From assembly GCA_012719455.1 (NCBI GenBank), contig JAAYAJ010000105.1:1-64000 (forward strand): DNA of 64,000 bases, written 5' to 3'. A program made the position numbers and the translations under genes. The notes under the pieces are model-generated. The model was not told the DNA's origin. It was given only the letters and a program-made list of their open reading frames with translations, and searched no databases. This DNA is from Acidobacteriota bacterium (lineage in GTDB: Bacteria > Acidobacteriota > UBA6911). Shown here in pieces: positions 1 through 64,000 of the stretch (within the stretch, counting starts at the first letter, position 1; the number at the start of each line of letters is the position of its first letter).

Positions 1-2
1 CC

Positions 3-1136
3 AACCTCAAGCTGGCCAACCTCGACCTGACCCTGACCGACAGCGAGTTCAAGCAGAAGGTCACCGACACGATCTCCAACATCCAGACCGCCTACTGGGA
101 CCTGGTGAGCGCGATCCGCAACTACGACATCCGGCGCAACTCGGTCAAGCTGGCGCAGATCAACCTGCGCGACAGCCGCAAGAAGGTGGAGGTCGGGACC
201 TCCGCGCCCATCGACGTCACCGACGCCGAAGCCACCGTCGCCAGCCGCGAGGTGGAACTGATCTCGGCCGAAGAGACGATCCTGCGCGCGCAGAACTCCC
301 TGCGAGCGCTGGTGTCCAACGACCGTAACGCCGACATCTGGCGCAAGGTCATCGTCCCCACCGATCAGCCCGACTTCAAGGAGTTCAAGGTCGACGTCGA
401 CACCGCCATAAACACCGCGCTCAAGAACCGGCCGGAACTGCAGCAGGCCGACCTCAACCTGCAGCAGCTCGATATCCGCAAGCGCCTGAACGAGAACAAC
501 CGGAAGTGGCAGGTCGATCTCACCGGGCAGTTCGGCAGCAACGGGACGGCCGGCCCCCAGGGGTGCCAGAAAAACCAGTTCACCGGCGAATGCGTCCTCG
601 ACCCGAACACCCAGCTTCCCATCCTGCTGACCCCTCCGGCCCTGGTCGGCGGCATCGGCAATGCCTACAAGACGATGTGGACCGAGGGCTACACCAACTG
701 GCAGATCCAGCTGCAGGTGACCATCCCGCTGCGCAACCGCAGCATCGACGCCCAGCTCGCCCAGCAGAACATCCAGAAGCGGCAGCAGCTGATGAACATC
801 CGCAAGATGGAGCAGTCGATCCAGGTCGAGATCCGCAACGCCCTGCAGAGCCTCGAAACCAGTCGCAAGCAGGTGGAGACTTCGGGCGTCGCCCGGCGCC
901 TGGCGCGGGAACGGCTGGAAGGGGAGGAGAAGCGGTTCCAGGCGGGGCTCAGCCAGAACTACCTGGTGCTCCAGCGGCAGAACGAACTCTCCTCGGCCGA
1001 ATACCAGGAACTGCAGTCCCTGATCCGCTACAAGCAGGCGGTGGTCACCGTCCAGAAGGCGATGTACACCCTGCTCGAATCGAGCGATTTCGCGATCGCC
1101 AAGGGGAGCAGCTCCAACGTGCCCGACCTCAAGTAA
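3..1136 (+). CDS. TolC-family outer membrane efflux protein (5' truncated by window edge)
   Basis: Frame is open from base 3 (NLKLANLDLTLTDSEFKQKVTDTISNIQTAYWDLV...), upstream of the ORF-track start; coiled-coil OEP-type repeats and 'ELQQADLNLQQLDIRKRLNENNR' typical of TolC/OEP. Confidence 0.85.
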   Translation, partial: NLKLANLDLTLTDSEFKQKVTDTISNIQTAYWDLVSAIRNYDIRRNSVKLAQINLRDSRKKVEVGTSAPIDVTDAEATVASREVELISAEETILRAQNSLRALVSNDRNADIWRKVIVPTDQPDFKEFKVDVDTAINTALKNRPELQQADLNLQQLDIRKRLNENNRKWQVDLTGQFGSNGTAGPQGCQKNQFTGECVLDPNTQLPILLTPPALVGGIGNAYKTMWTEGYTNWQIQLQVTIPLRNRSIDAQLAQQNIQKRQQLMNIRKMEQSIQVEIRNALQSLETSRKQVETSGVARRLARERLEGEEKRFQAGLSQNYLVLQRQNELSSAEYQELQSLIRYKQAVVTVQKAMYTLLESSDFAIAKGSSSNVPDLK

Positions 1137-1142
1137 ACAACA

Positions 1143-1178
1143 GCGGCCGGCGGGGGCGGTTTCGTCCCCGTCGGCCGC
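1143..1178 (+). terminator. GC-rich hairpin after the TolC-like gene
   Basis: 13-bp stem GCGGCCGGCGGGG / CCCCGTCGGCCGC (one G-U pair) just after the stop; no strong T-tract. Confidence 0.5.
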
Positions 1179-1221
1179 AAATTCCCTTCCCCATTCCTCC
1201 CCGATCCTTTAGAATCCGCTC

Positions 1222-2055
1222 ATGCCGATAGAGACCGTCGCCTATACCCTGCTGGGCCTGCTCGTGGGAAGCTTCCTGAACGTCTGCATCTACCGCATCC
1301 CGTTGGGGAAATCGATCGTCTTCCCAGGTTCCGCCTGCCCCGATTGCGGCCGCCCGGTGCGCCCCTGGGACAATATCCCGGTGCTCTCGTACCTCCTCCT
1401 TCGAGGCAAATGCCGCGCCTGCCGCCGTCCGATCTCGCCCCGCTACCCGGCGGTCGAACTGCTGGCCGCGCTCGCCTTTTTCGTCTCGATCCGCACCTGG
1501 GGCCTTTCCTCCCCTACCCTGGTCAACTCCCTCTTCCTGGCGGCCGTGATCGTCCTGGTCTTCACCGACTACGATCACCGCATCCTGCCCAATAAAATCA
1601 CCATCCCCGGGACGATAGCCGGGATCGTGCTGAGCCCGTGGCAGGACCCCGCCTTCTACCAGGACAACGTTTCCATGGCCGCGGCATCCCTGTTCGGAAA
1701 CGCCGCGCCCGCCGCCCTCCCCTGGGTCGGATCGGTGCTGGGCGCCGCCATCGGCGGGGGGCTCCTGTACGCCGTTGGTTTCGCGTACGAGAAGCTGCGT
1801 CGGCGCCAGGGGCTCGGGATGGGGGATGTCAAGATGATGGCGCTGGTGGGTGCATTTCTCGGCTGGCCGCTGGCGCTGCTGACCATCTTCGCCGGCTCCC
1901 TGCTCGGCACCCTCGTGGGAATCTTCCTGATTCTTTTCCGCAAATCGAACCTGCAGACCAAGCTTGCTTTCGGCGTGTTTCTCGGGGTCGCCTCGGCTCT
2001 CGCCGCCTTCCGGGGATTGGACTTCCTCGTCTGGTACCTCGGCACGCCCCGATAG
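1222..2055 (+). CDS. pilD: Prepilin peptidase (type IV leader peptidase)
   Basis: N-terminal GSFLNVCIYRIP, CPDC...CRAC cysteine pairs, and GxGDVKMMALVGAFLGW motif. Confidence 0.93.
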   Translation: MPIETVAYTLLGLLVGSFLNVCIYRIPLGKSIVFPGSACPDCGRPVRPWDNIPVLSYLLLRGKCRACRRPISPRYPAVELLAALAFFVSIRTWGLSSPTLVNSLFLAAVIVLVFTDYDHRILPNKITIPGTIAGIVLSPWQDPAFYQDNVSMAAASLFGNAAPAALPWVGSVLGAAIGGGLLYAVGFAYEKLRRRQGLGMGDVKMMALVGAFLGWPLALLTIFAGSLLGTLVGIFLILFRKSNLQTKLAFGVFLGVASALAAFRGLDFLVWYLGTPR

Positions 2056-2103
2056 GGGCGCACGATTTTTTCGCTCAAAACCGCCCCGGCTCATTAGAAG
2101 GGC

Positions 2104-2565
2104 ATGAGCGCAACACGCCTCCCAGGCTGCGGATCCGCGGCGGGTTGGAGCCTGGCCGAACTCCTGGTCGCGCTGACCCTGATGGCGGTCCTGGCGTCCT
2201 TCGCCCTACCCGGACTCGAGCGCATCGCCAAGGCGTGGACTCTCTGGGAGAGCGCCAAGGCGCTCGAGTCCTCGCTCATGTGGGGGCGCATGCACTCGAT
2301 CATGGCCAATGAATCGGTTCGGTTCGACGCCTCCGAGCAGGGGTACGGTTGGAGCGATCCGGAAAGCGGGGAGTCTTACACCGCTTCGCTCCGGACTTTC
2401 CCGCACGGAGTCCGGATGACCTCGTTCCCCTCGCGGCCGCTCCGTTTCCATCCCCGGGGGAACGCGGCCCCCGCCGGTTCCTATGCGGTCACAGACGGCC
2501 GCGGCGCCTACCGGATCGTGGTAAGTCCCGGGGGCCGGATCCGCTTCCAGCAGGAGCCGCCCTAG
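2104..2565 (+). CDS. GspH/FimT-like minor pseudopilin
   Basis: Prepilin-like leader 'GSAAGWSLAELLVALTLMAVLASFALPGLERI'. Confidence 0.75.
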   Translation: MSATRLPGCGSAAGWSLAELLVALTLMAVLASFALPGLERIAKAWTLWESAKALESSLMWGRMHSIMANESVRFDASEQGYGWSDPESGESYTASLRTFPHGVRMTSFPSRPLRFHPRGNAAPAGSYAVTDGRGAYRIVVSPGGRIRFQQEPP

Positions 2566-3617
2566 GAGCCAAGGGTTTGAGAGAGTTCCACGAGTTTTTG
2601 CAGGCAGCCGAGCGCCCGGCCGGACCGGATCGACTCCCGCGCCAGGGCGATCCCCTCCCGCAAGCTGGAAGCCTTGTCCCCGACCACCAGCCCGGCGGCC
2701 GCGTTGAGCAGGACCACGTCCCGGCGCGCCCCCTCCTGGCCCGAAAGAAGGGCACGGATGATCTCCGCGTTTTGCGCCGCGTCCCCTCCCCGGAGGGCGG
2801 AGATGGGGGCGCGGTCGATGCCGAAATCCTCCGGGGTCACGTAGTAGGTCCGGACTCCGCCGCCCGTAACCTCGGAGATCTTGCTCTCCCCGCTCGTGGT
2901 GATCTCGTCCAGGCCGTCGGCGCCGTGAACCACGAACGCGCGCCGGGTCCCAAGTTCACACAAGACTTGGGCCATGACTTCCGTAAGGTCCTCGTCGTAA
3001 ACGCCGAGGACCTGGGCGGTGGCCTGGGCGGGGTTGCAGATCGGCCCCAGGAGGTTGAAGACAGTCCGGATCTTCATCTCCCGGCGGGCCAGCACGACGT
3101 AGCGCATCGCCTCGTGCAGCAGCGGCGCGTAGAGAAACCCGATCCCCGCCTCGTCGATGCAGCGGGCCACGGCCTCCGGGGGCAGATCGATCCGGACGCC
3201 CAGGGCTTCCACCACGTCAGCGCTGCCACAAAGACTGGACACGCTGCGATTGCCGTGCTTGGCGACCCGGATGCCGGCGCCGGCGACGACGAAAGCGGTG
3301 GCAGTGGAAATATTGAACGTGCCGGTTGCGTCCCCCCCGGTGCCGCAGGTATCCACGAGCATCTCGCGGTCGGTCCCGGAGAAGGCGGCGTCGACCATCG
3401 ACCGCGGCGAGACACGCGACGCTTTTTCCCGCATCACCCGGGCAAAACCGATGAGTTCCTCCACGGTTTCGCACTTCATGCGCAGGGCGGTCAAAAACGC
3501 GGCGATCTGCGCGTCGGTGGCCCGCCCGGACATGATTTCGTTCATGAGGCTCTCGGCTTCGCTGCGGCTGAGATGGCGGCCGGATACGACCTTCTGGATT
3601 CCTTCGGTGATATGCAT
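2562..3617 (-). CDS. trpD: Anthranilate phosphoribosyltransferase
   Basis: GTGGDATGTFNISTATAFVVAGAGIRVAKHGNRSVSSLCGSADVVEALG is diagnostic. Confidence 0.96.
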   Translation of the reverse strand: MHITEGIQKVVSGRHLSRSEAESLMNEIMSGRATDAQIAAFLTALRMKCETVEELIGFARVMREKASRVSPRSMVDAAFSGTDREMLVDTCGTGGDATGTFNISTATAFVVAGAGIRVAKHGNRSVSSLCGSADVVEALGVRIDLPPEAVARCIDEAGIGFLYAPLLHEAMRYVVLARREMKIRTVFNLLGPICNPAQATAQVLGVYDEDLTEVMAQVLCELGTRRAFVVHGADGLDEITTSGESKISEVTGGGVRTYYVTPEDFGIDRAPISALRGGDAAQNAEIIRALLSGQEGARRDVVLLNAAAGLVVGDKASSLREGIALARESIRSGRALGCLQKLVELSQTLGS

Positions 3618-3746
3618 TTTGGGGAGTATATCCGGAACCGGAAGGAATTGAAGTCAAAAGGAGGATGAAAAATGAGGGGGGACATGGTCCGGAAAACATA
3701 TGGATCGCGCCGCAGCGGCCGATGAGATAGAGGGACAGGTATTCCC

Positions 3747-4220
3747 GTGGAGGAATCAGGCGGCGTCACGTATTGCGGAGGATTTTGCCTGGCGGAACTG
3801 CTCCTGGCCCTGGGGCTGCTGACCTTCGGCCTGCTGGCGGTCGGGCAGTTGCTGGCGGTGACGGCGGCACTGGGTTCCCTGGACCGCTCGCAGGGGACCG
3901 CGGCCATTGCCGCCCGTACCACGATGGAATCGCTGACCGATCTTTGGGAGCGCGCCCCTTCCGACGCGGCGCTCGCGCCGGGGAGCCACGGCCCGCGCAC
4001 CGTGGAGGTCCGCGACCCGTGGAACGGCACGGTGCTGAATCGCTATCGGGTCACCTGGGAGGTGGAATCCGTCGGCGATCCCCGTCCGGGGAAAAGCGTG
4101 AGAGCAAGGACGGTGACGGTACACGTGGCGCCCGTCGAGGTGGGGGGGGAGGACAACATCCGTCCGATGTTCAACCAATCCCTCGATCTGGCGACGGTTC
4201 TCGGTCAGGGGACGTCATGA
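3747..4220 (+). CDS. PilV-like minor pseudopilin
   Basis: Prepilin-like segment GGFCLAELLLALGLLTFGLLAVGQLL; GTG start; overlaps the next gene by 4 bp. Confidence 0.65.
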   Translation: MEESGGVTYCGGFCLAELLLALGLLTFGLLAVGQLLAVTAALGSLDRSQGTAAIAARTTMESLTDLWERAPSDAALAPGSHGPRTVEVRDPWNGTVLNRYRVTWEVESVGDPRPGKSVRARTVTVHVAPVEVGGEDNIRPMFNQSLDLATVLGQGTS

Positions 4221-4828
4221 ACGACCAACGGTGTGGCTGCATCCGGATCGCTGAGGAGGGCTTCTCGCTGGCCGAACTGCTGGTGTGCCTCGTGATCTTC
4301 TTCGTCCTCGGCGCCGCGCTGTTCGCCCTCCTGGGGGAACTCCAGCAGAAAGCGGCTTTTCAGGCCGAGATGCGGTCGGTTGTCCAGGATACGCGCCTGG
4401 CGCTCGACACCGTGGAGCGCTTCGTGCGCCAGGCGGGGAACGACCCGCTGGGCACGGGGATAGAGGGGATCACCCTCCGGGCCCCTGCCTCGGTGGCCAT
4501 CAGAACCGACGTCAAGGGGGAAGCCGGGGGGGACAAGGGGGACCCGGATGGGGACAGCGGGGATTCCGACGAGGACGTGTTCCTCCGGTTCAACCCCACG
4601 GCCGGCACTCTGGAGATCGTCTCCGGATCGGGACCACCCCAGATTGTGACCAGCCGCATTTCCGATCTCGAGCTCCGGTATTACAACGAGTCAGGGGGGA
4701 TCGCGGCCGGGGATGAACGGGTTCACAGAATCGGCATCACCCTCCGGGGAGCCACCCTGTTTGCCAACCCCCGAACGGGTCGCCGCCACGGGGTGGAACT
4801 CGAGGGGGAGGTCCGGGTCAGAACCTGA
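4217..4828 (+). CDS. PilW-like minor pseudopilin
   Basis: ATG at 4217 (ATGA overlap); prepilin motif EEGFSLAELLVCLVIFFVLGAALFALL. Confidence 0.75.
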   Translation: MNDQRCGCIRIAEEGFSLAELLVCLVIFFVLGAALFALLGELQQKAAFQAEMRSVVQDTRLALDTVERFVRQAGNDPLGTGIEGITLRAPASVAIRTDVKGEAGGDKGDPDGDSGDSDEDVFLRFNPTAGTLEIVSGSGPPQIVTSRISDLELRYYNESGGIAAGDERVHRIGITLRGATLFANPRTGRRHGVELEGEVRVRT

Positions 4829-4914
4829 AGTTTTACATTATGACTTTAGTCCTATTTAGATATGTACTATCATTTTTTGGACATGAATCAGGTTATCCCA
4901 AACGAGGTGTTCCG

Positions 4915-5466
4915 ATGAGAGTATCGGTTTTTGCCGTCGCGCTCTGCGCGGTCCTGGCGCTCGAAGGCTATTCACAATCCCTCGGCGACCTTGCCAAAAA
5001 GGAAAAGGAGCGCCGGGAGGCGATCGGACAGGTCCGGGTGATCACCGGCGAGCAGGCGGCCAAGTACTCCACCGGCCGGGCCGAGGAGCCGGCCGCCGCC
5101 GATCCCGCCCCGCCGGCGGAGGAGGAAACGGCCGAGGGCGCCGTCGCCAAGACCGACCCGGACGAGCCGGTCGATTTCGCAGGGCGCCCCGAAAGCTTCT
5201 GGCGCACAACCATGGCCGAAGCGCGGCTCGAGGTCAAGGATCTCGAGAGGGAGCGGGACACTCTGGTCCTCAAGATCAACCAGCTCCAGGACCAATTCTA
5301 CAAGCAGTCGGACGGCTTCCACCGCGAAAGCATCCAGCGGGATCTGCAGAAAAGCTACTACCTGCAGGACCTGAACAAGGAAAACCTGGAGAAAGCCAGG
5401 GAAGCGCTCGAGGACCTGAAAAAGGAAGCGCGCAAGAGCGGCGCCCTCCCCGGCTGGATCGAGTAG
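4915..5466 (+). CDS. Secreted coiled-coil protein of unknown function
   Basis: Signal peptide MRVSVFAVALCAVLALEGYSQ followed by a charged coiled-coil region. Confidence 0.65.
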   Translation: MRVSVFAVALCAVLALEGYSQSLGDLAKKEKERREAIGQVRVITGEQAAKYSTGRAEEPAAADPAPPAEEETAEGAVAKTDPDEPVDFAGRPESFWRTTMAEARLEVKDLERERDTLVLKINQLQDQFYKQSDGFHRESIQRDLQKSYYLQDLNKENLEKAREALEDLKKEARKSGALPGWIE

Positions 5467-5512
5467 CGGGGATTCGCTTTTCGAAGCATCGGCGGGAATG
5501 GCCGCGGGGAAG

Positions 5513-6235
5513 TCACCCTTCTCCCGGCCGCACCCCCGTGAGCAGCACCGTGATCCCCCCGCTCATTCGCCTGCATTGTACCTCGGCGAAACCGGAACGG
5601 ACGGCCCGTTCCCCCAGCTCTTCGGCGGGGGGGAACGCGGCCACGCTTTCGGGGAGATAGCCGTAGGCACCGTCCACGCCCGACACCCATTTCCCGATGC
5701 GGGGCAACACCCTGAGAAAATAGAACCGGTAACACCCCGCCAGGAGAGGCAGGCGCGGCATGCCGAAATCGAGCACGCCCAGGATCCCGCCCGGGCGCAG
5801 TACCCGCCTCATCTCCCCGAGCCCCCGGTCGAGATCGGCCAGGTTGCGCAACACGAATGCGCTGACGACGGCGTCGAACGAAGCGTCGGGAAACGGGAGC
5901 CGCAGCGCGTCGGCCTCCAGGAGTTCGATCGTGCGCCCGGCGCGCAGGACCTTTTCGGCCCCCAGGGTGAGCATCGGCCGGCTGAAATCGCAGCCGACCA
6001 CCCGCCCCAGGCGCGAAACCTCCAGCGCGAGATCGGCCGTGCCGCAGCCCACATCCAGGATCAGGGGAGCGGCGGCGCTCATCCGCGTCCCGATCTCCCG
6101 CACGCACTCCCTGCGCCAGCGCCGGTCCAGGTTCGCCGACAGGGCATGGTTGAGAAAATCGTAGCGGCCGGCGATAGCGCCGAACATGCGGCGCACCTTT
6201 CCGGCCTTCTCCTCGTCCCCCCGGGGATTACTCAA
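5513..6235 (-). CDS. ubiE: UbiE/MenG-type quinone methyltransferase
   Basis: KVRRMFGAIAGRYDFLNHALSANLDRRWRR...LDVGCGTADLALEVSRLG; probable TTG start overlapping the aroB end by 8 bp. Confidence 0.88.
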   Translation of the reverse strand: MSNPRGDEEKAGKVRRMFGAIAGRYDFLNHALSANLDRRWRRECVREIGTRMSAAAPLILDVGCGTADLALEVSRLGRVVGCDFSRPMLTLGAEKVLRAGRTIELLEADALRLPFPDASFDAVVSAFVLRNLADLDRGLGEMRRVLRPGGILGVLDFGMPRLPLLAGCYRFYFLRVLPRIGKWVSGVDGAYGYLPESVAAFPPAEELGERAVRSGFAEVQCRRMSGGITVLLTGVRPGEG

Positions 6236-7331
6236 GGTTCCCGTTCCCCGCCAAAAACCGCTCCAGAAAGCGGCGGAGCGACGAGGCCTCGACCCCGTCC
6301 AACACCGCCCCCTCCCCCAAGGCACGCAGGAACACCATCCGGAGTTTCCCCCCCTCGAATTTCTTGTCCCGCAGGAGCGAACGCCACACCTCGTCGGGAT
6401 CCAGCCGGCCGATGGCCGGGAGCCGGCCCGCTCCCCGGATCAGCCGGACCAGGTGCGCCGTTTCCGCCGCGCCGAGCACCCCCAGTTCCCTGCCGTAAGC
6501 CAGGGAGGCGATCATGCCCCAAGCGACCGCCTCCCCGTGGGTGAACCTTCTATAACCGCCCGCGGCTTCGAAGGCATGGCCGATGGTATGACCGTAATTC
6601 AGGATCATCCGCGGCCCGCCCTCGGTCTCGTCCAGGGCGACCACTTCCGCCTTGATCCGTGCCGCGGCCACAACAATGTGCTCCAGGGGCCCGGGGCGGC
6701 GGTTCAGGATGTCGGGAAGCTTCCGGTCGATGTAATCGAGCAGCGGCCGACTGCGGATGGCCCCGCACTTGATGACCTCGTAGAGCCCCGACCGCAGCTG
6801 GCGCCCCGGGAGCGTGGCGAGCACCGCGGTGTCGGCGATGACGGCCGACGGCTGGTGAAAGGCGCCGACGAGGTTCTTCCCTTGTGCGACGTTGATCCCC
6901 GTTTTCCCCCCGATGGAGCTGTCCACCTGGGCAAGCAGCGTCGTCGGCGCCATCACGAAGCGGATGCCGCGCATGAAGGTGGCGGCGGCGAAACCGGCGA
7001 TATCCCCGGTCACCCCTCCCCCGAACGCGAGCACCCAGGAGCGGCGGTCGGCGCGGGCGCGGAACAGGCCGTCGTAGATCTTCGCCAGGGTCTGGTGGTT
7101 CTTGTAGCGCTCCCCGTCCGGGATCCGGATGACGGGGGAGGGGCCGAAAGCGCCCTCGAGCGCGCCGAGGAGCCGGGGGCCGTGGAGCCGCAGAACGGTG
7201 CCGTTGGCCACGACGACGGGGGGAGATTGGAACCCCAGCCGCGCCAGCAGCGTCCCGGCGCCTGCAAGCGCCCCCCCTCCAACAACGACGGGATAGCTGC
7301 GTTCCTTCAGATCAACGGTGAGTGTCTTCAC
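6228..7331 (-). CDS. aroB: 3-dehydroquinate synthase
   Basis: FGGGVTGDIAGFAAATFMRGI, TTLLAQVDSSIGGKTGIN, LNYGHTIGHAFE. Confidence 0.96.
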   Translation of the reverse strand: MKTLTVDLKERSYPVVVGGGALAGAGTLLARLGFQSPPVVVANGTVLRLHGPRLLGALEGAFGPSPVIRIPDGERYKNHQTLAKIYDGLFRARADRRSWVLAFGGGVTGDIAGFAAATFMRGIRFVMAPTTLLAQVDSSIGGKTGINVAQGKNLVGAFHQPSAVIADTAVLATLPGRQLRSGLYEVIKCGAIRSRPLLDYIDRKLPDILNRRPGPLEHIVVAAARIKAEVVALDETEGGPRMILNYGHTIGHAFEAAGGYRRFTHGEAVAWGMIASLAYGRELGVLGAAETAHLVRLIRGAGRLPAIGRLDPDEVWRSLLRDKKFEGGKLRMVFLRALGEGAVLDGVEASSLRRFLERFLAGNGNLE

Positions 7332-7388
7332 GATTACGGTTCCCGGATGAATGGACGGCGTGCCGCCGCTCCGCGGGGAGACTCTAGT

Positions 7389-8174
7389 CTAACGCGAGAT
7401 CCCCTCCAGGGGGCTGCTGGCGGTGGCGTAGAGTTTCCGGGGGATGCGCCCCGCCTTGTACGCCGTCCGGCCGGCCTCCACGGCCAGGTTCATCGCCCGG
7501 GCCATGGCAACCGGGTCCTTGGCCTCCGCAATCCCCGTATTCATCAGCACCGCATCGCAGCCCAGTTCGAGCGCCAGGCTGGCGTCCGAAGCGGTCCCCA
7601 CCCCGGCATCGACGATGACGGGGACGGAGACGGTTTCCAGGATAATCCGCAGGTTGGCGGGGTTCTGAATCCCCATTCCCGACCCGATCGGGGCGCCCAG
7701 CGGCATGACGGCGGCCGCGCCGGCGTCCTCCAGCTTCCGGGCCATGATGGGATCGTCGTTGCTGTAGGGGAGGACCACGAACCCTTCCCTGACCAGCGTG
7801 CGCGTAGCCTCGAGCAGCGCCACGGTATCGGGGAAAAGGGTCTTCTCGTCGCCGATGACCTCGAGCTTCACCCAGTCGCTCAGTCCCGCCTCCCGCCCGA
7901 GCATCGCCGTCCGGACGGCTTCATCGGCGGTGTAGCAGCCGGCCGTATTGGGCAGCAGCGTGTAGCGCGTCGTATCGATGTAATCGAGGAGCGATTCCGA
8001 GGAACGGTCGAGGTTCACCCGCCGCACCGCCACCGTCACCACCTCCGCCCCCGAAGCATCGAGGGCGTCCCTCATGAGGGCAAAGGTTTCGTATTTGCCC
8101 GTGCCCACCATCAGGCGCGAGTGGAACGTCTTCCCCCCCAGAACCAGTGGATCCGTTTCCCGTGCATAAGTCAT
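7389..8174 (-). CDS. thiG: Thiazole synthase
   Basis: [57 protein letters not shown]. Confidence 0.95.
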
Positions 8175-8178
8175 GCTG

Positions 8179-8388
8179 CTATCCTCCGCCGACGAATTGG
8201 ACGATCTCGACGCGATCGCGGTCGGCTATCGGCGTCACGTCCCATTCCGCCCGGCGCACGATCCTGCGGTTCAGTTCCACCGCCACCTGCGTCCCCTCGA
8301 TCCCCAGCGCCAGGAGCAGTTCGCTCACGTTGGCAACCGGGGGGACCTGGCGTGTCCTGCCGTTGATCTCGAGCGTCATCGTGTTCAT
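8179..8388 (-). CDS. thiS: Sulfur carrier protein ThiS
   Basis: 69-aa ubiquitin-like protein ending ...[10 protein letters not shown]; adjacent to thiG. Confidence 0.92.
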
Positions 8389-8397
8389 AAACCCTAC

Positions 8398-8427
8398 ATC
8401 ATAGGCGCCGCGCGAAAGACAAATCAA
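8398..8427 (-). promoter_or_regulatory. Putative sigma-70-type promoter for thiS
   Basis: On the minus strand: TTGATT - 18 nt - TATGAT, ending about 10 bp before the thiS ATG. Confidence 0.4.
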
Positions 8428-8509
8428 GTCCCGCCTGCACACGGCGCACGCAATCGGGCCGTTTTCCTTCATGGACGCCGCAGCGCCGATGGTGTAGGGT
8501 GTGTGCATC

Positions 8510-9322
8510 ATGAATACCTGCGAGCACGAACTGGAAACGGCCCTGGAAATCGCCAGGAACGCGGGGGAATTGGCCCTGCGGCATTTCGCCGCCCCCCCGC
8601 CCGCCGAAGAGAAGGAAGACTCGTCCCCCGTCACCCGCGCCGACCGCGAAACCGAACGGTATATCGTCCGGATGCTCCGGGAGCGGTTCCCCCTGGACGG
8701 CATCCTGGGGGAAGAGGGGGCGGGGCACCCCTCCCGTTCGGGCCGCCGCTGGCTCGTCGATCCCATCGACGGGACCAAGGACTTCATCCGCGGCAATCCC
8801 ACCTGGGCCGTCCAGTTGGCGCTCGAACAGGGGGAGCGGGTGATCCTGGGAGTGATTCACTGCCCCGCTCTCGGGGAGACCCTCCACGCGGCCGCCGGCG
8901 CGGGCTGCTTTTGGAACGGGGTCCGCGTCACCGCATCGGAGGTCTCCAGGATCGACCACTCCATCCTGACCGTCAGCGGGCTCAACGCGGCGGCGGCCGC
9001 CTGGCCCGTGGATGGGATCAGGAGCCTGCTCGAGGAGTGCTGGACCGTGCGCGCCTTCGGGGGCGCCTGCAACGTCATGATGCTGGCCCGGGGGAAGGCC
9101 GACATCTGGCTGAGCGGCCGGGGGATGGAATGGGACTACGCTCCCGCCCGCATCGTCGCCGACGAAATCGGCGCCTGTTTCCTGACGCGCCCGGGCGACG
9201 GCCGCATCGACCGGAAACACTGCGTCCTTTGCGCCCCCGGGGTGGAACGGGAAGTCCGCCGGGTCCTGGACATTTCCGGTTGCGCGCCGGTTGATTCCCC
9301 AATTGATTCCATGGAAGATTAG
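8510..9322 (+). CDS. Inositol monophosphatase-family phosphatase
   Basis: GEEG, WLVDPIDGTKDFIRGNPTWAVQLAL, WDYAPARIVADEIGA motifs. Confidence 0.9.
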   Translation: MNTCEHELETALEIARNAGELALRHFAAPPPAEEKEDSSPVTRADRETERYIVRMLRERFPLDGILGEEGAGHPSRSGRRWLVDPIDGTKDFIRGNPTWAVQLALEQGERVILGVIHCPALGETLHAAAGAGCFWNGVRVTASEVSRIDHSILTVSGLNAAAAAWPVDGIRSLLEECWTVRAFGGACNVMMLARGKADIWLSGRGMEWDYAPARIVADEIGACFLTRPGDGRIDRKHCVLCAPGVEREVRRVLDISGCAPVDSPIDSMED

Positions 9323-9378
9323 GACCAGGGCCCGGCCTGATTACGGGTGATGCCAACATACAGACCCTGGGAGGAACG

Positions 9379-9636
9379 ATGAGCCAGACACAGCTTTTCG
9401 CCGTGCATCCCGACACCCACGAACGGATGCTGCTGGGATCGATCACCGACGCCCAGCTCGATTTTCTCATCGACAACCTCGAAGAGGAATTCGAGGAGGA
9501 CGACGACTATTTCCTGAACCGGGATACGCTCGACTACCTCGAAGGCAAAGGGATCGACGGGGAGCTGGCCGCGCTGCTCCGCGCCGCGCTCGACAAACAC
9601 CCGGAAGGGGTGGACATCCTCTACATCTACGGCTGA
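9379..9636 (+). CDS. Small acidic protein of unknown function
   Basis: 85-aa ORF, strongly acidic, ATG preceded by GGAGG-type site. Confidence 0.65.
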   Translation: MSQTQLFAVHPDTHERMLLGSITDAQLDFLIDNLEEEFEEDDDYFLNRDTLDYLEGKGIDGELAALLRAALDKHPEGVDILYIYG

Positions 9637-10697
9637 GGCGCCGGCCGGTCCCGCCACCGGCCCGGAATGGCACGGCCGCAGGAGGGGCAGCGGCCGTTTT
9701 CCCCCGGGGCGCCCCCGATGACACGGTAGCCGCGGCGCTCGATGAGCAGGCTCCCGCAGCCGGGGCAACGGGTGTTCTCCCATTCCCCCAGCCGGCCCGG
9801 GAGGTTGCCGGCATAGACGTAGCGGAGTCCGCTCTCCCGCCCGATTTCGGCGGCGCGGACCAGGTCGGCGGGGGAGGTGCCATCGGTGTCGATCCACCGG
9901 TAATCCGGGTGGAACGCGGTCACGTGCCAGGGGATATCGGGACAGACCCCCGCGATGAATTCGGCCATGCCCCTGAGCTGCTCCCCGGAGTCGTTGAAGC
10001 CGCGGACGAGGAGCGTCACCACCTCCACCCAGATTCCAAGGCGGAAAAGGGTGCGGATCGAATCGAGCACCGGCTCGAGCCCTCCTCCCAGGCGGCGGTA
10101 CCCGCTCTCGTCGAAGGTCTTCAGATCGATCTTGCACAGGTCGAGCCAGGGGCCGATATACTCCCACGCCTCCGGCGCGGCGAAACCGTTGGAGACGTAG
10201 CCCGTCAGCAGTCCCGCCGCGCGCGCCTCCCGGAAAACCGCCGCGGCCCACTCGGCCGTAATCAGCGGCTCGTTGTAGGTGCTGACCACGACCTCGGCCC
10301 CGCCCGCGAGCGCCGCGGCGATCAGCCCGCCCGCCGTCGCCTCCCGCGGGAACACGACCGAGCCGGGGTCCCGCAGCGCCTGGGACGTGATCCAGTTCTG
10401 GCAGTAGTCGCAGCGGAGGTTGCACCCGAGCATGCCGAAGCTGTAGGTCCGCGCGCCCGGGCGCACGTGAAAGAAGGGCTTCTTTTCGATCGGGTCGCAT
10501 TGCGCCCCGGAGACATAGCCGAAGGGGACGCGCAGTTCCCCTCCGCGGTTGCTGCGCACCCGGCAGGCGCCCCGCGTCCCGTCGGCCATCAGGCAGCGCC
10601 GGGCGCAGGCGTGGCAGCGCAGCCGGCCCCCGTCGAGTCGCTCATAGAGTTCCCCGTGCCCGCTCAGTTCGTCAAGGATGTCCGAAAGCGCCCGCAT
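9627..10697 (-). CDS. Radical SAM enzyme, PflA-like / AmmeMemoRadiSam-type
   Basis: GMLGCNLRCDYCQNW (CxxxCxxC); N-terminal CHACARRC...C and C-terminal CPGC...CPSC metal-binding pairs. Confidence 0.88.
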   Translation of the reverse strand: MRALSDILDELSGHGELYERLDGGRLRCHACARRCLMADGTRGACRVRSNRGGELRVPFGYVSGAQCDPIEKKPFFHVRPGARTYSFGMLGCNLRCDYCQNWITSQALRDPGSVVFPREATAGGLIAAALAGGAEVVVSTYNEPLITAEWAAAVFREARAAGLLTGYVSNGFAAPEAWEYIGPWLDLCKIDLKTFDESGYRRLGGGLEPVLDSIRTLFRLGIWVEVVTLLVRGFNDSGEQLRGMAEFIAGVCPDIPWHVTAFHPDYRWIDTDGTSPADLVRAAEIGRESGLRYVYAGNLPGRLGEWENTRCPGCGSLLIERRGYRVIGGAPGENGRCPSCGRAIPGRWRDRPAPQP

Positions 10698-10794
10698 GCC
10701 TCTCTCCCGCCCGCAGCACCCGTCCGCCGGCGGGCGGAATCTCCGGGCCGCTCGAGCTTCACATTGCCCGCTTTTATTATAGAATGGAAAGGAC

Positions 10795-11631
10795 ATGGAA
10801 AAAATCACCGACTGGCGTCAGCTGTGGAAGGAACTCGTCGCAATCAAATCGGCGAGCCGCTCCAACGGCGTCTCGCCCGCGCCGAGGGATCCCTGGAACG
10901 ACCGGGCGCTTGCATTCAAACAGGGGGTCCTCCGCCGCTGGCAGCGGCCCGACTCGAGCCGCAACTTCATCCTCTCGCAGCTGGATGCCGACTCAACGGT
11001 TCTCGACATCGGCGCCGGCACCGGTTCCTGGGCCGCGCTGCTCGCCCGCCGCGCGCGCCGGGTCACGGCCGTGGAACCCTCCCCGGCCATGATCGCCGTT
11101 CTCTCCGCAAGCCTCGAGGAGGAAGGGATCCGCAACGTGTCGATCGTGGAGGGGAGCTGGCCCGAGGTCTACGTCGAGCCGCACGACTTCTCCCTCTGCT
11201 CCCACGCCATGTACGGGGCCCCGGACCTGGAAGCCTTCATCCTGCGGATGATCGCCTGCACCCGCCGCACCTGTTTCCTACTGCTGCGGGCGCCGTCGCT
11301 CGACGGGATCCGCGCCGAAGCGGCGCGCCACGTGTGGGGCCAGCCCCTGGACAGCCCCAATTTCACGATCGCCTACAACATCCTCATTGGAATGGGCATC
11401 TACGCCAACGTGCTGATGGAAGACACCGGGCTCTGGAAGCCGCGGGTGAGCCCGAGCATCGAAGACGCCCACCGGGACCTGAAGCGCTTTCTCGGCCTCG
11501 CCGACAGCCCGGAGCACGACGGTTACCTGCTCACGCTCCTGCGGCGCCGGCTGCGCTGGCGCTGCGGCCGGTACCTGTGGCCGCCCGAGGTCCGCTCCGC
11601 CCTGGTGTATTGGAACGTGCGCGATTTCTGA
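10795..11631 (+). CDS. Class I SAM-dependent methyltransferase
   Basis: DSTVLDIGAGTGSWAALLARRARRVTAVEPS motif I/II. Confidence 0.85.
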   Translation: MEKITDWRQLWKELVAIKSASRSNGVSPAPRDPWNDRALAFKQGVLRRWQRPDSSRNFILSQLDADSTVLDIGAGTGSWAALLARRARRVTAVEPSPAMIAVLSASLEEEGIRNVSIVEGSWPEVYVEPHDFSLCSHAMYGAPDLEAFILRMIACTRRTCFLLLRAPSLDGIRAEAARHVWGQPLDSPNFTIAYNILIGMGIYANVLMEDTGLWKPRVSPSIEDAHRDLKRFLGLADSPEHDGYLLTLLRRRLRWRCGRYLWPPEVRSALVYWNVRDF

Positions 11632-11643
11632 CCGCCCGATCCC

Positions 11644-13029
11644 TCAGTCGGGAATCCGGGCCCAGCGTATGAGCGTCCGCAGCGTCGGGGGCTTACCGTA
11701 CATCAGCACCCCCACGCGGAACACCTTCGCCGCGAACCAGAGGGAGGCCGTGGCGCCCGCCGCGCCCGCCGCGACGGCCAGCACCACCTGCCACAGCGGG
11801 GGGGGCGTGCCCGACGCCATGCGCAGCAGCGTCACGAAGCTCCCGATCGGGGGGACGAAGCTCAAAACAACGGCCATCAGGGAGTTCGGATGGCTGCCGA
11901 TAGGAACCATCAGCAGCCATGGGACCATGAACACCATCATGACCGGCATCATCAGGGGCTGCGCGTCGCGCATTTCGCTCACGGCCGAACCGACGGCGGC
12001 CATCAGCGCCGCGACGGTGAAGTACGACAGCACGAAAAAAACCAGCAGGAAGAGGAGGATGACCGGATCGACCAGCCCGGTCAGGGTGAAGGAGGCAAGC
12101 GCCCCGAGCCCCATCCCCGTGTACAGGAGCAGGATCAGAAGTCCCACCGCCATCTGGCCCAGGATCTTCCCCGTCATCAGCTCCCGCGAGGAGAGGGCGC
12201 TCAGCAGCAGCTCGACGATGCGGTTCGACTTCTCCTCGATCGTGGTGGTGAGCAGGCTGCTGCTCGAGGTGATCACCGAAATCATCAGGAGCACCATGAA
12301 GGCGATCGGCAGCATCTGGTTCATTAACGGGCTCGCTTTGCGTTCCCCCTCGGCGGTCACCACCCGCGCGGGCGGGCGCTCGACCCGGACCAGTTCGGCC
12401 ACGAGTTCCGGCGCGATCCCGGAACCGCGCAACCGGGCGCCCCGGATGCAGCCCTCGAGCCCCGCCTGCAGTTCGTCAACCAGCCGGTCGTCCAGCCCGC
12501 TGCGTACGAAGAGGTGGTAATCATCGAACCCGTCCCCCTCCCTGACCACCGCGCCGGCGGGGACGAGGGCGACGGCCAGGAGCACTCCGTCCGCCGGTCG
12601 GGGCGCAAGCGACAGCTTCAACCGCTCCTTCTCCCTTTCCGGGTCCGCGTCGGGCGCAAGCGTGACCACCGTGATGTGCGGCACCTCCCCGAGCGGCTCC
12701 TCCGGGGCGGCGCCCAGGATGGCGCCCGCCGTCACCCCGGAACCGATCTCGGAAGCGGCGAACTCCCGGAGACGCCGCCGCTCCTCCAGCCGTCGCTCCC
12801 GGATCGCTGCCGGGGAAAGATAGTGGGCAAGCTCCGCGCCCGCCTCGCCGGATCGGTCGATGACGGCCACGACCCCGTCCACCCGCGGCGGGCTCTTCGT
12901 CGTGAAGCGCGGGAGCAGAAACACCATGAAGAGGACGATGGCGGGGGTCAGCAGGATCCCAAACAGGAAACCCCGGGCCGTCACCGTGGCGATGAATTCG
13001 CGCGCAGCCACGTGGAATACTTTTCTCAT
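11644..13029 (-). CDS. ABC-2 type transporter permease (NatB-like)
   Basis: Multi-TM ABC-2 pattern; TTTIEEKSNRIVELLLSALSSRELMTGKILGQ. Confidence 0.88.
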   Translation of the reverse strand: MRKVFHVAAREFIATVTARGFLFGILLTPAIVLFMVFLLPRFTTKSPPRVDGVVAVIDRSGEAGAELAHYLSPAAIRERRLEERRRLREFAASEIGSGVTAGAILGAAPEEPLGEVPHITVVTLAPDADPEREKERLKLSLAPRPADGVLLAVALVPAGAVVREGDGFDDYHLFVRSGLDDRLVDELQAGLEGCIRGARLRGSGIAPELVAELVRVERPPARVVTAEGERKASPLMNQMLPIAFMVLLMISVITSSSSLLTTTIEEKSNRIVELLLSALSSRELMTGKILGQMAVGLLILLLYTGMGLGALASFTLTGLVDPVILLFLLVFFVLSYFTVAALMAAVGSAVSEMRDAQPLMMPVMMVFMVPWLLMVPIGSHPNSLMAVVLSFVPPIGSFVTLLRMASGTPPPLWQVVLAVAAGAAGATASLWFAAKVFRVGVLMYGKPPTLRTLIRWARIPD

Positions 13030-13991
13030 GCGTTCCCTTCCCCTACCGCTTCCTTGAGACCGGCCCGCAACCCGTCCGCACCCGCCGCTCCGGAGACGAT
13101 GTCGATGAAGATGTCCTCGAGCGTGGGACGCCGGAGCAGGATCCGGACGGGGGTTACCGCCGCGGCGAGCGCGGGAATCACCACGGCCAGGTCCACCGCG
13201 GGGGTGAGGAGGACGTTCCAGGAGGCCGCATCACGTTCGACCCCCTGGACGCCCTCGACGCGCTCAAGCGCCGCCGGGTCCGCTCCGGAATCGAGTGGTT
13301 CGAAGACGACGATCCGGGCGTCGCGCGCCTCCAGCGTGGCGCGAAGCGACCCGTCAAGCACCTTGGCTCCCCGGTGGATCATCACGATGTGGTCGCACAG
13401 CTCCTCGGCGTGCTGCATGATATGGGTCGAAAACAGGACCGTCGCCCCGCGCCGGTGCTCTCCCAGGACCAGGTCCTTCATCAGCCGCTGGTTCACGGGA
13501 TCGAGACCGCTGAACGGTTCGTCCAGGATCAGGAGCTCGGGCCGGTGGATGACGGAGGTGATGAACTGGACCTTCTGCTGCATCCCCTTGGACAGTTCCT
13601 CGCAGCGGCGGTCGGCGGCGTCGGCAAGCCCGACCCGCCCGAGCCAGGCGGCGGCTTCCGTGGCGATGTCGCCGTCCGGCATCCCCTTGATCCGGGCCAT
13701 GTAGGCGAGGAATTCCCGGACCCGCATCTTCCGGTAGAGCCCCCGTTCCTCCGGGAGGTAGCCGACCCGGTCCCTCGCCCCGAAAGCAGAGCCACAGCCG
13801 AGCACCGACAGCCGGCCGCTGTCCGGGAAGAGGATCCCCAGGATCATGCGGATAAGGGTGGTTTTTCCGGCCCCGTTCGGCCCGATGACGCCGCACAGCG
13901 CCCCGGCGGGGATCTCGAGGGTGAAATCGCGCACGGCCGTGGTGGGGCCGAATGTCTTGGTGATCCCTTCCAGCACAATGGCCGCTGCCAT
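13026..13991 (-). CDS. ABC transporter ATP-binding protein (NatA-like)
   Basis: GPNGAGKTTLIRMILG, LSKGMQQKVQF, LLILDEPFSGLDP; ATGA overlap with the permease. Confidence 0.93.
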   Translation of the reverse strand: MAAAIVLEGITKTFGPTTAVRDFTLEIPAGALCGVIGPNGAGKTTLIRMILGILFPDSGRLSVLGCGSAFGARDRVGYLPEERGLYRKMRVREFLAYMARIKGMPDGDIATEAAAWLGRVGLADAADRRCEELSKGMQQKVQFITSVIHRPELLILDEPFSGLDPVNQRLMKDLVLGEHRRGATVLFSTHIMQHAEELCDHIVMIHRGAKVLDGSLRATLEARDARIVVFEPLDSGADPAALERVEGVQGVERDAASWNVLLTPAVDLAVVIPALAAAVTPVRILLRRPTLEDIFIDIVSGAAGADGLRAGLKEAVGEGNA

Positions 13992-14026
13992 AGGCCCCCC
14001 GAAAATGCGCCCCCCTGCCGGAGGCC

Positions 14027-14602
14027 CTATCTCACGTCCGTCGCCAGCATCCCGGCCGCGCGCGCCGCCTCGAGCCCCAGGTCGCCGTCCTCGAAAACCT
14101 GGCACGACTCCGGGGGAACGCCCAGCCTGCGCGCGGCTTCCAGGAAGAGGTCGGGGGCCGGCTTGGGCCGGAACCCATCGTCGGCGGTGAGAACAACCGG
14201 GAAGCAATCCGCGACCTGGATCGCCTCCAGTTCCAGGGTGACGATTTCCCGGATCCCGCCCGAAGCCACCGCCATCGGCAGGCGGCCGCAATACTCCCTG
14301 GCGATGCGGACGACATGCGGGATCGGCTGGAACAGGTCCGCGTGGGCGTGAAAAAAGCCGTGCTTGATCCGGACCGTTGTTTCCGGGTCCCAGTCCGTAC
14401 CGTAGCGCTCGTTATAGAGCCCGACGATGTGCCGTTCCGGCATCCCCTTCTTGGAGGTGAAGAATTCCGGGTCCCATGCCCCGCCCAGGGAAGCCACCGC
14501 CTGTTCCCAGGAGCGCATGTGCAGCGGCATGGAATCCACCAGCGTCCCGTCGCAGTCGAAAATCAACCCCCGGACCCATTCGGGCACTTCGATATCGCGC
14601 AT
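14027..14602 (-). CDS. HAD-family phosphatase / phosphoglucomutase-like
   Basis: GLIFDCDGTLVDSMPLH; ...VFEDGDLGLEAARAAGM. Confidence 0.85.
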   Translation of the reverse strand: MRDIEVPEWVRGLIFDCDGTLVDSMPLHMRSWEQAVASLGGAWDPEFFTSKKGMPERHIVGLYNERYGTDWDPETTVRIKHGFFHAHADLFQPIPHVVRIAREYCGRLPMAVASGGIREIVTLELEAIQVADCFPVVLTADDGFRPKPAPDLFLEAARRLGVPPESCQVFEDGDLGLEAARAAGMLATDVR

Positions 14603-14615
14603 GGCTCGCCCGTCC

Positions 14616-16094
14616 CTAAAAAGGGTTCTCGCCCGGGTAGGGCAACCCCTTCGGGTGGTTGTAAAAGAGATCCTCGATCCCGAGCATCCGGCAGGCGGCG
14701 AAAAGCGTTTTCCCCGCGTGACCGAAGGCGACGGCCGTATGGTGAGGGAACCGGCGCTCGATCAGCACGTGACGGTAGAAGCGTCCCATTTCCCGGACGG
14801 CGAACACGCCGATGGAACCGAAGGAACGCGGATCGAGGTCGAGCACCTCCCCCTGGGCGACGTAGGCGCCGAGGCGCGCCCCGGACGTCGACTGGACGCG
14901 GAAAACAGAAACGGGCCCCGGCTGGATCCGACCCTCGAGCGTGCCGCGGGTGATGTCCGGCGCCCGCCCGGACTCCTGCAGCCGGTGCATGATCAACTGG
15001 TGCTTCATGACCGGTTCGAGCAGGCAGCTCGAGGAGGTGTTGCCGCAGTGAAATCCCATCCAGAGATCGGAGAGCGCGTAATCGCCCGTGACGGCGCGGT
15101 TGCGCTCGACCATGTCCCGGGGAACCGAATTGTTGATGTCGAGCAGTCCGGGGGGGCGCCCGGTGGCGCAGACGCACATGTACTGGCTGAGGGCGCCGTA
15201 GATATCCGCCTCGCAGGCCACGGGAATGCCCCGGGCCGCCAGCCGCGAGTTGATGTAGCAGGGGACGTGGCCGAAGTATTTCTGGAAGGCGGGCCAGCAC
15301 TTGTTGGCGAAGGCGACATACCGGCTCGCCCCCAGGTTCGCCCGCATGGCCTCTTCCAGCGCGCTCTCGTACCGGGCCAGCTTCGGGACCAGGTCGGGAT
15401 AGGTGTTCCCGGCGCCGAGCTCCGCGACGATTTCGCCCGCAATGCGCTCGACGTCGGCCTCCCGGTCCTCCGCCTGCACCAGGTCGTAGAGGTCCAGCTC
15501 GCTGTGCTCCACGATCTCGACCCCCAGGTCGAACAGCGGCTGGATCGGGGCGTGACAGGTGAGGAAATCGAACGGGCGGGGGCCGAAGGAGATGATCTTG
15601 AGGTTGCGCACCCCTTCCACCACGCGCGCGACCGGGAGGAACTCGGCGATCATGACCGCGATCTCCCGCGGATCTCCCACGGGGTACTCCGGGATGTGCG
15701 GCCGCTGCCGCCGCAGCCCGAGGTTGTAGGAAGCGCTGAGCAGACCGCAGTACGCGTCGCCGCGACCGTGGACCAGGTTGTCCCCGCTCTCCTCGGCGGC
15801 GGCAGCGATCATGGCGGGCCCGGAAAACCTCTGGACCAGCATCGTCTCCGGCCCTTCCGGCCCGAAGTTCCCGAGATAGACCACCAGCGCGTTGATCCGC
15901 TTCCGCGCGATCTCCTCCAGGGCGGCAAGGACATCGCGCTCATTCTCGACGATGGTCTCGATTTCCGTAATGGGCACCCGCATCTCCCTGCAGGCGGCCG
16001 CCACCCGGCTCCGCCGCTCGCGGGACAGCTCGATCGGAAAACAGTCGCGGCTGACTGCCACGATCCCCACATTGATGGATGGAATATTGTTCAT
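14616..16094 (-). CDS. L-fucose/L-arabinose isomerase-superfamily protein
   Basis: 492 aa; GIVAVSRDCFP..., GPEGPETMLVQRFSGPAMIAAAAEES, and FHCGNTSSSCL typical of the FucI-like family; sits in a sugar operon. Confidence 0.78.
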   Translation of the reverse strand: MNNIPSINVGIVAVSRDCFPIELSRERRSRVAAACREMRVPITEIETIVENERDVLAALEEIARKRINALVVYLGNFGPEGPETMLVQRFSGPAMIAAAAEESGDNLVHGRGDAYCGLLSASYNLGLRRQRPHIPEYPVGDPREIAVMIAEFLPVARVVEGVRNLKIISFGPRPFDFLTCHAPIQPLFDLGVEIVEHSELDLYDLVQAEDREADVERIAGEIVAELGAGNTYPDLVPKLARYESALEEAMRANLGASRYVAFANKCWPAFQKYFGHVPCYINSRLAARGIPVACEADIYGALSQYMCVCATGRPPGLLDINNSVPRDMVERNRAVTGDYALSDLWMGFHCGNTSSSCLLEPVMKHQLIMHRLQESGRAPDITRGTLEGRIQPGPVSVFRVQSTSGARLGAYVAQGEVLDLDPRSFGSIGVFAVREMGRFYRHVLIERRFPHHTAVAFGHAGKTLFAACRMLGIEDLFYNHPKGLPYPGENPF

Positions 16095-16108
16095 GAAGGC
16101 TCCTGTCG

Positions 16109-16819
16109 TTATGAACGGCGGTTGTTCCCCTGGCCGTAATAGGCGTCGGGGCCGTGCTTGCGGCGGTAGTGCTTTTCCTGGATATACGCCGGAAGCGGGG
16201 CGATTCCGGGATCGAGGGCGAACGTCCCGAGCGCCAGCCGCGCCACCTGTTCGAGAACCATGCTGTTATGGACCGCGTCGGCGGCATGCGCACCCCAGGA
16301 GAACGGCGCGTGCCCGGCGACGAGAACTCCCGGCGTCGCCAGCGGGTCGAGCCCCTGAAAACGCTCGATGATGAGCCTGCCGGTTTCCCGCTCGTAATCC
16401 CCCCGGACCTCCGCTTCCGAGAGGAAGCGGGTCACCGGGACGGCTCCCAGGAAATGATCGGCGTGCGTGGTGCCCAGGCAGGGGATCTCCCTCGAGGCCT
16501 GCGCGAATATCGTGGCATGCACGCTGTGGGTGTGGACCACCCCGCCGACACCCTGGAACGACCGATAGATTTCCAGGTGCGTCGCCGTATCGGAGGAGGG
16601 GCGCAATCCGCCCCCGATCTCCCTTCCCTCCAGGTCCACGACCGCCATCTCACCGGGGGTCAGGGAGTCGTAGTCGACACCGCTCGGCTTGATCACCACG
16701 ACCCCGCGGGACCGGTCGATTCCGCTGGCGTTCCCCCAAGTCCCGGTCACCAGTCTCAGGCGTACCAATTCCAGGTTGGCCCGGAAAACCTCGTCCTTGA
16801 GCGCATCCAGGTCCGTCAT
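16109..16819 (-). CDS. araD: L-ribulose-5-phosphate 4-epimerase family
   Basis: GTWGNASGIDR, IKPSGVDYDSL, SSDTATHLEIYRSF, GGVVHTHSVHATIFAQA. Confidence 0.92.
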   Translation of the reverse strand: MTDLDALKDEVFRANLELVRLRLVTGTWGNASGIDRSRGVVVIKPSGVDYDSLTPGEMAVVDLEGREIGGGLRPSSDTATHLEIYRSFQGVGGVVHTHSVHATIFAQASREIPCLGTTHADHFLGAVPVTRFLSEAEVRGDYERETGRLIIERFQGLDPLATPGVLVAGHAPFSWGAHAADAVHNSMVLEQVARLALGTFALDPGIAPLPAYIQEKHYRRKHGPDAYYGQGNNRRS

Positions 16820-18513
16820 GTCCGCCGCACTTCATCCCGGATATCGAGAAGTTCTTTCATCACGCTGTACATGTTACCCGATCCCCCCGGGGTTCCAAAG
16901 GCGTCGTGCAGCCGGCGGTACAGCGAGTACAGCCGGCGGTACACCGCGTGACTTCGGCTGTCGGGGGTGAACACCCTCCCGGTCCCCGCCATCGCCCGCT
17001 GCGCCTCGGCCACGGAGTCGTACCCCCCGGCCGCCGCCCCCGCGGCGACCGCGGCGAAGATCGCGGCGCCCAGCGCCGGTGCCTGCTCGCTCCGGGCGAT
17101 CTTCATCGGGCGCCCGGCGATATCGGCGTAGATCTGCATCAGAAGAGGGTTCCGGACTGCGAGCCCGCCGCAGTTGACGACCTCCCGGACCGCCACGCCG
17201 TACTCCTCGATCCGGTCGATGATCGTCAGCGCCCCGAACCCGGTCGCTTCCATCAACGCCCGATAGATTTCGTGCGCCTGCGTATGGAGGGTCTGCCCGA
17301 GGAGCAGGCCCGTGAGCCGCACGTCCACCAGCACCGTCCGATTGCCGTTGTTCCAGTCGAGGGCCATGAGCCCGCTTTCCCCGGCCCGCAGCTGCGCCGC
17401 CGCCTGCCCGAGGCGATCGAAGCGCTCCTCCGGAGTCCCGCCATAGGCCGCCGGCGCCAGTTGGTTGACGCACCACAGGAAGAGGTCCCCAACGGCCGAC
17501 TGCCCGGCCTCGATGCCGTAATAGCCCTCCATCACGGACCCGTCAACGATGCCGCAAACCCCCGGGATGTCGTCCAGGGGCTCCCCGGCGGGATGGATCA
17601 TGATGTCGCAGGTGCTGGTGCCGACGATCTTCACCAGGGTTCCGGGGGCGATGCCGGCGCCGACCGCGCCCATGTGGGCGTCGAAGGCTCCCACGGAGAC
17701 GGCGGTCGAGGGGGAAAGCCCCAGCCGGCGCGCCCAATCCTCCGACAGCGTGCCGGCCCGCCGACCCGCCGTCGCCGTCTCGGAGTAGAGGCGTGCGCGC
17801 AGCGCTCCGAGGCCGGGAGCGAGGGCGTCGAGGAATTCCCGGTCGGGCAGCCCTCCCCACGACGGGTGAAACATCGCCTTGTGCCCGGCGGCGCACACGC
17901 TGCGACGGATCGAAGCCGGTTCCAGGTTGCCCGTCAGCACCGCCGGGATCCAGTCGCAGATCTCGACCCAGCTCGACGCGGCGTCGAACACCTCCCGGGC
18001 GACGTTGCGGCAGCGGAGGATCTTGCTCCACCACCACTCCGACGAGTAGACCCCGCCGATCTTGGACAAAAAATGGGGCCGTGTCTCGGCGGCCAAGCGC
18101 GTGATCTCCGCCGCTTCCGCATAGGAAGTGTGGTCCTTCCAGAGCCATACCATGGCGTCCGGGTTCCCGCGGAACCTCTCGTCGAAACAGAGCGCCTGCC
18201 CCGCGCCGTCCACCGGCATCGGGCTGCTGCCGGTGGTATCGACGCCGATGCCGATCACGGCCTCCGGGCGGAAATCTGGGTCGGTCGCGCGCCCCTCGCG
18301 GAGGACCCCGACGACGGCCTCTTCGATCCCCAGGACGTAATCGGCCGGATCCTGGCGAGCCAGGTTCGGCTCGGCCGGGTCCAGCCAGACGCCGTCCGAT
18401 CCCGAAGGGTAGGCGAAGACCCGGGTGGCCAGCTCCCTGCCGGACCCCACGTCGACCAGCAGGGCCCGGCAGGAGTTGGTGCCGAAATCGAGCCCGATCG
18501 TGTAGCGAGCCAT
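16816..18513 (-). CDS. araB: Ribulokinase (FGGY family)
   Basis: GLDFGTNSCRALLVDVGSGRELA, WLWKDHTSYAEAAEI, NGNRTVLVDVRLTGLLLGQ. Confidence 0.92.
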   Translation of the reverse strand: MARYTIGLDFGTNSCRALLVDVGSGRELATRVFAYPSGSDGVWLDPAEPNLARQDPADYVLGIEEAVVGVLREGRATDPDFRPEAVIGIGVDTTGSSPMPVDGAGQALCFDERFRGNPDAMVWLWKDHTSYAEAAEITRLAAETRPHFLSKIGGVYSSEWWWSKILRCRNVAREVFDAASSWVEICDWIPAVLTGNLEPASIRRSVCAAGHKAMFHPSWGGLPDREFLDALAPGLGALRARLYSETATAGRRAGTLSEDWARRLGLSPSTAVSVGAFDAHMGAVGAGIAPGTLVKIVGTSTCDIMIHPAGEPLDDIPGVCGIVDGSVMEGYYGIEAGQSAVGDLFLWCVNQLAPAAYGGTPEERFDRLGQAAAQLRAGESGLMALDWNNGNRTVLVDVRLTGLLLGQTLHTQAHEIYRALMEATGFGALTIIDRIEEYGVAVREVVNCGGLAVRNPLLMQIYADIAGRPMKIARSEQAPALGAAIFAAVAAGAAAGGYDSVAEAQRAMAGTGRVFTPDSRSHAVYRRLYSLYRRLHDAFGTPGGSGNMYSVMKELLDIRDEVRRT

Positions 18514-18526
18514 GGTCGTTCCCCCC

Positions 18527-20281
18527 TTAGCCCACGAAATAGAGGTAGGCGGCCAGGATCAGGACCAGGACCAGCGCCGAAAAAACCACGTCAGCGCCGT
18601 TCCAGCTCGCGCGCGACACCCGCTTGTGCTCCACCGTCTGCGTCGCGTAGGTCAGTCCGCTGATTTTGGCGTAGTCGGGCGCCGCCGTCAGGTAGCTGGC
18701 GACGATCATAACCACGGCCGACACGACGAGGATGATCATGCTGTAGTACTGGAAGAAGATGTGGTTGATGATCCAGAAGAGCGACCCTTCCTGGTACTGG
18801 AACCCCGGGATCATCTTCACCGGGGTGTCAATGGCCAGGCGCGCGATCCCCAGCACGAAGCCGGAAACGAGGGCCCAGAGGCAGCCGGTGGAATTCAGCC
18901 GCTTGTAGAATACGCCGAGGAAGAAGACGACGAAGATAGGCGGGGCCAGGTAGGACTGGACCCCCTGCAGGTAATCGTACAGGCCGCGCCCCCCCCGGAT
19001 CACCGGGATCCAAAGGACGCCGATCAGGACCATGACCGCGGTGGCCAGCCGGCCCACCCACACCAGCCTCTCCTGGGACACGTGGCGGCGCAGCCGCCCG
19101 TAGAAATCGATCGTGAAGAGGGTGGCGCTGGCGTTGAAGGCCCCGGCCAGGGAACTCATCAGGGCGGCGAGCAGCCCGGCCACGACGATGCCGCGGACCC
19201 CGACGGGCAAGATCGTGGCCACCATCAGCGGAAACGCCTGCTGGGCGTTGTCCCGGATGATGGCGCCGTCGGGCCCGATCAGCAGGCTCTGGAACTGGGG
19301 TATCCGCCCGGAGATGGCCAGGGCGTAACATATGATGCCCGGGATGATGAAGATGAAGACCGGGAGGAGCTTGAAAAAGGCGGCGGCGATGCTGCCGCGC
19401 CGCGCCTGGGTCTCGTTTTTCGCCGTCAGTACGCGTTGGACGATGTACTGGTCGGTGCACCAGTACCAGAGGCCGATCACGGGCGCGCAGATCAGCATCC
19501 CCAGCCAGGGGTAGTTGTCGTTGAAATACCATGCCATCTGGCGAGCGTTGCTGACCGGCGCCCAGGTCCCCTCGAGCCCGGCCGGGACCAGGGGTTTCCA
19601 GAGGTTGAACATGTCGCTCGGGACGATGGCCCGCAGCTCCGACCAGCCCCCAAGCGCATGCAGCCCGAAGATGGTGACCAGGGCGCTGCCGATGACCAGC
19701 ACGATGGTCTGCACCGCCTCGGTGTAGGCCACCGCTTTCATCCCCCCGACAATGGTGTACAGCCCCGTGATCACGACCACCAGGAAGGAACCGATCCAGA
19801 AACTGTCCAGCCCCCACAGGTTGATCTCGGGCAGGAGCACTGAAAAGACGATGCCGCCGGCGAAAATTCCGACCGCGATCTTGGTCAGGACGTAGGCCAC
19901 CAGCGATATGAACGACAGGACCGTGCGCGCCGCGGGCGAGAAGCGGCGCTCCAGGAATTCGGGCATGGTGAAGACGCGCGAGCGCATGTAGAAGGGGACC
20001 ATGATCCAGCCGAGCACCAGCAGGCACCAGGCGTGCAACTCGTAATGGGCCATGGCGACGCCGTCGGTGGCTCCCGAGGCGGCCAGTCCCACCAGGTGTT
20101 CGGACCCGATGTTGGAGGCGAAGATGGAAGCCCCGATGATGAACCAACCCAGTTCCCTGCCGGCAAGGAAATAGCCGTCAGATGTCTTTTTCTGGTTCTT
20201 GGTGACCCAGACCACGACCCCCACGATCAGGGCGAAATAGCCGACGATCACCAGCCAGTCGATAGGATGCAGCACCGTCAT
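18527..20281 (-). CDS. Sodium:solute symporter (SSS/SGLT-like)
   Basis: GYFLAGRELGWFIIGASIFASNIGSEHLVGLAASG; many TM segments. Confidence 0.92.
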   Translation of the reverse strand: MTVLHPIDWLVIVGYFALIVGVVVWVTKNQKKTSDGYFLAGRELGWFIIGASIFASNIGSEHLVGLAASGATDGVAMAHYELHAWCLLVLGWIMVPFYMRSRVFTMPEFLERRFSPAARTVLSFISLVAYVLTKIAVGIFAGGIVFSVLLPEINLWGLDSFWIGSFLVVVITGLYTIVGGMKAVAYTEAVQTIVLVIGSALVTIFGLHALGGWSELRAIVPSDMFNLWKPLVPAGLEGTWAPVSNARQMAWYFNDNYPWLGMLICAPVIGLWYWCTDQYIVQRVLTAKNETQARRGSIAAAFFKLLPVFIFIIPGIICYALAISGRIPQFQSLLIGPDGAIIRDNAQQAFPLMVATILPVGVRGIVVAGLLAALMSSLAGAFNASATLFTIDFYGRLRRHVSQERLVWVGRLATAVMVLIGVLWIPVIRGGRGLYDYLQGVQSYLAPPIFVVFFLGVFYKRLNSTGCLWALVSGFVLGIARLAIDTPVKMIPGFQYQEGSLFWIINHIFFQYYSMIILVVSAVVMIVASYLTAAPDYAKISGLTYATQTVEHKRVSRASWNGADVVFSALVLVLILAAYLYFVG

Positions 20282-20300
20282 GCCGAGTCTCCTCCGCGTA

Positions 20301-21482
20301 TCACCTGGTTGAAAATTGGTAGATGGTTACGTGACGATAGGTTTCGCCGGGCCGCAGCGTCACCTGCGGAAAGTGCGGCTGGTTGGGCGTGTCGGGATAG
20401 GCCTGCGTTTCCAGGCACAGCCCCGTCCGGGCGCCGTAGACGACGCCCCCCTTCCCCGTCTGGCTCCCGTCCAGGAAATTGCCGCTGTAGAACTGGATCC
20501 CGGGCTGGTCCGTGTCCACCGTCATCACCCGCCCGCTCTCCGGTTCGTACAGCTCCGCCACGCGGCGGACCTCCCCGCGTTTTCCCCTCAACACCCAGTT
20601 GTGATCGTATCCGCCCCCCAGCTCCAGTTGCCGGTCCGGCTCCCCGATGCGGGCGCCGATCTCCGTGGACGAGCGGAAGTCGAAGGGGGTCCCGGCCACG
20701 TCCAGCAGCTTCCCGGTCGGGATGAGCCCCGGGCCCACCTCCGTCACGGAGTCCGCCGCGATGGAGAGGTGGTGACCCATGACGGTCCGGGTGAAATCCC
20801 CCGTGAGGTTGAAGTAGGAGTGCTGCGTGGGATTGAGGACGGTGGGCCGGTCCGTGGTCCCCTCGTAACGGATCAGCAATCCGTTCCGCTCCGTGAGGGT
20901 GTAGGTGACCGTGAGTTCCACCCTACCGGGGTACCCCTCCTCCCCGTCCGGGCTGACCAGCCGGAGCGCGACCGACGGCCCGTCCGGGTCCTCGACCACC
21001 GTCCCTGTCCAGAGGGCCTTGTCGAAGCCGCGCCTTCCACCGTGCAGGTGATTCGGGCCGTCGTTTGCCGGGAGTTGGACGATCGCGCCGTCGAGCGTAA
21101 AGCGCCCCCCCGCGATGCGGTTGCCGTAGCGTCCGACGACGGCGCCCAGGTAGTTGGGGCCGCGCTCATAGCCTTCGGCCGTATCGTAGCCGAGCACCAC
21201 GTCCGCCATGTTCCCTTCCCGGTCGGGCACCAGGATCCGCGTGATCACCGCGCCGTAGTCGATGACCTCGACGACGGCGCCCGCGCGGTTTTGGAGCGTG
21301 TATTTCGTCACGCCCCGCCCGTCGGGAAGGCTCCCGAAAGAGTCCGTTGTAACGGGGAGGTCCCCGGAATGTTCCGTTGTCACAGGGGTGCCATCCTTTC
21401 TGCCGTCGCGGCAGGCGGCCGGCAACAAGAAAATCAGCGCAAGACAAAGAACCCATGGTCTGTTCACGGCTCGTGCTCCCAT
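20301..21482 (-). CDS. galM: Aldose 1-epimerase, probable lipoprotein
   Basis: NHLHGGRRGFDKALW, LNPTQHSYFNLTGD; N-terminal LLPAAC lipobox-like sequence. Confidence 0.9.
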   Translation of the reverse strand: MGARAVNRPWVLCLALIFLLPAACRDGRKDGTPVTTEHSGDLPVTTDSFGSLPDGRGVTKYTLQNRAGAVVEVIDYGAVITRILVPDREGNMADVVLGYDTAEGYERGPNYLGAVVGRYGNRIAGGRFTLDGAIVQLPANDGPNHLHGGRRGFDKALWTGTVVEDPDGPSVALRLVSPDGEEGYPGRVELTVTYTLTERNGLLIRYEGTTDRPTVLNPTQHSYFNLTGDFTRTVMGHHLSIAADSVTEVGPGLIPTGKLLDVAGTPFDFRSSTEIGARIGEPDRQLELGGGYDHNWVLRGKRGEVRRVAELYEPESGRVMTVDTDQPGIQFYSGNFLDGSQTGKGGVVYGARTGLCLETQAYPDTPNQPHFPQVTLRPGETYRHVTIYQFSTR

Positions 21483-21644
21483 TATGATTTTTGATATAGA
21501 GGCGTAGTGTGTCACAACCTCCGTCCAAGGGCAATCCATTTCCTCTCTTCCCGCCAATCGGCGGGGGGATGACCCTGCAGACCCCGGGGGAATATGCTAA
21601 AATCCGCTCGGGCCGGCGACACCCGCCCGGCCAAGGAGAGAGGC

Positions 21645-23465
21645 ATGAAAAAAATTCTTCAGGGGAACGAGGCCATCGCCCGGGGCGCCTGGGAGGCGGG
21701 GGTGACGGTCGGGTGCGCCTATCCCGGGACGCCGAGCAGCGAGATCATGTCGGAGCTCGCCCGGTACCCGGAGATCTACACCGAATGGTCGACGAACGAA
21801 AAGGTCTCCCTGGAAGTGGCGTTCGGGGCCTCGCTGGCGGGAGGACGAGCTCTTGTCGCCATGAAGCATGTAGGCCTGAACGTGGCCGCCGACCCGTTGA
21901 TGACCATGGCCTACACCGGCGTCAAGGGGGGGCTCGTCGTCGTGGTGGCGGACGACCCCGGGCAGCACAGCTCCCAGAACGAGCAGGACAGCCGCCACTG
22001 GACCCGGTTCGGAAAGCTGCCGATGCTCGAGCCCGCCGACTCCCAGGAATGCAGGGATTTCACCCGGGTCGCCTTCGACATGAGCGAACGCTTCGATACC
22101 CCCGTTCTGATCCGCAGCGAGACCCGCGTGTCCCACAGCGACTCCCCGGTGGAAACCGGGGAGCGGATTGAATCGACGCTCCCGAAGGGGCTCAGCCGCG
22201 CCGACGCGCCCAAACAGGTGATGGTCCCCGCCTACGCCCGCTTGCGGCGCGTGGAGATCGACCGGCGCCTGGAGAAACTCGAAGCCTACGCCGAGGAGGA
22301 GTTTCCCGGCAACGTCACCGAATTCGGGGACCTTTCGGTCGGCATCATCGCCTCCGGCGTTTCCTACCTCTACGCCAAAGAGCTCTTCCCCGGGTATTCC
22401 TTCCTGAAGCTGGGCATGGTGTGGCCCCTTCCCCGGAAGCGGATCGCCGATTTCTGCCGCAAGGTCAAAAAGGTGATCGTGGTGGAGGAACTGGACCCCT
22501 TCCTGGAGACCGAAATCCGGGCCATGGGAATCAAGGTGCGCCACGGGAAGGACCTGATTCCCTCGATCGGGGAGTTGACCCCAGCAATCCTGGAGGGCGC
22601 CCTGGCAAAGGCGGTCACGGGGAAAAAGTCCCGCGCGCCGCGGCCGCGCGCCCTGGCGGGGGACCTCCCCGGCCGTCCGCCCAATCTCTGCGCGGGGTGC
22701 AGCCACCGGCCCCTGTTCTACGCCCTGAAAAAGCTGGGGGTCTTCGTCTTCGGTGATATCGGGTGCTACACCCTTTCCGTCGCCCCCCCCCTTGCAGCCA
22801 TGCACGTCTCCACCTGCATGGGGGCGAGCGTGGGGGGGGCCTACGGCGCCGGGAAGGTCCTCGGCCGGGAGGGGCTCGGCAAGGTGTGCGCCGTCCTGGG
22901 AGACTCCACCTTCCTGCACGGGGGCATCGCCCCCCTCATGGATGCGGTCTACAACCGGGGCTATTCCACCACCATCATCCTGGACAACCGGATCACGGCG
23001 ATGACGGGGCAGCAGGACCACCCCGGGACCGGTCGCACCATCCGCGGGGAGGAAGCCCCGATGGTCGACTATGCCGAAATCGCCCGCGCCGTGGGGGTCC
23101 GGCACGTGCGCCACGTCGACCCCTACAACATCGGGGAAACGCTCGCGGTCCTCGGCGAGGAGCTCGAGCGTGACGACGCCTCGGTCATCATCACCCGCAA
23201 CAGCCCCTGCATCCTGCTCCGGCGCGCGCGCCCACGCGAGCGCTTCCCCCACCCGCACTACCGGGTGCAGCAGGAGTCCTGCCGCGGCTGCCGCGCGTGC
23301 CTCAACGTCGCCTGCCCCGCCATCAGCTGGCGGCCGGAACCGGGCACGACGGCGGAGGGAGTGAAGCGCAAGGGGACGGCCGACATCAACTTCGAGCAGT
23401 GCGTCGGCTGCGGGGTGTGCGGCCAGGTGTGCGCGTTCGAGAGCATCGTTCCGAAGGAAAGCTGA
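21645..23465 (+). CDS. iorA: Indolepyruvate ferredoxin oxidoreductase, alpha subunit
   Basis: GNEAIARGAWEAGVTVGCAYPGTPSSEI...; GDIGCYTLSVAPP; C-terminal 2x[4Fe-4S] CxxCxxC motifs. Confidence 0.93.
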   Translation: MKKILQGNEAIARGAWEAGVTVGCAYPGTPSSEIMSELARYPEIYTEWSTNEKVSLEVAFGASLAGGRALVAMKHVGLNVAADPLMTMAYTGVKGGLVVVVADDPGQHSSQNEQDSRHWTRFGKLPMLEPADSQECRDFTRVAFDMSERFDTPVLIRSETRVSHSDSPVETGERIESTLPKGLSRADAPKQVMVPAYARLRRVEIDRRLEKLEAYAEEEFPGNVTEFGDLSVGIIASGVSYLYAKELFPGYSFLKLGMVWPLPRKRIADFCRKVKKVIVVEELDPFLETEIRAMGIKVRHGKDLIPSIGELTPAILEGALAKAVTGKKSRAPRPRALAGDLPGRPPNLCAGCSHRPLFYALKKLGVFVFGDIGCYTLSVAPPLAAMHVSTCMGASVGGAYGAGKVLGREGLGKVCAVLGDSTFLHGGIAPLMDAVYNRGYSTTIILDNRITAMTGQQDHPGTGRTIRGEEAPMVDYAEIARAVGVRHVRHVDPYNIGETLAVLGEELERDDASVIITRNSPCILLRRARPRERFPHPHYRVQQESCRGCRACLNVACPAISWRPEPGTTAEGVKRKGTADINFEQCVGCGVCGQVCAFESIVPKES

Positions 23466-23476
23466 GGGTACGCCGC

Positions 23477-24076
23477 ATGTCGACGAGTCAAGCCACCACG
23501 AATGTGTTCTTCTCCGGCGTGGGGGGGCAGGGGACCATCCTCGCCAGCAACCTCCTGGGTCAGGTCCTCCTGCGGGCGGGGTACGACGTCAAAAAAGCCG
23601 AAGTACACGGAATGGCGCAGCGCGGGGGGGACGTCACCACCCATTTCCGCTTCGGCGCCCGCGTGTACTCCCCCCTCATCCGGCAGGGGGAGGTTGATAT
23701 CCTGGTGGCCTTCGAACTGCTCGAGGGGTTGCGCTACATCGACTGGCTGAGGCCCGAAGCCAGGATCGTGCTGAACAACCACCGGATTCTCCCGCCCGCG
23801 GTGAGCCTCGGGAAGATGGAATACCCGCCGGACATCGCGGGAACATTCCGGAAACATTTCGGGGAGAACGTGCGCCTCGTCGAGGGCGCCGCCATCGCCC
23901 GCGCGCTCGGCAACATCCAGGTGGCCAACGTGGTACTCCTCGGGACCCTGTCCGCTCTCTTCACGGATCCCGGGCCGGAACAATGGCTGGAGGCGATCCG
24001 GGAGCTGCTTCCAGCCCGGCATCACGAGATCAACGTCAAGGCCTTCCTCGAGGGACGGGGGGCCGGGGGAATCTAG
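23477..24076 (+). CDS. iorB: Indolepyruvate ferredoxin oxidoreductase, beta subunit
   Basis: FFSGVGGQGTILASNLLGQVLLRAGYDVKKAEVHGMAQRGGDV; directly after iorA. Confidence 0.93.
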   Translation: MSTSQATTNVFFSGVGGQGTILASNLLGQVLLRAGYDVKKAEVHGMAQRGGDVTTHFRFGARVYSPLIRQGEVDILVAFELLEGLRYIDWLRPEARIVLNNHRILPPAVSLGKMEYPPDIAGTFRKHFGENVRLVEGAAIARALGNIQVANVVLLGTLSALFTDPGPEQWLEAIRELLPARHHEINVKAFLEGRGAGGI

Positions 24077-24098
24077 ACCCCGGGGACGGAGGGACAGG

Positions 24099-25058
24099 GT
24101 GGCCACACGCATCGCCGATGCTTCGGACCCGGAAGCGATCCGGGAAGCGGCCCGGATCATCCGCCGGGGAGGCCTGGTCGCCTTTCCGACCGAAACGGTC
24201 TACGGGTTGGGCGCCGACGCCCTAGATCCGCTGGCCGTGGCCCGCATCTTCGCAGTGAAGGGACGGCCAAGGCTCGACCCCCTGATCGTCCATGTCGCCG
24301 GAGCCGCGGAGGCGTCCAGCTACGGCATCTTTCCCGGCCCGGCGCACGGCCTGATGCAGCGCTTCTGGCCCGGACCGCTGACCCTGGTCGTGAAGAAAGC
24401 TCCCGCGGTCCCCGACATCGTCACGGCCGGACTGGAGACGGTGGCCCTGCGCGTGCCGTCCCACCCCGCCGCCCTGGCCCTGATCCGTGCGGCCGACCGG
24501 GCCATCGCCGCCCCCAGCGCCAACCCCTTCGGTTATGTCAGCCCGACCGAAGCCTCCCATGTCGCCGCGCAATTGGGCGGCGCCGTCGACCTGATTCTCG
24601 ACGGCGGTCCCTCCTCGGTGGGGGTGGAATCGACCATCCTGTCGCTCGACGGGGAGGTTCCGGCGCTGCTCAGGGCCGGGGGGATCACCCTGGAGGCGCT
24701 GACCGCCCTCCTGGGGACGGTGGAGATTGCGACCGACCCGGGCGCGAAGCCCCAGGCCCCGGGCCAGATGAAGCGGCACTACGCCACCCGCACGCCGCTC
24801 GAAATCACCGATGCCGGGGGGCCGGCCGCGGGGGAAAGGGTGGGGTTGCTCAGCCTCGGCCCGGAAGACGCCCGCGGGTATGCCGCCGTCGAGATCCTCT
24901 CCCCGACGGGAGACCTTGGAGAGGGTGCGGCGCGCTTTTTCGGCGCGCTGCGCCGCCTGGATGGGATGGCCCTGGACCGCATCCTCGCCCGTCCCTTCCC
25001 GGAAACGGGGTTGGGGCGGGCGCTGATGGACCGGCTGCGCCGTGCCGCCTCGCGCTGA
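24099..25058 (+). CDS. L-threonylcarbamoyladenylate synthase (Sua5/YwlC type)
   Basis: GGLVAFPTETVYGLGADA, KGRPRLDPLIVHV, APSANPFGYVSPTEASHV. Confidence 0.93.
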   Translation: MATRIADASDPEAIREAARIIRRGGLVAFPTETVYGLGADALDPLAVARIFAVKGRPRLDPLIVHVAGAAEASSYGIFPGPAHGLMQRFWPGPLTLVVKKAPAVPDIVTAGLETVALRVPSHPAALALIRAADRAIAAPSANPFGYVSPTEASHVAAQLGGAVDLILDGGPSSVGVESTILSLDGEVPALLRAGGITLEALTALLGTVEIATDPGAKPQAPGQMKRHYATRTPLEITDAGGPAAGERVGLLSLGPEDARGYAAVEILSPTGDLGEGAARFFGALRRLDGMALDRILARPFPETGLGRALMDRLRRAASR

Positions 25059-25092
25059 GTGCCGGAACCGAAGCTTTCACGAGGGAGCCGCC

Positions 25093-25956
25093 ATGCCCAG
25101 GGAACCAATTTCCCAGTTTTATTATTCCCACCGGCTTAAACTCCATTTCTGGGACTGGGGGGACGCCGGGATGCCATGCCTGATCCTGGTCCACGGAGGG
25201 ATGGACCACGCCCGCAGCTGGGACCGGATCGCCGCCGCCTTCACCCCGGACTACCGGATCATCGCCCCCGACCTGCGCGGGCACGGGGACAGCAGCTGGG
25301 CCTTCGGGGCTGCCTACACCTTCGCCGAATACATCCTCGATCTCGCCACCCTGGTCGACATCGTCGGCGGCCGTACCGTCCGCCTGATCGGACATTCCCT
25401 GGGGGCCGCCATCGTGCTGCAGTACGCCGGCCTCTTCCCCGACCGGGTCCACCGGGTAGTGGCGATCGAAGGGGTCGTCCCCCCGCCCGAGCAGGCGCTG
25501 CCTCGCCCGGCCTGGGAGCGGATGCGGGATTGGATCGAGGCCGTGCGCGCCTGCGAGCGGCGGACGCCGCACCGATACCCCGATCTCCGGGCAGCCAGCG
25601 AGCGGATGCACAGGGAGAGTCCCTATCTGACGGACGAGATGGCGCTCCACCTGACGCGGTTCGGGTCGAACTGGAACCCCGACGGGACCCTGAGCTGGAA
25701 GTTCGACAATTTCATCCGTGCCATCCCCCCCTACTCCTTCAACATGGGGGAAGCGCGCGAGATCTGGAGCCGGATCCGCTGCCCGGTGCTCCTGTTTTAT
25801 GGATTGGAGAGTTTTACGGAGGACCCGGAAAAAGCGGGGATGCTCGAGGCGATCGCCGACCACCGGCTGGTCCGCGTACCGGACGCCGGCCACTGGCTGC
25901 ACCATGACCGGCCGGCGCTCTTCATCGAGGAAACGGGCCGGTTCTTCGCCGAATAA
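25093..25956 (+). CDS. Alpha/beta hydrolase
   Basis: LILVHGGMDHARSWDRIA, APDLRGHGDSSW, LIGHSLGAAI. Confidence 0.9.
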   Translation: MPREPISQFYYSHRLKLHFWDWGDAGMPCLILVHGGMDHARSWDRIAAAFTPDYRIIAPDLRGHGDSSWAFGAAYTFAEYILDLATLVDIVGGRTVRLIGHSLGAAIVLQYAGLFPDRVHRVVAIEGVVPPPEQALPRPAWERMRDWIEAVRACERRTPHRYPDLRAASERMHRESPYLTDEMALHLTRFGSNWNPDGTLSWKFDNFIRAIPPYSFNMGEAREIWSRIRCPVLLFYGLESFTEDPEKAGMLEAIADHRLVRVPDAGHWLHHDRPALFIEETGRFFAE

Positions 25957-25969
25957 ACCGGAGAGCGCC

Positions 25970-26557
25970 TCAGGCGCTTTTTCGCAGTTCGACCAGCACC
26001 TGCCGCGCCACCGCCTTGAGGGTGGGAAGCACTCCTATCCCCTGGGGCGCCACCGCCTCTATGCAGGGCTCCCCCTTGACCTGCAGCTGCCGCTTCAGTT
26101 CCTCAACCGGAAGGATCCCGGGAAGATCGCGTTTGTTCAACTGCAGGACATACGGGATCTTGGCGAGATCGAACCCCTGCTCCTTGAGGTTGTCCTCAAG
26201 GTTGGAAATCGACTCCAGGTTGGCGTCCATGCGCTCCTCCTGGGAATCGGCGACGAAGACCACCCCGTCCACCCCCTTGAGGATGAGCTTACGGCTGCTG
26301 TCGTAAAAGACCTGGCCGGGCACCGTGTAGAGATGGAACCGGGTGCGGAACCCACGAATCTGGCCGAATTCGATCGGGAGGAAATCGAAGAACAGGGTCC
26401 TCTCGGTTTCGGTGGCCAGAGAGATCAGCTTCCCTTTGTTTTCGGCGCTGGTAATCTGGTAGACATACTGCAGGTTGGTGGTTTTCCCCCCCAGCCCGGG
26501 TCCGTAATAGACAATCTTGCAGTTGATTTCCCGTGCTACGTAATTAATGAAAGTCAC
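25970..26557 (-). CDS. mglA: MglA-like Ras-superfamily GTPase
   Basis: [51 protein letters not shown]. Confidence 0.92.
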
Positions 26558-26586
26558 CGTTAATCCCTTATGCTACATGGAATGGA

Positions 26587-27084
26587 TTAGCTGCCCAGGA
26601 GTTCTTCCAGCTCCGCGTCGCTGAACTGGGGCAGGGAGGAGACCGGCTCCGTTTTTTCGATTCTACGCTGATAATCCCTGATCACGTCCTCGATCAACAG
26701 GGAGGTGTGCTTGCATTTGTACCGCACCAGCCCGGAGGAAGCCGTGGCATCGAAGACCAGGACCAGGGAAAACCTCTTCATCAGGTCCGATATGAACAGG
26801 CTGCGCTGTCTCCCCTGGTGGACCAGAACGGAGAACTCCCGTTCCCCAACAATATTGGCCAGGCCGTCGGTAGCGGCGAGATTGGCCGCGGCCAGGGATG
26901 AAAGTGCCGTGCAATCAATATTTTCGCTTGATCCGGATATGACGATGGGTTGCCCGCTCCGGCTGATCAGCAACACCAGTTCCGCCCGCAGTTCCCTCCG
27001 CATTTTGGACAGGATCGCCTGGATGCGCTGAAACTCAAGCTCATGCAAACCGAAAGTGGGAGAACTCACGTTTCCCCTGCTCAC
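26587..27084 (-). CDS. Roadblock/LC7 (MglB-like) protein
   Basis: ELRAELVLLISRSGQPIVISG...SLAAANLAATDGLANIVGE; directly upstream of mglA. Confidence 0.85.
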   Translation of the reverse strand: MSRGNVSSPTFGLHELEFQRIQAILSKMRRELRAELVLLISRSGQPIVISGSSENIDCTALSSLAAANLAATDGLANIVGEREFSVLVHQGRQRSLFISDLMKRFSLVLVFDATASSGLVRYKCKHTSLLIEDVIRDYQRRIEKTEPVSSLPQFSDAELEELLGS

Positions 27085-27202
27085 ATAAAGTGTTTACAAT
27101 CAACATATAGGGTAATAATGGAACCATGGTCCCGCCATCACCCACGCGCGTCCCGGAACAGGCGCCCGCCCCCGCCGGGGTGGGGCCGCTCATATCTTGC
27201 AC

Positions 27203-27232
27203 TTGACTTATCGGCGGAATTTTCCTAATAAT
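27203..27232 (+). promoter_or_regulatory. Putative sigma-70-type promoter for the TPR gene
   Basis: TTGACT - 18 nt - AATAAT in an AT-rich intergenic stretch. Confidence 0.4.
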
Positions 27233-27313
27233 AACGTCAATTTTGGGGAACTTGGGCCCCGATGGGTTAAATGTTTTATCTTTAATGATTTATTAGGACG
27301 CAGTGGGATATTG

Positions 27314-28102
27314 ATGGCGAGGGTGGCGGCACAGCAGGAGAAGGCAAAACCGAAAAACAGGGAGGCGGTCAAGGCTGCGGGGAAGGAGAAGCCGAAAACG
27401 ACCTCCAAAGCCGCCAAGAAGAGCGCGGCCCCGAAATCCAAAGCCCCGGCGGCGAAAAGCAAGTCCCCAAAATCTGCAGCAGGCGGCAAGCGGGCCGCCA
27501 CGCCGGCGCGCAAACGAACGGCCGGACCGGGAGCTGCTCCCACGGGCATCTCCCTGATAGAATCCTCCGCGACCCCGAGGCTGCTGCGCCAGACTAAAAA
27601 CACCACCGCGGCCCTGGCCCTGCTGGAAAAAGGGATCGAACTCCTCTTCAAGAAGGAAATCCAGAAGGCGCGCTCGGAATTCGACACCCTCATCGACCAA
27701 CACCCCACGGAACTCGAGATCCTGGCGCGGGCGCGCAGTTACCTGCAGATCTGCGACCGGGAGGAGGCGGGCCCAAAGAAAGCCCCGGCAAGCGCGGACG
27801 AGCTCTATGCCATCGGGATCATGGCACACAACCAGGCCGACTACGACAGGGCGCTCAGCTATTTTAGCAAATCCCTGGAAAAGCACCCGGATGCGGACTA
27901 CATCTACTACTCCATGGCGGCCTCGCTGGCCATGAAGGGGGAAGCCGAGGGAGCGATCGAAAAACTGCACCGGGCGGTGGCACTCAACGAGGACAGCCGG
28001 GTGCACGCCAAGAACGATTCCGACTTTTCTGTGCTGGAGTCGCATCCGGGATTCCGGACCCTGATCGGGCTCCCCGTCCCCCAGGCTTCCGCCCAGAAAT
28101 AG
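27314..28102 (+). CDS. TPR protein with a Lys/Ala/Pro-rich N-terminal tail
   Basis: N-terminal KAKPKNREAVKAAGKEKPKTTSKAAKK... then TPR-like DELYAIGIMAHNQADYDRALSYFSKSLEKHPDADYIYYSMA. Confidence 0.8.
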   Translation: MARVAAQQEKAKPKNREAVKAAGKEKPKTTSKAAKKSAAPKSKAPAAKSKSPKSAAGGKRAATPARKRTAGPGAAPTGISLIESSATPRLLRQTKNTTAALALLEKGIELLFKKEIQKARSEFDTLIDQHPTELEILARARSYLQICDREEAGPKKAPASADELYAIGIMAHNQADYDRALSYFSKSLEKHPDADYIYYSMAASLAMKGEAEGAIEKLHRAVALNEDSRVHAKNDSDFSVLESHPGFRTLIGLPVPQASAQK

Positions 28103-28134
28103 TCGGCCCGGGGAACGGAGCCCCGTCAACGGCC

Positions 28135-28542
28135 GTGATCTTCTGCAAAAACTGCCGCCATTGGGTGGACGAGTCCCTGGACGACATCGCCTCGGACCGG
28201 GAGCATCCCCATCTCTTCATGGGATGCCGCCTCTTCGGCCCGGTCGAATTCCCCGAGAAGGCGCGCCAATGCGCCCGGTACGAGGAGAGCGCGGAACTCT
28301 TCGCCCTCTGCCGCCGCTGCGGCCTCGCCGTTCCCAGGGTCTGCCTCTCCCTGGGCGAGTGCGCCAACTGCACCGACACCGATCTCTTCTGCGCGGAATC
28401 GTGTCTCGGGGGGGAAAACCGCAAGTACTGTACTCATTTCGTGCGCCTCTACACCGAGGGGATCAAGCTCATCGACGACCGGAACGAGGTTTTCGACCTG
28501 TTCCCCACCCTCGACCTGCCCGGAAAAAAGAAGACCCCCTAA
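28135..28542 (+). CDS. Cysteine-rich putative metal-binding protein
   Basis: GTG start; 12 Cys in 135 aa including CKNC, CRRC, and CANC motifs. Confidence 0.65.
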   Translation: MIFCKNCRHWVDESLDDIASDREHPHLFMGCRLFGPVEFPEKARQCARYEESAELFALCRRCGLAVPRVCLSLGECANCTDTDLFCAESCLGGENRKYCTHFVRLYTEGIKLIDDRNEVFDLFPTLDLPGKKKTP

Positions 28543-28587
28543 TCCACGACGGCGGCGATCACGGCCAAGCAATACACAGGCGTGAAC

Positions 28588-29157
28588 CTAGTGCACCATT
28601 CCGGCCCGGGCAACGGGCCAATAGCTGAAAAACGCTTTGCCGTAAATCAGCCCCTCGGCTACGAAACCCCAATTACGACTGTCATTGCTGGAGTTGCGGT
28701 GATCTCCCAATACGAAGTACTGGCCTTCGGGAACCACCACCCTGGGAAAGGACCGGGTATCCATATACTCGGGCTTGATATATGGCTCGTCAACCCGCTC
28801 CCCGTTCACGACCACGGCGCCGTCCCGGATTTCGATTGCGTCCCCCGGGACCCCCACCACCCTCTTGATGAAGCTCTTGGAGCGATCGCGCGGGTAGGAG
28901 AAGACGATCACATCCCCCCTGGCTATGTCCGCGAACTGGTAGATGAAACGGTTTACAAAAATCCGCTCCTGGTCCGCCAGCCGGGGCTGCATACTCGTCC
29001 CTTCGACCTTGACCGGCTGGATGACAAAAACCACGATGAAAATCGCTATGGCGAAAGCGACGAGAATATCGCGGAGCCAGGACTTGATCTCGAACGCCAA
29101 TTTGAAATCGCGAATCCCTGCGGGGGTTTCGGTTTCAAATGTGCTGTCTTCGCTCAT
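28588..29157 (-). CDS. lepB: Signal peptidase I
   Basis: VEGTSMQPRLADQERIFVNRF, RGDVIVFSYPRDRSKSFIKRVVGVPGD, GDHRNSSNDSRNWGFV. Confidence 0.95.
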   Translation of the reverse strand: MSEDSTFETETPAGIRDFKLAFEIKSWLRDILVAFAIAIFIVVFVIQPVKVEGTSMQPRLADQERIFVNRFIYQFADIARGDVIVFSYPRDRSKSFIKRVVGVPGDAIEIRDGAVVVNGERVDEPYIKPEYMDTRSFPRVVVPEGQYFVLGDHRNSSNDSRNWGFVAEGLIYGKAFFSYWPVARAGMVH

Positions 29158-29232
29158 TGTAAAACGCTCTATTTCCTCGATATCGGGCATTCGATGCCCG
29201 GATTTTCAAGCTACCAGACCCATCGCTCAAAC

Positions 29233-30183
29233 TCAAATGCTTTTAGCCCCACCTCCCGCACGCACGGGGCGCGGAATCGGGACCCGCTCCAGGTCGGCAA
29301 GCGCCGTCACATTGGGAAAGACGTTCCGGGCCTCCTCCAAGTGGGCCCGTGTATCGGGGTAACGCTGCGAAAAATGCCCCAAGGCCAGCTGTCCTGCCCC
29401 GGCATCCCTCGCCGTCCGCGCCGCATCCGCCGCCGTCGCGTGCCCGTACCGGGCCGCCAGTTCCCCGTCGGCGGAGAGAAAGGTGGCTTCCATGAGCAGC
29501 AGGTCGGCCCCCCGGGCCAGTTCCAGGGCCACCCGGCAGGGGCGCGTATCCATGACGAAGGCGAAAACGTTGCCGGGCCGGGGAGCGCTCACCTCCTCGA
29601 TGCGGACGGTACCGCGCGGCGTCCGCACGCGCCCCCGGCGCGCGATTTCCCCCACCATCGGCCCGCTCACTCCCGCCGCCGCCAATCTTTCGGGCAGGAA
29701 GCGCCGCCCCTCGGGCTCCTCGATCCGGAAGCCCAGTGTGGGGACAGAGTGGTCGAGTTCCCCCGCCAGCAGCGCCCACCCCCCGGTGCGCCAGACTTCG
29801 GCCGTTTCCCCCGGCCGCAGCGCGATGGGATGCGGCACCAGTTCCACCGAAGATTTGTAGATCGCGGCGCGGCAGAGCGCGTCCACATACGCCTGCCCGC
29901 TCTCCGGGTAGAAGAGGTGCACCGGGTGCCGGCATGACTCCAGCGACAACCGCTGCACGATTCCCGGAAGCCCCAGGCAATGGTCCCCGTGGAAATGGGA
30001 AATGCAGATGGCGTCGACAACCCCGGCCGGCACCCCCGCCAGCGTCATCTGGCGCTGGGCCCCCTCCCCCGGGTCGAAGAGAATGCCCGAACCCTCCCAG
30101 CGCACGAGGTAGGCGTTATGGCTTCTCTCCCGCGTGGGGACCTGGCTGCTGGTCCCCAGCGCGATCAGTTCCCTGCTGCTCAT
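29233..30183 (-). CDS. rnz: Ribonuclease Z
   Basis: LGTSSQVPTRERSHNAYLV, FDPGEGAQRQM, ISHFHGDHCLGLPG. Confidence 0.93.
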   Translation of the reverse strand: MSSRELIALGTSSQVPTRERSHNAYLVRWEGSGILFDPGEGAQRQMTLAGVPAGVVDAICISHFHGDHCLGLPGIVQRLSLESCRHPVHLFYPESGQAYVDALCRAAIYKSSVELVPHPIALRPGETAEVWRTGGWALLAGELDHSVPTLGFRIEEPEGRRFLPERLAAAGVSGPMVGEIARRGRVRTPRGTVRIEEVSAPRPGNVFAFVMDTRPCRVALELARGADLLLMEATFLSADGELAARYGHATAADAARTARDAGAGQLALGHFSQRYPDTRAHLEEARNVFPNVTALADLERVPIPRPVRAGGGAKSI

Positions 30184-30257
30184 AGGCCTCATTATGCCTC
30201 GTCACCCACCCGCTTGCAGCCCTTCTTTTCCCGGCAGGGGGCCCGGTGCAATTATTT

Positions 30258-30298
30258 CTGCGTGTACAATTGGCATTTGCACACGCAGTTGATATAAT
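30258..30298 (+). promoter_or_regulatory. Promoter with overlapping dyad upstream of the radical SAM gene
   Basis: TTGGCA (30270-30275) - 17 nt - TATAAT (30293-30298); CTGCGTGTACAA / TTGCACACGCAG inverted repeat with the -35 in its loop. Confidence 0.6.
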
Positions 30299-30352
30299 TT
30301 CCATTTCCCGGTAGGGGGGCCCCCTTCGAGCATCTCAAAGGCAGGAATATCC

Positions 30353-31699
30353 GTGAACATCGTCGTTCTCAGCGCCAGCAGGCACCGCAATTGCACCCTC
30401 AAGGACGTCGCCGGGGGGTTCGGAACCGTATTCACCGTGGGGAACTCCCCCTTCGCCCGGCTGCTGGAGATCGCCAAGCGCCGGATTGCCGCAATCCCCA
30501 ACATCACACTGGCCTACCTCGACTCGATGCTGACCGCCGGGGGAGCTTCGGTCCGCATCCTCGACGTCCGGCGCGCGGACCAGCTCGTCCCGGCCGACCT
30601 CTACCTCATCTCCTCCTCGATCGTCGACTGTAATTTCGAACATGAACTCGGCCAAATGGCCAGGAGCCGTTTCGGCGCCCGCGTCGGCTATTTCGGAACC
30701 TTCGCCTCGGCCGTACCCGATTTTTACGCCGACAGCGCCGATTTCATCGTCCGGGGAGAGATCGAGAACCTGGCGCCGGCCCTGGCGCGCGGGGAGATCC
30801 CCTCGGGCGTCGTGGACGCTGGCTTCGTCGGGGATCTGGACAGCCTGCCGTTTCCGCGCTGGGACCAGTTCGACATCCAGCGCTTCCGGTACCAGATCGT
30901 CACGGGCAGGGGTATCACCCTCCCCATGCTCGGAAGCCGGGGATGCCCCTATACCTGCAACTACTGCCCGTACCGGGTCAACTCGAAATACCGCGTCCGC
31001 AACCCCGAAGGCATCGTCGACGAAATCGACTACCTGCACCGGAAATACGGCATCCGCGGCATTTCCTTCCGCGACCCCAACATGACCTTCAGCCGTAGCC
31101 GGGCGCAGCGGTTCGCCGATCTGCTCCTCCGGCACAACCTCGACATCCGCTGGGGAATGGAGGCGCGCACCGACAAACTGGACCCCGAGCTCATCGAGCT
31201 CCTCTATCGCTCGGGACTGCGCAGCGTCGAAGTGGGCGTGGAGTCCTCCGACCCGGACACCCTGCGGGCCAACCACCGCAAAGCCATCGCGCGCGAGCAG
31301 CAGGAGCGTGTCATCGAATGCTGCCACCGACTGGGGATCCGCGTCATCGCCAATTACACCTTCGGGCTCCCCACCGACACCAAGGAGGGGATCCGGGACA
31401 CGATCCGCTACGCCAAGAAGCTGAACACCTTCGCCATCCAGTTCACGGTCACCACCCCCTACCCCGGCACCCCCTTTTACGAAAGTGTCAAGGGCGACAT
31501 CTTCGAAAAAGATTGGGAATGTTTCAACGGGTGGACCAACGTCTTCCGCCATCCCTCCATCGGGACGGAGGACCTGCATCGGCTCAGGGAATTCGCCTAC
31601 GTATCCTACCACCTCCGGCCGCGCTACGTGTGGCGCTTCCTGGAATCGACCGTCCTGCACCCGTGGCTGTTTCCGGACCCCCGGCCCGCGGGCGCTTAA
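30353..31699 (+). CDS. B12-binding-domain radical SAM protein
   Basis: GSRGCPYTCNYCPYRV (CxxxCxxC) after an N-terminal Rossmann-like region; SVEVGVESSDPDTLR. Confidence 0.88.
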   Translation: MNIVVLSASRHRNCTLKDVAGGFGTVFTVGNSPFARLLEIAKRRIAAIPNITLAYLDSMLTAGGASVRILDVRRADQLVPADLYLISSSIVDCNFEHELGQMARSRFGARVGYFGTFASAVPDFYADSADFIVRGEIENLAPALARGEIPSGVVDAGFVGDLDSLPFPRWDQFDIQRFRYQIVTGRGITLPMLGSRGCPYTCNYCPYRVNSKYRVRNPEGIVDEIDYLHRKYGIRGISFRDPNMTFSRSRAQRFADLLLRHNLDIRWGMEARTDKLDPELIELLYRSGLRSVEVGVESSDPDTLRANHRKAIAREQQERVIECCHRLGIRVIANYTFGLPTDTKEGIRDTIRYAKKLNTFAIQFTVTTPYPGTPFYESVKGDIFEKDWECFNGWTNVFRHPSIGTEDLHRLREFAYVSYHLRPRYVWRFLESTVLHPWLFPDPRPAGA

Positions 31700-31865
31700 A
31701 CGCGCATGACTTCACCGGGCCTGGAAAGGGTTCGCGCCGCAGGCAGCTCCAATGGCGCACGCGGTCGCACATGCGGTATGATAATGCCGGTTTCAGCCCA
31801 CCTGGTAATGGCCCGGGCCGGACGCGTCGATAAGGCGGCGGCTCGATAGACTGGAGCGTTTCCGC

Positions 31866-32168
31866 ATGCAGACCAACGAAAAGAAGCCGCCGGCTCCCCT
31901 GATCAAGATCACCGGCCTCAACGACAACCTCGACTTCCTGGGCACACCGCTTCACGTGCAGACCGAGTACCTGGACCTGCCCGAAGCCCACGTCTCGACC
32001 CAGGTATTCCGTCAGGGACGCATCCTTTTATCCCGGAAAGCGGCGCTCCCCCCGGGAATCTGCCCGGCGCAGGACTCCGAGCCGATCCGCGCGCTCATGC
32101 GATCCCAGCACTCGGACGTCCTCTCCGAAATCGCCGAAAAACAGAAGCGGCTCCAAGCGCGACCCTGA
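31866..32168 (+). CDS. Hypothetical protein
   Basis: 100-aa ORF immediately upstream of the GNAT gene (3-bp gap). Confidence 0.55.
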   Translation: MQTNEKKPPAPLIKITGLNDNLDFLGTPLHVQTEYLDLPEAHVSTQVFRQGRILLSRKAALPPGICPAQDSEPIRALMRSQHSDVLSEIAEKQKRLQARP

Positions 32169-32170
32169 AC

Positions 32171-33109
32171 ATGGCCGGCCTCCGTGTCGTTCCCGTCAGC
32201 CGCGTCGACCTCGAGAGCCTCCTGCCGCTCTTCGAGGAAGAGGGGGCGGCCTGGCTCGCCGAACTCCGGTGGGACTACTCCCCGATCCGGCAGATCCTGG
32301 TCTCGCTGGCCCGGCGCAGGCTCCTGCCCGGCTACGCCGCCCTGGACAGGGCACACCGGGCCGTCGCTTACAGCTATTTTCTCGTCACCGGTTCCAAGGG
32401 CGTCATCGGAGCCCTGTACGCCTCCAGGGACCTCCCGCCGGAGGAGCCGCTCGACCGCCTCCTCGCCCTCACCGTGGACGGCATGAAAGAAACCTCCGCC
32501 ATACGGCGCGTGGAAGCCCAGATCATGCCCTTCCACCGGCGCGATCCCACCGAAGAGTTCCTCCGCCGGGATTTCCGCCACTACCCGCGCCATTTTCTCG
32601 AACGCCCGCTCGCCCCGGGGGACGAAAACCACGCCCCCGCCGCGGCGGCCATCATCCCCTGGGTCCCCTCCCGCCTGGAAGACGCCGGGGAAATGACGCT
32701 GGCCGCCTACCGGGAACAGACCGACGCGGAGATCTGCGCCGATTACGGCACCCGGGGGGGATGCGTAGCGTACTTGAGGAGCCTGGTCGGCAACCCCGGG
32801 TGCGGCATTTTCATGCCCGAAGCCTCCTTCATGGCCCTCGACACCGCGGGCTCCCTCTGCGGCTACATCGTCTGCAGCCGCATTTCCACCCGCCGCGCGA
32901 TGATCCCCCAGATCGCCGTCCACCCCGCGCGCCAGCACGCGGGGCTGGGCAACGCCCTGATGGAGCGCACCCTGGACCGGCTGCGCGCCGCCGGCTTCCG
33001 CTCGGCAAGCCTGACCGTCACCGAGCGCAACACGCGCGCCTTGGAATGGTACCGCCGGCTCGGCTTCCTCCCCCGCATGCGGTTCGGCGCCTATGTCTGG
33101 CAGCGCTGA
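32171..33109 (+). CDS. GNAT-family N-acetyltransferase
   Basis: IPQIAVHPARQHAGLGNALMERTLDRLRAAGF...TVTERNTRALEWYRRLGF. Confidence 0.88.
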   Translation: MAGLRVVPVSRVDLESLLPLFEEEGAAWLAELRWDYSPIRQILVSLARRRLLPGYAALDRAHRAVAYSYFLVTGSKGVIGALYASRDLPPEEPLDRLLALTVDGMKETSAIRRVEAQIMPFHRRDPTEEFLRRDFRHYPRHFLERPLAPGDENHAPAAAAIIPWVPSRLEDAGEMTLAAYREQTDAEICADYGTRGGCVAYLRSLVGNPGCGIFMPEASFMALDTAGSLCGYIVCSRISTRRAMIPQIAVHPARQHAGLGNALMERTLDRLRAAGFRSASLTVTERNTRALEWYRRLGFLPRMRFGAYVWQR

Positions 33110-33317
33110 ATCCCATTAAGTACCTCACGACCGGAATCAGCGCGCCTTCTCGTTCGAACCGCGCGCGGTGGCGGGCCTGGCTGTTTATATGGGGGAATGG
33201 GGTTGGGAAGATCTGGGCGCGCAACCGGCGACCCTTCCGCCGCCCGGGCAATCACGGGGCCGGTTGCACTCGATCTCCATGGCGTCCTTTTGGGGTTACA
33301 CCCCGCTGGCGCCGCTC

Positions 33318-34079
33318 CTATTCATTGATTTTGCGGAGCTTGGTACGCAGCCGCATCATCGCCTTGGTGTGCAGCTGCGACACCCGCGACTCGTTCACCC
33401 CCAGTACCTTCCCGATCTCTTTCATCGTCAGTTCGTCGAAGTAGTAGAGGGATACCACGAGCCGTTCCTTTTTCGGCAGGGTTTCGATGGTGGTGGCGAG
33501 GATCTCCTGGATCTCCGATTTGTGGCAGAGGAAGAAGGGGTCCATGTGCGGGGCGTCGGGCACGTACTTGACCAGCGGGTCGATGTTCTTGTCATCATCC
33601 TGCCCCAAGAGTTCGTGGTAGCTGCCGATGTTCAGCCCCTTGATCTGGTCGACCAGCTCGTAGAACTCATCGAGCGAGATCCCCATCTCGTCGCACACTT
33701 CCTTTTCCGTCGCCGGCCGCCCAAGCCGCTGCTCCAGGTCCCGGTAGACCCGTTCCAGGTCCTTGCTCTTCTTGCGCAACGACCGCGGCGCCCAGTCCAG
33801 GTTGCGGAGGCTGTCCAGGATCGCGCCCTTGATGCGCAACTCGGCGTAGGTCTTGAACTTGACCCCGCGGCTGGGGTCGAATTTTTCGATGGCGTCGAGC
33901 AACCCGAGGATTCCGGCGCTCACCAGGTCGTTGAGTTCGACATGGGAGGGGAGCTTGGTGGAGATTCTCTGGGCGATGTACTTGATCTGGGGAAGGTGCT
34001 CCAGGATCAGGGCGTCGCGCTCGGCGCCGCTCAGATCGAAGGACTCGAAGCTCTTTCTTTGCTGTGCTAAATTCTGCAT
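33318..34079 (-). CDS. fliA: FliA/WhiG-type RNA polymerase sigma factor
   Basis: LPQIKYIAQRISTKLPSHVELNDLVSAGILGLLDAIEKFDPSRGVKFKTYAELRIKGAILDSLR; C-terminal LPKKERLVVSLYYFDELTMKEIGKVLGVNESRVSQLHTKAMMRLR. Confidence 0.93.
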   Translation of the reverse strand: MQNLAQQRKSFESFDLSGAERDALILEHLPQIKYIAQRISTKLPSHVELNDLVSAGILGLLDAIEKFDPSRGVKFKTYAELRIKGAILDSLRNLDWAPRSLRKKSKDLERVYRDLEQRLGRPATEKEVCDEMGISLDEFYELVDQIKGLNIGSYHELLGQDDDKNIDPLVKYVPDAPHMDPFFLCHKSEIQEILATTIETLPKKERLVVSLYYFDELTMKEIGKVLGVNESRVSQLHTKAMMRLRTKLRKINE

Positions 34080-34147
34080 TGTCGTATCCTCATGTCGGGG
34101 CCGGGTTCGAGAAAGCGGGCCGGCCCGCGGGCTATTCGAAAAGCGTT

Positions 34148-35056
34148 TCAGTTAATCCAGTCGTTGATCAGTTTCCCCCAAAGCAAACCTTCGGATGACC
34201 TGACCTCCCCTTCCCTCCGCGTCATGCGGCGCGCCAGGTCACGGAAACAGCGGCTGGCGGGGGCATCCGGGAATCGATGCGTCACCGGCATCCGGTCGCG
34301 CAAGGCTTCCACCACCCGGGCATCGCGCTCGATATGCCCAAGGTATTCGATTTCGCGGCCGAGAAACCGTTGCACGACCGAGTTGATCTGGCGGAACACC
34401 TCCTCGGCTTCCGAGGCGGATTCCGCGCAATTGACGACGGCCTGGATGTTCTTGTCGGGCGCCTCCGCCAAGATGATCTTGATCACCGCGTAGGCGTCTA
34501 TGATTGCCGGGGATTCCGGGGTGCTGACGACGACGACCTCGTCGGACGCGAGCAGGAGATCGATCACGTTGCGCGAAATGCCCGCGGCGGTGTCAACGAG
34601 GAGGTAATCGGTGTCCGCATCGAGGCGGGCGAATTCCTCCGCCAGCCGCTTTCTTTGCGCCCGGGTCAGGTCCGACAGGGCCTGCAGCCCGTTCCCCGAG
34701 GGGATGACCTTCACCCCCGCCGGTCCCTGGACACAAATGTCACTCATCGCGTGGCCGCCGCACAGCACGTGACCTATATGGTGCCGCGGGGCAAGGCCGA
34801 AGATGATGTCCAGGTTGGCCAGTCCGAAGTCGCCGTCCATCACGACCACCTTGCGGTCCAGTTCCGCCAGGCTCACCGAAAGATTGGCGACGATCTGGGT
34901 TTTGCCGACCCCTCCTTTTCCACTGGTCACCGCGAGGACGCGCGGGCTGCGCCCCTTTATCGCCGCCAGGCTGCGCGCGGAACCCGCAATCCCGGTGTCA
35001 CTGGTGGCGGGTTCACGCCCGCCGGCGTATGTGCGCCATCGATCCGGGGGTGTCAT
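34148..35056 (-). CDS. flhG: FlhG/MinD-like ParA-family ATPase
   Basis: VTSGKGGVGKTQIVANLSVSLAELDRKVVVMDGDFGLANLDIIFG; directly upstream of fliA. Confidence 0.9.
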   Translation of the reverse strand: MTPPDRWRTYAGGREPATSDTGIAGSARSLAAIKGRSPRVLAVTSGKGGVGKTQIVANLSVSLAELDRKVVVMDGDFGLANLDIIFGLAPRHHIGHVLCGGHAMSDICVQGPAGVKVIPSGNGLQALSDLTRAQRKRLAEEFARLDADTDYLLVDTAAGISRNVIDLLLASDEVVVVSTPESPAIIDAYAVIKIILAEAPDKNIQAVVNCAESASEAEEVFRQINSVVQRFLGREIEYLGHIERDARVVEALRDRMPVTHRFPDAPASRCFRDLARRMTRREGEVRSSEGLLWGKLINDWIN

Positions 35057-35599
35057 AAACAGGACCTCAATCGGGGTGACGGGAACTCCGAAAAGCACAA
35101 CGGCTGCAGGACACCCCCCGGAATTGACGGGGAGTGAAATCCGCGACTCAGGTCTGCGGGGAGGGTGGCCGTCGCGGCAGGCATGGGCTGCGCCGCGACC
35201 GCCGGTATTCCCGTCACCCCGGATCGGCTCACCAAGTGGAGTTGGACGAAGCCTTTGAAGCAATGGTCAATCATTGGTTTCCCTGCAGCACGCATCGGCT
35301 CTCCGGATCTCTTGTGCATTTCCTGAATCACGCCCTTGATCTTTGCAATTCCCATTCCAATTCGAACGAAAAGCGTCGGTTTTTCGGGTCCGGCTGATTT
35401 CCGGCACTGCGGCGTCATGCGCACAGCCGCGCCCGGGCCGCATAAACACTGGACAAAACCGTGCCCGCGTCCCGAAAAACTGTTTCATCTGTCGGCATCA
35501 CCCCCGCCCTCCACAGGCCGGGGAACCACCCCGGGGAGGAGGCCAAAATCACCATCCCGCGCGGAAATGTCGATCTTGCGCGCGAGATTCAGCACTTTG

Positions 35600-35639
35600 A
35601 GTGTCATTATTTTGACACTTTCACCGAAAAGTTGATAAC
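35600..35639 (+). promoter_or_regulatory. Putative promoter and dyad upstream of the NtrC-like gene
   Basis: AGTGTCA-N6-TGACACT dyad (35600-35619); TTGACA (35612-35617) - 16 nt - GATAAC. Confidence 0.45.
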
Positions 35640-35665
35640 ATGGCCCCGTCCAGAACGGGAGAACC

Positions 35666-37012
35666 ATGAAACCTGGAGACGCCCGGATCCTGGTCGTCGA
35701 TGACGAGGATCCCATACGCCAAGTGGTCCGCAGCGCCCTGGAGGGGTACGCGGTGGATGAGGCCGCCGACGGTCAGACGGCCATGGACATGCTCCGCCAA
35801 TTCCCCTACGACGTGCTCCTCACCGATCCCGCTCTTCCCGGTACGGGGAAGGAGGCCCTCTTCGAGGAGGCGCATCGGCTCTCCCCCGAAACCGTCGTCA
35901 TCGTCATGGCGCGACCGGGAGATATCCGGTCGGCCGTGGACGCTGTCCGCCGGGGGGCCTCCGACTTCCTCCCCAAGCCGTTCCAGCCCGCGGAGTTGGT
36001 CCTGCGAACGGAGAGGGGGATGGAAGAACGACAGCTGAAGCGGGAAAACGACCGCATGCGGAACGAACTTGGAGAGAAGCACCGGTTTTCCAGCCTGGTC
36101 GGGGACAGCGCCCCGATGCGGGATGTCTGCAACCTGATCCGCCTGATCACCCGCAAAACCGCTACCGTACTCGTCGAGGGGGAGCCGGGGACGGGCAAGG
36201 AACTGGTCGCGCGCGTCATCCACGCCAACAGCCCCCGGAAGGACCAGCCGCTGGTCACGATCCGCTGCAGCGCCATCCCCCCCCACCTGTTCCGGGAGGA
36301 GTTCTCCGGCCGCCTCGCGGAAGCCCGGCGCGGGACCCTTCTCCTGGATAAGGTCTCCAGCCTGCCGATCGGCCTGCAGATCGAGCTGCTGCGCGCACTA
36401 GAGGATCGGGAACTAGAACGCAACGGCGGCCCCGTCGTGGTCCGCATCATCGCCACTTCCGGCACCGACCTCGCCGCCGCCGTGGGCAGGGGGGAGTTTC
36501 GGAGCGACCTTTACGGCCGGCTCAACGTGATTCCCATCCGCATCCCCCCGCTGAGACAGCGCCGGGACGACATCCCCCAGCTTGTCGCCCACTTCGTCCA
36601 GAGGTATTGCGCCGAGCGGGCGCTGGCCCCCAGGCAGGTGTCGCACGACGCGCTTTACGGCCTCCTCGACTACGACTGGCCCGGAAACGTGCGTCAGCTC
36701 GAACACACGGTGGAGACGGCCGTCGCACTTGCGGCCGATCGTCCGGTGCTCGAAACCCGGGATTTCCCCCTCATCGCCGGCCGGCCCGGGTCAGACTGGG
36801 AGCGCAACGGGATCGTGATCCCTGAAGGCGGCATCCATTTCAACACGGTGATCTCGGAGTTGGAAAAACGCCTGATCCTCCAGAGCCTCAAGACGGCCCG
36901 CGGGAACAAGAAGAAAGCGGCGGAGCTGTTGCACCTGAAACGGACGACGTTCGTCGAAAAACTGCGCAAAATGAAGATGCGGGGCGATCCCCCGCCCAAA
37001 GCCGGCCAATGA
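35666..37012 (+). CDS. NtrC-family response regulator with degenerate AAA+ domain (no GAFTGA)
   Basis: Receiver (VVDDEDP...LLTDPALPG...FLPKPF), AAA+ (EGEPGTGKE, FRSDLYGRLNV, WPGNVRQLEH), and Fis-type HTH (NKKKAAELLHLKRTTFVEKL). Confidence 0.9.
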   Translation: MKPGDARILVVDDEDPIRQVVRSALEGYAVDEAADGQTAMDMLRQFPYDVLLTDPALPGTGKEALFEEAHRLSPETVVIVMARPGDIRSAVDAVRRGASDFLPKPFQPAELVLRTERGMEERQLKRENDRMRNELGEKHRFSSLVGDSAPMRDVCNLIRLITRKTATVLVEGEPGTGKELVARVIHANSPRKDQPLVTIRCSAIPPHLFREEFSGRLAEARRGTLLLDKVSSLPIGLQIELLRALEDRELERNGGPVVVRIIATSGTDLAAAVGRGEFRSDLYGRLNVIPIRIPPLRQRRDDIPQLVAHFVQRYCAERALAPRQVSHDALYGLLDYDWPGNVRQLEHTVETAVALAADRPVLETRDFPLIAGRPGSDWERNGIVIPEGGIHFNTVISELEKRLILQSLKTARGNKKKAAELLHLKRTTFVEKLRKMKMRGDPPPKAGQ

Positions 37013-37065
37013 CGCAGCAATTGGCATTGTCTCCAACTCCCCGATCTGAGAAAATCGCGCTGACA

Positions 37066-38463
37066 ATGGAGGTGCACGTGGCCAGAAAGAAGCTGTGGGG
37101 AGGACGATTCTCCTCGGACGAGGACCCGCTTTTCGCGCAGTTCAACGATTCCCTCCCCTTCGACCGGGAGCTGCTCGAAGCCGACATCGAGGGGAGCCTC
37201 GCCTACGCCCGCGCCCTCGAAAGGGCCGGGATTTTTTCGCCCGCCGAACGCGCTCGGGTCGAGAAGGGCCTGCGCGCGGTATGGAAGGAAGCTGTACGGG
37301 ATCCCGAAGCCGTGCTCCGGAGCGGGGCCGAGGACGTGCACAGCTACGTGGAACAGGCCCTGCACGCCCACGCCGGAACCCTGGCGCTGAAGCTCCACAC
37401 GGGGCGCAGCCGCAACGACCAGGTGGCCACCGACCTCCGCCTCCACCTGAAGCGGAAGGAGACCGGGATCGCCCGGGAGCTCGACCGTCTGCTCGAAACG
37501 GTGGCGGACCTCGCCGAGCGCCACCCGGACGTGGTCATCCCGGGCTACACCCACCTGCAGCGGGCGCAGCCGGTGCTCTTCGCCCACTACCTGCTGGCTT
37601 ACGGGGAGATGTTTCTGCGCGACCGCGACCGGCTCCGGGAGGCGCTCAGGCGTATCGATGTAAGCCCGCTCGGCTCCGGCGCCCTTTCCGGCACCGTCTA
37701 CCCGGTCGACCGCAAGGCGCTCGCCGCCGACCTGGGGTTCGCCTCCGCGTCTCACAACAGCATGGACGCCGTGGCGGACCGGGACTTCGTGCTCGATTTC
37801 CTCTTCTTCGCCAGCGTCCTGATGGTTCACCTCAGCCGGCTGGCCGAGGACTTCATCCTCTATAACTCCTCGGAATTCGCCTTTGTGCAGATGGACGACA
37901 GCGTGTCTTCGGGCAGCAGCCTGATGCCGCAAAAGAAGAACCCCGACGCACTCGAACTCGTGAGGGGAAAGACCGGGAGGGTGTTCGGCCACCTCGTGGG
38001 CATGCTCACGGTCCTGAAGGGCCTGCCGATGACCTACAACAAGGACCTGCAGGAGGACAAGGAGGGCCTGTTCGACGCGGTCCGGACCGTGGATGCCTGC
38101 ATCCGGATGGTCCGGCGGGTCCTGGAAAAGGTCCTGATCCAGCCGGACCGCATGCGCGAGGCGGCCGTGCACGGTCATCTCAACGCGACCGAACTCGCGG
38201 ACTACCTGGTCGCCAGGGGTCTCCCCTTCAGGGAAGCCCACGGCCTGGTGGGAAAGATCGTCATGCGGGCCTCGGAACTCGGCATTCCTCTGGAAGAACT
38301 CCCCCTGCGGGAATACCAAAGCTTCTCCCCCCGGTTCGAGGCAGGGGTTCACGCGGCCCTCGGGCTCGAGCGCACGGTCGCGCGCAGGAAGGAACCGGGC
38401 GGCACCGCCCCAGCCTCGGTGCGGAAAGCCCTGGGCGCGTTCCGCAGGAGAATCCGCTCCTGA
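37066..38463 (+). CDS. argH: Argininosuccinate lyase
   Basis: LWGGRFSSDEDP, GRSRNDQVATDLRL, SGSSLMPQKKNPDALELVRGKTGR. Confidence 0.97.
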   Translation: MEVHVARKKLWGGRFSSDEDPLFAQFNDSLPFDRELLEADIEGSLAYARALERAGIFSPAERARVEKGLRAVWKEAVRDPEAVLRSGAEDVHSYVEQALHAHAGTLALKLHTGRSRNDQVATDLRLHLKRKETGIARELDRLLETVADLAERHPDVVIPGYTHLQRAQPVLFAHYLLAYGEMFLRDRDRLREALRRIDVSPLGSGALSGTVYPVDRKALAADLGFASASHNSMDAVADRDFVLDFLFFASVLMVHLSRLAEDFILYNSSEFAFVQMDDSVSSGSSLMPQKKNPDALELVRGKTGRVFGHLVGMLTVLKGLPMTYNKDLQEDKEGLFDAVRTVDACIRMVRRVLEKVLIQPDRMREAAVHGHLNATELADYLVARGLPFREAHGLVGKIVMRASELGIPLEELPLREYQSFSPRFEAGVHAALGLERTVARRKEPGGTAPASVRKALGAFRRRIRS

Positions 38464-38475
38464 TTCCCGGGAAAC

Positions 38476-40392
38476 TTAATCTTCCAGGTAGGTGTAGCCT
38501 TCCAGCGCCGATTCGTAGGACGCGCAGAAGGACTCCCGCTCCTCGGCGGTGATCTTATTCTGCGTCTCGGCGCTCTGGGCCATCTGTTTCAGGTTTTCCA
38601 CCAGGTCGCGCGCCTGGTACCCGGCGGTTGCAAGCACCTGCCGGATCGATTCGCCGCGGATCACCCTGTCGATGTGGGGCCTCCCGGCGTCATCCACGAG
38701 AAAATGCGCCTCGTTGACCGATCCGAGCAGGTTGTGGTTCATCCCCAGCGATTCCTGGTACGCCCCGACGAGAAAAATGGCCAGGAAGTAGGGATCCGCG
38801 TTGACGTGGTGCAGTTCGAGCGCCTGCTTCACGTCGCGCAGGTCGACGAATTTGTCGATCTGCCCGTCCGAGTCGCAGGTGATGTCGCACAGGATGGCGC
38901 GCACCGTAGGCTCTTCGGTCAACCGGGTGAGCGGGACGATGGGGAACAGCTGGTCGAGCGCCCAGCTGTCAGGCGTGGACTGGAAAACCGAGAAGTTGCA
39001 GATGTACTTGCTGGCCAGGATGTTTTCCAGGTCGATGAACTCCTCCGGGCGTTCCTTCATGGAATGGGAGAACTTGATCGCCTTGCGGCAGATCTCCCAA
39101 AAGAGCCATTCCCCCTGTGCCCGGTTCTGCAGGTTCAGGTAGCCGAGGTTGAACAGGGACTGGAGCTCTTCCCGGTGCTGCAGCGCGTCGTGGTAGTACT
39201 CGCGGAAGTTCTTGGGGGTGATCTCCCGGTAGAGGTCCATCATCTCCTCCACGACCTCGGAATCGACCTTGTCGGGATCGACCTCCGTCCCCCCCAGCCC
39301 GGGGTTCAGCGTCCGGATCACGTTCATGATGAACAGGGCGTGATGCGCGGCGACCGCCCGGCCGCTTTCCGTCACAATCGTAGGCGGGGGCACGTTTTCC
39401 GACAGGCAGATTTCGTTGATGGTGTAGACGATGTCGTTTGCGAACTCCTGCATGCTGTAGTTGACGCTGCAATCGGACGCGGTGCGGCTCCCGTCGTAAT
39501 CGACGCCGAGTCCCCCGCCTACGTTGAGGTACTCGATCGGAAACCCCATCTTGCGCACCTTGGCGTAGACCCGCGCCGCTTCCTTGATGGCGTTCTTGAT
39601 CCTGCGGATATCGGTGACCTGGGACCCGATGTGGAAATGGAGCATCTTCAGCTGCCGGGTCCACCCCCGGTCGGAGACCGTTTTCAGGCAATCGAGCAGC
39701 TGGATGGTGTTGATGCCGAACTTGGAGGTTTCCCCCCCGGATTCCTCCCACTTGCCCGTGCCCCGGGAGAAGACCCGGACCCGGAATCCCAGGTCGGGAT
39801 GGATCCTCAGGGCGGCGGACACCTCGGATATCTTCTGCAGGTCCGACACCTCTTCGATCACCAGCACCGGGTTTTTTCCGATCCGGGACGACTGCATGGC
39901 CCATTCCAGGTAGCGGCGGTCCTTGATGCCGTTGCAGACCATCAGCGCGTTCGGGTGAATGGAGAGGGTCAGCGCCGCGGCCAGTTCGGCCTTGGTGCCG
40001 ACCTCGAGCCCGTATTCATAGCGGTGTCCGGCGGCCATCAGGCGCTCCACGACGCTCCGGTTCTGGTTCACCTTCATGGGGAAAACGCCCCGATGCCGGG
40101 CCTCGTAGCTGTATTCCGCGATCGAGTTCCGGAACGCTTCGTGCAGCTCCCGGATCTGGGTATCCAGAATCTGCGGGAAACGAAGGAGGAATGGGGGCTT
40201 CACCCTGCGCTGGAGCAGCGTCTGGACGAGCCCGATCAATTCCACCCCCATCAGGGGATTGCGGGTGGGGTGCACGGTGAGGGCCCCCTGCTCGCTGATG
40301 CCAAAATAACCCCCGCTCCAGTTCTCCACCCCGTAGATCCGGTTGGGAATCTCGCTTGGAGAAAGACGAAGAGTAGTCGTTATTTCCTTCAT
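38476..40392 (-). CDS. speA: Biosynthetic arginine decarboxylase
   Basis: FPMKVNQNRSVVERLM, CNGIKDRRYLEWAM, LNVGGGLGVDYDGSRT. Confidence 0.96.
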   Translation of the reverse strand: MKEITTTLRLSPSEIPNRIYGVENWSGGYFGISEQGALTVHPTRNPLMGVELIGLVQTLLQRRVKPPFLLRFPQILDTQIRELHEAFRNSIAEYSYEARHRGVFPMKVNQNRSVVERLMAAGHRYEYGLEVGTKAELAAALTLSIHPNALMVCNGIKDRRYLEWAMQSSRIGKNPVLVIEEVSDLQKISEVSAALRIHPDLGFRVRVFSRGTGKWEESGGETSKFGINTIQLLDCLKTVSDRGWTRQLKMLHFHIGSQVTDIRRIKNAIKEAARVYAKVRKMGFPIEYLNVGGGLGVDYDGSRTASDCSVNYSMQEFANDIVYTINEICLSENVPPPTIVTESGRAVAAHHALFIMNVIRTLNPGLGGTEVDPDKVDSEVVEEMMDLYREITPKNFREYYHDALQHREELQSLFNLGYLNLQNRAQGEWLFWEICRKAIKFSHSMKERPEEFIDLENILASKYICNFSVFQSTPDSWALDQLFPIVPLTRLTEEPTVRAILCDITCDSDGQIDKFVDLRDVKQALELHHVNADPYFLAIFLVGAYQESLGMNHNLLGSVNEAHFLVDDAGRPHIDRVIRGESIRQVLATAGYQARDLVENLKQMAQSAETQNKITAEERESFCASYESALEGYTYLED

Positions 40393-40419
40393 CGATCGGC
40401 TCCACCACAAAGACCGCAG

Positions 40420-40983
40420 TTACGATTTGACCCGCTCCTGGTATTTCCCCTCGCTCGTATCCACGCGGATCAGTTCCCCTTCGTTGATGAATGGGGGCAC
40501 CTGGATCACGAGCCCCGTCTCCAGGGTAGCCGGCTTGTTTACGTTGCTCACGGTCGCCCCGCGCAGCGCCGGTTCCGTGGACGTCACGCGCAGCTCGACG
40601 CTTGGGGGGAGCTCCACACCGATCGGTTTCCCTTCACAGTATTCGATCTTGAGCTTGATGTTCGGGGTCATGTAGGGGATGGCGTCCTCGAGCCATTCCG
40701 CCGAAAGGTGGAACTGCTCGAAGGACTCGGTATTCATGAAATAATAGTCTGATCCGTCCGAGTAGAGGTATTCCACCTCGTGGGTTTCCATGTAGGCCGG
40801 CTCCACGCGGTCCTCGGACCGGAAACGGTGCTCGATGATCGCTCCCGATTTTATCGATTTGAGCTTCGTTTGCACCATGCCGCGCCAGTTTCCGGGCGTG
40901 ATGTGCTGAAAAGAGAAGACCCGGTAGAGCTCCCCATTCAGTTTGATGGCCATGCCCCGCTTGATCTGTGTCGCAGAAATCAT
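40420..40983 (-). CDS. efp: Elongation factor P (non-canonical tip loop)
   Basis: MISATQIKRGMAIKLNGELYRVFSFQHITPGNWRGMVQTKLKSIKSG...; C-terminal PPFINEGELIRVDTSEGKYQERV. Confidence 0.95.
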   Translation of the reverse strand: MISATQIKRGMAIKLNGELYRVFSFQHITPGNWRGMVQTKLKSIKSGAIIEHRFRSEDRVEPAYMETHEVEYLYSDGSDYYFMNTESFEQFHLSAEWLEDAIPYMTPNIKLKIEYCEGKPIGVELPPSVELRVTSTEPALRGATVSNVNKPATLETGLVIQVPPFINEGELIRVDTSEGKYQERVKS

Positions 40984-41108
40984 TCGCTATCCCCGTTTTG
41001 AATGCGTCATGTTACTGAAACCCTTCCCCCGGCACAAGCCGAAGGATCTTGCCGACATCCCCGCACTGCTCCGCGGAATCGGGCCCATGGCAGGCGCAGG
41101 GCACCGGA

Positions 41109-41678
41109 TCAGATCTCGAGTATTTCGGATTCCTTTTTTTTCTGCAGTTCCCCGACCTTTTCGACGTACTTATCGGTCAGGTCCTGCACCTTTTTCAGGG
41201 CGTCCCTTTCCTGGTCTTCCGATATCTCCTTGTCCCTGAGGAGTTTCTTGATCTGGTCGTTCGCCTGCTGCCGCACCAGGCGCACCGCGACGCGGTGCTG
41301 CTCGCCGATCTGCCCGACGTTCTTGGCCAGTTGCTTGCGCCGCTCCTGGGTAAGCGGAGGTATGGGCAGCCGGACCACCTTGCCGTCATTGGTGGGGTTC
41401 AGTCCCAGGTCGGAGGTCAGGATCGCCTTCTCGATGGCGGCGATGGTCGAGGTATCCCAGGGCTGGATCAGGATCAGGCTCGGGTCCGGGGTGGAGAGCG
41501 AAGCCATCTGGGACAAGGGCGTAGGGGTGCCGTAATAACTGGCCTGAACGCCGTCGAGAATGTTGACGGAAGCCCTTCCCGTCCGAATCGTGGCGAGATT
41601 CCGCCCAAGGTCCTCAATGCACATGTCCATCCCTTTCCGGGCGTCATCAAGTATCTGTTGCACCATATCGTTGGTCAC
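41109..41678 (-). CDS. frr: Ribosome recycling factor
   Basis: LATIRTGRASVNILDGVQASYYGTPTPLSQMASL; LTQERRKQLAKNV. Confidence 0.97.
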   Translation of the reverse strand: MTNDMVQQILDDARKGMDMCIEDLGRNLATIRTGRASVNILDGVQASYYGTPTPLSQMASLSTPDPSLILIQPWDTSTIAAIEKAILTSDLGLNPTNDGKVVRLPIPPLTQERRKQLAKNVGQIGEQHRVAVRLVRQQANDQIKKLLRDKEISEDQERDALKKVQDLTDKYVEKVGELQKKKESEILEI

Positions 41679-41715
41679 TCCTTTCGCTGGGCATTGACAT
41701 GCCCGATTTCCGCGG

Positions 41716-42450
41716 CTACAGCCGGACCACGGAACCGACGCTCTTCCCCATCACCACATCGAGGATGTTCCCGCGCCGGAGAAGGTTGAACACCGCGATC
41801 GGCATCTTGTTCTCCATGCATAGGGTCACCGCCGTCGTATCCATCACCCTCAGGTCTTTTTCCAGGACTTCCCGGTAGGTAAGAGACCGGAAAAGCACGG
41901 CGGAGGGGTTCTTCATGGGGTCCGAATCGTAGATGCCGTCTACCTTGGTCGCCTTGAGGATCACCTCGGCGCCGATCTCCATCGCGCGCAGGGCGGCCGC
42001 GGTATCGGTGGAGAAGTAGGGATTTCCGGTCCCGGCCGCGAAGATGACCACCCGCCCCTTTTCCAAATGCCGGATGGCGCGTCGGCGGATATAGGGCTCG
42101 GCCACCTCCTTCATTTCGATGGCGGACTGCACCCGGGTGAAAACATGCAGCCGTTCCAGAGCGTTCTGCAACGCCAGCGCGTTGATGACCGTCGCCAGCA
42201 TCCCCATGTAATCGCCGCTGACCCGGTCCATGCCCGCGGCGCTGACCGAGATCCCCCGGACGATATTTCCCCCGCCCACGGTCGCGGCGACCTGGACCCC
42301 GATGGCATGAAGCTCGGCGATCTCCTCCGCAATCCGTGACGCCATCGCGGGGTCGACCCCGAAGCCCTGTTCCCCCATGAGCGCTTCCCCGCTCAGTTTG
42401 AGCAGAACCCGCTCGAATATCGGCTTGTCTCCCGGAACCGTTGCTTCCAT
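41716..42450 (-). CDS. pyrH: Uridylate kinase
   Basis: [58 protein letters not shown]. Confidence 0.97.
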
Positions 42451-42728
42451 AAGGTCCTCCCGCCTCTGATGATGCACGTTGTCGCCTGGATGCGCCCCCG
42501 TCCCGCCCCCCGGCGGAGCCCATGGCGGGGCCCACGGCCGGAGGTTTCCCGCCACGGCCGGCGCGCAGAGTGATTTTACGCTAATCGCGAAACGAGGAGG
42601 AGGCTATTTTGGCAAAAACATCGCCGCCGCACCCGGGTGCCGTCGCGACGCGTTCGCTTGCCGGACGGCCGTGCACCGGGCATACCGGGCGTTTTGCGCC
42701 GCCCGATGCCAGGAGGGATCGTCCCCGG

Positions 42729-43319
42729 TTATTCTCCAAGCTTGTAGCGCACGAAGCGCCGCACCTGGATGTTTTCGCCGATCTTCTGAATATGGGAGGC
42801 GATATGGTCCCGAACGCTCACGGACGGCTCTTTCACGAATGGCTGCTCAAGCAGGCAGGCCTCGGCGTAGTACTTGGCGACCCTTCCTTCCACGATCTTG
42901 TCCAGCACGCCCTCCGGCTTGCCGCTGGCCTTGGCCTGTTCCCGGTAGATGTCCCGCTCCTTGGCCAGAACGTCCTCGGTCACGTCCTCCTTGGAGACGA
43001 AGCGCGGATCGCTGGCGGCGATATGCATGGCGATATCCCGAACCAGCGCCTGGAAATCAGGGTTCCGCGCGACGAAATCGGTCTCGCAATTCACCTCGAC
43101 CATGACCCCGATCTTGCCGTTATGGACATAGGAACCGATCAGGCCGTCCTTGGTTTCGCGCCCCGATTTCTTGGTCAGAGAGGCCAGCCCCCGCTTGCGC
43201 AGGATGGTTACCGCCTCCTCGACGTTCCCGTTCGCTTCCCGCAGGGCGTTTTTACACTCCATGAACCCGACGCCCGTTTTTTCCCTGAGTTCCTTCACCA
43301 GATCCGCGGAAATAGCCAT
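42729..43319 (-). CDS. tsf: Elongation factor Ts
   Basis: VKELREKTGVGFMECKNALREANGNVEEAVTILRKRG; VEVNCETDFVARN. Confidence 0.97.
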   Translation of the reverse strand: MAISADLVKELREKTGVGFMECKNALREANGNVEEAVTILRKRGLASLTKKSGRETKDGLIGSYVHNGKIGVMVEVNCETDFVARNPDFQALVRDIAMHIAASDPRFVSKEDVTEDVLAKERDIYREQAKASGKPEGVLDKIVEGRVAKYYAEACLLEQPFVKEPSVSVRDHIASHIQKIGENIQVRRFVRYKLGE

Positions 43320-43531
43320 GATATCCCTTCCTCCTAAGATTCCTGTGTCCGGCATTCGTCGACGACGGAGGTGCGCGGACGCCGGCCGCCCTCCGGCGGT
43401 GTCCCTACGGTCCCGAGCCGCCCGAAACGGAAACAATGATTGAATGGAAACAAGCCGCAGCCCGCGCCGCCCTGTCCGCGGGCCGGAGACCGGGCTTCCC
43501 GATGGACGGGAAGCCCTCTAGCGAACGCCGG

Positions 43532-44620
43532 TTATTCCGACCGCCCGGGCTCGGCCGCGGGGGCGGGTTCTTCCGCAGCGGCTAAAACCGGCTCGTCAGC
43601 CGGAGCGGCCGGGACTTCAGCCGGCGCAGCCTCGGACGGGACAGTCGGGACTTCAGCCGGAGCGGCCGTATCTTCAGTCGGAGCAGTCGCGGCCGGGACG
43701 GCGGCATCGGCGGACACGGCTTCCGCGGTCTCCGTTGCGGCGGTCTCCGACTTTTTCACTCTGGGCTTGCGCTGCAGCGTCCTGCGCACCGTGGTTTTGG
43801 GCCTGGCCGCCGAGGACGCATCCTCGGCTCCCGCCGTTTCTCCCCCTTCGGCGGCATGGGCGGCGGCCCGGGCCGCCGCGGCCTGCTGTGCCTGCGCCTG
43901 GCGCTGCTTTTCCGCCTGCTCGGCTATTTCCTTCTGTCGGGCCGCGAAAACCGCCTTGCCTTCAAGGTAGGCTTCGGCCACCGTCTCCGTGATCAGGCGG
44001 ATCGCCCGCAGGGCGTCGTCGTTGCCGGGAATGATGTAATCGATGGGATCGGGGTCGCAGTTGGTATCGGCGACGCCGATGATCGGAATGCCCAGCTTGG
44101 CCGCTTCCCTAATGGCGATCGACTCCATGTTGGTGTCGATGACGAACAACGCGTCGGGGAGGGCGCCCATGTCCTTGATGCCTGAAAGGTTCTTTTCCAG
44201 CTTCTTGCGCTCGCGCTCGTACCTGGCCACTTCCTTCTTGGAGAAGAGGTCGTATTGGCCCGTGCTCCGCATCGTCTCCAGTTCACGGAAGCGCTTGATG
44301 CTCTTCTGGATCGTCACGAAGTTGGTCAGCAGCCCCCCCAGCCATCGCTGGTTGACGTAGTACAGTTCCGTGCGGTTGGCCGCTTCCTGGATCACTTCCT
44401 GGGCCTGCCGCTTGGTGCCGAGGAACAGAACCGTCTTCCCCTGGGCTCCCAGCTCATACACGAACTGAATGGCCTGCTTGAACAGCTTGAGGCTCTTCTG
44501 CAGATCGATGATGTAGATGCCGTTCCGTTGCCCGAAGATATACTCCTTCATCTTCGGATTCCAGCGTTTGGTCTGGTGGCCGAAGTGCACTCCGGCTTCC
44601 AGCATTTGTTTCATGGTTAC
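43532..44620 (-). CDS. rpsB: 30S ribosomal protein S2 with long low-complexity C-terminal extension
   Basis: [39 protein letters not shown]...; C-terminal Ala/Glu/Pro-rich tail. Confidence 0.96.
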
Positions 44621-44645
44621 CGAAACCAAGTAGAACCTCCTCAAG

Positions 44646-45038
44646 CTATCGTTTCGAGAATTGGAATCTCTTGCGAGCCCCCTTCTGACCGTATTTCTTT
44701 CGTTCCTTGATACGGGAGTCCCGGGTCAGCAGGCCCGCCTTCTTGAGCCGGGGGCGCAGTTCGGAGTTGAACTGCAAGAGCGCCCTGGCGATGCCAAGCC
44801 GGATGGCGCCAGCCTGGCCCGAAGTGCCGCCACCATTTACAATAACCCGGATATCAAACTTGCCAACGTTTTCCGTGACCGAAAGGGGGTAACGGACCAC
44901 CGTACGCTGGGCCTCATTCCTGAAATAATCGTTCAGGTCGCGCTTGTTGATGACCACCTGGCCGGTGCCGGGCAGAATCCGTACGCGCGCGGTAGAACTC
45001 TTCCTTTTCCCTGTTCCGTAATACTCGACTGTCGCCAT
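44646..45038 (-). CDS. rpsI: 30S ribosomal protein S9
   Basis: [21 protein letters not shown]...[17 protein letters not shown]. Confidence 0.97.
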
Positions 45039-45088
45039 TCCATTCCTCGGCTCGACGCAGAATGCGGAGCATTCCATAGTTTAAAGGA

Positions 45089-45517
45089 CTACAAAGCCAG
45101 CGGCGTAGGCTGCTGGGCTTCGTGCGGGTGCTCAGGTCCCGGGTACACTTTCAGTTTTTTCCTCATCGCCCGACCCAGTTTCGTCTTGGGAAGCATGCCG
45201 AACACCGCTTTGCGCAACAACTTCCCGGGATCCTTGGACAGAAGCTCGATGGCGGTGGCTTCCCGCAATCCGCCGGGATAGCCGGTGTGATGGCGGTACT
45301 TTTTTTCCGTGAGCTTGTTGCCCGTCAGCGTCACCTTTTCGGCGTTGATAATAATGACGTGATCACCGGTGTCCAGAAAGGGGGTATATATCGGCTTGTT
45401 TTTGCCGGTAAGGAGGGTGGCCACCCTGGTGGCGATCCTGCCCAGGATCTGCCCTTCGGCGTCGATGACGTACCAGCGTTTCCGAATATCCTTCTCTCCG
45501 GGGATAAAACTCTTCAT
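45089..45517 (-). CDS. rplM: 50S ribosomal protein L13
   Basis: RKRWYVIDAEGQILGRIATRVATLLTGKNKPIYTPFLDTGDHVIIINAEKVTLTGNK. Confidence 0.97.
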   Translation of the reverse strand: MKSFIPGEKDIRKRWYVIDAEGQILGRIATRVATLLTGKNKPIYTPFLDTGDHVIIINAEKVTLTGNKLTEKKYRHHTGYPGGLREATAIELLSKDPGKLLRKAVFGMLPKTKLGRAMRKKLKVYPGPEHPHEAQQPTPLAL

Positions 45518-45557
45518 CACTTTCTCCCTCAGTAAATTCCAAGCAGAATAACCCCTT

Positions 45558-45586
45558 AAGCTATCCAAGAGCGGATAGCGTGTCAA
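45558..45586 (-). promoter_or_regulatory. Putative rplM-rpsI promoter with spacer dyad
   Basis: On the minus strand: TTGACA - 17 nt - TAGCTT; GCTATCC-N6-GGATAGC fills the spacer. Confidence 0.5.
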
Positions 45587-45955
45587 GTGGTTTTGGAACA
45601 GGCAGCCATTTTTCGGGCTGGCGCCGGCGGATGCTCCGTCCCCTACCGGCGGGCCTGTTCACGCCGCTTTCCCCTGAAATATCGGCCCGGGGCGGGAAAC
45701 ATTCCCCGTATCGGTGATCCCGGTCACCATTATATTTTAATAAAAAACGCAACAGGTTTGCGCTTCGGAACGATAAGGATAGCAGGAAGCCCGCGGCACG
45801 GGTAGAAGAATTGCTGCGGTGGGACAGTTTTTGCATTACCCGGACGAACGGAACATGTCAAACGCGTTCATTCCTTCCTGCCCTTCGGGGCCCCCGGACG
45901 ATTCCGGGGTTTCCGGCGGGACCGGGGAATGGACAGAGGATCGGCGAACACAACT

Positions 45956-47017
45956 ATGTTAAGATTCTTTAATCGCAACCGGCAGCCCATCGGCCTCGAT
46001 ATCGGCAGCAGCGCACTGAAAGCGGCGGAATTGCGCCCGACGCGCAAGGGCGGCTACGAACTGCAGAGCCTCGGCTTCGAGGAACTGTCCCCGGAATGCA
46101 TCGTGGACGGGGTCATCATCTCCAAGATACCGGTTTCCGACGCCATCCAACGCATCTTCACCGAGCAGGGGATCAAGAACGAGCGGATCGCCACCTCCCT
46201 CTCCGGGCACTCCGTCATCATCAAGAAGATCTCGCTCCCGGTGCAGGGGGAGGCGGACCTGGCCGAATCGATCCGCTGGGAGGCGGAGCAATACATCCCC
46301 TTCGACATCGCCGACGTGAACATGGACTACCAGGTCCTGGGCGAAAACATCGGGACCGGAAACCTGGACATCCTCCTGGTAGCCGTCAAGAAGGACAAGC
46401 TCACCGATTACACCAGCGTCCTCAACATGGCGGCGAAACACCCGGCCATCGTCGATGTCGACGCGTTCGCCCTTCAGAACGCGTACGAGGTCAACTACGA
46501 ACCCCAAAACGGCAGCACCGTGGCGCTGCTGGACATCGGCGCCAGCACCATGACCATCGTCATCGTGTCGGGAACCGACTTTCTCTTTACCCGCGATGTC
46601 GGCGTCGGGGGACACCAGTACACCGAATTCCTCCAAAAGGAGTTCAACCTCACCTACAACCAGGCGCTGGCGCTGAAGCACGGGGAGAAGATGGACAACA
46701 TCGCCCCCCAGGATGCGTCCCACGTGATCGCTTCCGTAACCGAGATCCTCTGCATGGAAATCCAGAAGACCTACGATTTCTTCAAATCGACGACCACGGT
46801 GGACCGCATCGACCGAATGATCGTCAGTGGAGGGGCCGCGCACACGCCCGGGCTGATCGACGCGCTCCAGAAAAAATTCGACCTGCCCACGGAAAAATTC
46901 AACAGCTTCAGAAAGATCTCGTTCGATCCCAAGCGCTTCCCCCCCTCGCTCATCGAGGACCGGGCGCCGGACCTGGCGATCGCAATCGGATTGGCACTCC
47001 GGAGTGCCGAGGAATAG
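45956..47017 (+). CDS. pilM: Type IV pilus assembly ATPase-like protein PilM
   Basis: GLDIGSSALKAAELRP, LLDIGASTMTIVIVSGTDFLFTRDVGVGG, IVSGGAAHTPGL. Confidence 0.95.
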   Translation: MLRFFNRNRQPIGLDIGSSALKAAELRPTRKGGYELQSLGFEELSPECIVDGVIISKIPVSDAIQRIFTEQGIKNERIATSLSGHSVIIKKISLPVQGEADLAESIRWEAEQYIPFDIADVNMDYQVLGENIGTGNLDILLVAVKKDKLTDYTSVLNMAAKHPAIVDVDAFALQNAYEVNYEPQNGSTVALLDIGASTMTIVIVSGTDFLFTRDVGVGGHQYTEFLQKEFNLTYNQALALKHGEKMDNIAPQDASHVIASVTEILCMEIQKTYDFFKSTTTVDRIDRMIVSGGAAHTPGLIDALQKKFDLPTEKFNSFRKISFDPKRFPPSLIEDRAPDLAIAIGLALRSAEE

Positions 47018-47024
47018 GGCGGCT

Positions 47025-47588
47025 ATGATCAAAGTAAACCTGCTGAAGGATCAATCAGTCCGGACGCGCAAGGCTTTCATCAAGCCGAACGTGTCACGCA
47101 CCGGGCTAATTTTCGGAATCCTCCTGCTGGCGGCGGCGGGAATCATGGGGGCGTGGGCCTTCACGGTCAACCGCCAGATTTCCGTCGACACTGTCCGGAG
47201 GGAGGAGCTCCGCCGCGAGGTGGCGCGCCTCGAACTGCTGAAAAAGGAAGTCGAGAAATACGAGCAGCTGAAACAGCAGCGGCAGAGCCGGATCGACATC
47301 ATCGAGACGCTGAAGGAAAAGCAGAGCGGTCCCGTCCTCCTGCTCAACACCGTGATCCGGAGCATCCCCCGGGACGGCGACCTCTGGCTCACTTCCCTCG
47401 GGCAGAATGCGGGCATCATCAAGATCGTGGGGAGCACACGAGTCCCGGGGCTCATCCCCCAATTGATGAGCAACCTCAAGGCGAGCGGAATCTTCGCCAG
47501 CGTCGACCTCGAGCTGATCGAGCGGCAGGAAAACGCTTCGGATTTTTCGCTCATTTGCACCAGCGTCCAGCAACCCCAGGCGGAGTGA
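47025..47588 (+). CDS. pilN: Type IV pilus protein PilN
   Basis: MIKVNLL N-terminus, single TM, position after pilM. Confidence 0.88.
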   Translation: MIKVNLLKDQSVRTRKAFIKPNVSRTGLIFGILLLAAAGIMGAWAFTVNRQISVDTVRREELRREVARLELLKKEVEKYEQLKQQRQSRIDIIETLKEKQSGPVLLLNTVIRSIPRDGDLWLTSLGQNAGIIKIVGSTRVPGLIPQLMSNLKASGIFASVDLELIERQENASDFSLICTSVQQPQAE

Positions 47589-47592
47589 AGGA

Positions 47593-48213
47593 ATGGCCAT
47601 CAGCAATTTTCGTTTTGAAAACCTGTCGCGCACGACGCAGATCTGCGTACTCGCGGCCCTCGTGCTCTGTCTCTCTTTCGTGTTTTACATGTATTACCTG
47701 AAAGACCGGATCAAGCAGCACAACCAGATCCGGGCGGAGATCCAGAAGCTCGAAAGGTCCGTGCAGCAGGGGACCGCCATCGAGACCCAGCTCGTGCAGT
47801 TCAAGAAGGATCTGGCCGAGCTCGAACAGCGGCTCGCGGTGCTGCAAAGCATCCTCCCGTCGGAGAAGGAGACTCCGAGCCTGTTGCGCGGCATCCAACA
47901 GATGGCCGCGGCAAGCAACCTCAAGATCAACAAGTTTCAGCCGCGGGCGATGGTGCCGCGCGATTTCTATTCCGACTGGCCGATCGACATGGTCGTCGAG
48001 GGGAATTACCACGGCCTGGGACTGTTTTTCGAAAAAGTCAGCCAGGCCACCCGGATCATCGACGTAGGCACTCTCTCACTCGAGAACACCAAGGACCAGA
48101 CCGATCCCAGCCGCACCCTGATCGCCGGCTGCACCGCAACCACCTATGTTTTTAGGGATACGCCGATGGATCAGGCCAACGACAACTCGACCAAAAAGGA
48201 GACCAAGCGTTGA
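47593..48213 (+). CDS. pilO: Type IV pilus protein PilO
   Basis: Single TM plus coiled coil; LERSVQQGTAIETQLVQFKKDLAELEQRLAVLQSILPSEKETPSLLRGIQQMAAASNLKI. Confidence 0.9.
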   Translation: MAISNFRFENLSRTTQICVLAALVLCLSFVFYMYYLKDRIKQHNQIRAEIQKLERSVQQGTAIETQLVQFKKDLAELEQRLAVLQSILPSEKETPSLLRGIQQMAAASNLKINKFQPRAMVPRDFYSDWPIDMVVEGNYHGLGLFFEKVSQATRIIDVGTLSLENTKDQTDPSRTLIAGCTATTYVFRDTPMDQANDNSTKKETKR

Positions 48214-48767
48214 TACGCCAATATTGCGCCACGTCGTCCCGGATGCCCGGCCTCTCCATCCGCCGGCGCGGATGCGCGCCGTTTCTGGGCCGCGTGCTCC
48301 CCTTGCTATGCCTGTCGGTGCCGCTGGCGGCGCCGGTGCCGGCCCGGGACGCCCGCACGCCCCACAACCAGGAGGGGGCCGTCAAGGCGGCGGAATCCCC
48401 AATCCGCTTTACGGGCATCCCGTATCAGCCCGCCAACCGCCAGGACCCCTTCTGGCATCCGGAAAGAAAGAAGTCCGGGTCCAAGCCCGTGGACGAGGAA
48501 GTGCCCCGTGGGCTGCCCCCCCGGGGGATCGCCGGAACATATATCGCACAGGCGGCCCTGGAAGGCATTTCGATCCGCGACGACAGGAAAACCGCCGTCA
48601 TCCGCGGGGCGGACGCCCGTGCCTATTTTCTCCGGGAAGGCGCCCGGCTCTTTGACGGTTATCTGAAAACCATTCACGACGATTCCGTCACGTTGGTTCG
48701 TGAAACAAAAATGCGCTCTGGCAAAACCGTGTCTCAAGAGGTAACCAAGCGATTAAGGACACAATAG
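48210..48767 (+). CDS. pilP: Type IV pilus lipoprotein-like PilP
   Basis: Position between pilO and pilQ; RQDPFWHP...YIAQAALEGISIRDDRKTAVIRGADARAYFLREGARLFDGYLKTI. Confidence 0.85.
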   Translation: MIRQYCATSSRMPGLSIRRRGCAPFLGRVLPLLCLSVPLAAPVPARDARTPHNQEGAVKAAESPIRFTGIPYQPANRQDPFWHPERKKSGSKPVDEEVPRGLPPRGIAGTYIAQAALEGISIRDDRKTAVIRGADARAYFLREGARLFDGYLKTIHDDSVTLVRETKMRSGKTVSQEVTKRLRTQ

Positions 48768-48768
48768 G

Positions 48769-50952
48769 ATGGCTGGTATGAATATGCGACATGCCCAGAT
48801 CACAAACCGAAAACCGATCAAGGCGAAGGGTGCGACGTGTGGAATCCTTCTCCTCCTGCTGGCCTTCTGCATCCCCGGGTTCAACCTTGCCCAGGAGCAG
48901 GCCGGCACGCAGGCCAGGGAGCTCCTCCCGGCCGCGGCCCTCACCGACGTCCGCTTCGTTTCCGAGGACGGCCAGGCGGTGATTACAGTGGCCGCCGACC
49001 GGCAGATTGCACCCGAGGAATTCATGCTGGACAACCCGAAGCGCCTGGTCCTCGACTTCCCCAACACCCGGAACCGGATCCCGTTCACGCGCCTGCCGAT
49101 ACAGACGGCGTCGGTAAAAAGGTTACGGGTACAGCAGTACCAGACCTCCCCTTCCCTGATCACCCGGATGGTGTTCGATCTCGAAGAGGGGCATGGAACC
49201 CACGAACTGTCGGTCAACAGCGATTCCGTCCGGCTGGTTTTCCATCCGGGACAGGATTCCGCCGCTCCGCGACAGACGGCCCGTGCAGCCGCCGCCAAGC
49301 GGGAGTATGCCATCAAGCCCTACTCTCCACCATCCGCGGCGGCTCAACCGGGCGTGGCGGCTAAAACGGCCGTGGTACCCGCGGCCCAGGCCTCGACCGT
49401 TCAGTCTCCGGCAGTTGCGGCTGTCCGACCCGCCGATCCGGCGCCGAAGGCCGCCGCCGTAAAGCCGCGCCCGATCCAGACGCAGCCGGATGCCCAGGCG
49501 ACCCAACCGGCACCGCAGCCGCAGGCGTCTGCGCCCGCGGCGCCACCGCTGATCGCCGCACTGGCGCAATCAGCGCTCCCGTCCGGAAACGGCAGCGGTT
49601 CCAACGGCTCCCGCTTCTCGGGACACCCCCTCACGCTCGACCTGGTCAATGTCCCGCTGGTCGATTTCTTCCGCCTGATGGCCGACGAGGGGGGGATCAA
49701 CATCGTCCTCGACCCCGCCGTGAAGGGGACCCTGTCGATGAAGGTGGTCAAGATGCCCTGGGATCAGATTTTCGAGGCCGCCCTGCTCAATAACGGCCTC
49801 GACAAGCAGATCGAGGGGACGATGGTGCGCGTCGCCATGAAATCCACCCTCCAGGAGGAGGCCCGGCAGAAGGAAGCCCTCAAGAAGGCGAACCTGCTGG
49901 CAGCGGACCTCCAGACGCGGATCAAGCGCCTGAACTACGCCAAGGCGAAAGACCTGATCGAAGCGGTCTCCGACCAGAAAACGGTCCGGGGCACCGTGGT
50001 CGTGGACGAACGGACCAATTCCCTGATCCTGACCGACATCCCCGACTCCATCGCCAGGCAGATCGACCTGATCGAGGCCCTCGACATGCCGCAGGCCCAG
50101 GTGGAAATCGAAGCCCGCATCGTGTCCGCCTCCCGCAATTTTGCCCGTGACATCGGCGTTCAGTTCGGCTTCGTCCAGGGGAACATGGAGCGGGTCACCG
50201 TCGGCGGTCCCAACACGTTCGGCACCATCGGCGGCACCCGGCCCAGCGCCACCCCGGACAAGGCCTATGCCGCCGGAAACATAGCCACGGGAAGGGGAGC
50301 GGGCGTCACCGGTAACGAAGCTGGAACCGTATCTGAAAGCGCCGCGGTAAGCACCGGGACCCAGGCGACCAACAAGGGCAACTACAACGTAAACCTCCCC
50401 GCGACCCGGGCCTTCGGCGGACTGGGGATTTCGGTCGGTAACATCTTCGACACCTTCCTGCTCGACGCCGCGATCACCGCGGGCGAGACCAAGGGGATGG
50501 CCAAGCTCATCTCGCAGCCCAAGGTGATCGCGCAGAACAACAGCCGCGCGGTCGTAACCCAGGGGTTGCGCTTCCCCGTCCCGATCAATTCCAACAACAC
50601 GGTGACGATCCAGTTCTTCGACGCCGCCCTGACCCTGACGGCCACCCCGCAGATCACCTACGAGGGGAATATCGTGCTGGACCTGAAGGTGGAAAACAAC
50701 ACGGCCGATTTCGGGAATGCGGTCGACGGAGTTCCCTCCATCCGCACCAGCGAATCCTCCACCCGCGTGCTCGTCACCGACGGCGGCACCACGGTGATCG
50801 GGGGCATCCTCCTCGACGAGGACGCCAACAGCGAAAACAAGGTCCCGGGTCTCGGTTCCCTGCCCATAATCGGACACCTGTTCAAGAATACGTCCGTCAC
50901 GCGCACGACCCAGGAGATCCTGTTCTTCGTGACGCCGCGCATCGTCAAGTAA
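48769..50952 (+). CDS. pilQ: Type IV pilus secretin PilQ (AMIN + secretin domains)
   Basis: AMIN-like N-terminus, VPLVDFFRLMADEGGINIVLDPAVKGTLSMKVVKMPWDQ, VPGLGSLPIIGHLFKNTS...EILFFVTPRIV. Confidence 0.95.
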   Translation: MAGMNMRHAQITNRKPIKAKGATCGILLLLLAFCIPGFNLAQEQAGTQARELLPAAALTDVRFVSEDGQAVITVAADRQIAPEEFMLDNPKRLVLDFPNTRNRIPFTRLPIQTASVKRLRVQQYQTSPSLITRMVFDLEEGHGTHELSVNSDSVRLVFHPGQDSAAPRQTARAAAAKREYAIKPYSPPSAAAQPGVAAKTAVVPAAQASTVQSPAVAAVRPADPAPKAAAVKPRPIQTQPDAQATQPAPQPQASAPAAPPLIAALAQSALPSGNGSGSNGSRFSGHPLTLDLVNVPLVDFFRLMADEGGINIVLDPAVKGTLSMKVVKMPWDQIFEAALLNNGLDKQIEGTMVRVAMKSTLQEEARQKEALKKANLLAADLQTRIKRLNYAKAKDLIEAVSDQKTVRGTVVVDERTNSLILTDIPDSIARQIDLIEALDMPQAQVEIEARIVSASRNFARDIGVQFGFVQGNMERVTVGGPNTFGTIGGTRPSATPDKAYAAGNIATGRGAGVTGNEAGTVSESAAVSTGTQATNKGNYNVNLPATRAFGGLGISVGNIFDTFLLDAAITAGETKGMAKLISQPKVIAQNNSRAVVTQGLRFPVPINSNNTVTIQFFDAALTLTATPQITYEGNIVLDLKVENNTADFGNAVDGVPSIRTSESSTRVLVTDGGTTVIGGILLDEDANSENKVPGLGSLPIIGHLFKNTSVTRTTQEILFFVTPRIVK

Positions 50953-50958
50953 TCCCGG

Positions 50959-50987
50959 GAGGGGGGCGGCGCAATGCGCCGCCCCTC
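50959..50987 (+). terminator. Intrinsic-type terminator after pilQ
   Basis: Hairpin GAGGGGGGCGGCGCA..TGCGCCGCCCCTC followed by a short pyrimidine tract. Confidence 0.65.
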
Positions 50988-51038
50988 TTTCCCCCTTCCC
51001 TTCCCGACTCCTCCTGCCTTACAATCCAGCCTTCGGCG

Positions 51039-51665
51039 ATGAAAACAACTCCCCCTCCCATATACCCGATTACCGACAAGGTCCTGGCGCGCAAGACGAC
51101 CCACCTGGCCGTGCTCCGCGAACTGGCGCGCGGCGGCGCCACGTTCGTGCAGATCCGGGACAAGACGACCCCGGCCGGCGAACTGCTCGGCGATCTCTCC
51201 CGGTGCGTGGAGTTCGCCCTTGAGCGGGGGATCACGATCATCGTCGACGACCGCTGCGACCTGGCGCTGGCTGCCGGCGCCCAGGGGGTGCACCTGGGTC
51301 GCGAAGACCTTCCCCCGGAAGCCGGGCGCCGCCTGCTGGGCCCGGGCGCCATCGTGGGATACTCCACCCACACCCTGGGGCAGGTGCGTCAATCACGTTC
51401 CCTGCCCATCGACTACATCGGCTTCGGCCCCGTTTTCCCCACGACCACCAAGGACCGCCCCGACCCGGTCGTCGGTCTCGGGCGCCTGGCCGCCGCCTGC
51501 CGCGAGTCGGCGTTTCCGGTGGTGGCAATCGGAGGCATCGGCCTCGACCAGGTGGCCGCGGCCCTCGATGCGGGAGCTACGAGCGTTGCGGTTATCTCGG
51601 CCCTGATGGGGGCGCCGGATCTGGCCCGGGAGATGGAGCGTTTCCTGAGAGCCACGGGGAGATGA
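51039..51665 (+). CDS. thiE: Thiamine-phosphate synthase
   Basis: IQIRDKTTPAGELL, IIVDDRCDLALAAGAQGVHLGREDLP, DYIGFGPVFPTTTK. Confidence 0.93.
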   Translation: MKTTPPPIYPITDKVLARKTTHLAVLRELARGGATFVQIRDKTTPAGELLGDLSRCVEFALERGITIIVDDRCDLALAAGAQGVHLGREDLPPEAGRRLLGPGAIVGYSTHTLGQVRQSRSLPIDYIGFGPVFPTTTKDRPDPVVGLGRLAAACRESAFPVVAIGGIGLDQVAAALDAGATSVAVISALMGAPDLAREMERFLRATGR

Positions 51666-52779
51666 TCGACCGGGAGCATTCGGGATAGGTTTCCAGCACC
51701 ACGTCCGGGCCTGTGCGCAGCGTGCGCCTGATCCTGAAGCGGAGCGCCTCGGCCGTCGAGCCGAACCCCCGCCCCCCCACCGCGGGAATGGCCGTCCGGC
51801 CGCCCAGGACCATCGGGGCGATGATGAAATGGAAGACATCCACCCTCCCCGCCGCCAGGAAGGCCCAGTGGACGCGGCTCCCCCCCTCGACGAGCAGGCC
51901 CAGGATGTTCCGAGCGCCCAGCTCCCCGAGGACAGCGCCGAGATCGAGCCCCTCCGCGGAACGGGGGACCGCCACGATTTCGGCGCCGGCTCCTTCCAGC
52001 TTCCTCCGGGAAGCCCCGGGAGCATCGGGGGCGCAAAAAACCAGGACGGGGGAATCGGGCGCAACCCGCAGCAGCCTCGAGTCCGGCGGGGTACGCAGCC
52101 GGGAATCCAGGATGGCCCGGACCAGGGGGCGCGCGCGTTTCCTTCTCCCCCGGTAGGTCAGTTCGGGATCGTCCGAGAGCACGGTGTCGACGCCGACCAG
52201 GATGGCGTCACTCGCAAGGCGCAGCCGCTGTCCAAACGCCAGCCCCCCGGGAGAGGAGATGGCGCGCCCCGCGGCACTGCCGGTCCCAATCTTCCCGTCG
52301 AGCGTCATCCCCACCTTGGAGACGACCAGCGGGCGTCCCGTGGTGATGTGGCAGGCAAAGGGTTCGATGAGCCGGCCGGCCTCCTCGGCGCACAGCCCCA
52401 CGTCCACCCGGATGCCGGCGGAGCGGAGCCTTTCCACGCCGCGCCCGGAAACAGCCGGGTTGGGATCGGTCCGGGCCGCCACGACGCGACGGACGCCGGC
52501 ACGCACGAGCGCGTCGGCGCAGGGAGGGGTGCGCCCCTCGTGGGAGCAGGGCTCGAGCGTGACATACACCACGGCGCCGGCCGCCCGCCGCCCCGCCATC
52601 CTGAGCGCCCCCACCTCGGCGTGGTCCCGGAGGGCGTAATCGTGCCACCCCCGGCCGACAACCCGCCCGTCCCGGACGATGACGCAGCCGACACTGGGAT
52701 TCGGGCTGGACCTGCCGATCCCCTTCTCCCCGAGGAGGAGCGCCTTCTTCATATGCCTGCGGTCCGCATCGTCAAACAT
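51592..52779 (-). CDS. ribD: Bifunctional riboflavin deaminase/reductase
   Basis: SPNPSVGCVIVRDGRVVGRGWH, HAEVGALRMAGRRAAGAVVYVTLEPCSHEGRTPPC. Confidence 0.95.
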   Translation of the reverse strand: MFDDADRRHMKKALLLGEKGIGRSSPNPSVGCVIVRDGRVVGRGWHDYALRDHAEVGALRMAGRRAAGAVVYVTLEPCSHEGRTPPCADALVRAGVRRVVAARTDPNPAVSGRGVERLRSAGIRVDVGLCAEEAGRLIEPFACHITTGRPLVVSKVGMTLDGKIGTGSAAGRAISSPGGLAFGQRLRLASDAILVGVDTVLSDDPELTYRGRRKRARPLVRAILDSRLRTPPDSRLLRVAPDSPVLVFCAPDAPGASRRKLEGAGAEIVAVPRSAEGLDLGAVLGELGARNILGLLVEGGSRVHWAFLAAGRVDVFHFIIAPMVLGGRTAIPAVGGRGFGSTAEALRFRIRRTLRTGPDVVLETYPECSRSIISPWLSGNAPSPGPDPAPPSGPR

Positions 52780-52794
52780 GAAGCCCCAACGCGA

Positions 52795-54084
52795 TCATTG
52801 CCCGGCGCCCGCGCCGGGTGCCCCGGGGAGGTGGAACCGGATCCAGTGCACCCGCTTGCGATCGGCGTCGAGCACCCGCACCCGCAGCCCTTCCATCTCG
52901 AAGGCTTCGCCCGGCGCCGGAACCCGGCCCAAAAACCCCATCAGCAGGCCCGCAACCGTCGAACAGCCCGAGTCCTCGAATTCCTTCCCCGTCAGTTCCT
53001 CCAGGCGGAAGATCTCGGTGCTCCCATGCACCAGGAAGGTGCCGGCATCCTCCTTCACCACCTGGTTCACCTTGGCTTCGTCCTCGTCCCAGATTTCCCC
53101 GACGATCTCCTCGACCAGGTCCTCGATCGTCACCAGCCCGGCCACCCCGCCGAATTCGTCGATCACGATGGCGGTATGGTCCCCCCGCTCCTGGAGTTCC
53201 TTGAGGAGCTTGGAAACCGGCTTGGTCCCGGGAACGAACAGGACGGGGTGGATGAGGCCGGTGATGGAATCGGACCCATCCCCCGCTGCGAACCGGGCCA
53301 TCAGCTGGCGGATGTAGGCGATCCCGACGATGTGATCGAGGTTCCCGCGATAGATCGGGATACGTGAATGGCGATGCTCTACCATGATATCGCACAGTTG
53401 CGCGATGGTGGCTCCTTCCTCGCACGCCACGATCCTGGTGCGCGGAGTCATCACTTCCCGGACCAGGGTGTCGCCGAATTCGACGACCGACTGGATCAGG
53501 CGGGAATCCTCCTCCTCGAGAATCCCCTCGTCCTCCCCGATTTCCAGGTACGCCTGGATTTCCTCTTCGGTGGCCTCGTCGTCGTCCTCCTTCCCCCCCC
53601 CGCGGACCTCCTCGTGCATCCTCTTGTGCAGGCGGAGAACGTGCGACAGGGGAAGCGCCACCGGGCCGAGGACCAGGTTGAGGGGCTGGAACAGCCGCAG
53701 CAGCGCCACCAGCTTCTCCTCCGACCCGTTCTGGGTGAGGAGTCGAGGCAGCAGTTGCCGAAACAGCACCGAGAGGACGATATTCGCCAGGAAGGCGTAG
53801 ACCCATCCATAACCGGGCCAGAGGACCAGGCAGAGGTGGGTGGAGAGTACCACGACGGTGATGGCGCAGAACTGGGTCCCGAACTGAAGCGGCACGAAGA
53901 CCTGGTTGCGGTTTTCCAGGATCGCCGAAAGAAGCGGGGGGGCGGCCCCGTCGTCCTGCTCCAGGATCATGCGCAACAGGATCGGGCTTGCCTGGATGAC
54001 GGCGCTCTCAACCAGGGAGAAGAAAAATAGGAGCCCCAGGAAAACGGCGATGACGGCCAGCTCGATGTTGAAGAATTCCATCAC
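52795..54084 (-). CDS. Hemolysin/CorC-type DUF21 + CBS-domain membrane protein
   Basis: N-terminal DUF21-like TM region; VREVMTPRTRIVACEEGATIAQL; GDHTAIVIDEFGGVAGLVTIEDLVEEIVGEI. Confidence 0.93.
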   Translation of the reverse strand: MMEFFNIELAVIAVFLGLLFFFSLVESAVIQASPILLRMILEQDDGAAPPLLSAILENRNQVFVPLQFGTQFCAITVVVLSTHLCLVLWPGYGWVYAFLANIVLSVLFRQLLPRLLTQNGSEEKLVALLRLFQPLNLVLGPVALPLSHVLRLHKRMHEEVRGGGKEDDDEATEEEIQAYLEIGEDEGILEEEDSRLIQSVVEFGDTLVREVMTPRTRIVACEEGATIAQLCDIMVEHRHSRIPIYRGNLDHIVGIAYIRQLMARFAAGDGSDSITGLIHPVLFVPGTKPVSKLLKELQERGDHTAIVIDEFGGVAGLVTIEDLVEEIVGEIWDEDEAKVNQVVKEDAGTFLVHGSTEIFRLEELTGKEFEDSGCSTVAGLLMGFLGRVPAPGEAFEMEGLRVRVLDADRKRVHWIRFHLPGAPGAGAGQ

Positions 54085-54097
54085 CCTTCCTCCGGCC

Positions 54098-54577
54098 TCA
54101 CGAGAGGGGGGGGGCCGAGAAAAACTTCCGGCGTGTCAGTTTCCGTTGCATGCGCATCATCTCGCCGCCGTCCGTTTCATGGTCATAGCCCGCGAGATGA
54201 AGGACCCCGTGCACCAGCAGCAACCTGACCTCCCTCTCCATGCCGGCCGGAGAGTCGGACGATTGCCGGGCGGCGATTTCCGGGGCGATCACGATGTCTC
54301 CCAGGAAGCCCGGTCCGGCCGCCGTGTCCCCGTATTCGAAACTGAGCACATCCGTTGCGCAATCCTTCCCGCGCCACCGGCGGTTCAGCCCCCGCATGGT
54401 CCGCGCCCCTACGAACACCACGGACAGCGAGTCGCCGGGCAGGCCCAGCGTCTCGAGCAGCGCGGCGCAGAAAACGTATGCCGCCGCGCGATCAATCCTA
54501 ACCTTTTTTTGCCTGTTGAGGATCTGGATTTTCGGGCGCCGTCTCCCCGGATCCGTCCTTCGATTGTCTGAAGTCAT
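54098..54577 (-). CDS. ybeY: Endoribonuclease YbeY
   Basis: LNRRWRGKDCATDVLSFEY; LLLVHGVLHLAGYDHE. Confidence 0.95.
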   Translation of the reverse strand: MTSDNRRTDPGRRRPKIQILNRQKKVRIDRAAAYVFCAALLETLGLPGDSLSVVFVGARTMRGLNRRWRGKDCATDVLSFEYGDTAAGPGFLGDIVIAPEIAARQSSDSPAGMEREVRLLLVHGVLHLAGYDHETDGGEMMRMQRKLTRRKFFSAPPLS

Positions 54578-56837
54578 ATCCCGGATAGTCGATTCGATGG
54601 TGAAAGATGCCGGCCAGAATCTTGAAAAAACTCTCCTTGATGAGCTCGACGTCCCTGAAGGTGATGTCGCAATCGTCGAACTGCTTGTCGTCAATGATCG
54701 CCCCCGCCAGCCGGTCGATCATCCCCCGGATCTGGGCCGGAGCGGGGGCGTCCCCCAGGGTCCTGGAAGCCGCCTCCACGCTGTCGGCCAGCATCATGAT
54801 AGCGGCTTCCCGGCTTTGGGGCCGGGGTCCGGGATAGCGGAAATCAGCTTCCGACAGCTTGCTCCGGTCATCGTCCGCCGCCTCCTTCGCCTTCTGGTAA
54901 AAGAAGGTCATGATCCGCGTTCCGTGGTGCTGCGGGATCATGTCGCTGATACATTGCGGCAACCCCGCCGCCCGGGCGAAATGGAGCCCATCCTTGACGT
55001 GGCTGGAGATGATGAGACAGCTCATGCTGGGGGAAAGGTCTTCATGCTTGTTGCCGCCGTAGGCCTGGTTCTCGACGAAATATTCCGGCTTGGTCAGCTT
55101 GCCGATATCGTGGTAGTAGGCGCCCACCCGGGCCAGCAGCGGATTGGCTCCGATCGCCTCGGCCGCAGCTTCCGCCAGCGTCGCCACCATCAGGCTGTGA
55201 TGATAGGTCCCCGGCGCCTCCACGGCCAACCGCCGCAAAAGCGGGGCGTTGAGGTTCGACAGCTCCAGGAGCCGGATGTCGGTGGTGACCTTGAACAGGG
55301 TTTCCAGCGCCGGGAGCAGCATCGAACAGAGGGCGCTGGCCAGCATCCCGCTCGAGAGCGCCAGGATGGCGTAATCCAGGGCGTCGGAAAAACGGAGCGG
55401 CGCCTGCCGCATGATCGCCAGCGCCGCCAGGCAGATGATGTTGGCGACCGCGATCGTGAGACCGCTCTTGATGATGGCGGCCCGGTCCTTGTACTGCCGG
55501 ATGCTGTAGATCCCGGCCAGGGAACCGATCAGGCAGTAGGCCGACAACTCCACGTGACCGTAAAAGAGCCCGCAGAGGATGGCCAGCACCACCGAGGAAA
55601 GAACCCCCAGGTTGACGTCGACGAGCAGGGTGATGAGGAGGGCGCCGAAAGCGAAAGGAATGCCGAAATACAGGACGTAGGGGTCCTGGAAGCGCTGGAA
55701 CCGCTCCCCGAGAATGTCCGCCAGGGAGGTCAGCAGCCGCACGACCAGGAGTTCGGAGGCGATCACGACCAGGATCAGGACGGCGAGGTTGCGGATCTTT
55801 GTGTGCCGCGTCTGGTAGTAGACGAAGTAGCGCCAGAGCGAGTAGAGCAGGATCGCCGTGATCAGGAAGTATCCCCCGAACTGCCAGACGAGGGAGCGGG
55901 GCCGGCGCAGGTTCTTGAGCGCGCTCAGCTGCATCAGGATCTGCGGAGTGATCTGCTCCCCGCCGCGGACGACCGTCTGGCCCTGCTTGAGCTGCACTTC
56001 GACCGGCTTGACCTGGCGCGAGGCCAGGGCGCGGCGGGAATCGGTCTCCTCGCGGTCGCACAAGAGCGTGGGAAACAGCGCACTCTCCAGGTAGGCCAGG
56101 AGCGTCGACCGGTCACGCGCCGACAAGCCGGGAAAATCGATCGGGGACTGCCGGATCGACTCCCTCGCCGCCGAGAGCTCGCGGACCCGGTAGGCGTCCG
56201 TCAGCAAACGCTCCAGGGCGTAGGATCCATCGCGCACGAGGATGCCCGAGCGCAGATCCTTCAGGAACTCCCCCCGGTCGCGGATGATCCCGTCGCGCAG
56301 CACCGTTTCGAGCAGTTCCAGCATCCGCGCCTCGAGATCGGGGCTGAAATTGTACCGGAGCAGGGCCTCGAGCACCTTGGGCGGGAAAGCGCCCCCCGTG
56401 CGGGCCCCAAGCGTTTTCAGGAGTTCCGCGCGGCGCGCCTTCGATTTCAGGGCGCCGGCTTCCGCCAGAATGTCCCGCGCCTCGGAGAAGGCGTCGGCGG
56501 TGGATTTCAGATGGCCGGAGATGAGATCGGTTTCGAGCTGGTACACGGCCGGAACCGCGGCCTCCGCCTCCGCCCGCCGGAGATCGGTGGCCATCCGGTC
56601 CTCGTAGAACACATCCTGCGCCGCACGCACTTCCTGGCCGGCGATCTGGCCGACCTCGTAATCGGGAATGGCTTGGGAACGAAACCCGATGAGGATCAGG
56701 GCAATGACGGCGGTGGCGCAAAACCCGGCCAAGGCGTCGACCCATGTCAGTCCGCTGCGCAGGTTTTCCAGCAGTTCGAGATACCAGCGCCGCCGGGGTC
56801 TCTCCCCCCACTTCTCCAACCCTGCAGAGATAGCCAT
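54498..56837 (-). CDS. 7TM-HD phosphohydrolase (PgpH-like)
   Basis: Extracellular N-domain, multi-TM core, and HD domain APGTYHHSLMVATLAEAAAEAIGANPLLARVGAYYHDIGKL. Confidence 0.93.
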   Translation of the reverse strand: MAISAGLEKWGERPRRRWYLELLENLRSGLTWVDALAGFCATAVIALILIGFRSQAIPDYEVGQIAGQEVRAAQDVFYEDRMATDLRRAEAEAAVPAVYQLETDLISGHLKSTADAFSEARDILAEAGALKSKARRAELLKTLGARTGGAFPPKVLEALLRYNFSPDLEARMLELLETVLRDGIIRDRGEFLKDLRSGILVRDGSYALERLLTDAYRVRELSAARESIRQSPIDFPGLSARDRSTLLAYLESALFPTLLCDREETDSRRALASRQVKPVEVQLKQGQTVVRGGEQITPQILMQLSALKNLRRPRSLVWQFGGYFLITAILLYSLWRYFVYYQTRHTKIRNLAVLILVVIASELLVVRLLTSLADILGERFQRFQDPYVLYFGIPFAFGALLITLLVDVNLGVLSSVVLAILCGLFYGHVELSAYCLIGSLAGIYSIRQYKDRAAIIKSGLTIAVANIICLAALAIMRQAPLRFSDALDYAILALSSGMLASALCSMLLPALETLFKVTTDIRLLELSNLNAPLLRRLAVEAPGTYHHSLMVATLAEAAAEAIGANPLLARVGAYYHDIGKLTKPEYFVENQAYGGNKHEDLSPSMSCLIISSHVKDGLHFARAAGLPQCISDMIPQHHGTRIMTFFYQKAKEAADDDRSKLSEADFRYPGPRPQSREAAIMMLADSVEAASRTLGDAPAPAQIRGMIDRLAGAIIDDKQFDDCDITFRDVELIKESFFKILAGIFHHRIDYPGYDFRQSKDGSGETAPENPDPQQAKKG

Positions 56838-56893
56838 TTAGGTCGCCATAGACCTTTCACCGGATCCGGCGGGCCGGATCCCCGGGAACCATC

Positions 56894-57874
56894 CTATGAA
56901 GACTTGAGTTTCCTGATCTCTTCCGTGAGAGCGGGAACCACGGCAAAGAGATCCCCCACGATGCCGTAATCGGCGACGCTGAAAATGGGCGCTTCAGGAT
57001 CCTTGTTGATCGCGACGACGTACTTGGACGATGACATGCCGGCCAGGTGCTGGATGGCGCCGCTGATGCCGCAGGCAATATAGCAGGTGGGCGACACGGT
57101 TTTCCCCGTCTGCCCGACCTGGTGCTGTTGATCGATCCACCCCGAATCCACGGCCGAACGCGAAGCCCCGACAGCCCCGCCCAAGACCCCGGCCAGCTGC
57201 TCGATCAGGGGGAAATTCTCCGGCCCCTTCATTCCCCTCCCCCCGGAAACGATGATGTTGGCCTCGGTCAACTCAACCTTCTGCCCCGCGGAGGCCTTGA
57301 CCTCCCTGACGACGGCGCGAAACTGCCCGGCGGTCAGTTCGGGTGCGAAGTCGATCGCTTCGGCGCTCCGCCCGGAGTCGGGATCGCCCAGCGAAAAAAC
57401 GTTCGGCCGGAGCGTGGCCATGCCCGGGCTCAACGGCAGCCGGACCCGGGCGTAAGCCTTCCCCGCGTAGATGGGACGCACGCACTCGAGCCGCCCGCCG
57501 TCCGCGTGGATTTCAATGCAATCCTGGGCAAGCCCCACCCCCAGCTTGGCCGCCACCCGGGGGAGCAGGTCCCGCCCCATGGCGCTGGCCGAACTGAGAA
57601 CAAAGCGCGGCTGGATGGACCGGATCGCCTGGGCCAGGGCCGCGGCGTAACCGTCGGTCGAATAGGCCTGGAGCAGATCGTGCCGCACCGTCATGACCCG
57701 GTCGGCCCCGTAGGCGGCCAGGTTTTCCGAGGGCTCTTCGGTCCCGATGCGCAGGGCGATGACGGCTTCCTGCAGCCCGTCGGCCAACCGACGCGCCGCG
57801 CCCAACGCTTCAAGCGACGGTTTCTTTACCCTGCCTTCCCGTTCCTCGATAAAGACCAGGATTCCCTGAGCCAT
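56894..57874 (-). CDS. etfA: Electron transfer flavoprotein alpha subunit
   Basis: C-terminal [69 protein letters not shown]. Confidence 0.96.
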
Positions 57875-57921
57875 TTCCCCTCCTTAAGTCATCATGGCAC
57901 AAAACGCGTGGCGCATGCAGA

Positions 57922-58698
57922 TTAAATGATCTTGGCTTCCTCGTGGAGCAGCTTCACCAGCTGCGGCACCACCTCGGAAACATCGCCCTTGAGGATCTTC
58001 CCGGGGGGACGCGAGGGGGGCAGGGCGACCTCGAGGGTCTCCACCCGCGGCTGGAGGTCTTCGGTCGCGAGCCCCAGCGACTGCACCGTGCGGATCTCGA
58101 TCTGCTTCTTCTTCGCCGCCATGATCCCCTTCAGGGAGGCGTAGCGGGGAACGTTCAGCCCCTTTTGCGCCGTCAGGACCGCGGGCAGGGTCCCCTCGAC
58201 GATCTCGTGGGCCCCCTCGATGTCCCGCTCTGCCCGGAAGGCGCCCCCCTCGATCTCCAAGCTGGTAACCACCGAAACCTGGGGGAGGTCCAGCGCCTCG
58301 GCCACGACCGCGGGCACCTGGCCGTTATCCACGCCTATGGCGTGCTTCCCGAAGAGAATCAGGTCCGGCGCAAGGGTCCGGCAGACTGCGGCCAGGACGG
58401 TGCCGACGACATAGCTATCCGCCCGCTCCAGGGAACCGTCACTGACGAGAACGGCCGCATCTGCGCCCATGGCCAGGCAGGTCCGCAAACCGGCGGCGGC
58501 CCCTTCGCTTCCCGCCCCGACCACGATCACCTCGCCCCCGTGCTTCTCCCTCAGCTGCAGGGCCTCTTCCACGGCGAATTCATCGTAGGGATTGACGATG
58601 AAAGAAACCTCCGCAAGGTCCACTTCGGCCGCCTGCGCGGCGATCTTGACCTTGATGGCGGTATCCGGAACATATTTGACGCATACGACAATCTTCAT
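57922..58698 (-). CDS. etfB: Electron transfer flavoprotein beta subunit
   Basis: VCVKYVPDTAIKVKI, NPYDEFAVEEALQLREKHGGEVIVVGAG, LILFGKHAIGVDNGQVPAVVAEAL. Confidence 0.96.
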   Translation of the reverse strand: MKIVVCVKYVPDTAIKVKIAAQAAEVDLAEVSFIVNPYDEFAVEEALQLREKHGGEVIVVGAGSEGAAAGLRTCLAMGADAAVLVSDGSLERADSYVVGTVLAAVCRTLAPDLILFGKHAIGVDNGQVPAVVAEALDLPQVSVVTSLEIEGGAFRAERDIEGAHEIVEGTLPAVLTAQKGLNVPRYASLKGIMAAKKKQIEIRTVQSLGLATEDLQPRVETLEVALPPSRPPGKILKGDVSEVVPQLVKLLHEEAKII

Positions 58699-58791
58699 GA
58701 CCGATTCCCCGGTTTGACGTTTTCAAAATGAACGGCGCACCGCACAACCCCGTGCAGCCGTCCCTTCAGGAAAGACCTGGCGCCCACCGCC

Positions 58792-59028
58792 CTATTTTTT
58801 GACTTGGGCTTCCACGTATTCGATCGCGTTCTGAACCGTCTTGATCTTCTCGGCGTCCTCGTCCGGGATCTCGATTCCGAAGGCCTCCTCGAAGGCCATC
58901 ACCAGTTCGATCGTATCCAGGGAATCCGCGCCCAGATCGTCAACGAAAGACGCCGCCGGCGTCACTTCCGTCTCGTTGACACCCAACTGATCCACGATGA
59001 TCGATTTCACTCTTTCTTCTACCGAAGC
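58792..59028 (-). CDS. acpP: Acyl carrier protein
   Basis: [40 protein letters not shown]. Confidence 0.97.
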
Positions 59029-59162
59029 CATCCCTCTTCCTCCCCATTTGGTTTCGTCCGCCGCAGGGCCCTCGGGCCGCGCCGGACCACTCACATTTTG
59101 TCGCCGGCGGCGGCTGAGGCCCGTGGCCCGCCCCCGACGGCCTCATCCGATCCCGTGCGGTC

Positions 59163-60191
59163 TCACTCGCCGATGGGGATCGCCCCCCTGGGGTCCTGAT
59201 CCACCTGGCTGAGTTCCGCTTCGAGTATCGAGTTGACCCGATTGTCGGAAAATTCCTTGGCCACCCGGATCGCATTCTTGATCGCGTTGGCGCTGGACCT
59301 GCCGTGGCATATGATGGTGGCGCCGCGCAGTCCGAGCAGCGGCGCGCCGCCGTACTCCGAATAGTCGAGCCGCTTTTTCAGCCGCTTGAACGATTGCTGG
59401 CTGAGCATGGCTCCGAGCTTGGCCTGGAGGTTCCTCGAGAGCTCCTCCCGGAGCAGATTCAGTACCGTCTCGATCAGCCCCTCGCTCGTCTTCAGCGCAA
59501 CGTTGCCGGTGAACCCGTCGCAAACGATGACGTCCGCCCGCCCGTTGTAAATGTCCCGCCCCTCGACATTGCCGATGAAGTTCAGTTTGAGCCGCTTCAG
59601 TTCCCGGTGGACCTCCTTGGTGAGGTCGTTCCCCTTGCACTCCTCCTCCCCGACCGACATGAGACCGACCCGGGGGGAGGCGACGCCGATGATCTTCTTG
59701 CTGAAAAGGTGTCCCATGACGGCGAACTGCACCAGGTGCTGCGGCTTGCAGGAGATGTTGGCGCCCACATCGAGCAGCACCGCGTGCCCCTTCAGCGTAG
59801 GGAGGATCGTCGACAGCGCCGGGCGGTCCACCCCGGGAACGGTGCCGTATACCATCTTGGAGGTCGCCATCACGGCACCGGTGTTGCCGGCGCTGACCAG
59901 CCCGCTGGCCAAACCGTCCCGCACCAGGTCCGCGGCGACCCGGATCGAGGAATCCCGCTTCCTGCGCAGGGCCGCCACCGGGGACTCGTCCATGGCCACC
60001 ACCTCGGTCGCGTTGCGGATCTCGATGGGAAGGTCTCTTCCCCCCGCCTCCTTCAGGAGCGGGGCCAGGAGGGATTCCTTTCCCACGAGGGTGACGGCGA
60101 CGTTGTAGGCGCGGGCCGCCATTACGGCCCCTTCCACTTCGCTGAAGGGGGCGTTGTCACTCCCCATGCTGTCCACGGCGATATTGATCAT
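59163..60191 (-). CDS. plsX: Phosphate acyltransferase PlsX
   Basis: MINIAVDSMGSDNAP; SAGNTGAVMATSKM; DGFTGNVALKTSEG. Confidence 0.95.
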   Translation of the reverse strand: MINIAVDSMGSDNAPFSEVEGAVMAARAYNVAVTLVGKESLLAPLLKEAGGRDLPIEIRNATEVVAMDESPVAALRRKRDSSIRVAADLVRDGLASGLVSAGNTGAVMATSKMVYGTVPGVDRPALSTILPTLKGHAVLLDVGANISCKPQHLVQFAVMGHLFSKKIIGVASPRVGLMSVGEEECKGNDLTKEVHRELKRLKLNFIGNVEGRDIYNGRADVIVCDGFTGNVALKTSEGLIETVLNLLREELSRNLQAKLGAMLSQQSFKRLKKRLDYSEYGGAPLLGLRGATIICHGRSSANAIKNAIRVAKEFSDNRVNSILEAELSQVDQDPRGAIPIGE

Positions 60192-60236
60192 GTGCGCAAG
60201 GGAACCCATAATGAACCGGGAGAAACCACCAAGGCC

Positions 60237-60422
60237 CTAGAATTCCTCTTCGCCCTTGATGACGGCCTTCCCTTTGTAGAAGCCGCAATTGGCACAGGCC
60301 TGGTGCGACGCCTTGGGCATCTGGCAATTGGGGCATATACTTGGATTTACAGGCCGCAGAAAATCGTGAGCCCGGCGCTTTCCACGGCGCGACCGGGAAT
60401 GTCTCCTTTTTGGATTCGGCAT
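60237..60422 (-). CDS. rpmF: 50S ribosomal protein L32
   Basis: MPNPKRRHSRSRRGKRRAHDFL...CPNCQMPKASHQACANCGFYKGK. Confidence 0.96.
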   Translation of the reverse strand: MPNPKRRHSRSRRGKRRAHDFLRPVNPSICPNCQMPKASHQACANCGFYKGKAVIKGEEEF

Positions 60423-60485
60423 GGCGACTCTTCTCCATCATGCATGGGGATTGATGCCCTCAGTCGGGATTTGCGGCCCTCCCGC

Positions 60486-61025
60486 CTAGTCCTCCTTCCG
60501 CTCGTTCTTCTTCCGAAAATCGAGCAGAACGGACAGACGGGAATCCAGCTCCTCCCTGCTGCAATGGCACGCCCCTTCATTTAAATCGGCCCCGCACTGA
60601 TCGCAGAGCCCCTGGCAATCTTCGCGACAGACAACCTTCATGGGTATGGCGAGCTCGATCTGCTCGAGGACCATGGCGTTCACGTCAAAGGTGACGCCAT
60701 CGTAATACCCCACTTCCATATCTTCGTACTTCAGCTCTACTTCGGCGCCCCTGGCTCCCCAATCCGGCTGCGGCTGGTAGAAAAGGCCGAAGCGGGCGAA
60801 AAAGGGACGGTCGCACTCCCTGGTGCACCGGGAACAGCTGAACGTAATCGTCGTCTCCACCGTTCCATCGATCCGCAGCTCCCGTTCGTGGTGGGTGAGC
60901 ACGAAATCGACGGTCACCCCCGAGCTCAATGAAGCGTCCTCGTGGGAAAACCCGATCTCGTCGATCGGGAATACATGATGGACATGAAGCGGTTCCGCTT
61001 TCAGATCCTCAATTTCAATGAACAC
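60486..61025 (-). CDS. DUF177/YceD family protein
   Basis: GTG start; CSRCTRECDRPFFARF; C-terminal REDCQGLCDQCGADLNEGACHC; upstream of rpmF. Confidence 0.88.
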   Translation of the reverse strand: MFIEIEDLKAEPLHVHHVFPIDEIGFSHEDASLSSGVTVDFVLTHHERELRIDGTVETTITFSCSRCTRECDRPFFARFGLFYQPQPDWGARGAEVELKYEDMEVGYYDGVTFDVNAMVLEQIELAIPMKVVCREDCQGLCDQCGADLNEGACHCSREELDSRLSVLLDFRKKNERKED

Positions 61026-61167
61026 GACAAAACTCCTGCCTTCTTGAGCGAAGTGGGAAATTATATTGACGGCGGGACTTTTGTCAAGGATAAAGCCCGT
61101 GCAACTCAAGGACTTACGGCTTCGTGGAGGCGCGCCCGAAGCAGCGTAATCGGCGTTTTGGCACCAC

Positions 61168-61929
61168 TTAGGGCTGCGGCGCGTGCTCCCGAGCCGACGA
61201 AGGCTCCTTGCCGAGCCGCTCGATCTCCGCGATCAGCTTCTGCTTGTAGGGCCCGAAGGCGGCGCTTTGTTCGTCGGCCTCGCGCAGAGCCTTCACGGCT
61301 TCATCCCGGCGCCCCTGGGCCTCGAGCGCGCGCGCCAGCTCCAGGCTCAGCTCCTCCCGGGGCAGATCGCATTTGGGGTCCCTTACCATCCGGCCGAGTA
61401 TTTCCTGCGCGCCTTGGTAATTGCCCGCCTGGTAGTGGGTGTTGGCCAGCACCCGCTGCGCCAAAAAAGCGACGGTACGGTTGCGTGAGCTGGAAGCCAC
61501 CGACTCCAGGCTCTTGATCCCCTCCTCCCGCTGCCCCAACCGGAGCTGGGACAGGCCGAGGTAGTAGCGGGCCACGGCCGAAATCTTGCCGTATCCATGC
61601 CCCGAGGCAATGGCCGAAAATTCCTGAGCCGCCGCTTCATACTTCGCCTGCTCGCTGGGGAAGACCGGATTCGGACCCTTGTCATAGGGATCGGCACCGG
61701 CGTCGGCTGCGACCGCGGCATGGAAAAAATCGATCCCCTTCCCCAATTGGACCTGGGCGCGGGATTCCCTGGCCTCGAGGACCCGCGACAATCCATAGCC
61801 GCCCAGGGCCAGAACGACGACGGCCGCGGCGGCAACGCCGATCCTGGCCCGGTGGTCCCGGAAAAAACCGACCAGGCGCAGCATGGCCTCATGAACCGGA
61901 TCCTCCGAGAGTATTTCCTTGCGAGTCAT
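61168..61929 (-). CDS. Membrane-anchored TPR protein (YfgM-like)
   Basis: Single N-terminal TM (RIGVAAAAVVVLALGGYGL) followed by TPR-like repeats. Confidence 0.75.
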   Translation of the reverse strand: MTRKEILSEDPVHEAMLRLVGFFRDHRARIGVAAAAVVVLALGGYGLSRVLEARESRAQVQLGKGIDFFHAAVAADAGADPYDKGPNPVFPSEQAKYEAAAQEFSAIASGHGYGKISAVARYYLGLSQLRLGQREEGIKSLESVASSSRNRTVAFLAQRVLANTHYQAGNYQGAQEILGRMVRDPKCDLPREELSLELARALEAQGRRDEAVKALREADEQSAAFGPYKQKLIAEIERLGKEPSSAREHAPQP

Positions 61930-62258
61930 CTTGTTGTTAGCGCTCAAGGTGCCTTCCTTTGAACGGGAAACGTATGAATATGAATAAGCAGGAAAAATAG
62001 CACAACTGCCCCCGGGGCGCAATCGAAGGTTTCCCCCATGTCTCTCCCCCCGGGCGGAAAGATGGGCCTGTTTTTTGGCCAGGCCTATACAGCCCCGCTC
62101 TTCCCGGCATAAATGATCCATGAAAACGCCGGCGGCGCGGCACCATGAATTGCTGGCGTGACACCGCCCGGGAGTGCTATCATGATGGCGCATGCGACGG
62201 CCCGAAGATCCGCGGGGATCGCCGGTGCTCCGTGCCGTCCAGACCCGCAGGAGGCTTG

Positions 62259-63620
62259 ATGAAGAAGACTTTTGGTGTTTTGCTGCTGTTTCTTGGCGCT
62301 GCCGTCCTTTTATCGACCGCCATCAGCGTGGGCCCCTCGCGCGCCGATGACGCCTCCGGGATCACGGTGGCTTACACGAGCAACCTGCTGGGCTACCTGG
62401 AACCGTGCGGTTGAGTGGATACGGGCGAACAGCTCGGCGGGCTGTACAAGAAGGCCACTCATCTAAACCAATACCGCAAGGATCACACCGGGCTCGTCAT
62501 CGTGGATTCGGGCGACCTGCTCAACGAGGAGGAAGAGCTTCCCGAGTCGGTGATCGAAAGCGCGAAACTCAAGGCGGAACTGATCCTGGAAGTCTACAAG
62601 ACCATCGGGATCGACGCCGTCAACGTCGGGGAGCTCGACCTGGTCCTGGGACTGGACTATCTCAAGGAACTGGAAAAGAAGCACTCCTTCCCCTTCGTAT
62701 CCACCAACCTGGTCGATGCCGATGACAAACCCGTCTTCGAGCGCTACGTGCTCAAGAAGGTCAACGGCAAGACCGTTGCCATCATGGGCCTTTACGGCGA
62801 CACCTCGGAGATGGCGGGCAAGCTCGCCGACATCACGGGCGGCAAACTCAATGTCCAGGATCCCATCAAGGCGGCGGAAGCGGTGGTGGCCGAAGTCTCG
62901 GGAAAAGCCGACTACGTAATCGCGTTGACGCACCAGATCGCCAACCGCGACTGGGTCATCGCCCGCCGCGTCAAGGGGATCCACCTGATCGTCGGCGGCC
63001 ATGACAAGTTGAAGAACCAGGATCCCCAGGTGGCCGGCGACACCCTCATCGTCCGGGCGGGGGAGAAGGGACAGTACCTGGGCATGATCGAGGTCTCCCT
63101 TGACGGTTCGCAGGAACCGGCCAACACCCTGGTCCCGCTCGGCGACGACGTCGCCGACGATGCACAGATCAAGGAAATGATCGCGGCCTACAACGACAAG
63201 GTGGCCGAGATGTACGGGGGGAGCGCCGAAGAACGGACCGCATCGGCCGATGTGCCGCTGCGGGTGGAGGCCTGCGCTCCCTGCCACAGCAGCCAGGTGG
63301 CGCAGTGGAAGACGACGGATCATGCAAAGGCCTACGCCACCCTGGCTGGAAAGTCCAAGCAGTATGATCCCAAGTGCCTCTCCTGCCACACCGTCCGCTT
63401 CGAGCAGCCGAACGGCTTCAACATGAAGGAGCAGCAGATGGCGCTCGTAAACGTGCAGTGCGAATCGTGCCACGGAGACGCGACCGAACACCTGGCCAGC
63501 ATGAAGCCGATCCCGGTTGCCGATCCGCAGATCGATCTCTGCCTGAAATGCCACACCGAAGACCGTTGCCCGGAATTTGAAGAGGAAAAGGATATCGTCT
63601 TCGGCAAGATCAAGCACTAA
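62259..63620 (+). CDS. Candidate selenoprotein: secreted tetraheme c-type cytochrome with degenerate 5'-nucleotidase/UshA-like domain (Sec at UGA 62412-62414)
   Basis: ATG 62259 with GGAGG upstream; signal peptide MKKTFGVLLLFLGAAVLLSTAISVGPSRADD; ...YTSNLLGYLEPCG-UGA-VDTGEQLGGLYKKAT... open in the same frame to 63620; four CxxCH motifs at 63272, 63375, 63459, and 63540. Confidence 0.8.
62412..62461 (+). promoter_or_regulatory. Candidate bacterial SECIS hairpin
   Basis: Lower stem 62412-62418/62455-62461 (7 bp, includes the UGA), upper stem 62429-62435/62439-62445 (7 bp, one G-U), apical loop GGC 21 nt after the UGA. Confidence 0.7.
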
Positions 63621-63630
63621 GTTTCATCCG

Positions 63631-63657
63631 CCGGGGGGGCGGCGGCCGCCCCCCCGG
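63631..63657 (+). terminator. Strong GC hairpin after the candidate selenoprotein gene
   Basis: 12-bp perfect stem CCGGGGGGGCGG / CCGCCCCCCCGG, 3-nt loop, 10 nt after the stop; no T-tract. Confidence 0.5.
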
Positions 63658-63834
63658 TCACCCATCCCTTCCCGCCCCAACTTGCGCCCCATAAATGACC
63701 CAATGCCGGTTAGAACCCGGAGGAAGCGCACCCGGGAGAGCCTCCACGCCGCTATTCCTCTCAAAAAAACGCTTCCCAGACTGTATAATGAAGTTTTGCA
63801 TTTTATCCTTAGAAAGGAAAAAGGAGATCCGCAG

Positions 63835-64000
63835 ATGCCGGAAGAGGTCCAACCAAGCGATGTCACCATGGAGCAATTGCCCGAAGCGCTGCGCGCGGCG
63901 GCCGCCGGCGCGGGCTGGACGAACTTGATGCCCGTCCAGGCCCGTGCGATCCCGCGCATGCTCTCCGGCCGGAACCTGATGATCCAGGCCCGCACCGGGA
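63835..64000 (+). CDS. DEAD-box RNA helicase, N-terminus (truncated by window end)
   Basis: LPEALRAAAAGAGWTNLMPVQARAIPRMLSGRNLMIQARTG: Q motif and Walker A. Confidence 0.85.
   Translation, partial: MPEEVQPSDVTMEQLPEALRAAAAGAGWTNLMPVQARAIPRMLSGRNLMIQARTG

Follow-up and report, generated by a model that had tools for sequence, protein, structure and literature searches.

An in-frame UGA probably encodes selenocysteine in a UshA-like tetraheme protein from an Acidobacteriota bacterium

Introduction

Near the end of the DNA analysed here (64,000 nucleotides, referred to as the window), a reading frame of 51 codons stops at a TGA, and the same frame resumes directly behind it and runs on through four heme-binding motifs. 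Does the TGA terminate a short protein, or is it decoded as selenocysteine (Sec) within a longer one, and what would such a protein do? The original prediction, made from the letters alone, took the UGA for Sec in a periplasmic four-heme protein. This reading is supported by the Sec machinery of the genome, by the conservation of the TGA and by its alternation with Cys codons, and we put at roughly 0.93 the probability that the UGA at 62412-62414 is decoded as Sec in a protein of the NCBIfam family NF041198. As the selenoprotein call appears to be right and the protein is already catalogued, the value of the locus lies in its function.

Results

One reading frame spans the TGA

The gene occupies a single frame on the forward strand whose sole interruption, by sequence and translation, is the in-frame TGA. 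The ATG at 62259 opens 51 codons ending in NLLGYLEPCG; after the TGA, the same frame stays open until the TAA at 63618-63620, and the read-through product has 453 residues with four CxxCH motifs. A short frame with a signal peptide and a terminal EPCG, followed by a four-heme frame beyond the TGA, had been claimed for this locus, and the sequence agrees. The N-terminus is hydrophobic (residues 1-31, ending in SRADD), and residues 2-20 of the signal peptide are helical in the predicted structure. Third-position GC is high in this one frame on both sides of the TGA (0.75 and 0.83). The features of the gene are as follows.

62250..62254, + strand: ribosome-binding site GGAGG, preceding the ATG at 62259 (sequence)
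62259..63620, + strand: probable UshA-like tetraheme selenoprotein gene, 453 aa with UGA as Sec, then TAA (NF041198, 345 bits, cut-off 275)
62259..62351, + strand: signal peptide region (MKKTFGVLLLFLGAAVLLSTAISVGPSRADD; sequence, judged by eye)
62406..62414, + strand: Cys50-Gly51-Sec52 (TGC GGT TGA), putative CxU motif (invariance in 76 aligned members; UGA/Cys alternation)
62412..62414, + strand: in-frame TGA, probably read as Sec (TGA in 10/10 genus genomes; Sec machinery in the genome)
62429..62445, + strand: SECIS-like hairpin ACAGCUC-GGC-GGGCUGU, 7 bp with a 3-nt loop, beginning 14 nt past the UGA (synonymous constraint at codons 58-62)
62430..63110, + strand: UshA/SoxB-like calcineurin-fold domain with a degenerate metal/catalytic site (profile matches, predicted structure, ligand columns)
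63270..63566, + strand: cytochrome c554-like tetraheme module (PF13435, 58.6 bits, cut-off 20.8; PF14522, 25.5 bits, cut-off 24.8)
63273..63287, + strand: heme motif 1, CAPCH (sequence, alignment)
63375..63389, + strand: heme motif 2, CLSCH (sequence, alignment)
63459..63473, + strand: heme motif 3, CESCH (sequence, alignment)
63540..63554, + strand: heme motif 4, CLKCH (sequence, alignment)

The TGA is conserved and alternates with cysteine

Each of ten genomes of the genus contained a tetraheme homologue above the cut-off, and each homologue, at 57-88% protein identity to the window protein, had one TGA inside it, at the identical codon. The same frame and TGA were also met in many phyla, a recurrence well beyond chance. 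In a tree of 79 tetraheme homologues, taken from records labelled Acidobacteriota, Thermodesulfobacteriota, Myxococcota, Planctomycetota, Pseudomonadota, Eiseniibacteriota and others, exactly the Sec52 column held TGA in 38 sequences and Cys in 41; at least five Sec/Cys switches were counted on this tree, four of them forced by well-supported branches. No residue other than Cys or Sec was present at column 52 among 76 aligned sequences. Their extraction demanded C or U at this column, but the search for the loci had imposed no such demand, and 77 of the 79 satisfied it. Cys50, Gly51 and Cys/Sec52 were invariant across the 76 aligned members. The proposal that the UGA falls where a second Cys is expected is thus borne out, as homologues have Cys or UGA only at this column. 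Members without hemes occur with Sec (L040, L041, L043, L045 and L053) as well as with Cys (L039 and L056), so that the presence of the heme module is not tied to the choice between Sec and Cys. Several Planctomycetota loci (e.g., L095, L110 and L128) apparently carry a Sec and a Cys member of the family near each other.

A true stop, a sequencing error or a recent nonsense mutation, with the downstream frame being a pseudogene or a gene of its own initiated at the GTG that immediately follows the TGA and opens a 401-aa ORF, has next to nothing left in its favor, given that the identical TGA recurs in all ten genus genomes and in dozens of members elsewhere, that protein conservation runs unbroken across it between flanks sharing the high third-position GC of one frame, that other members have Cys at the position, and that the codon after the TGA in relatives is GTG, ATG, GCG, GCC or GCT, in most cases not a start, so that a start codon there is not conserved. 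Periplasmic heme attachment in c-type cytochromes needs a signal peptide, and the downstream ORF alone would be without one. Conservation likewise excludes, or renders very unlikely, sequencing error, split genes and a pseudogene; a misread base or an indel at the TGA, a concern raised with the original prediction, is refuted because relatives keep the TGA. The window gene is a good example of automatic ORF callers splitting genes at UGA.

The genome encodes the selenocysteine machinery

The Sec reading called for selA, selB, selD and tRNA-Sec (selC) in the genome, and all were found in the window genome (2.79 Mb, 97.4% complete, 1.8% contaminated) above curated cut-offs. ARAGORN gave two tRNA-Sec genes, both with the anticodon UCA. 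The machinery is present twice: contig C5 carries one set as a cluster (tRNA-Sec, selD, selA and selB; L001, L010, L018 and L019), and the other is scattered, with tRNA-Sec on C87 (L002), selA on C40 (L017), selB on C39 (L009) and selD on C54 (L020). Most other genus genomes have one selA, whose scores resemble those of the C40 copy. Either contamination or the acquisition of a second set may account for the C5 copies; whatever their origin, the scattered set suffices for Sec decoding. The selD gene on C54 (L020, 1501-2433) has its own in-frame TGA (TTAAG-U-AAKMG) with a hairpin downstream. SelD is another classic Sec protein, and the one on C54 is probably itself a selenoprotein. Apart from this selD, no in-frame TGA was seen in the other examined genes of the window genome.

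A SECIS-like hairpin is under synonymous constraint

RNAalifold recovered the hairpin at 62429-62445 in each of the ten genus sequences, with every base pair intact. Among 60 invariant amino-acid columns of four- or sixfold degeneracy, just four were encoded by one and the same codon throughout the ten genes, three of these being at codons 59-62, within the hairpin (P about 5e-4); Gln58 is likewise fixed as CAG in the ten genus genes. The folding energy was unremarkable against shuffles (z from -1.6 to +0.25 over the four stretches tried), so the case for a SECIS rests on conservation. As judged from these aligned genes, the codon pattern shows that a constraint beyond the protein level acts on the hairpin sequence, and we infer that SelB binds it. 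Among the fetched loci, a TGA-plus-hairpin pattern with a flexible spacer turned up solely in the UshA-like gene family. An Rfam scan of the region returned no credible match. An alignment of 15 diverse members lacked a stretch with enough conservation to scan the collection, and the genus alignment took its place.

Reading of the UGA as a residue other than Sec, through near-cognate suppression or a change of code, was also considered. It is scarcely more credible than a stop: the genome has the full Sec machinery, the UGA alternates only with Cys, a conserved hairpin lies at the spacing of a SECIS, the family is named a (seleno)protein in the NCBI curation, and the other examined genes, bar selD on C54, have no in-frame TGA. 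An altered genetic code was rejected.

The protein belongs to a catalogued selenoprotein family

With Cys substituted for Sec, the window protein scored 345.1 bits (cut-off 275) against NF041198, UshA_like_PCGU, described as 'UshA-like (seleno)protein', and the model also recognizes every one of 40 aligned members. LEPCGU in the window protein is the PCG-U motif that follows the GYxEP segment, and in genome searches the heme region matched the C-terminal part of the model (profile 352-517). The PCG-U motif, the UshA-like domain and the heme region are all shared, with no defining difference; the window protein is shorter, leaving profile 271-351, between the two matched stretches, uncovered. 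The window gene is a member of an already catalogued selenoprotein family and not of a new kind. A Cys-rich 'LEPCGC' segment, held in the original prediction to be common in UshA-like proteins, is indeed found in the UshA-like subfamily but not in UshA-type nucleotidases in general. A COG0737 UshA-like CxU selenoprotein was counted in a 2008 ocean metagenome study (PMC2398784), and the UshA-like CxU protein was listed in a 2022 review (PMC9312934) and in a 2026 review that names NF041198 (PMC13188914). Text searches of these three papers turned up no passage discussing the heme fusion, which the NCBI model includes.

Three other selenoproteins or candidates invite comparison. UshA-like (seleno)protein family 2 (NF049981) shares the UshA-like domain and a Cys/Sec motif, but the window protein reaches only 35 bits against its cut-off of 140, the 262-position model has no room for the heme part, and the motif spacing is CxxU (PMC13188914) as opposed to CxU in the window protein. 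ExtKL (NF040886) is also a multiheme c-type cytochrome with Sec; it gave no match to the window protein at E 0.001. In the Geobacter candidate of PMC1914089, the hemes are N-terminal and the C-terminal part is unrelated.

The UshA/SoxB-like domain has a degenerate catalytic site

The predicted structure (mean pLDDT 84, pTM 0.81) found its best structural match in 5'-nucleotidases (E about 1e-23), and by sequence the domain profile matches 5'-nucleotidases and SoxB. The window protein thus has fold and remote sequence similarity in common with the SoxB thiosulfohydrolase and the UshA 5'-nucleotidase, but those enzymes have neither the Cys-x-Sec motif nor hemes, and the window protein has no catalytic N-H pair. 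A working hydrolase of the UshA/SoxB type, be it a nucleotidase or a thiosulfohydrolase, with Sec and hemes as incidental additions would account for the calcineurin-type 5'-nucleotidase fold, for the 81.3 and 49.4 bits obtained against the curated SoxB and UshA families, and for the retention of D86, H225 and H248 in the window protein. Those scores are, however, far below the respective cut-offs of 550 and 600, and Pfam Metallophos reaches 17.7 bits against a cut-off of 21.5. The nucleotidase GNHE aligns to GELD (residues 124-127), which puts E125-L126 in place of the N-H pair in columns that vary across members, and the columns of D86, H225, H248 and K250 show no conservation across members either; the window protein has neither the Asn-His catalytic pair of UshA/SoxB nor a complete set of metal ligands. 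We regard such a hydrolase as improbable.

Invariant in the family are instead Gly45, Cys50, Gly51, Cys/Sec52 and all heme Cys and His residues. With the nucleotidase columns scrambled and these residues kept, we infer that hydrolysis has been abandoned and that the Cys-Gly-Sec pair forms the active centre. Residues 53-55, beside Sec52, have pLDDT below 50, so the model gives no Sec-heme distance.

Neighbouring genes hint at thiol or sulfur chemistry in some relatives

By eye, the window gene lies downstream of genes for a TPR-type protein, a YceD/DUF177-like protein, PlsX, acyl carrier protein and ETF subunits, and upstream of one for a DEAD-box helicase; these neighbours look like housekeeping genes and give no functional clue. 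The Sec form is directly preceded, across a gap of about 60-120 nt, by a Thioredoxin_4 (DsbA-like) gene in three of three Syntrophaceae-type members.

L073, 3173-3856: Thioredoxin_4/DsbA-like gene
L077, 3199-3882: Thioredoxin_4/DsbA-like gene
L083, 3139-3837: Thioredoxin_4/DsbA-like gene

The Cys form in two near-identical Gammaproteobacteria (L074 and L076, 1785-3293) is preceded by a SoxA/TsdA-type cytochrome c and a calcineurin-like phosphoesterase. Both kinds of neighbour are hints, from few loci, of thiol or sulfur chemistry.

The Thioredoxin_4 genes suggest a variant in which the CxU pair does not act on a small substrate but engages a DsbA/thioredoxin-like protein in thiol-disulfide exchange, with the hemes as the electron outlet. 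This variant survives better than the hydrolase, yet it is still rather unlikely: neither the window gene nor its relatives L060, L061 and L065 within the genus have a Thioredoxin_4 neighbour, and the Gammaproteobacterial Cys members have the SoxA/TsdA cytochrome and the metallophosphoesterase instead.

A c554-like tetraheme module and a possible electron relay

Pfam assigned Cytochrome_C554 (PF13435) to residues 338-406 and Cytochrome_C7 (PF14522) to residues 392-436. The PF13435 match makes the tetraheme module resemble that of Nitrosomonas cytochrome c554 (NF043010), but the likeness is limited to the C-terminal ~110 residues of the window protein, which scores 36.8 bits against the NF043010 equivalog cut-off of 400. 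The union of a tetraheme module with a Cys-Sec domain, as first proposed, is real and conserved in homologues.

Together, these data are consistent with a redox protein of the periplasm that works through selenol/thiol chemistry and is connected to a c554-like tetraheme relay. SelB and Sec-tRNA would decode the UGA at 62412-62414, guided by the hairpin just downstream, whose role is suggested by its conservation. The signal peptide would then export the protein to the periplasm, where four c-type hemes would be attached. The calcineurin-fold domain, having lost the nucleotidase catalytic pair, would bear the invariant Cys-Gly-Sec pair, which most likely performs thiol/selenol chemistry, either by forming a reversible selenenylsulfide or by attacking a sulfur-type substrate. 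The c554-like module would pass electrons to or from periplasmic carriers. A relay step from Cys-Sec to the hemes seems somewhat favored, and the fusion is most plausibly explained by electron transfer between Sec and heme; the substrate, the direction of electron flow and a Sec-heme contact are put forward as proposals. Because heme-less members with Sec exist, the CxU motif can exist without fused hemes, and Sec-to-heme transfer stays a matter of interpretation. The fuller reading is tentative: a former phosphohydrolase fold would have become, in several phyla, an extracytoplasmic selenol/thiol enzyme hard-wired to its own tetraheme relay through a direct Sec-to-heme path, acting on sulfur, selenium or a protein disulfide.

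The family is widespread, with Cys-x-Sec/Cys strictly kept, phosphatase chemistry apparently lost and hemes fused in many members, and it offers a testable case of periplasmic selenol chemistry coupled to multiheme electron transfer. A free-standing small cytochrome resembling the tetraheme C-terminus of the family is encoded elsewhere in the genome, in a 158-aa frame on the minus strand (L026; G000:C82:4586-4939), and has a counterpart in most genus genomes.
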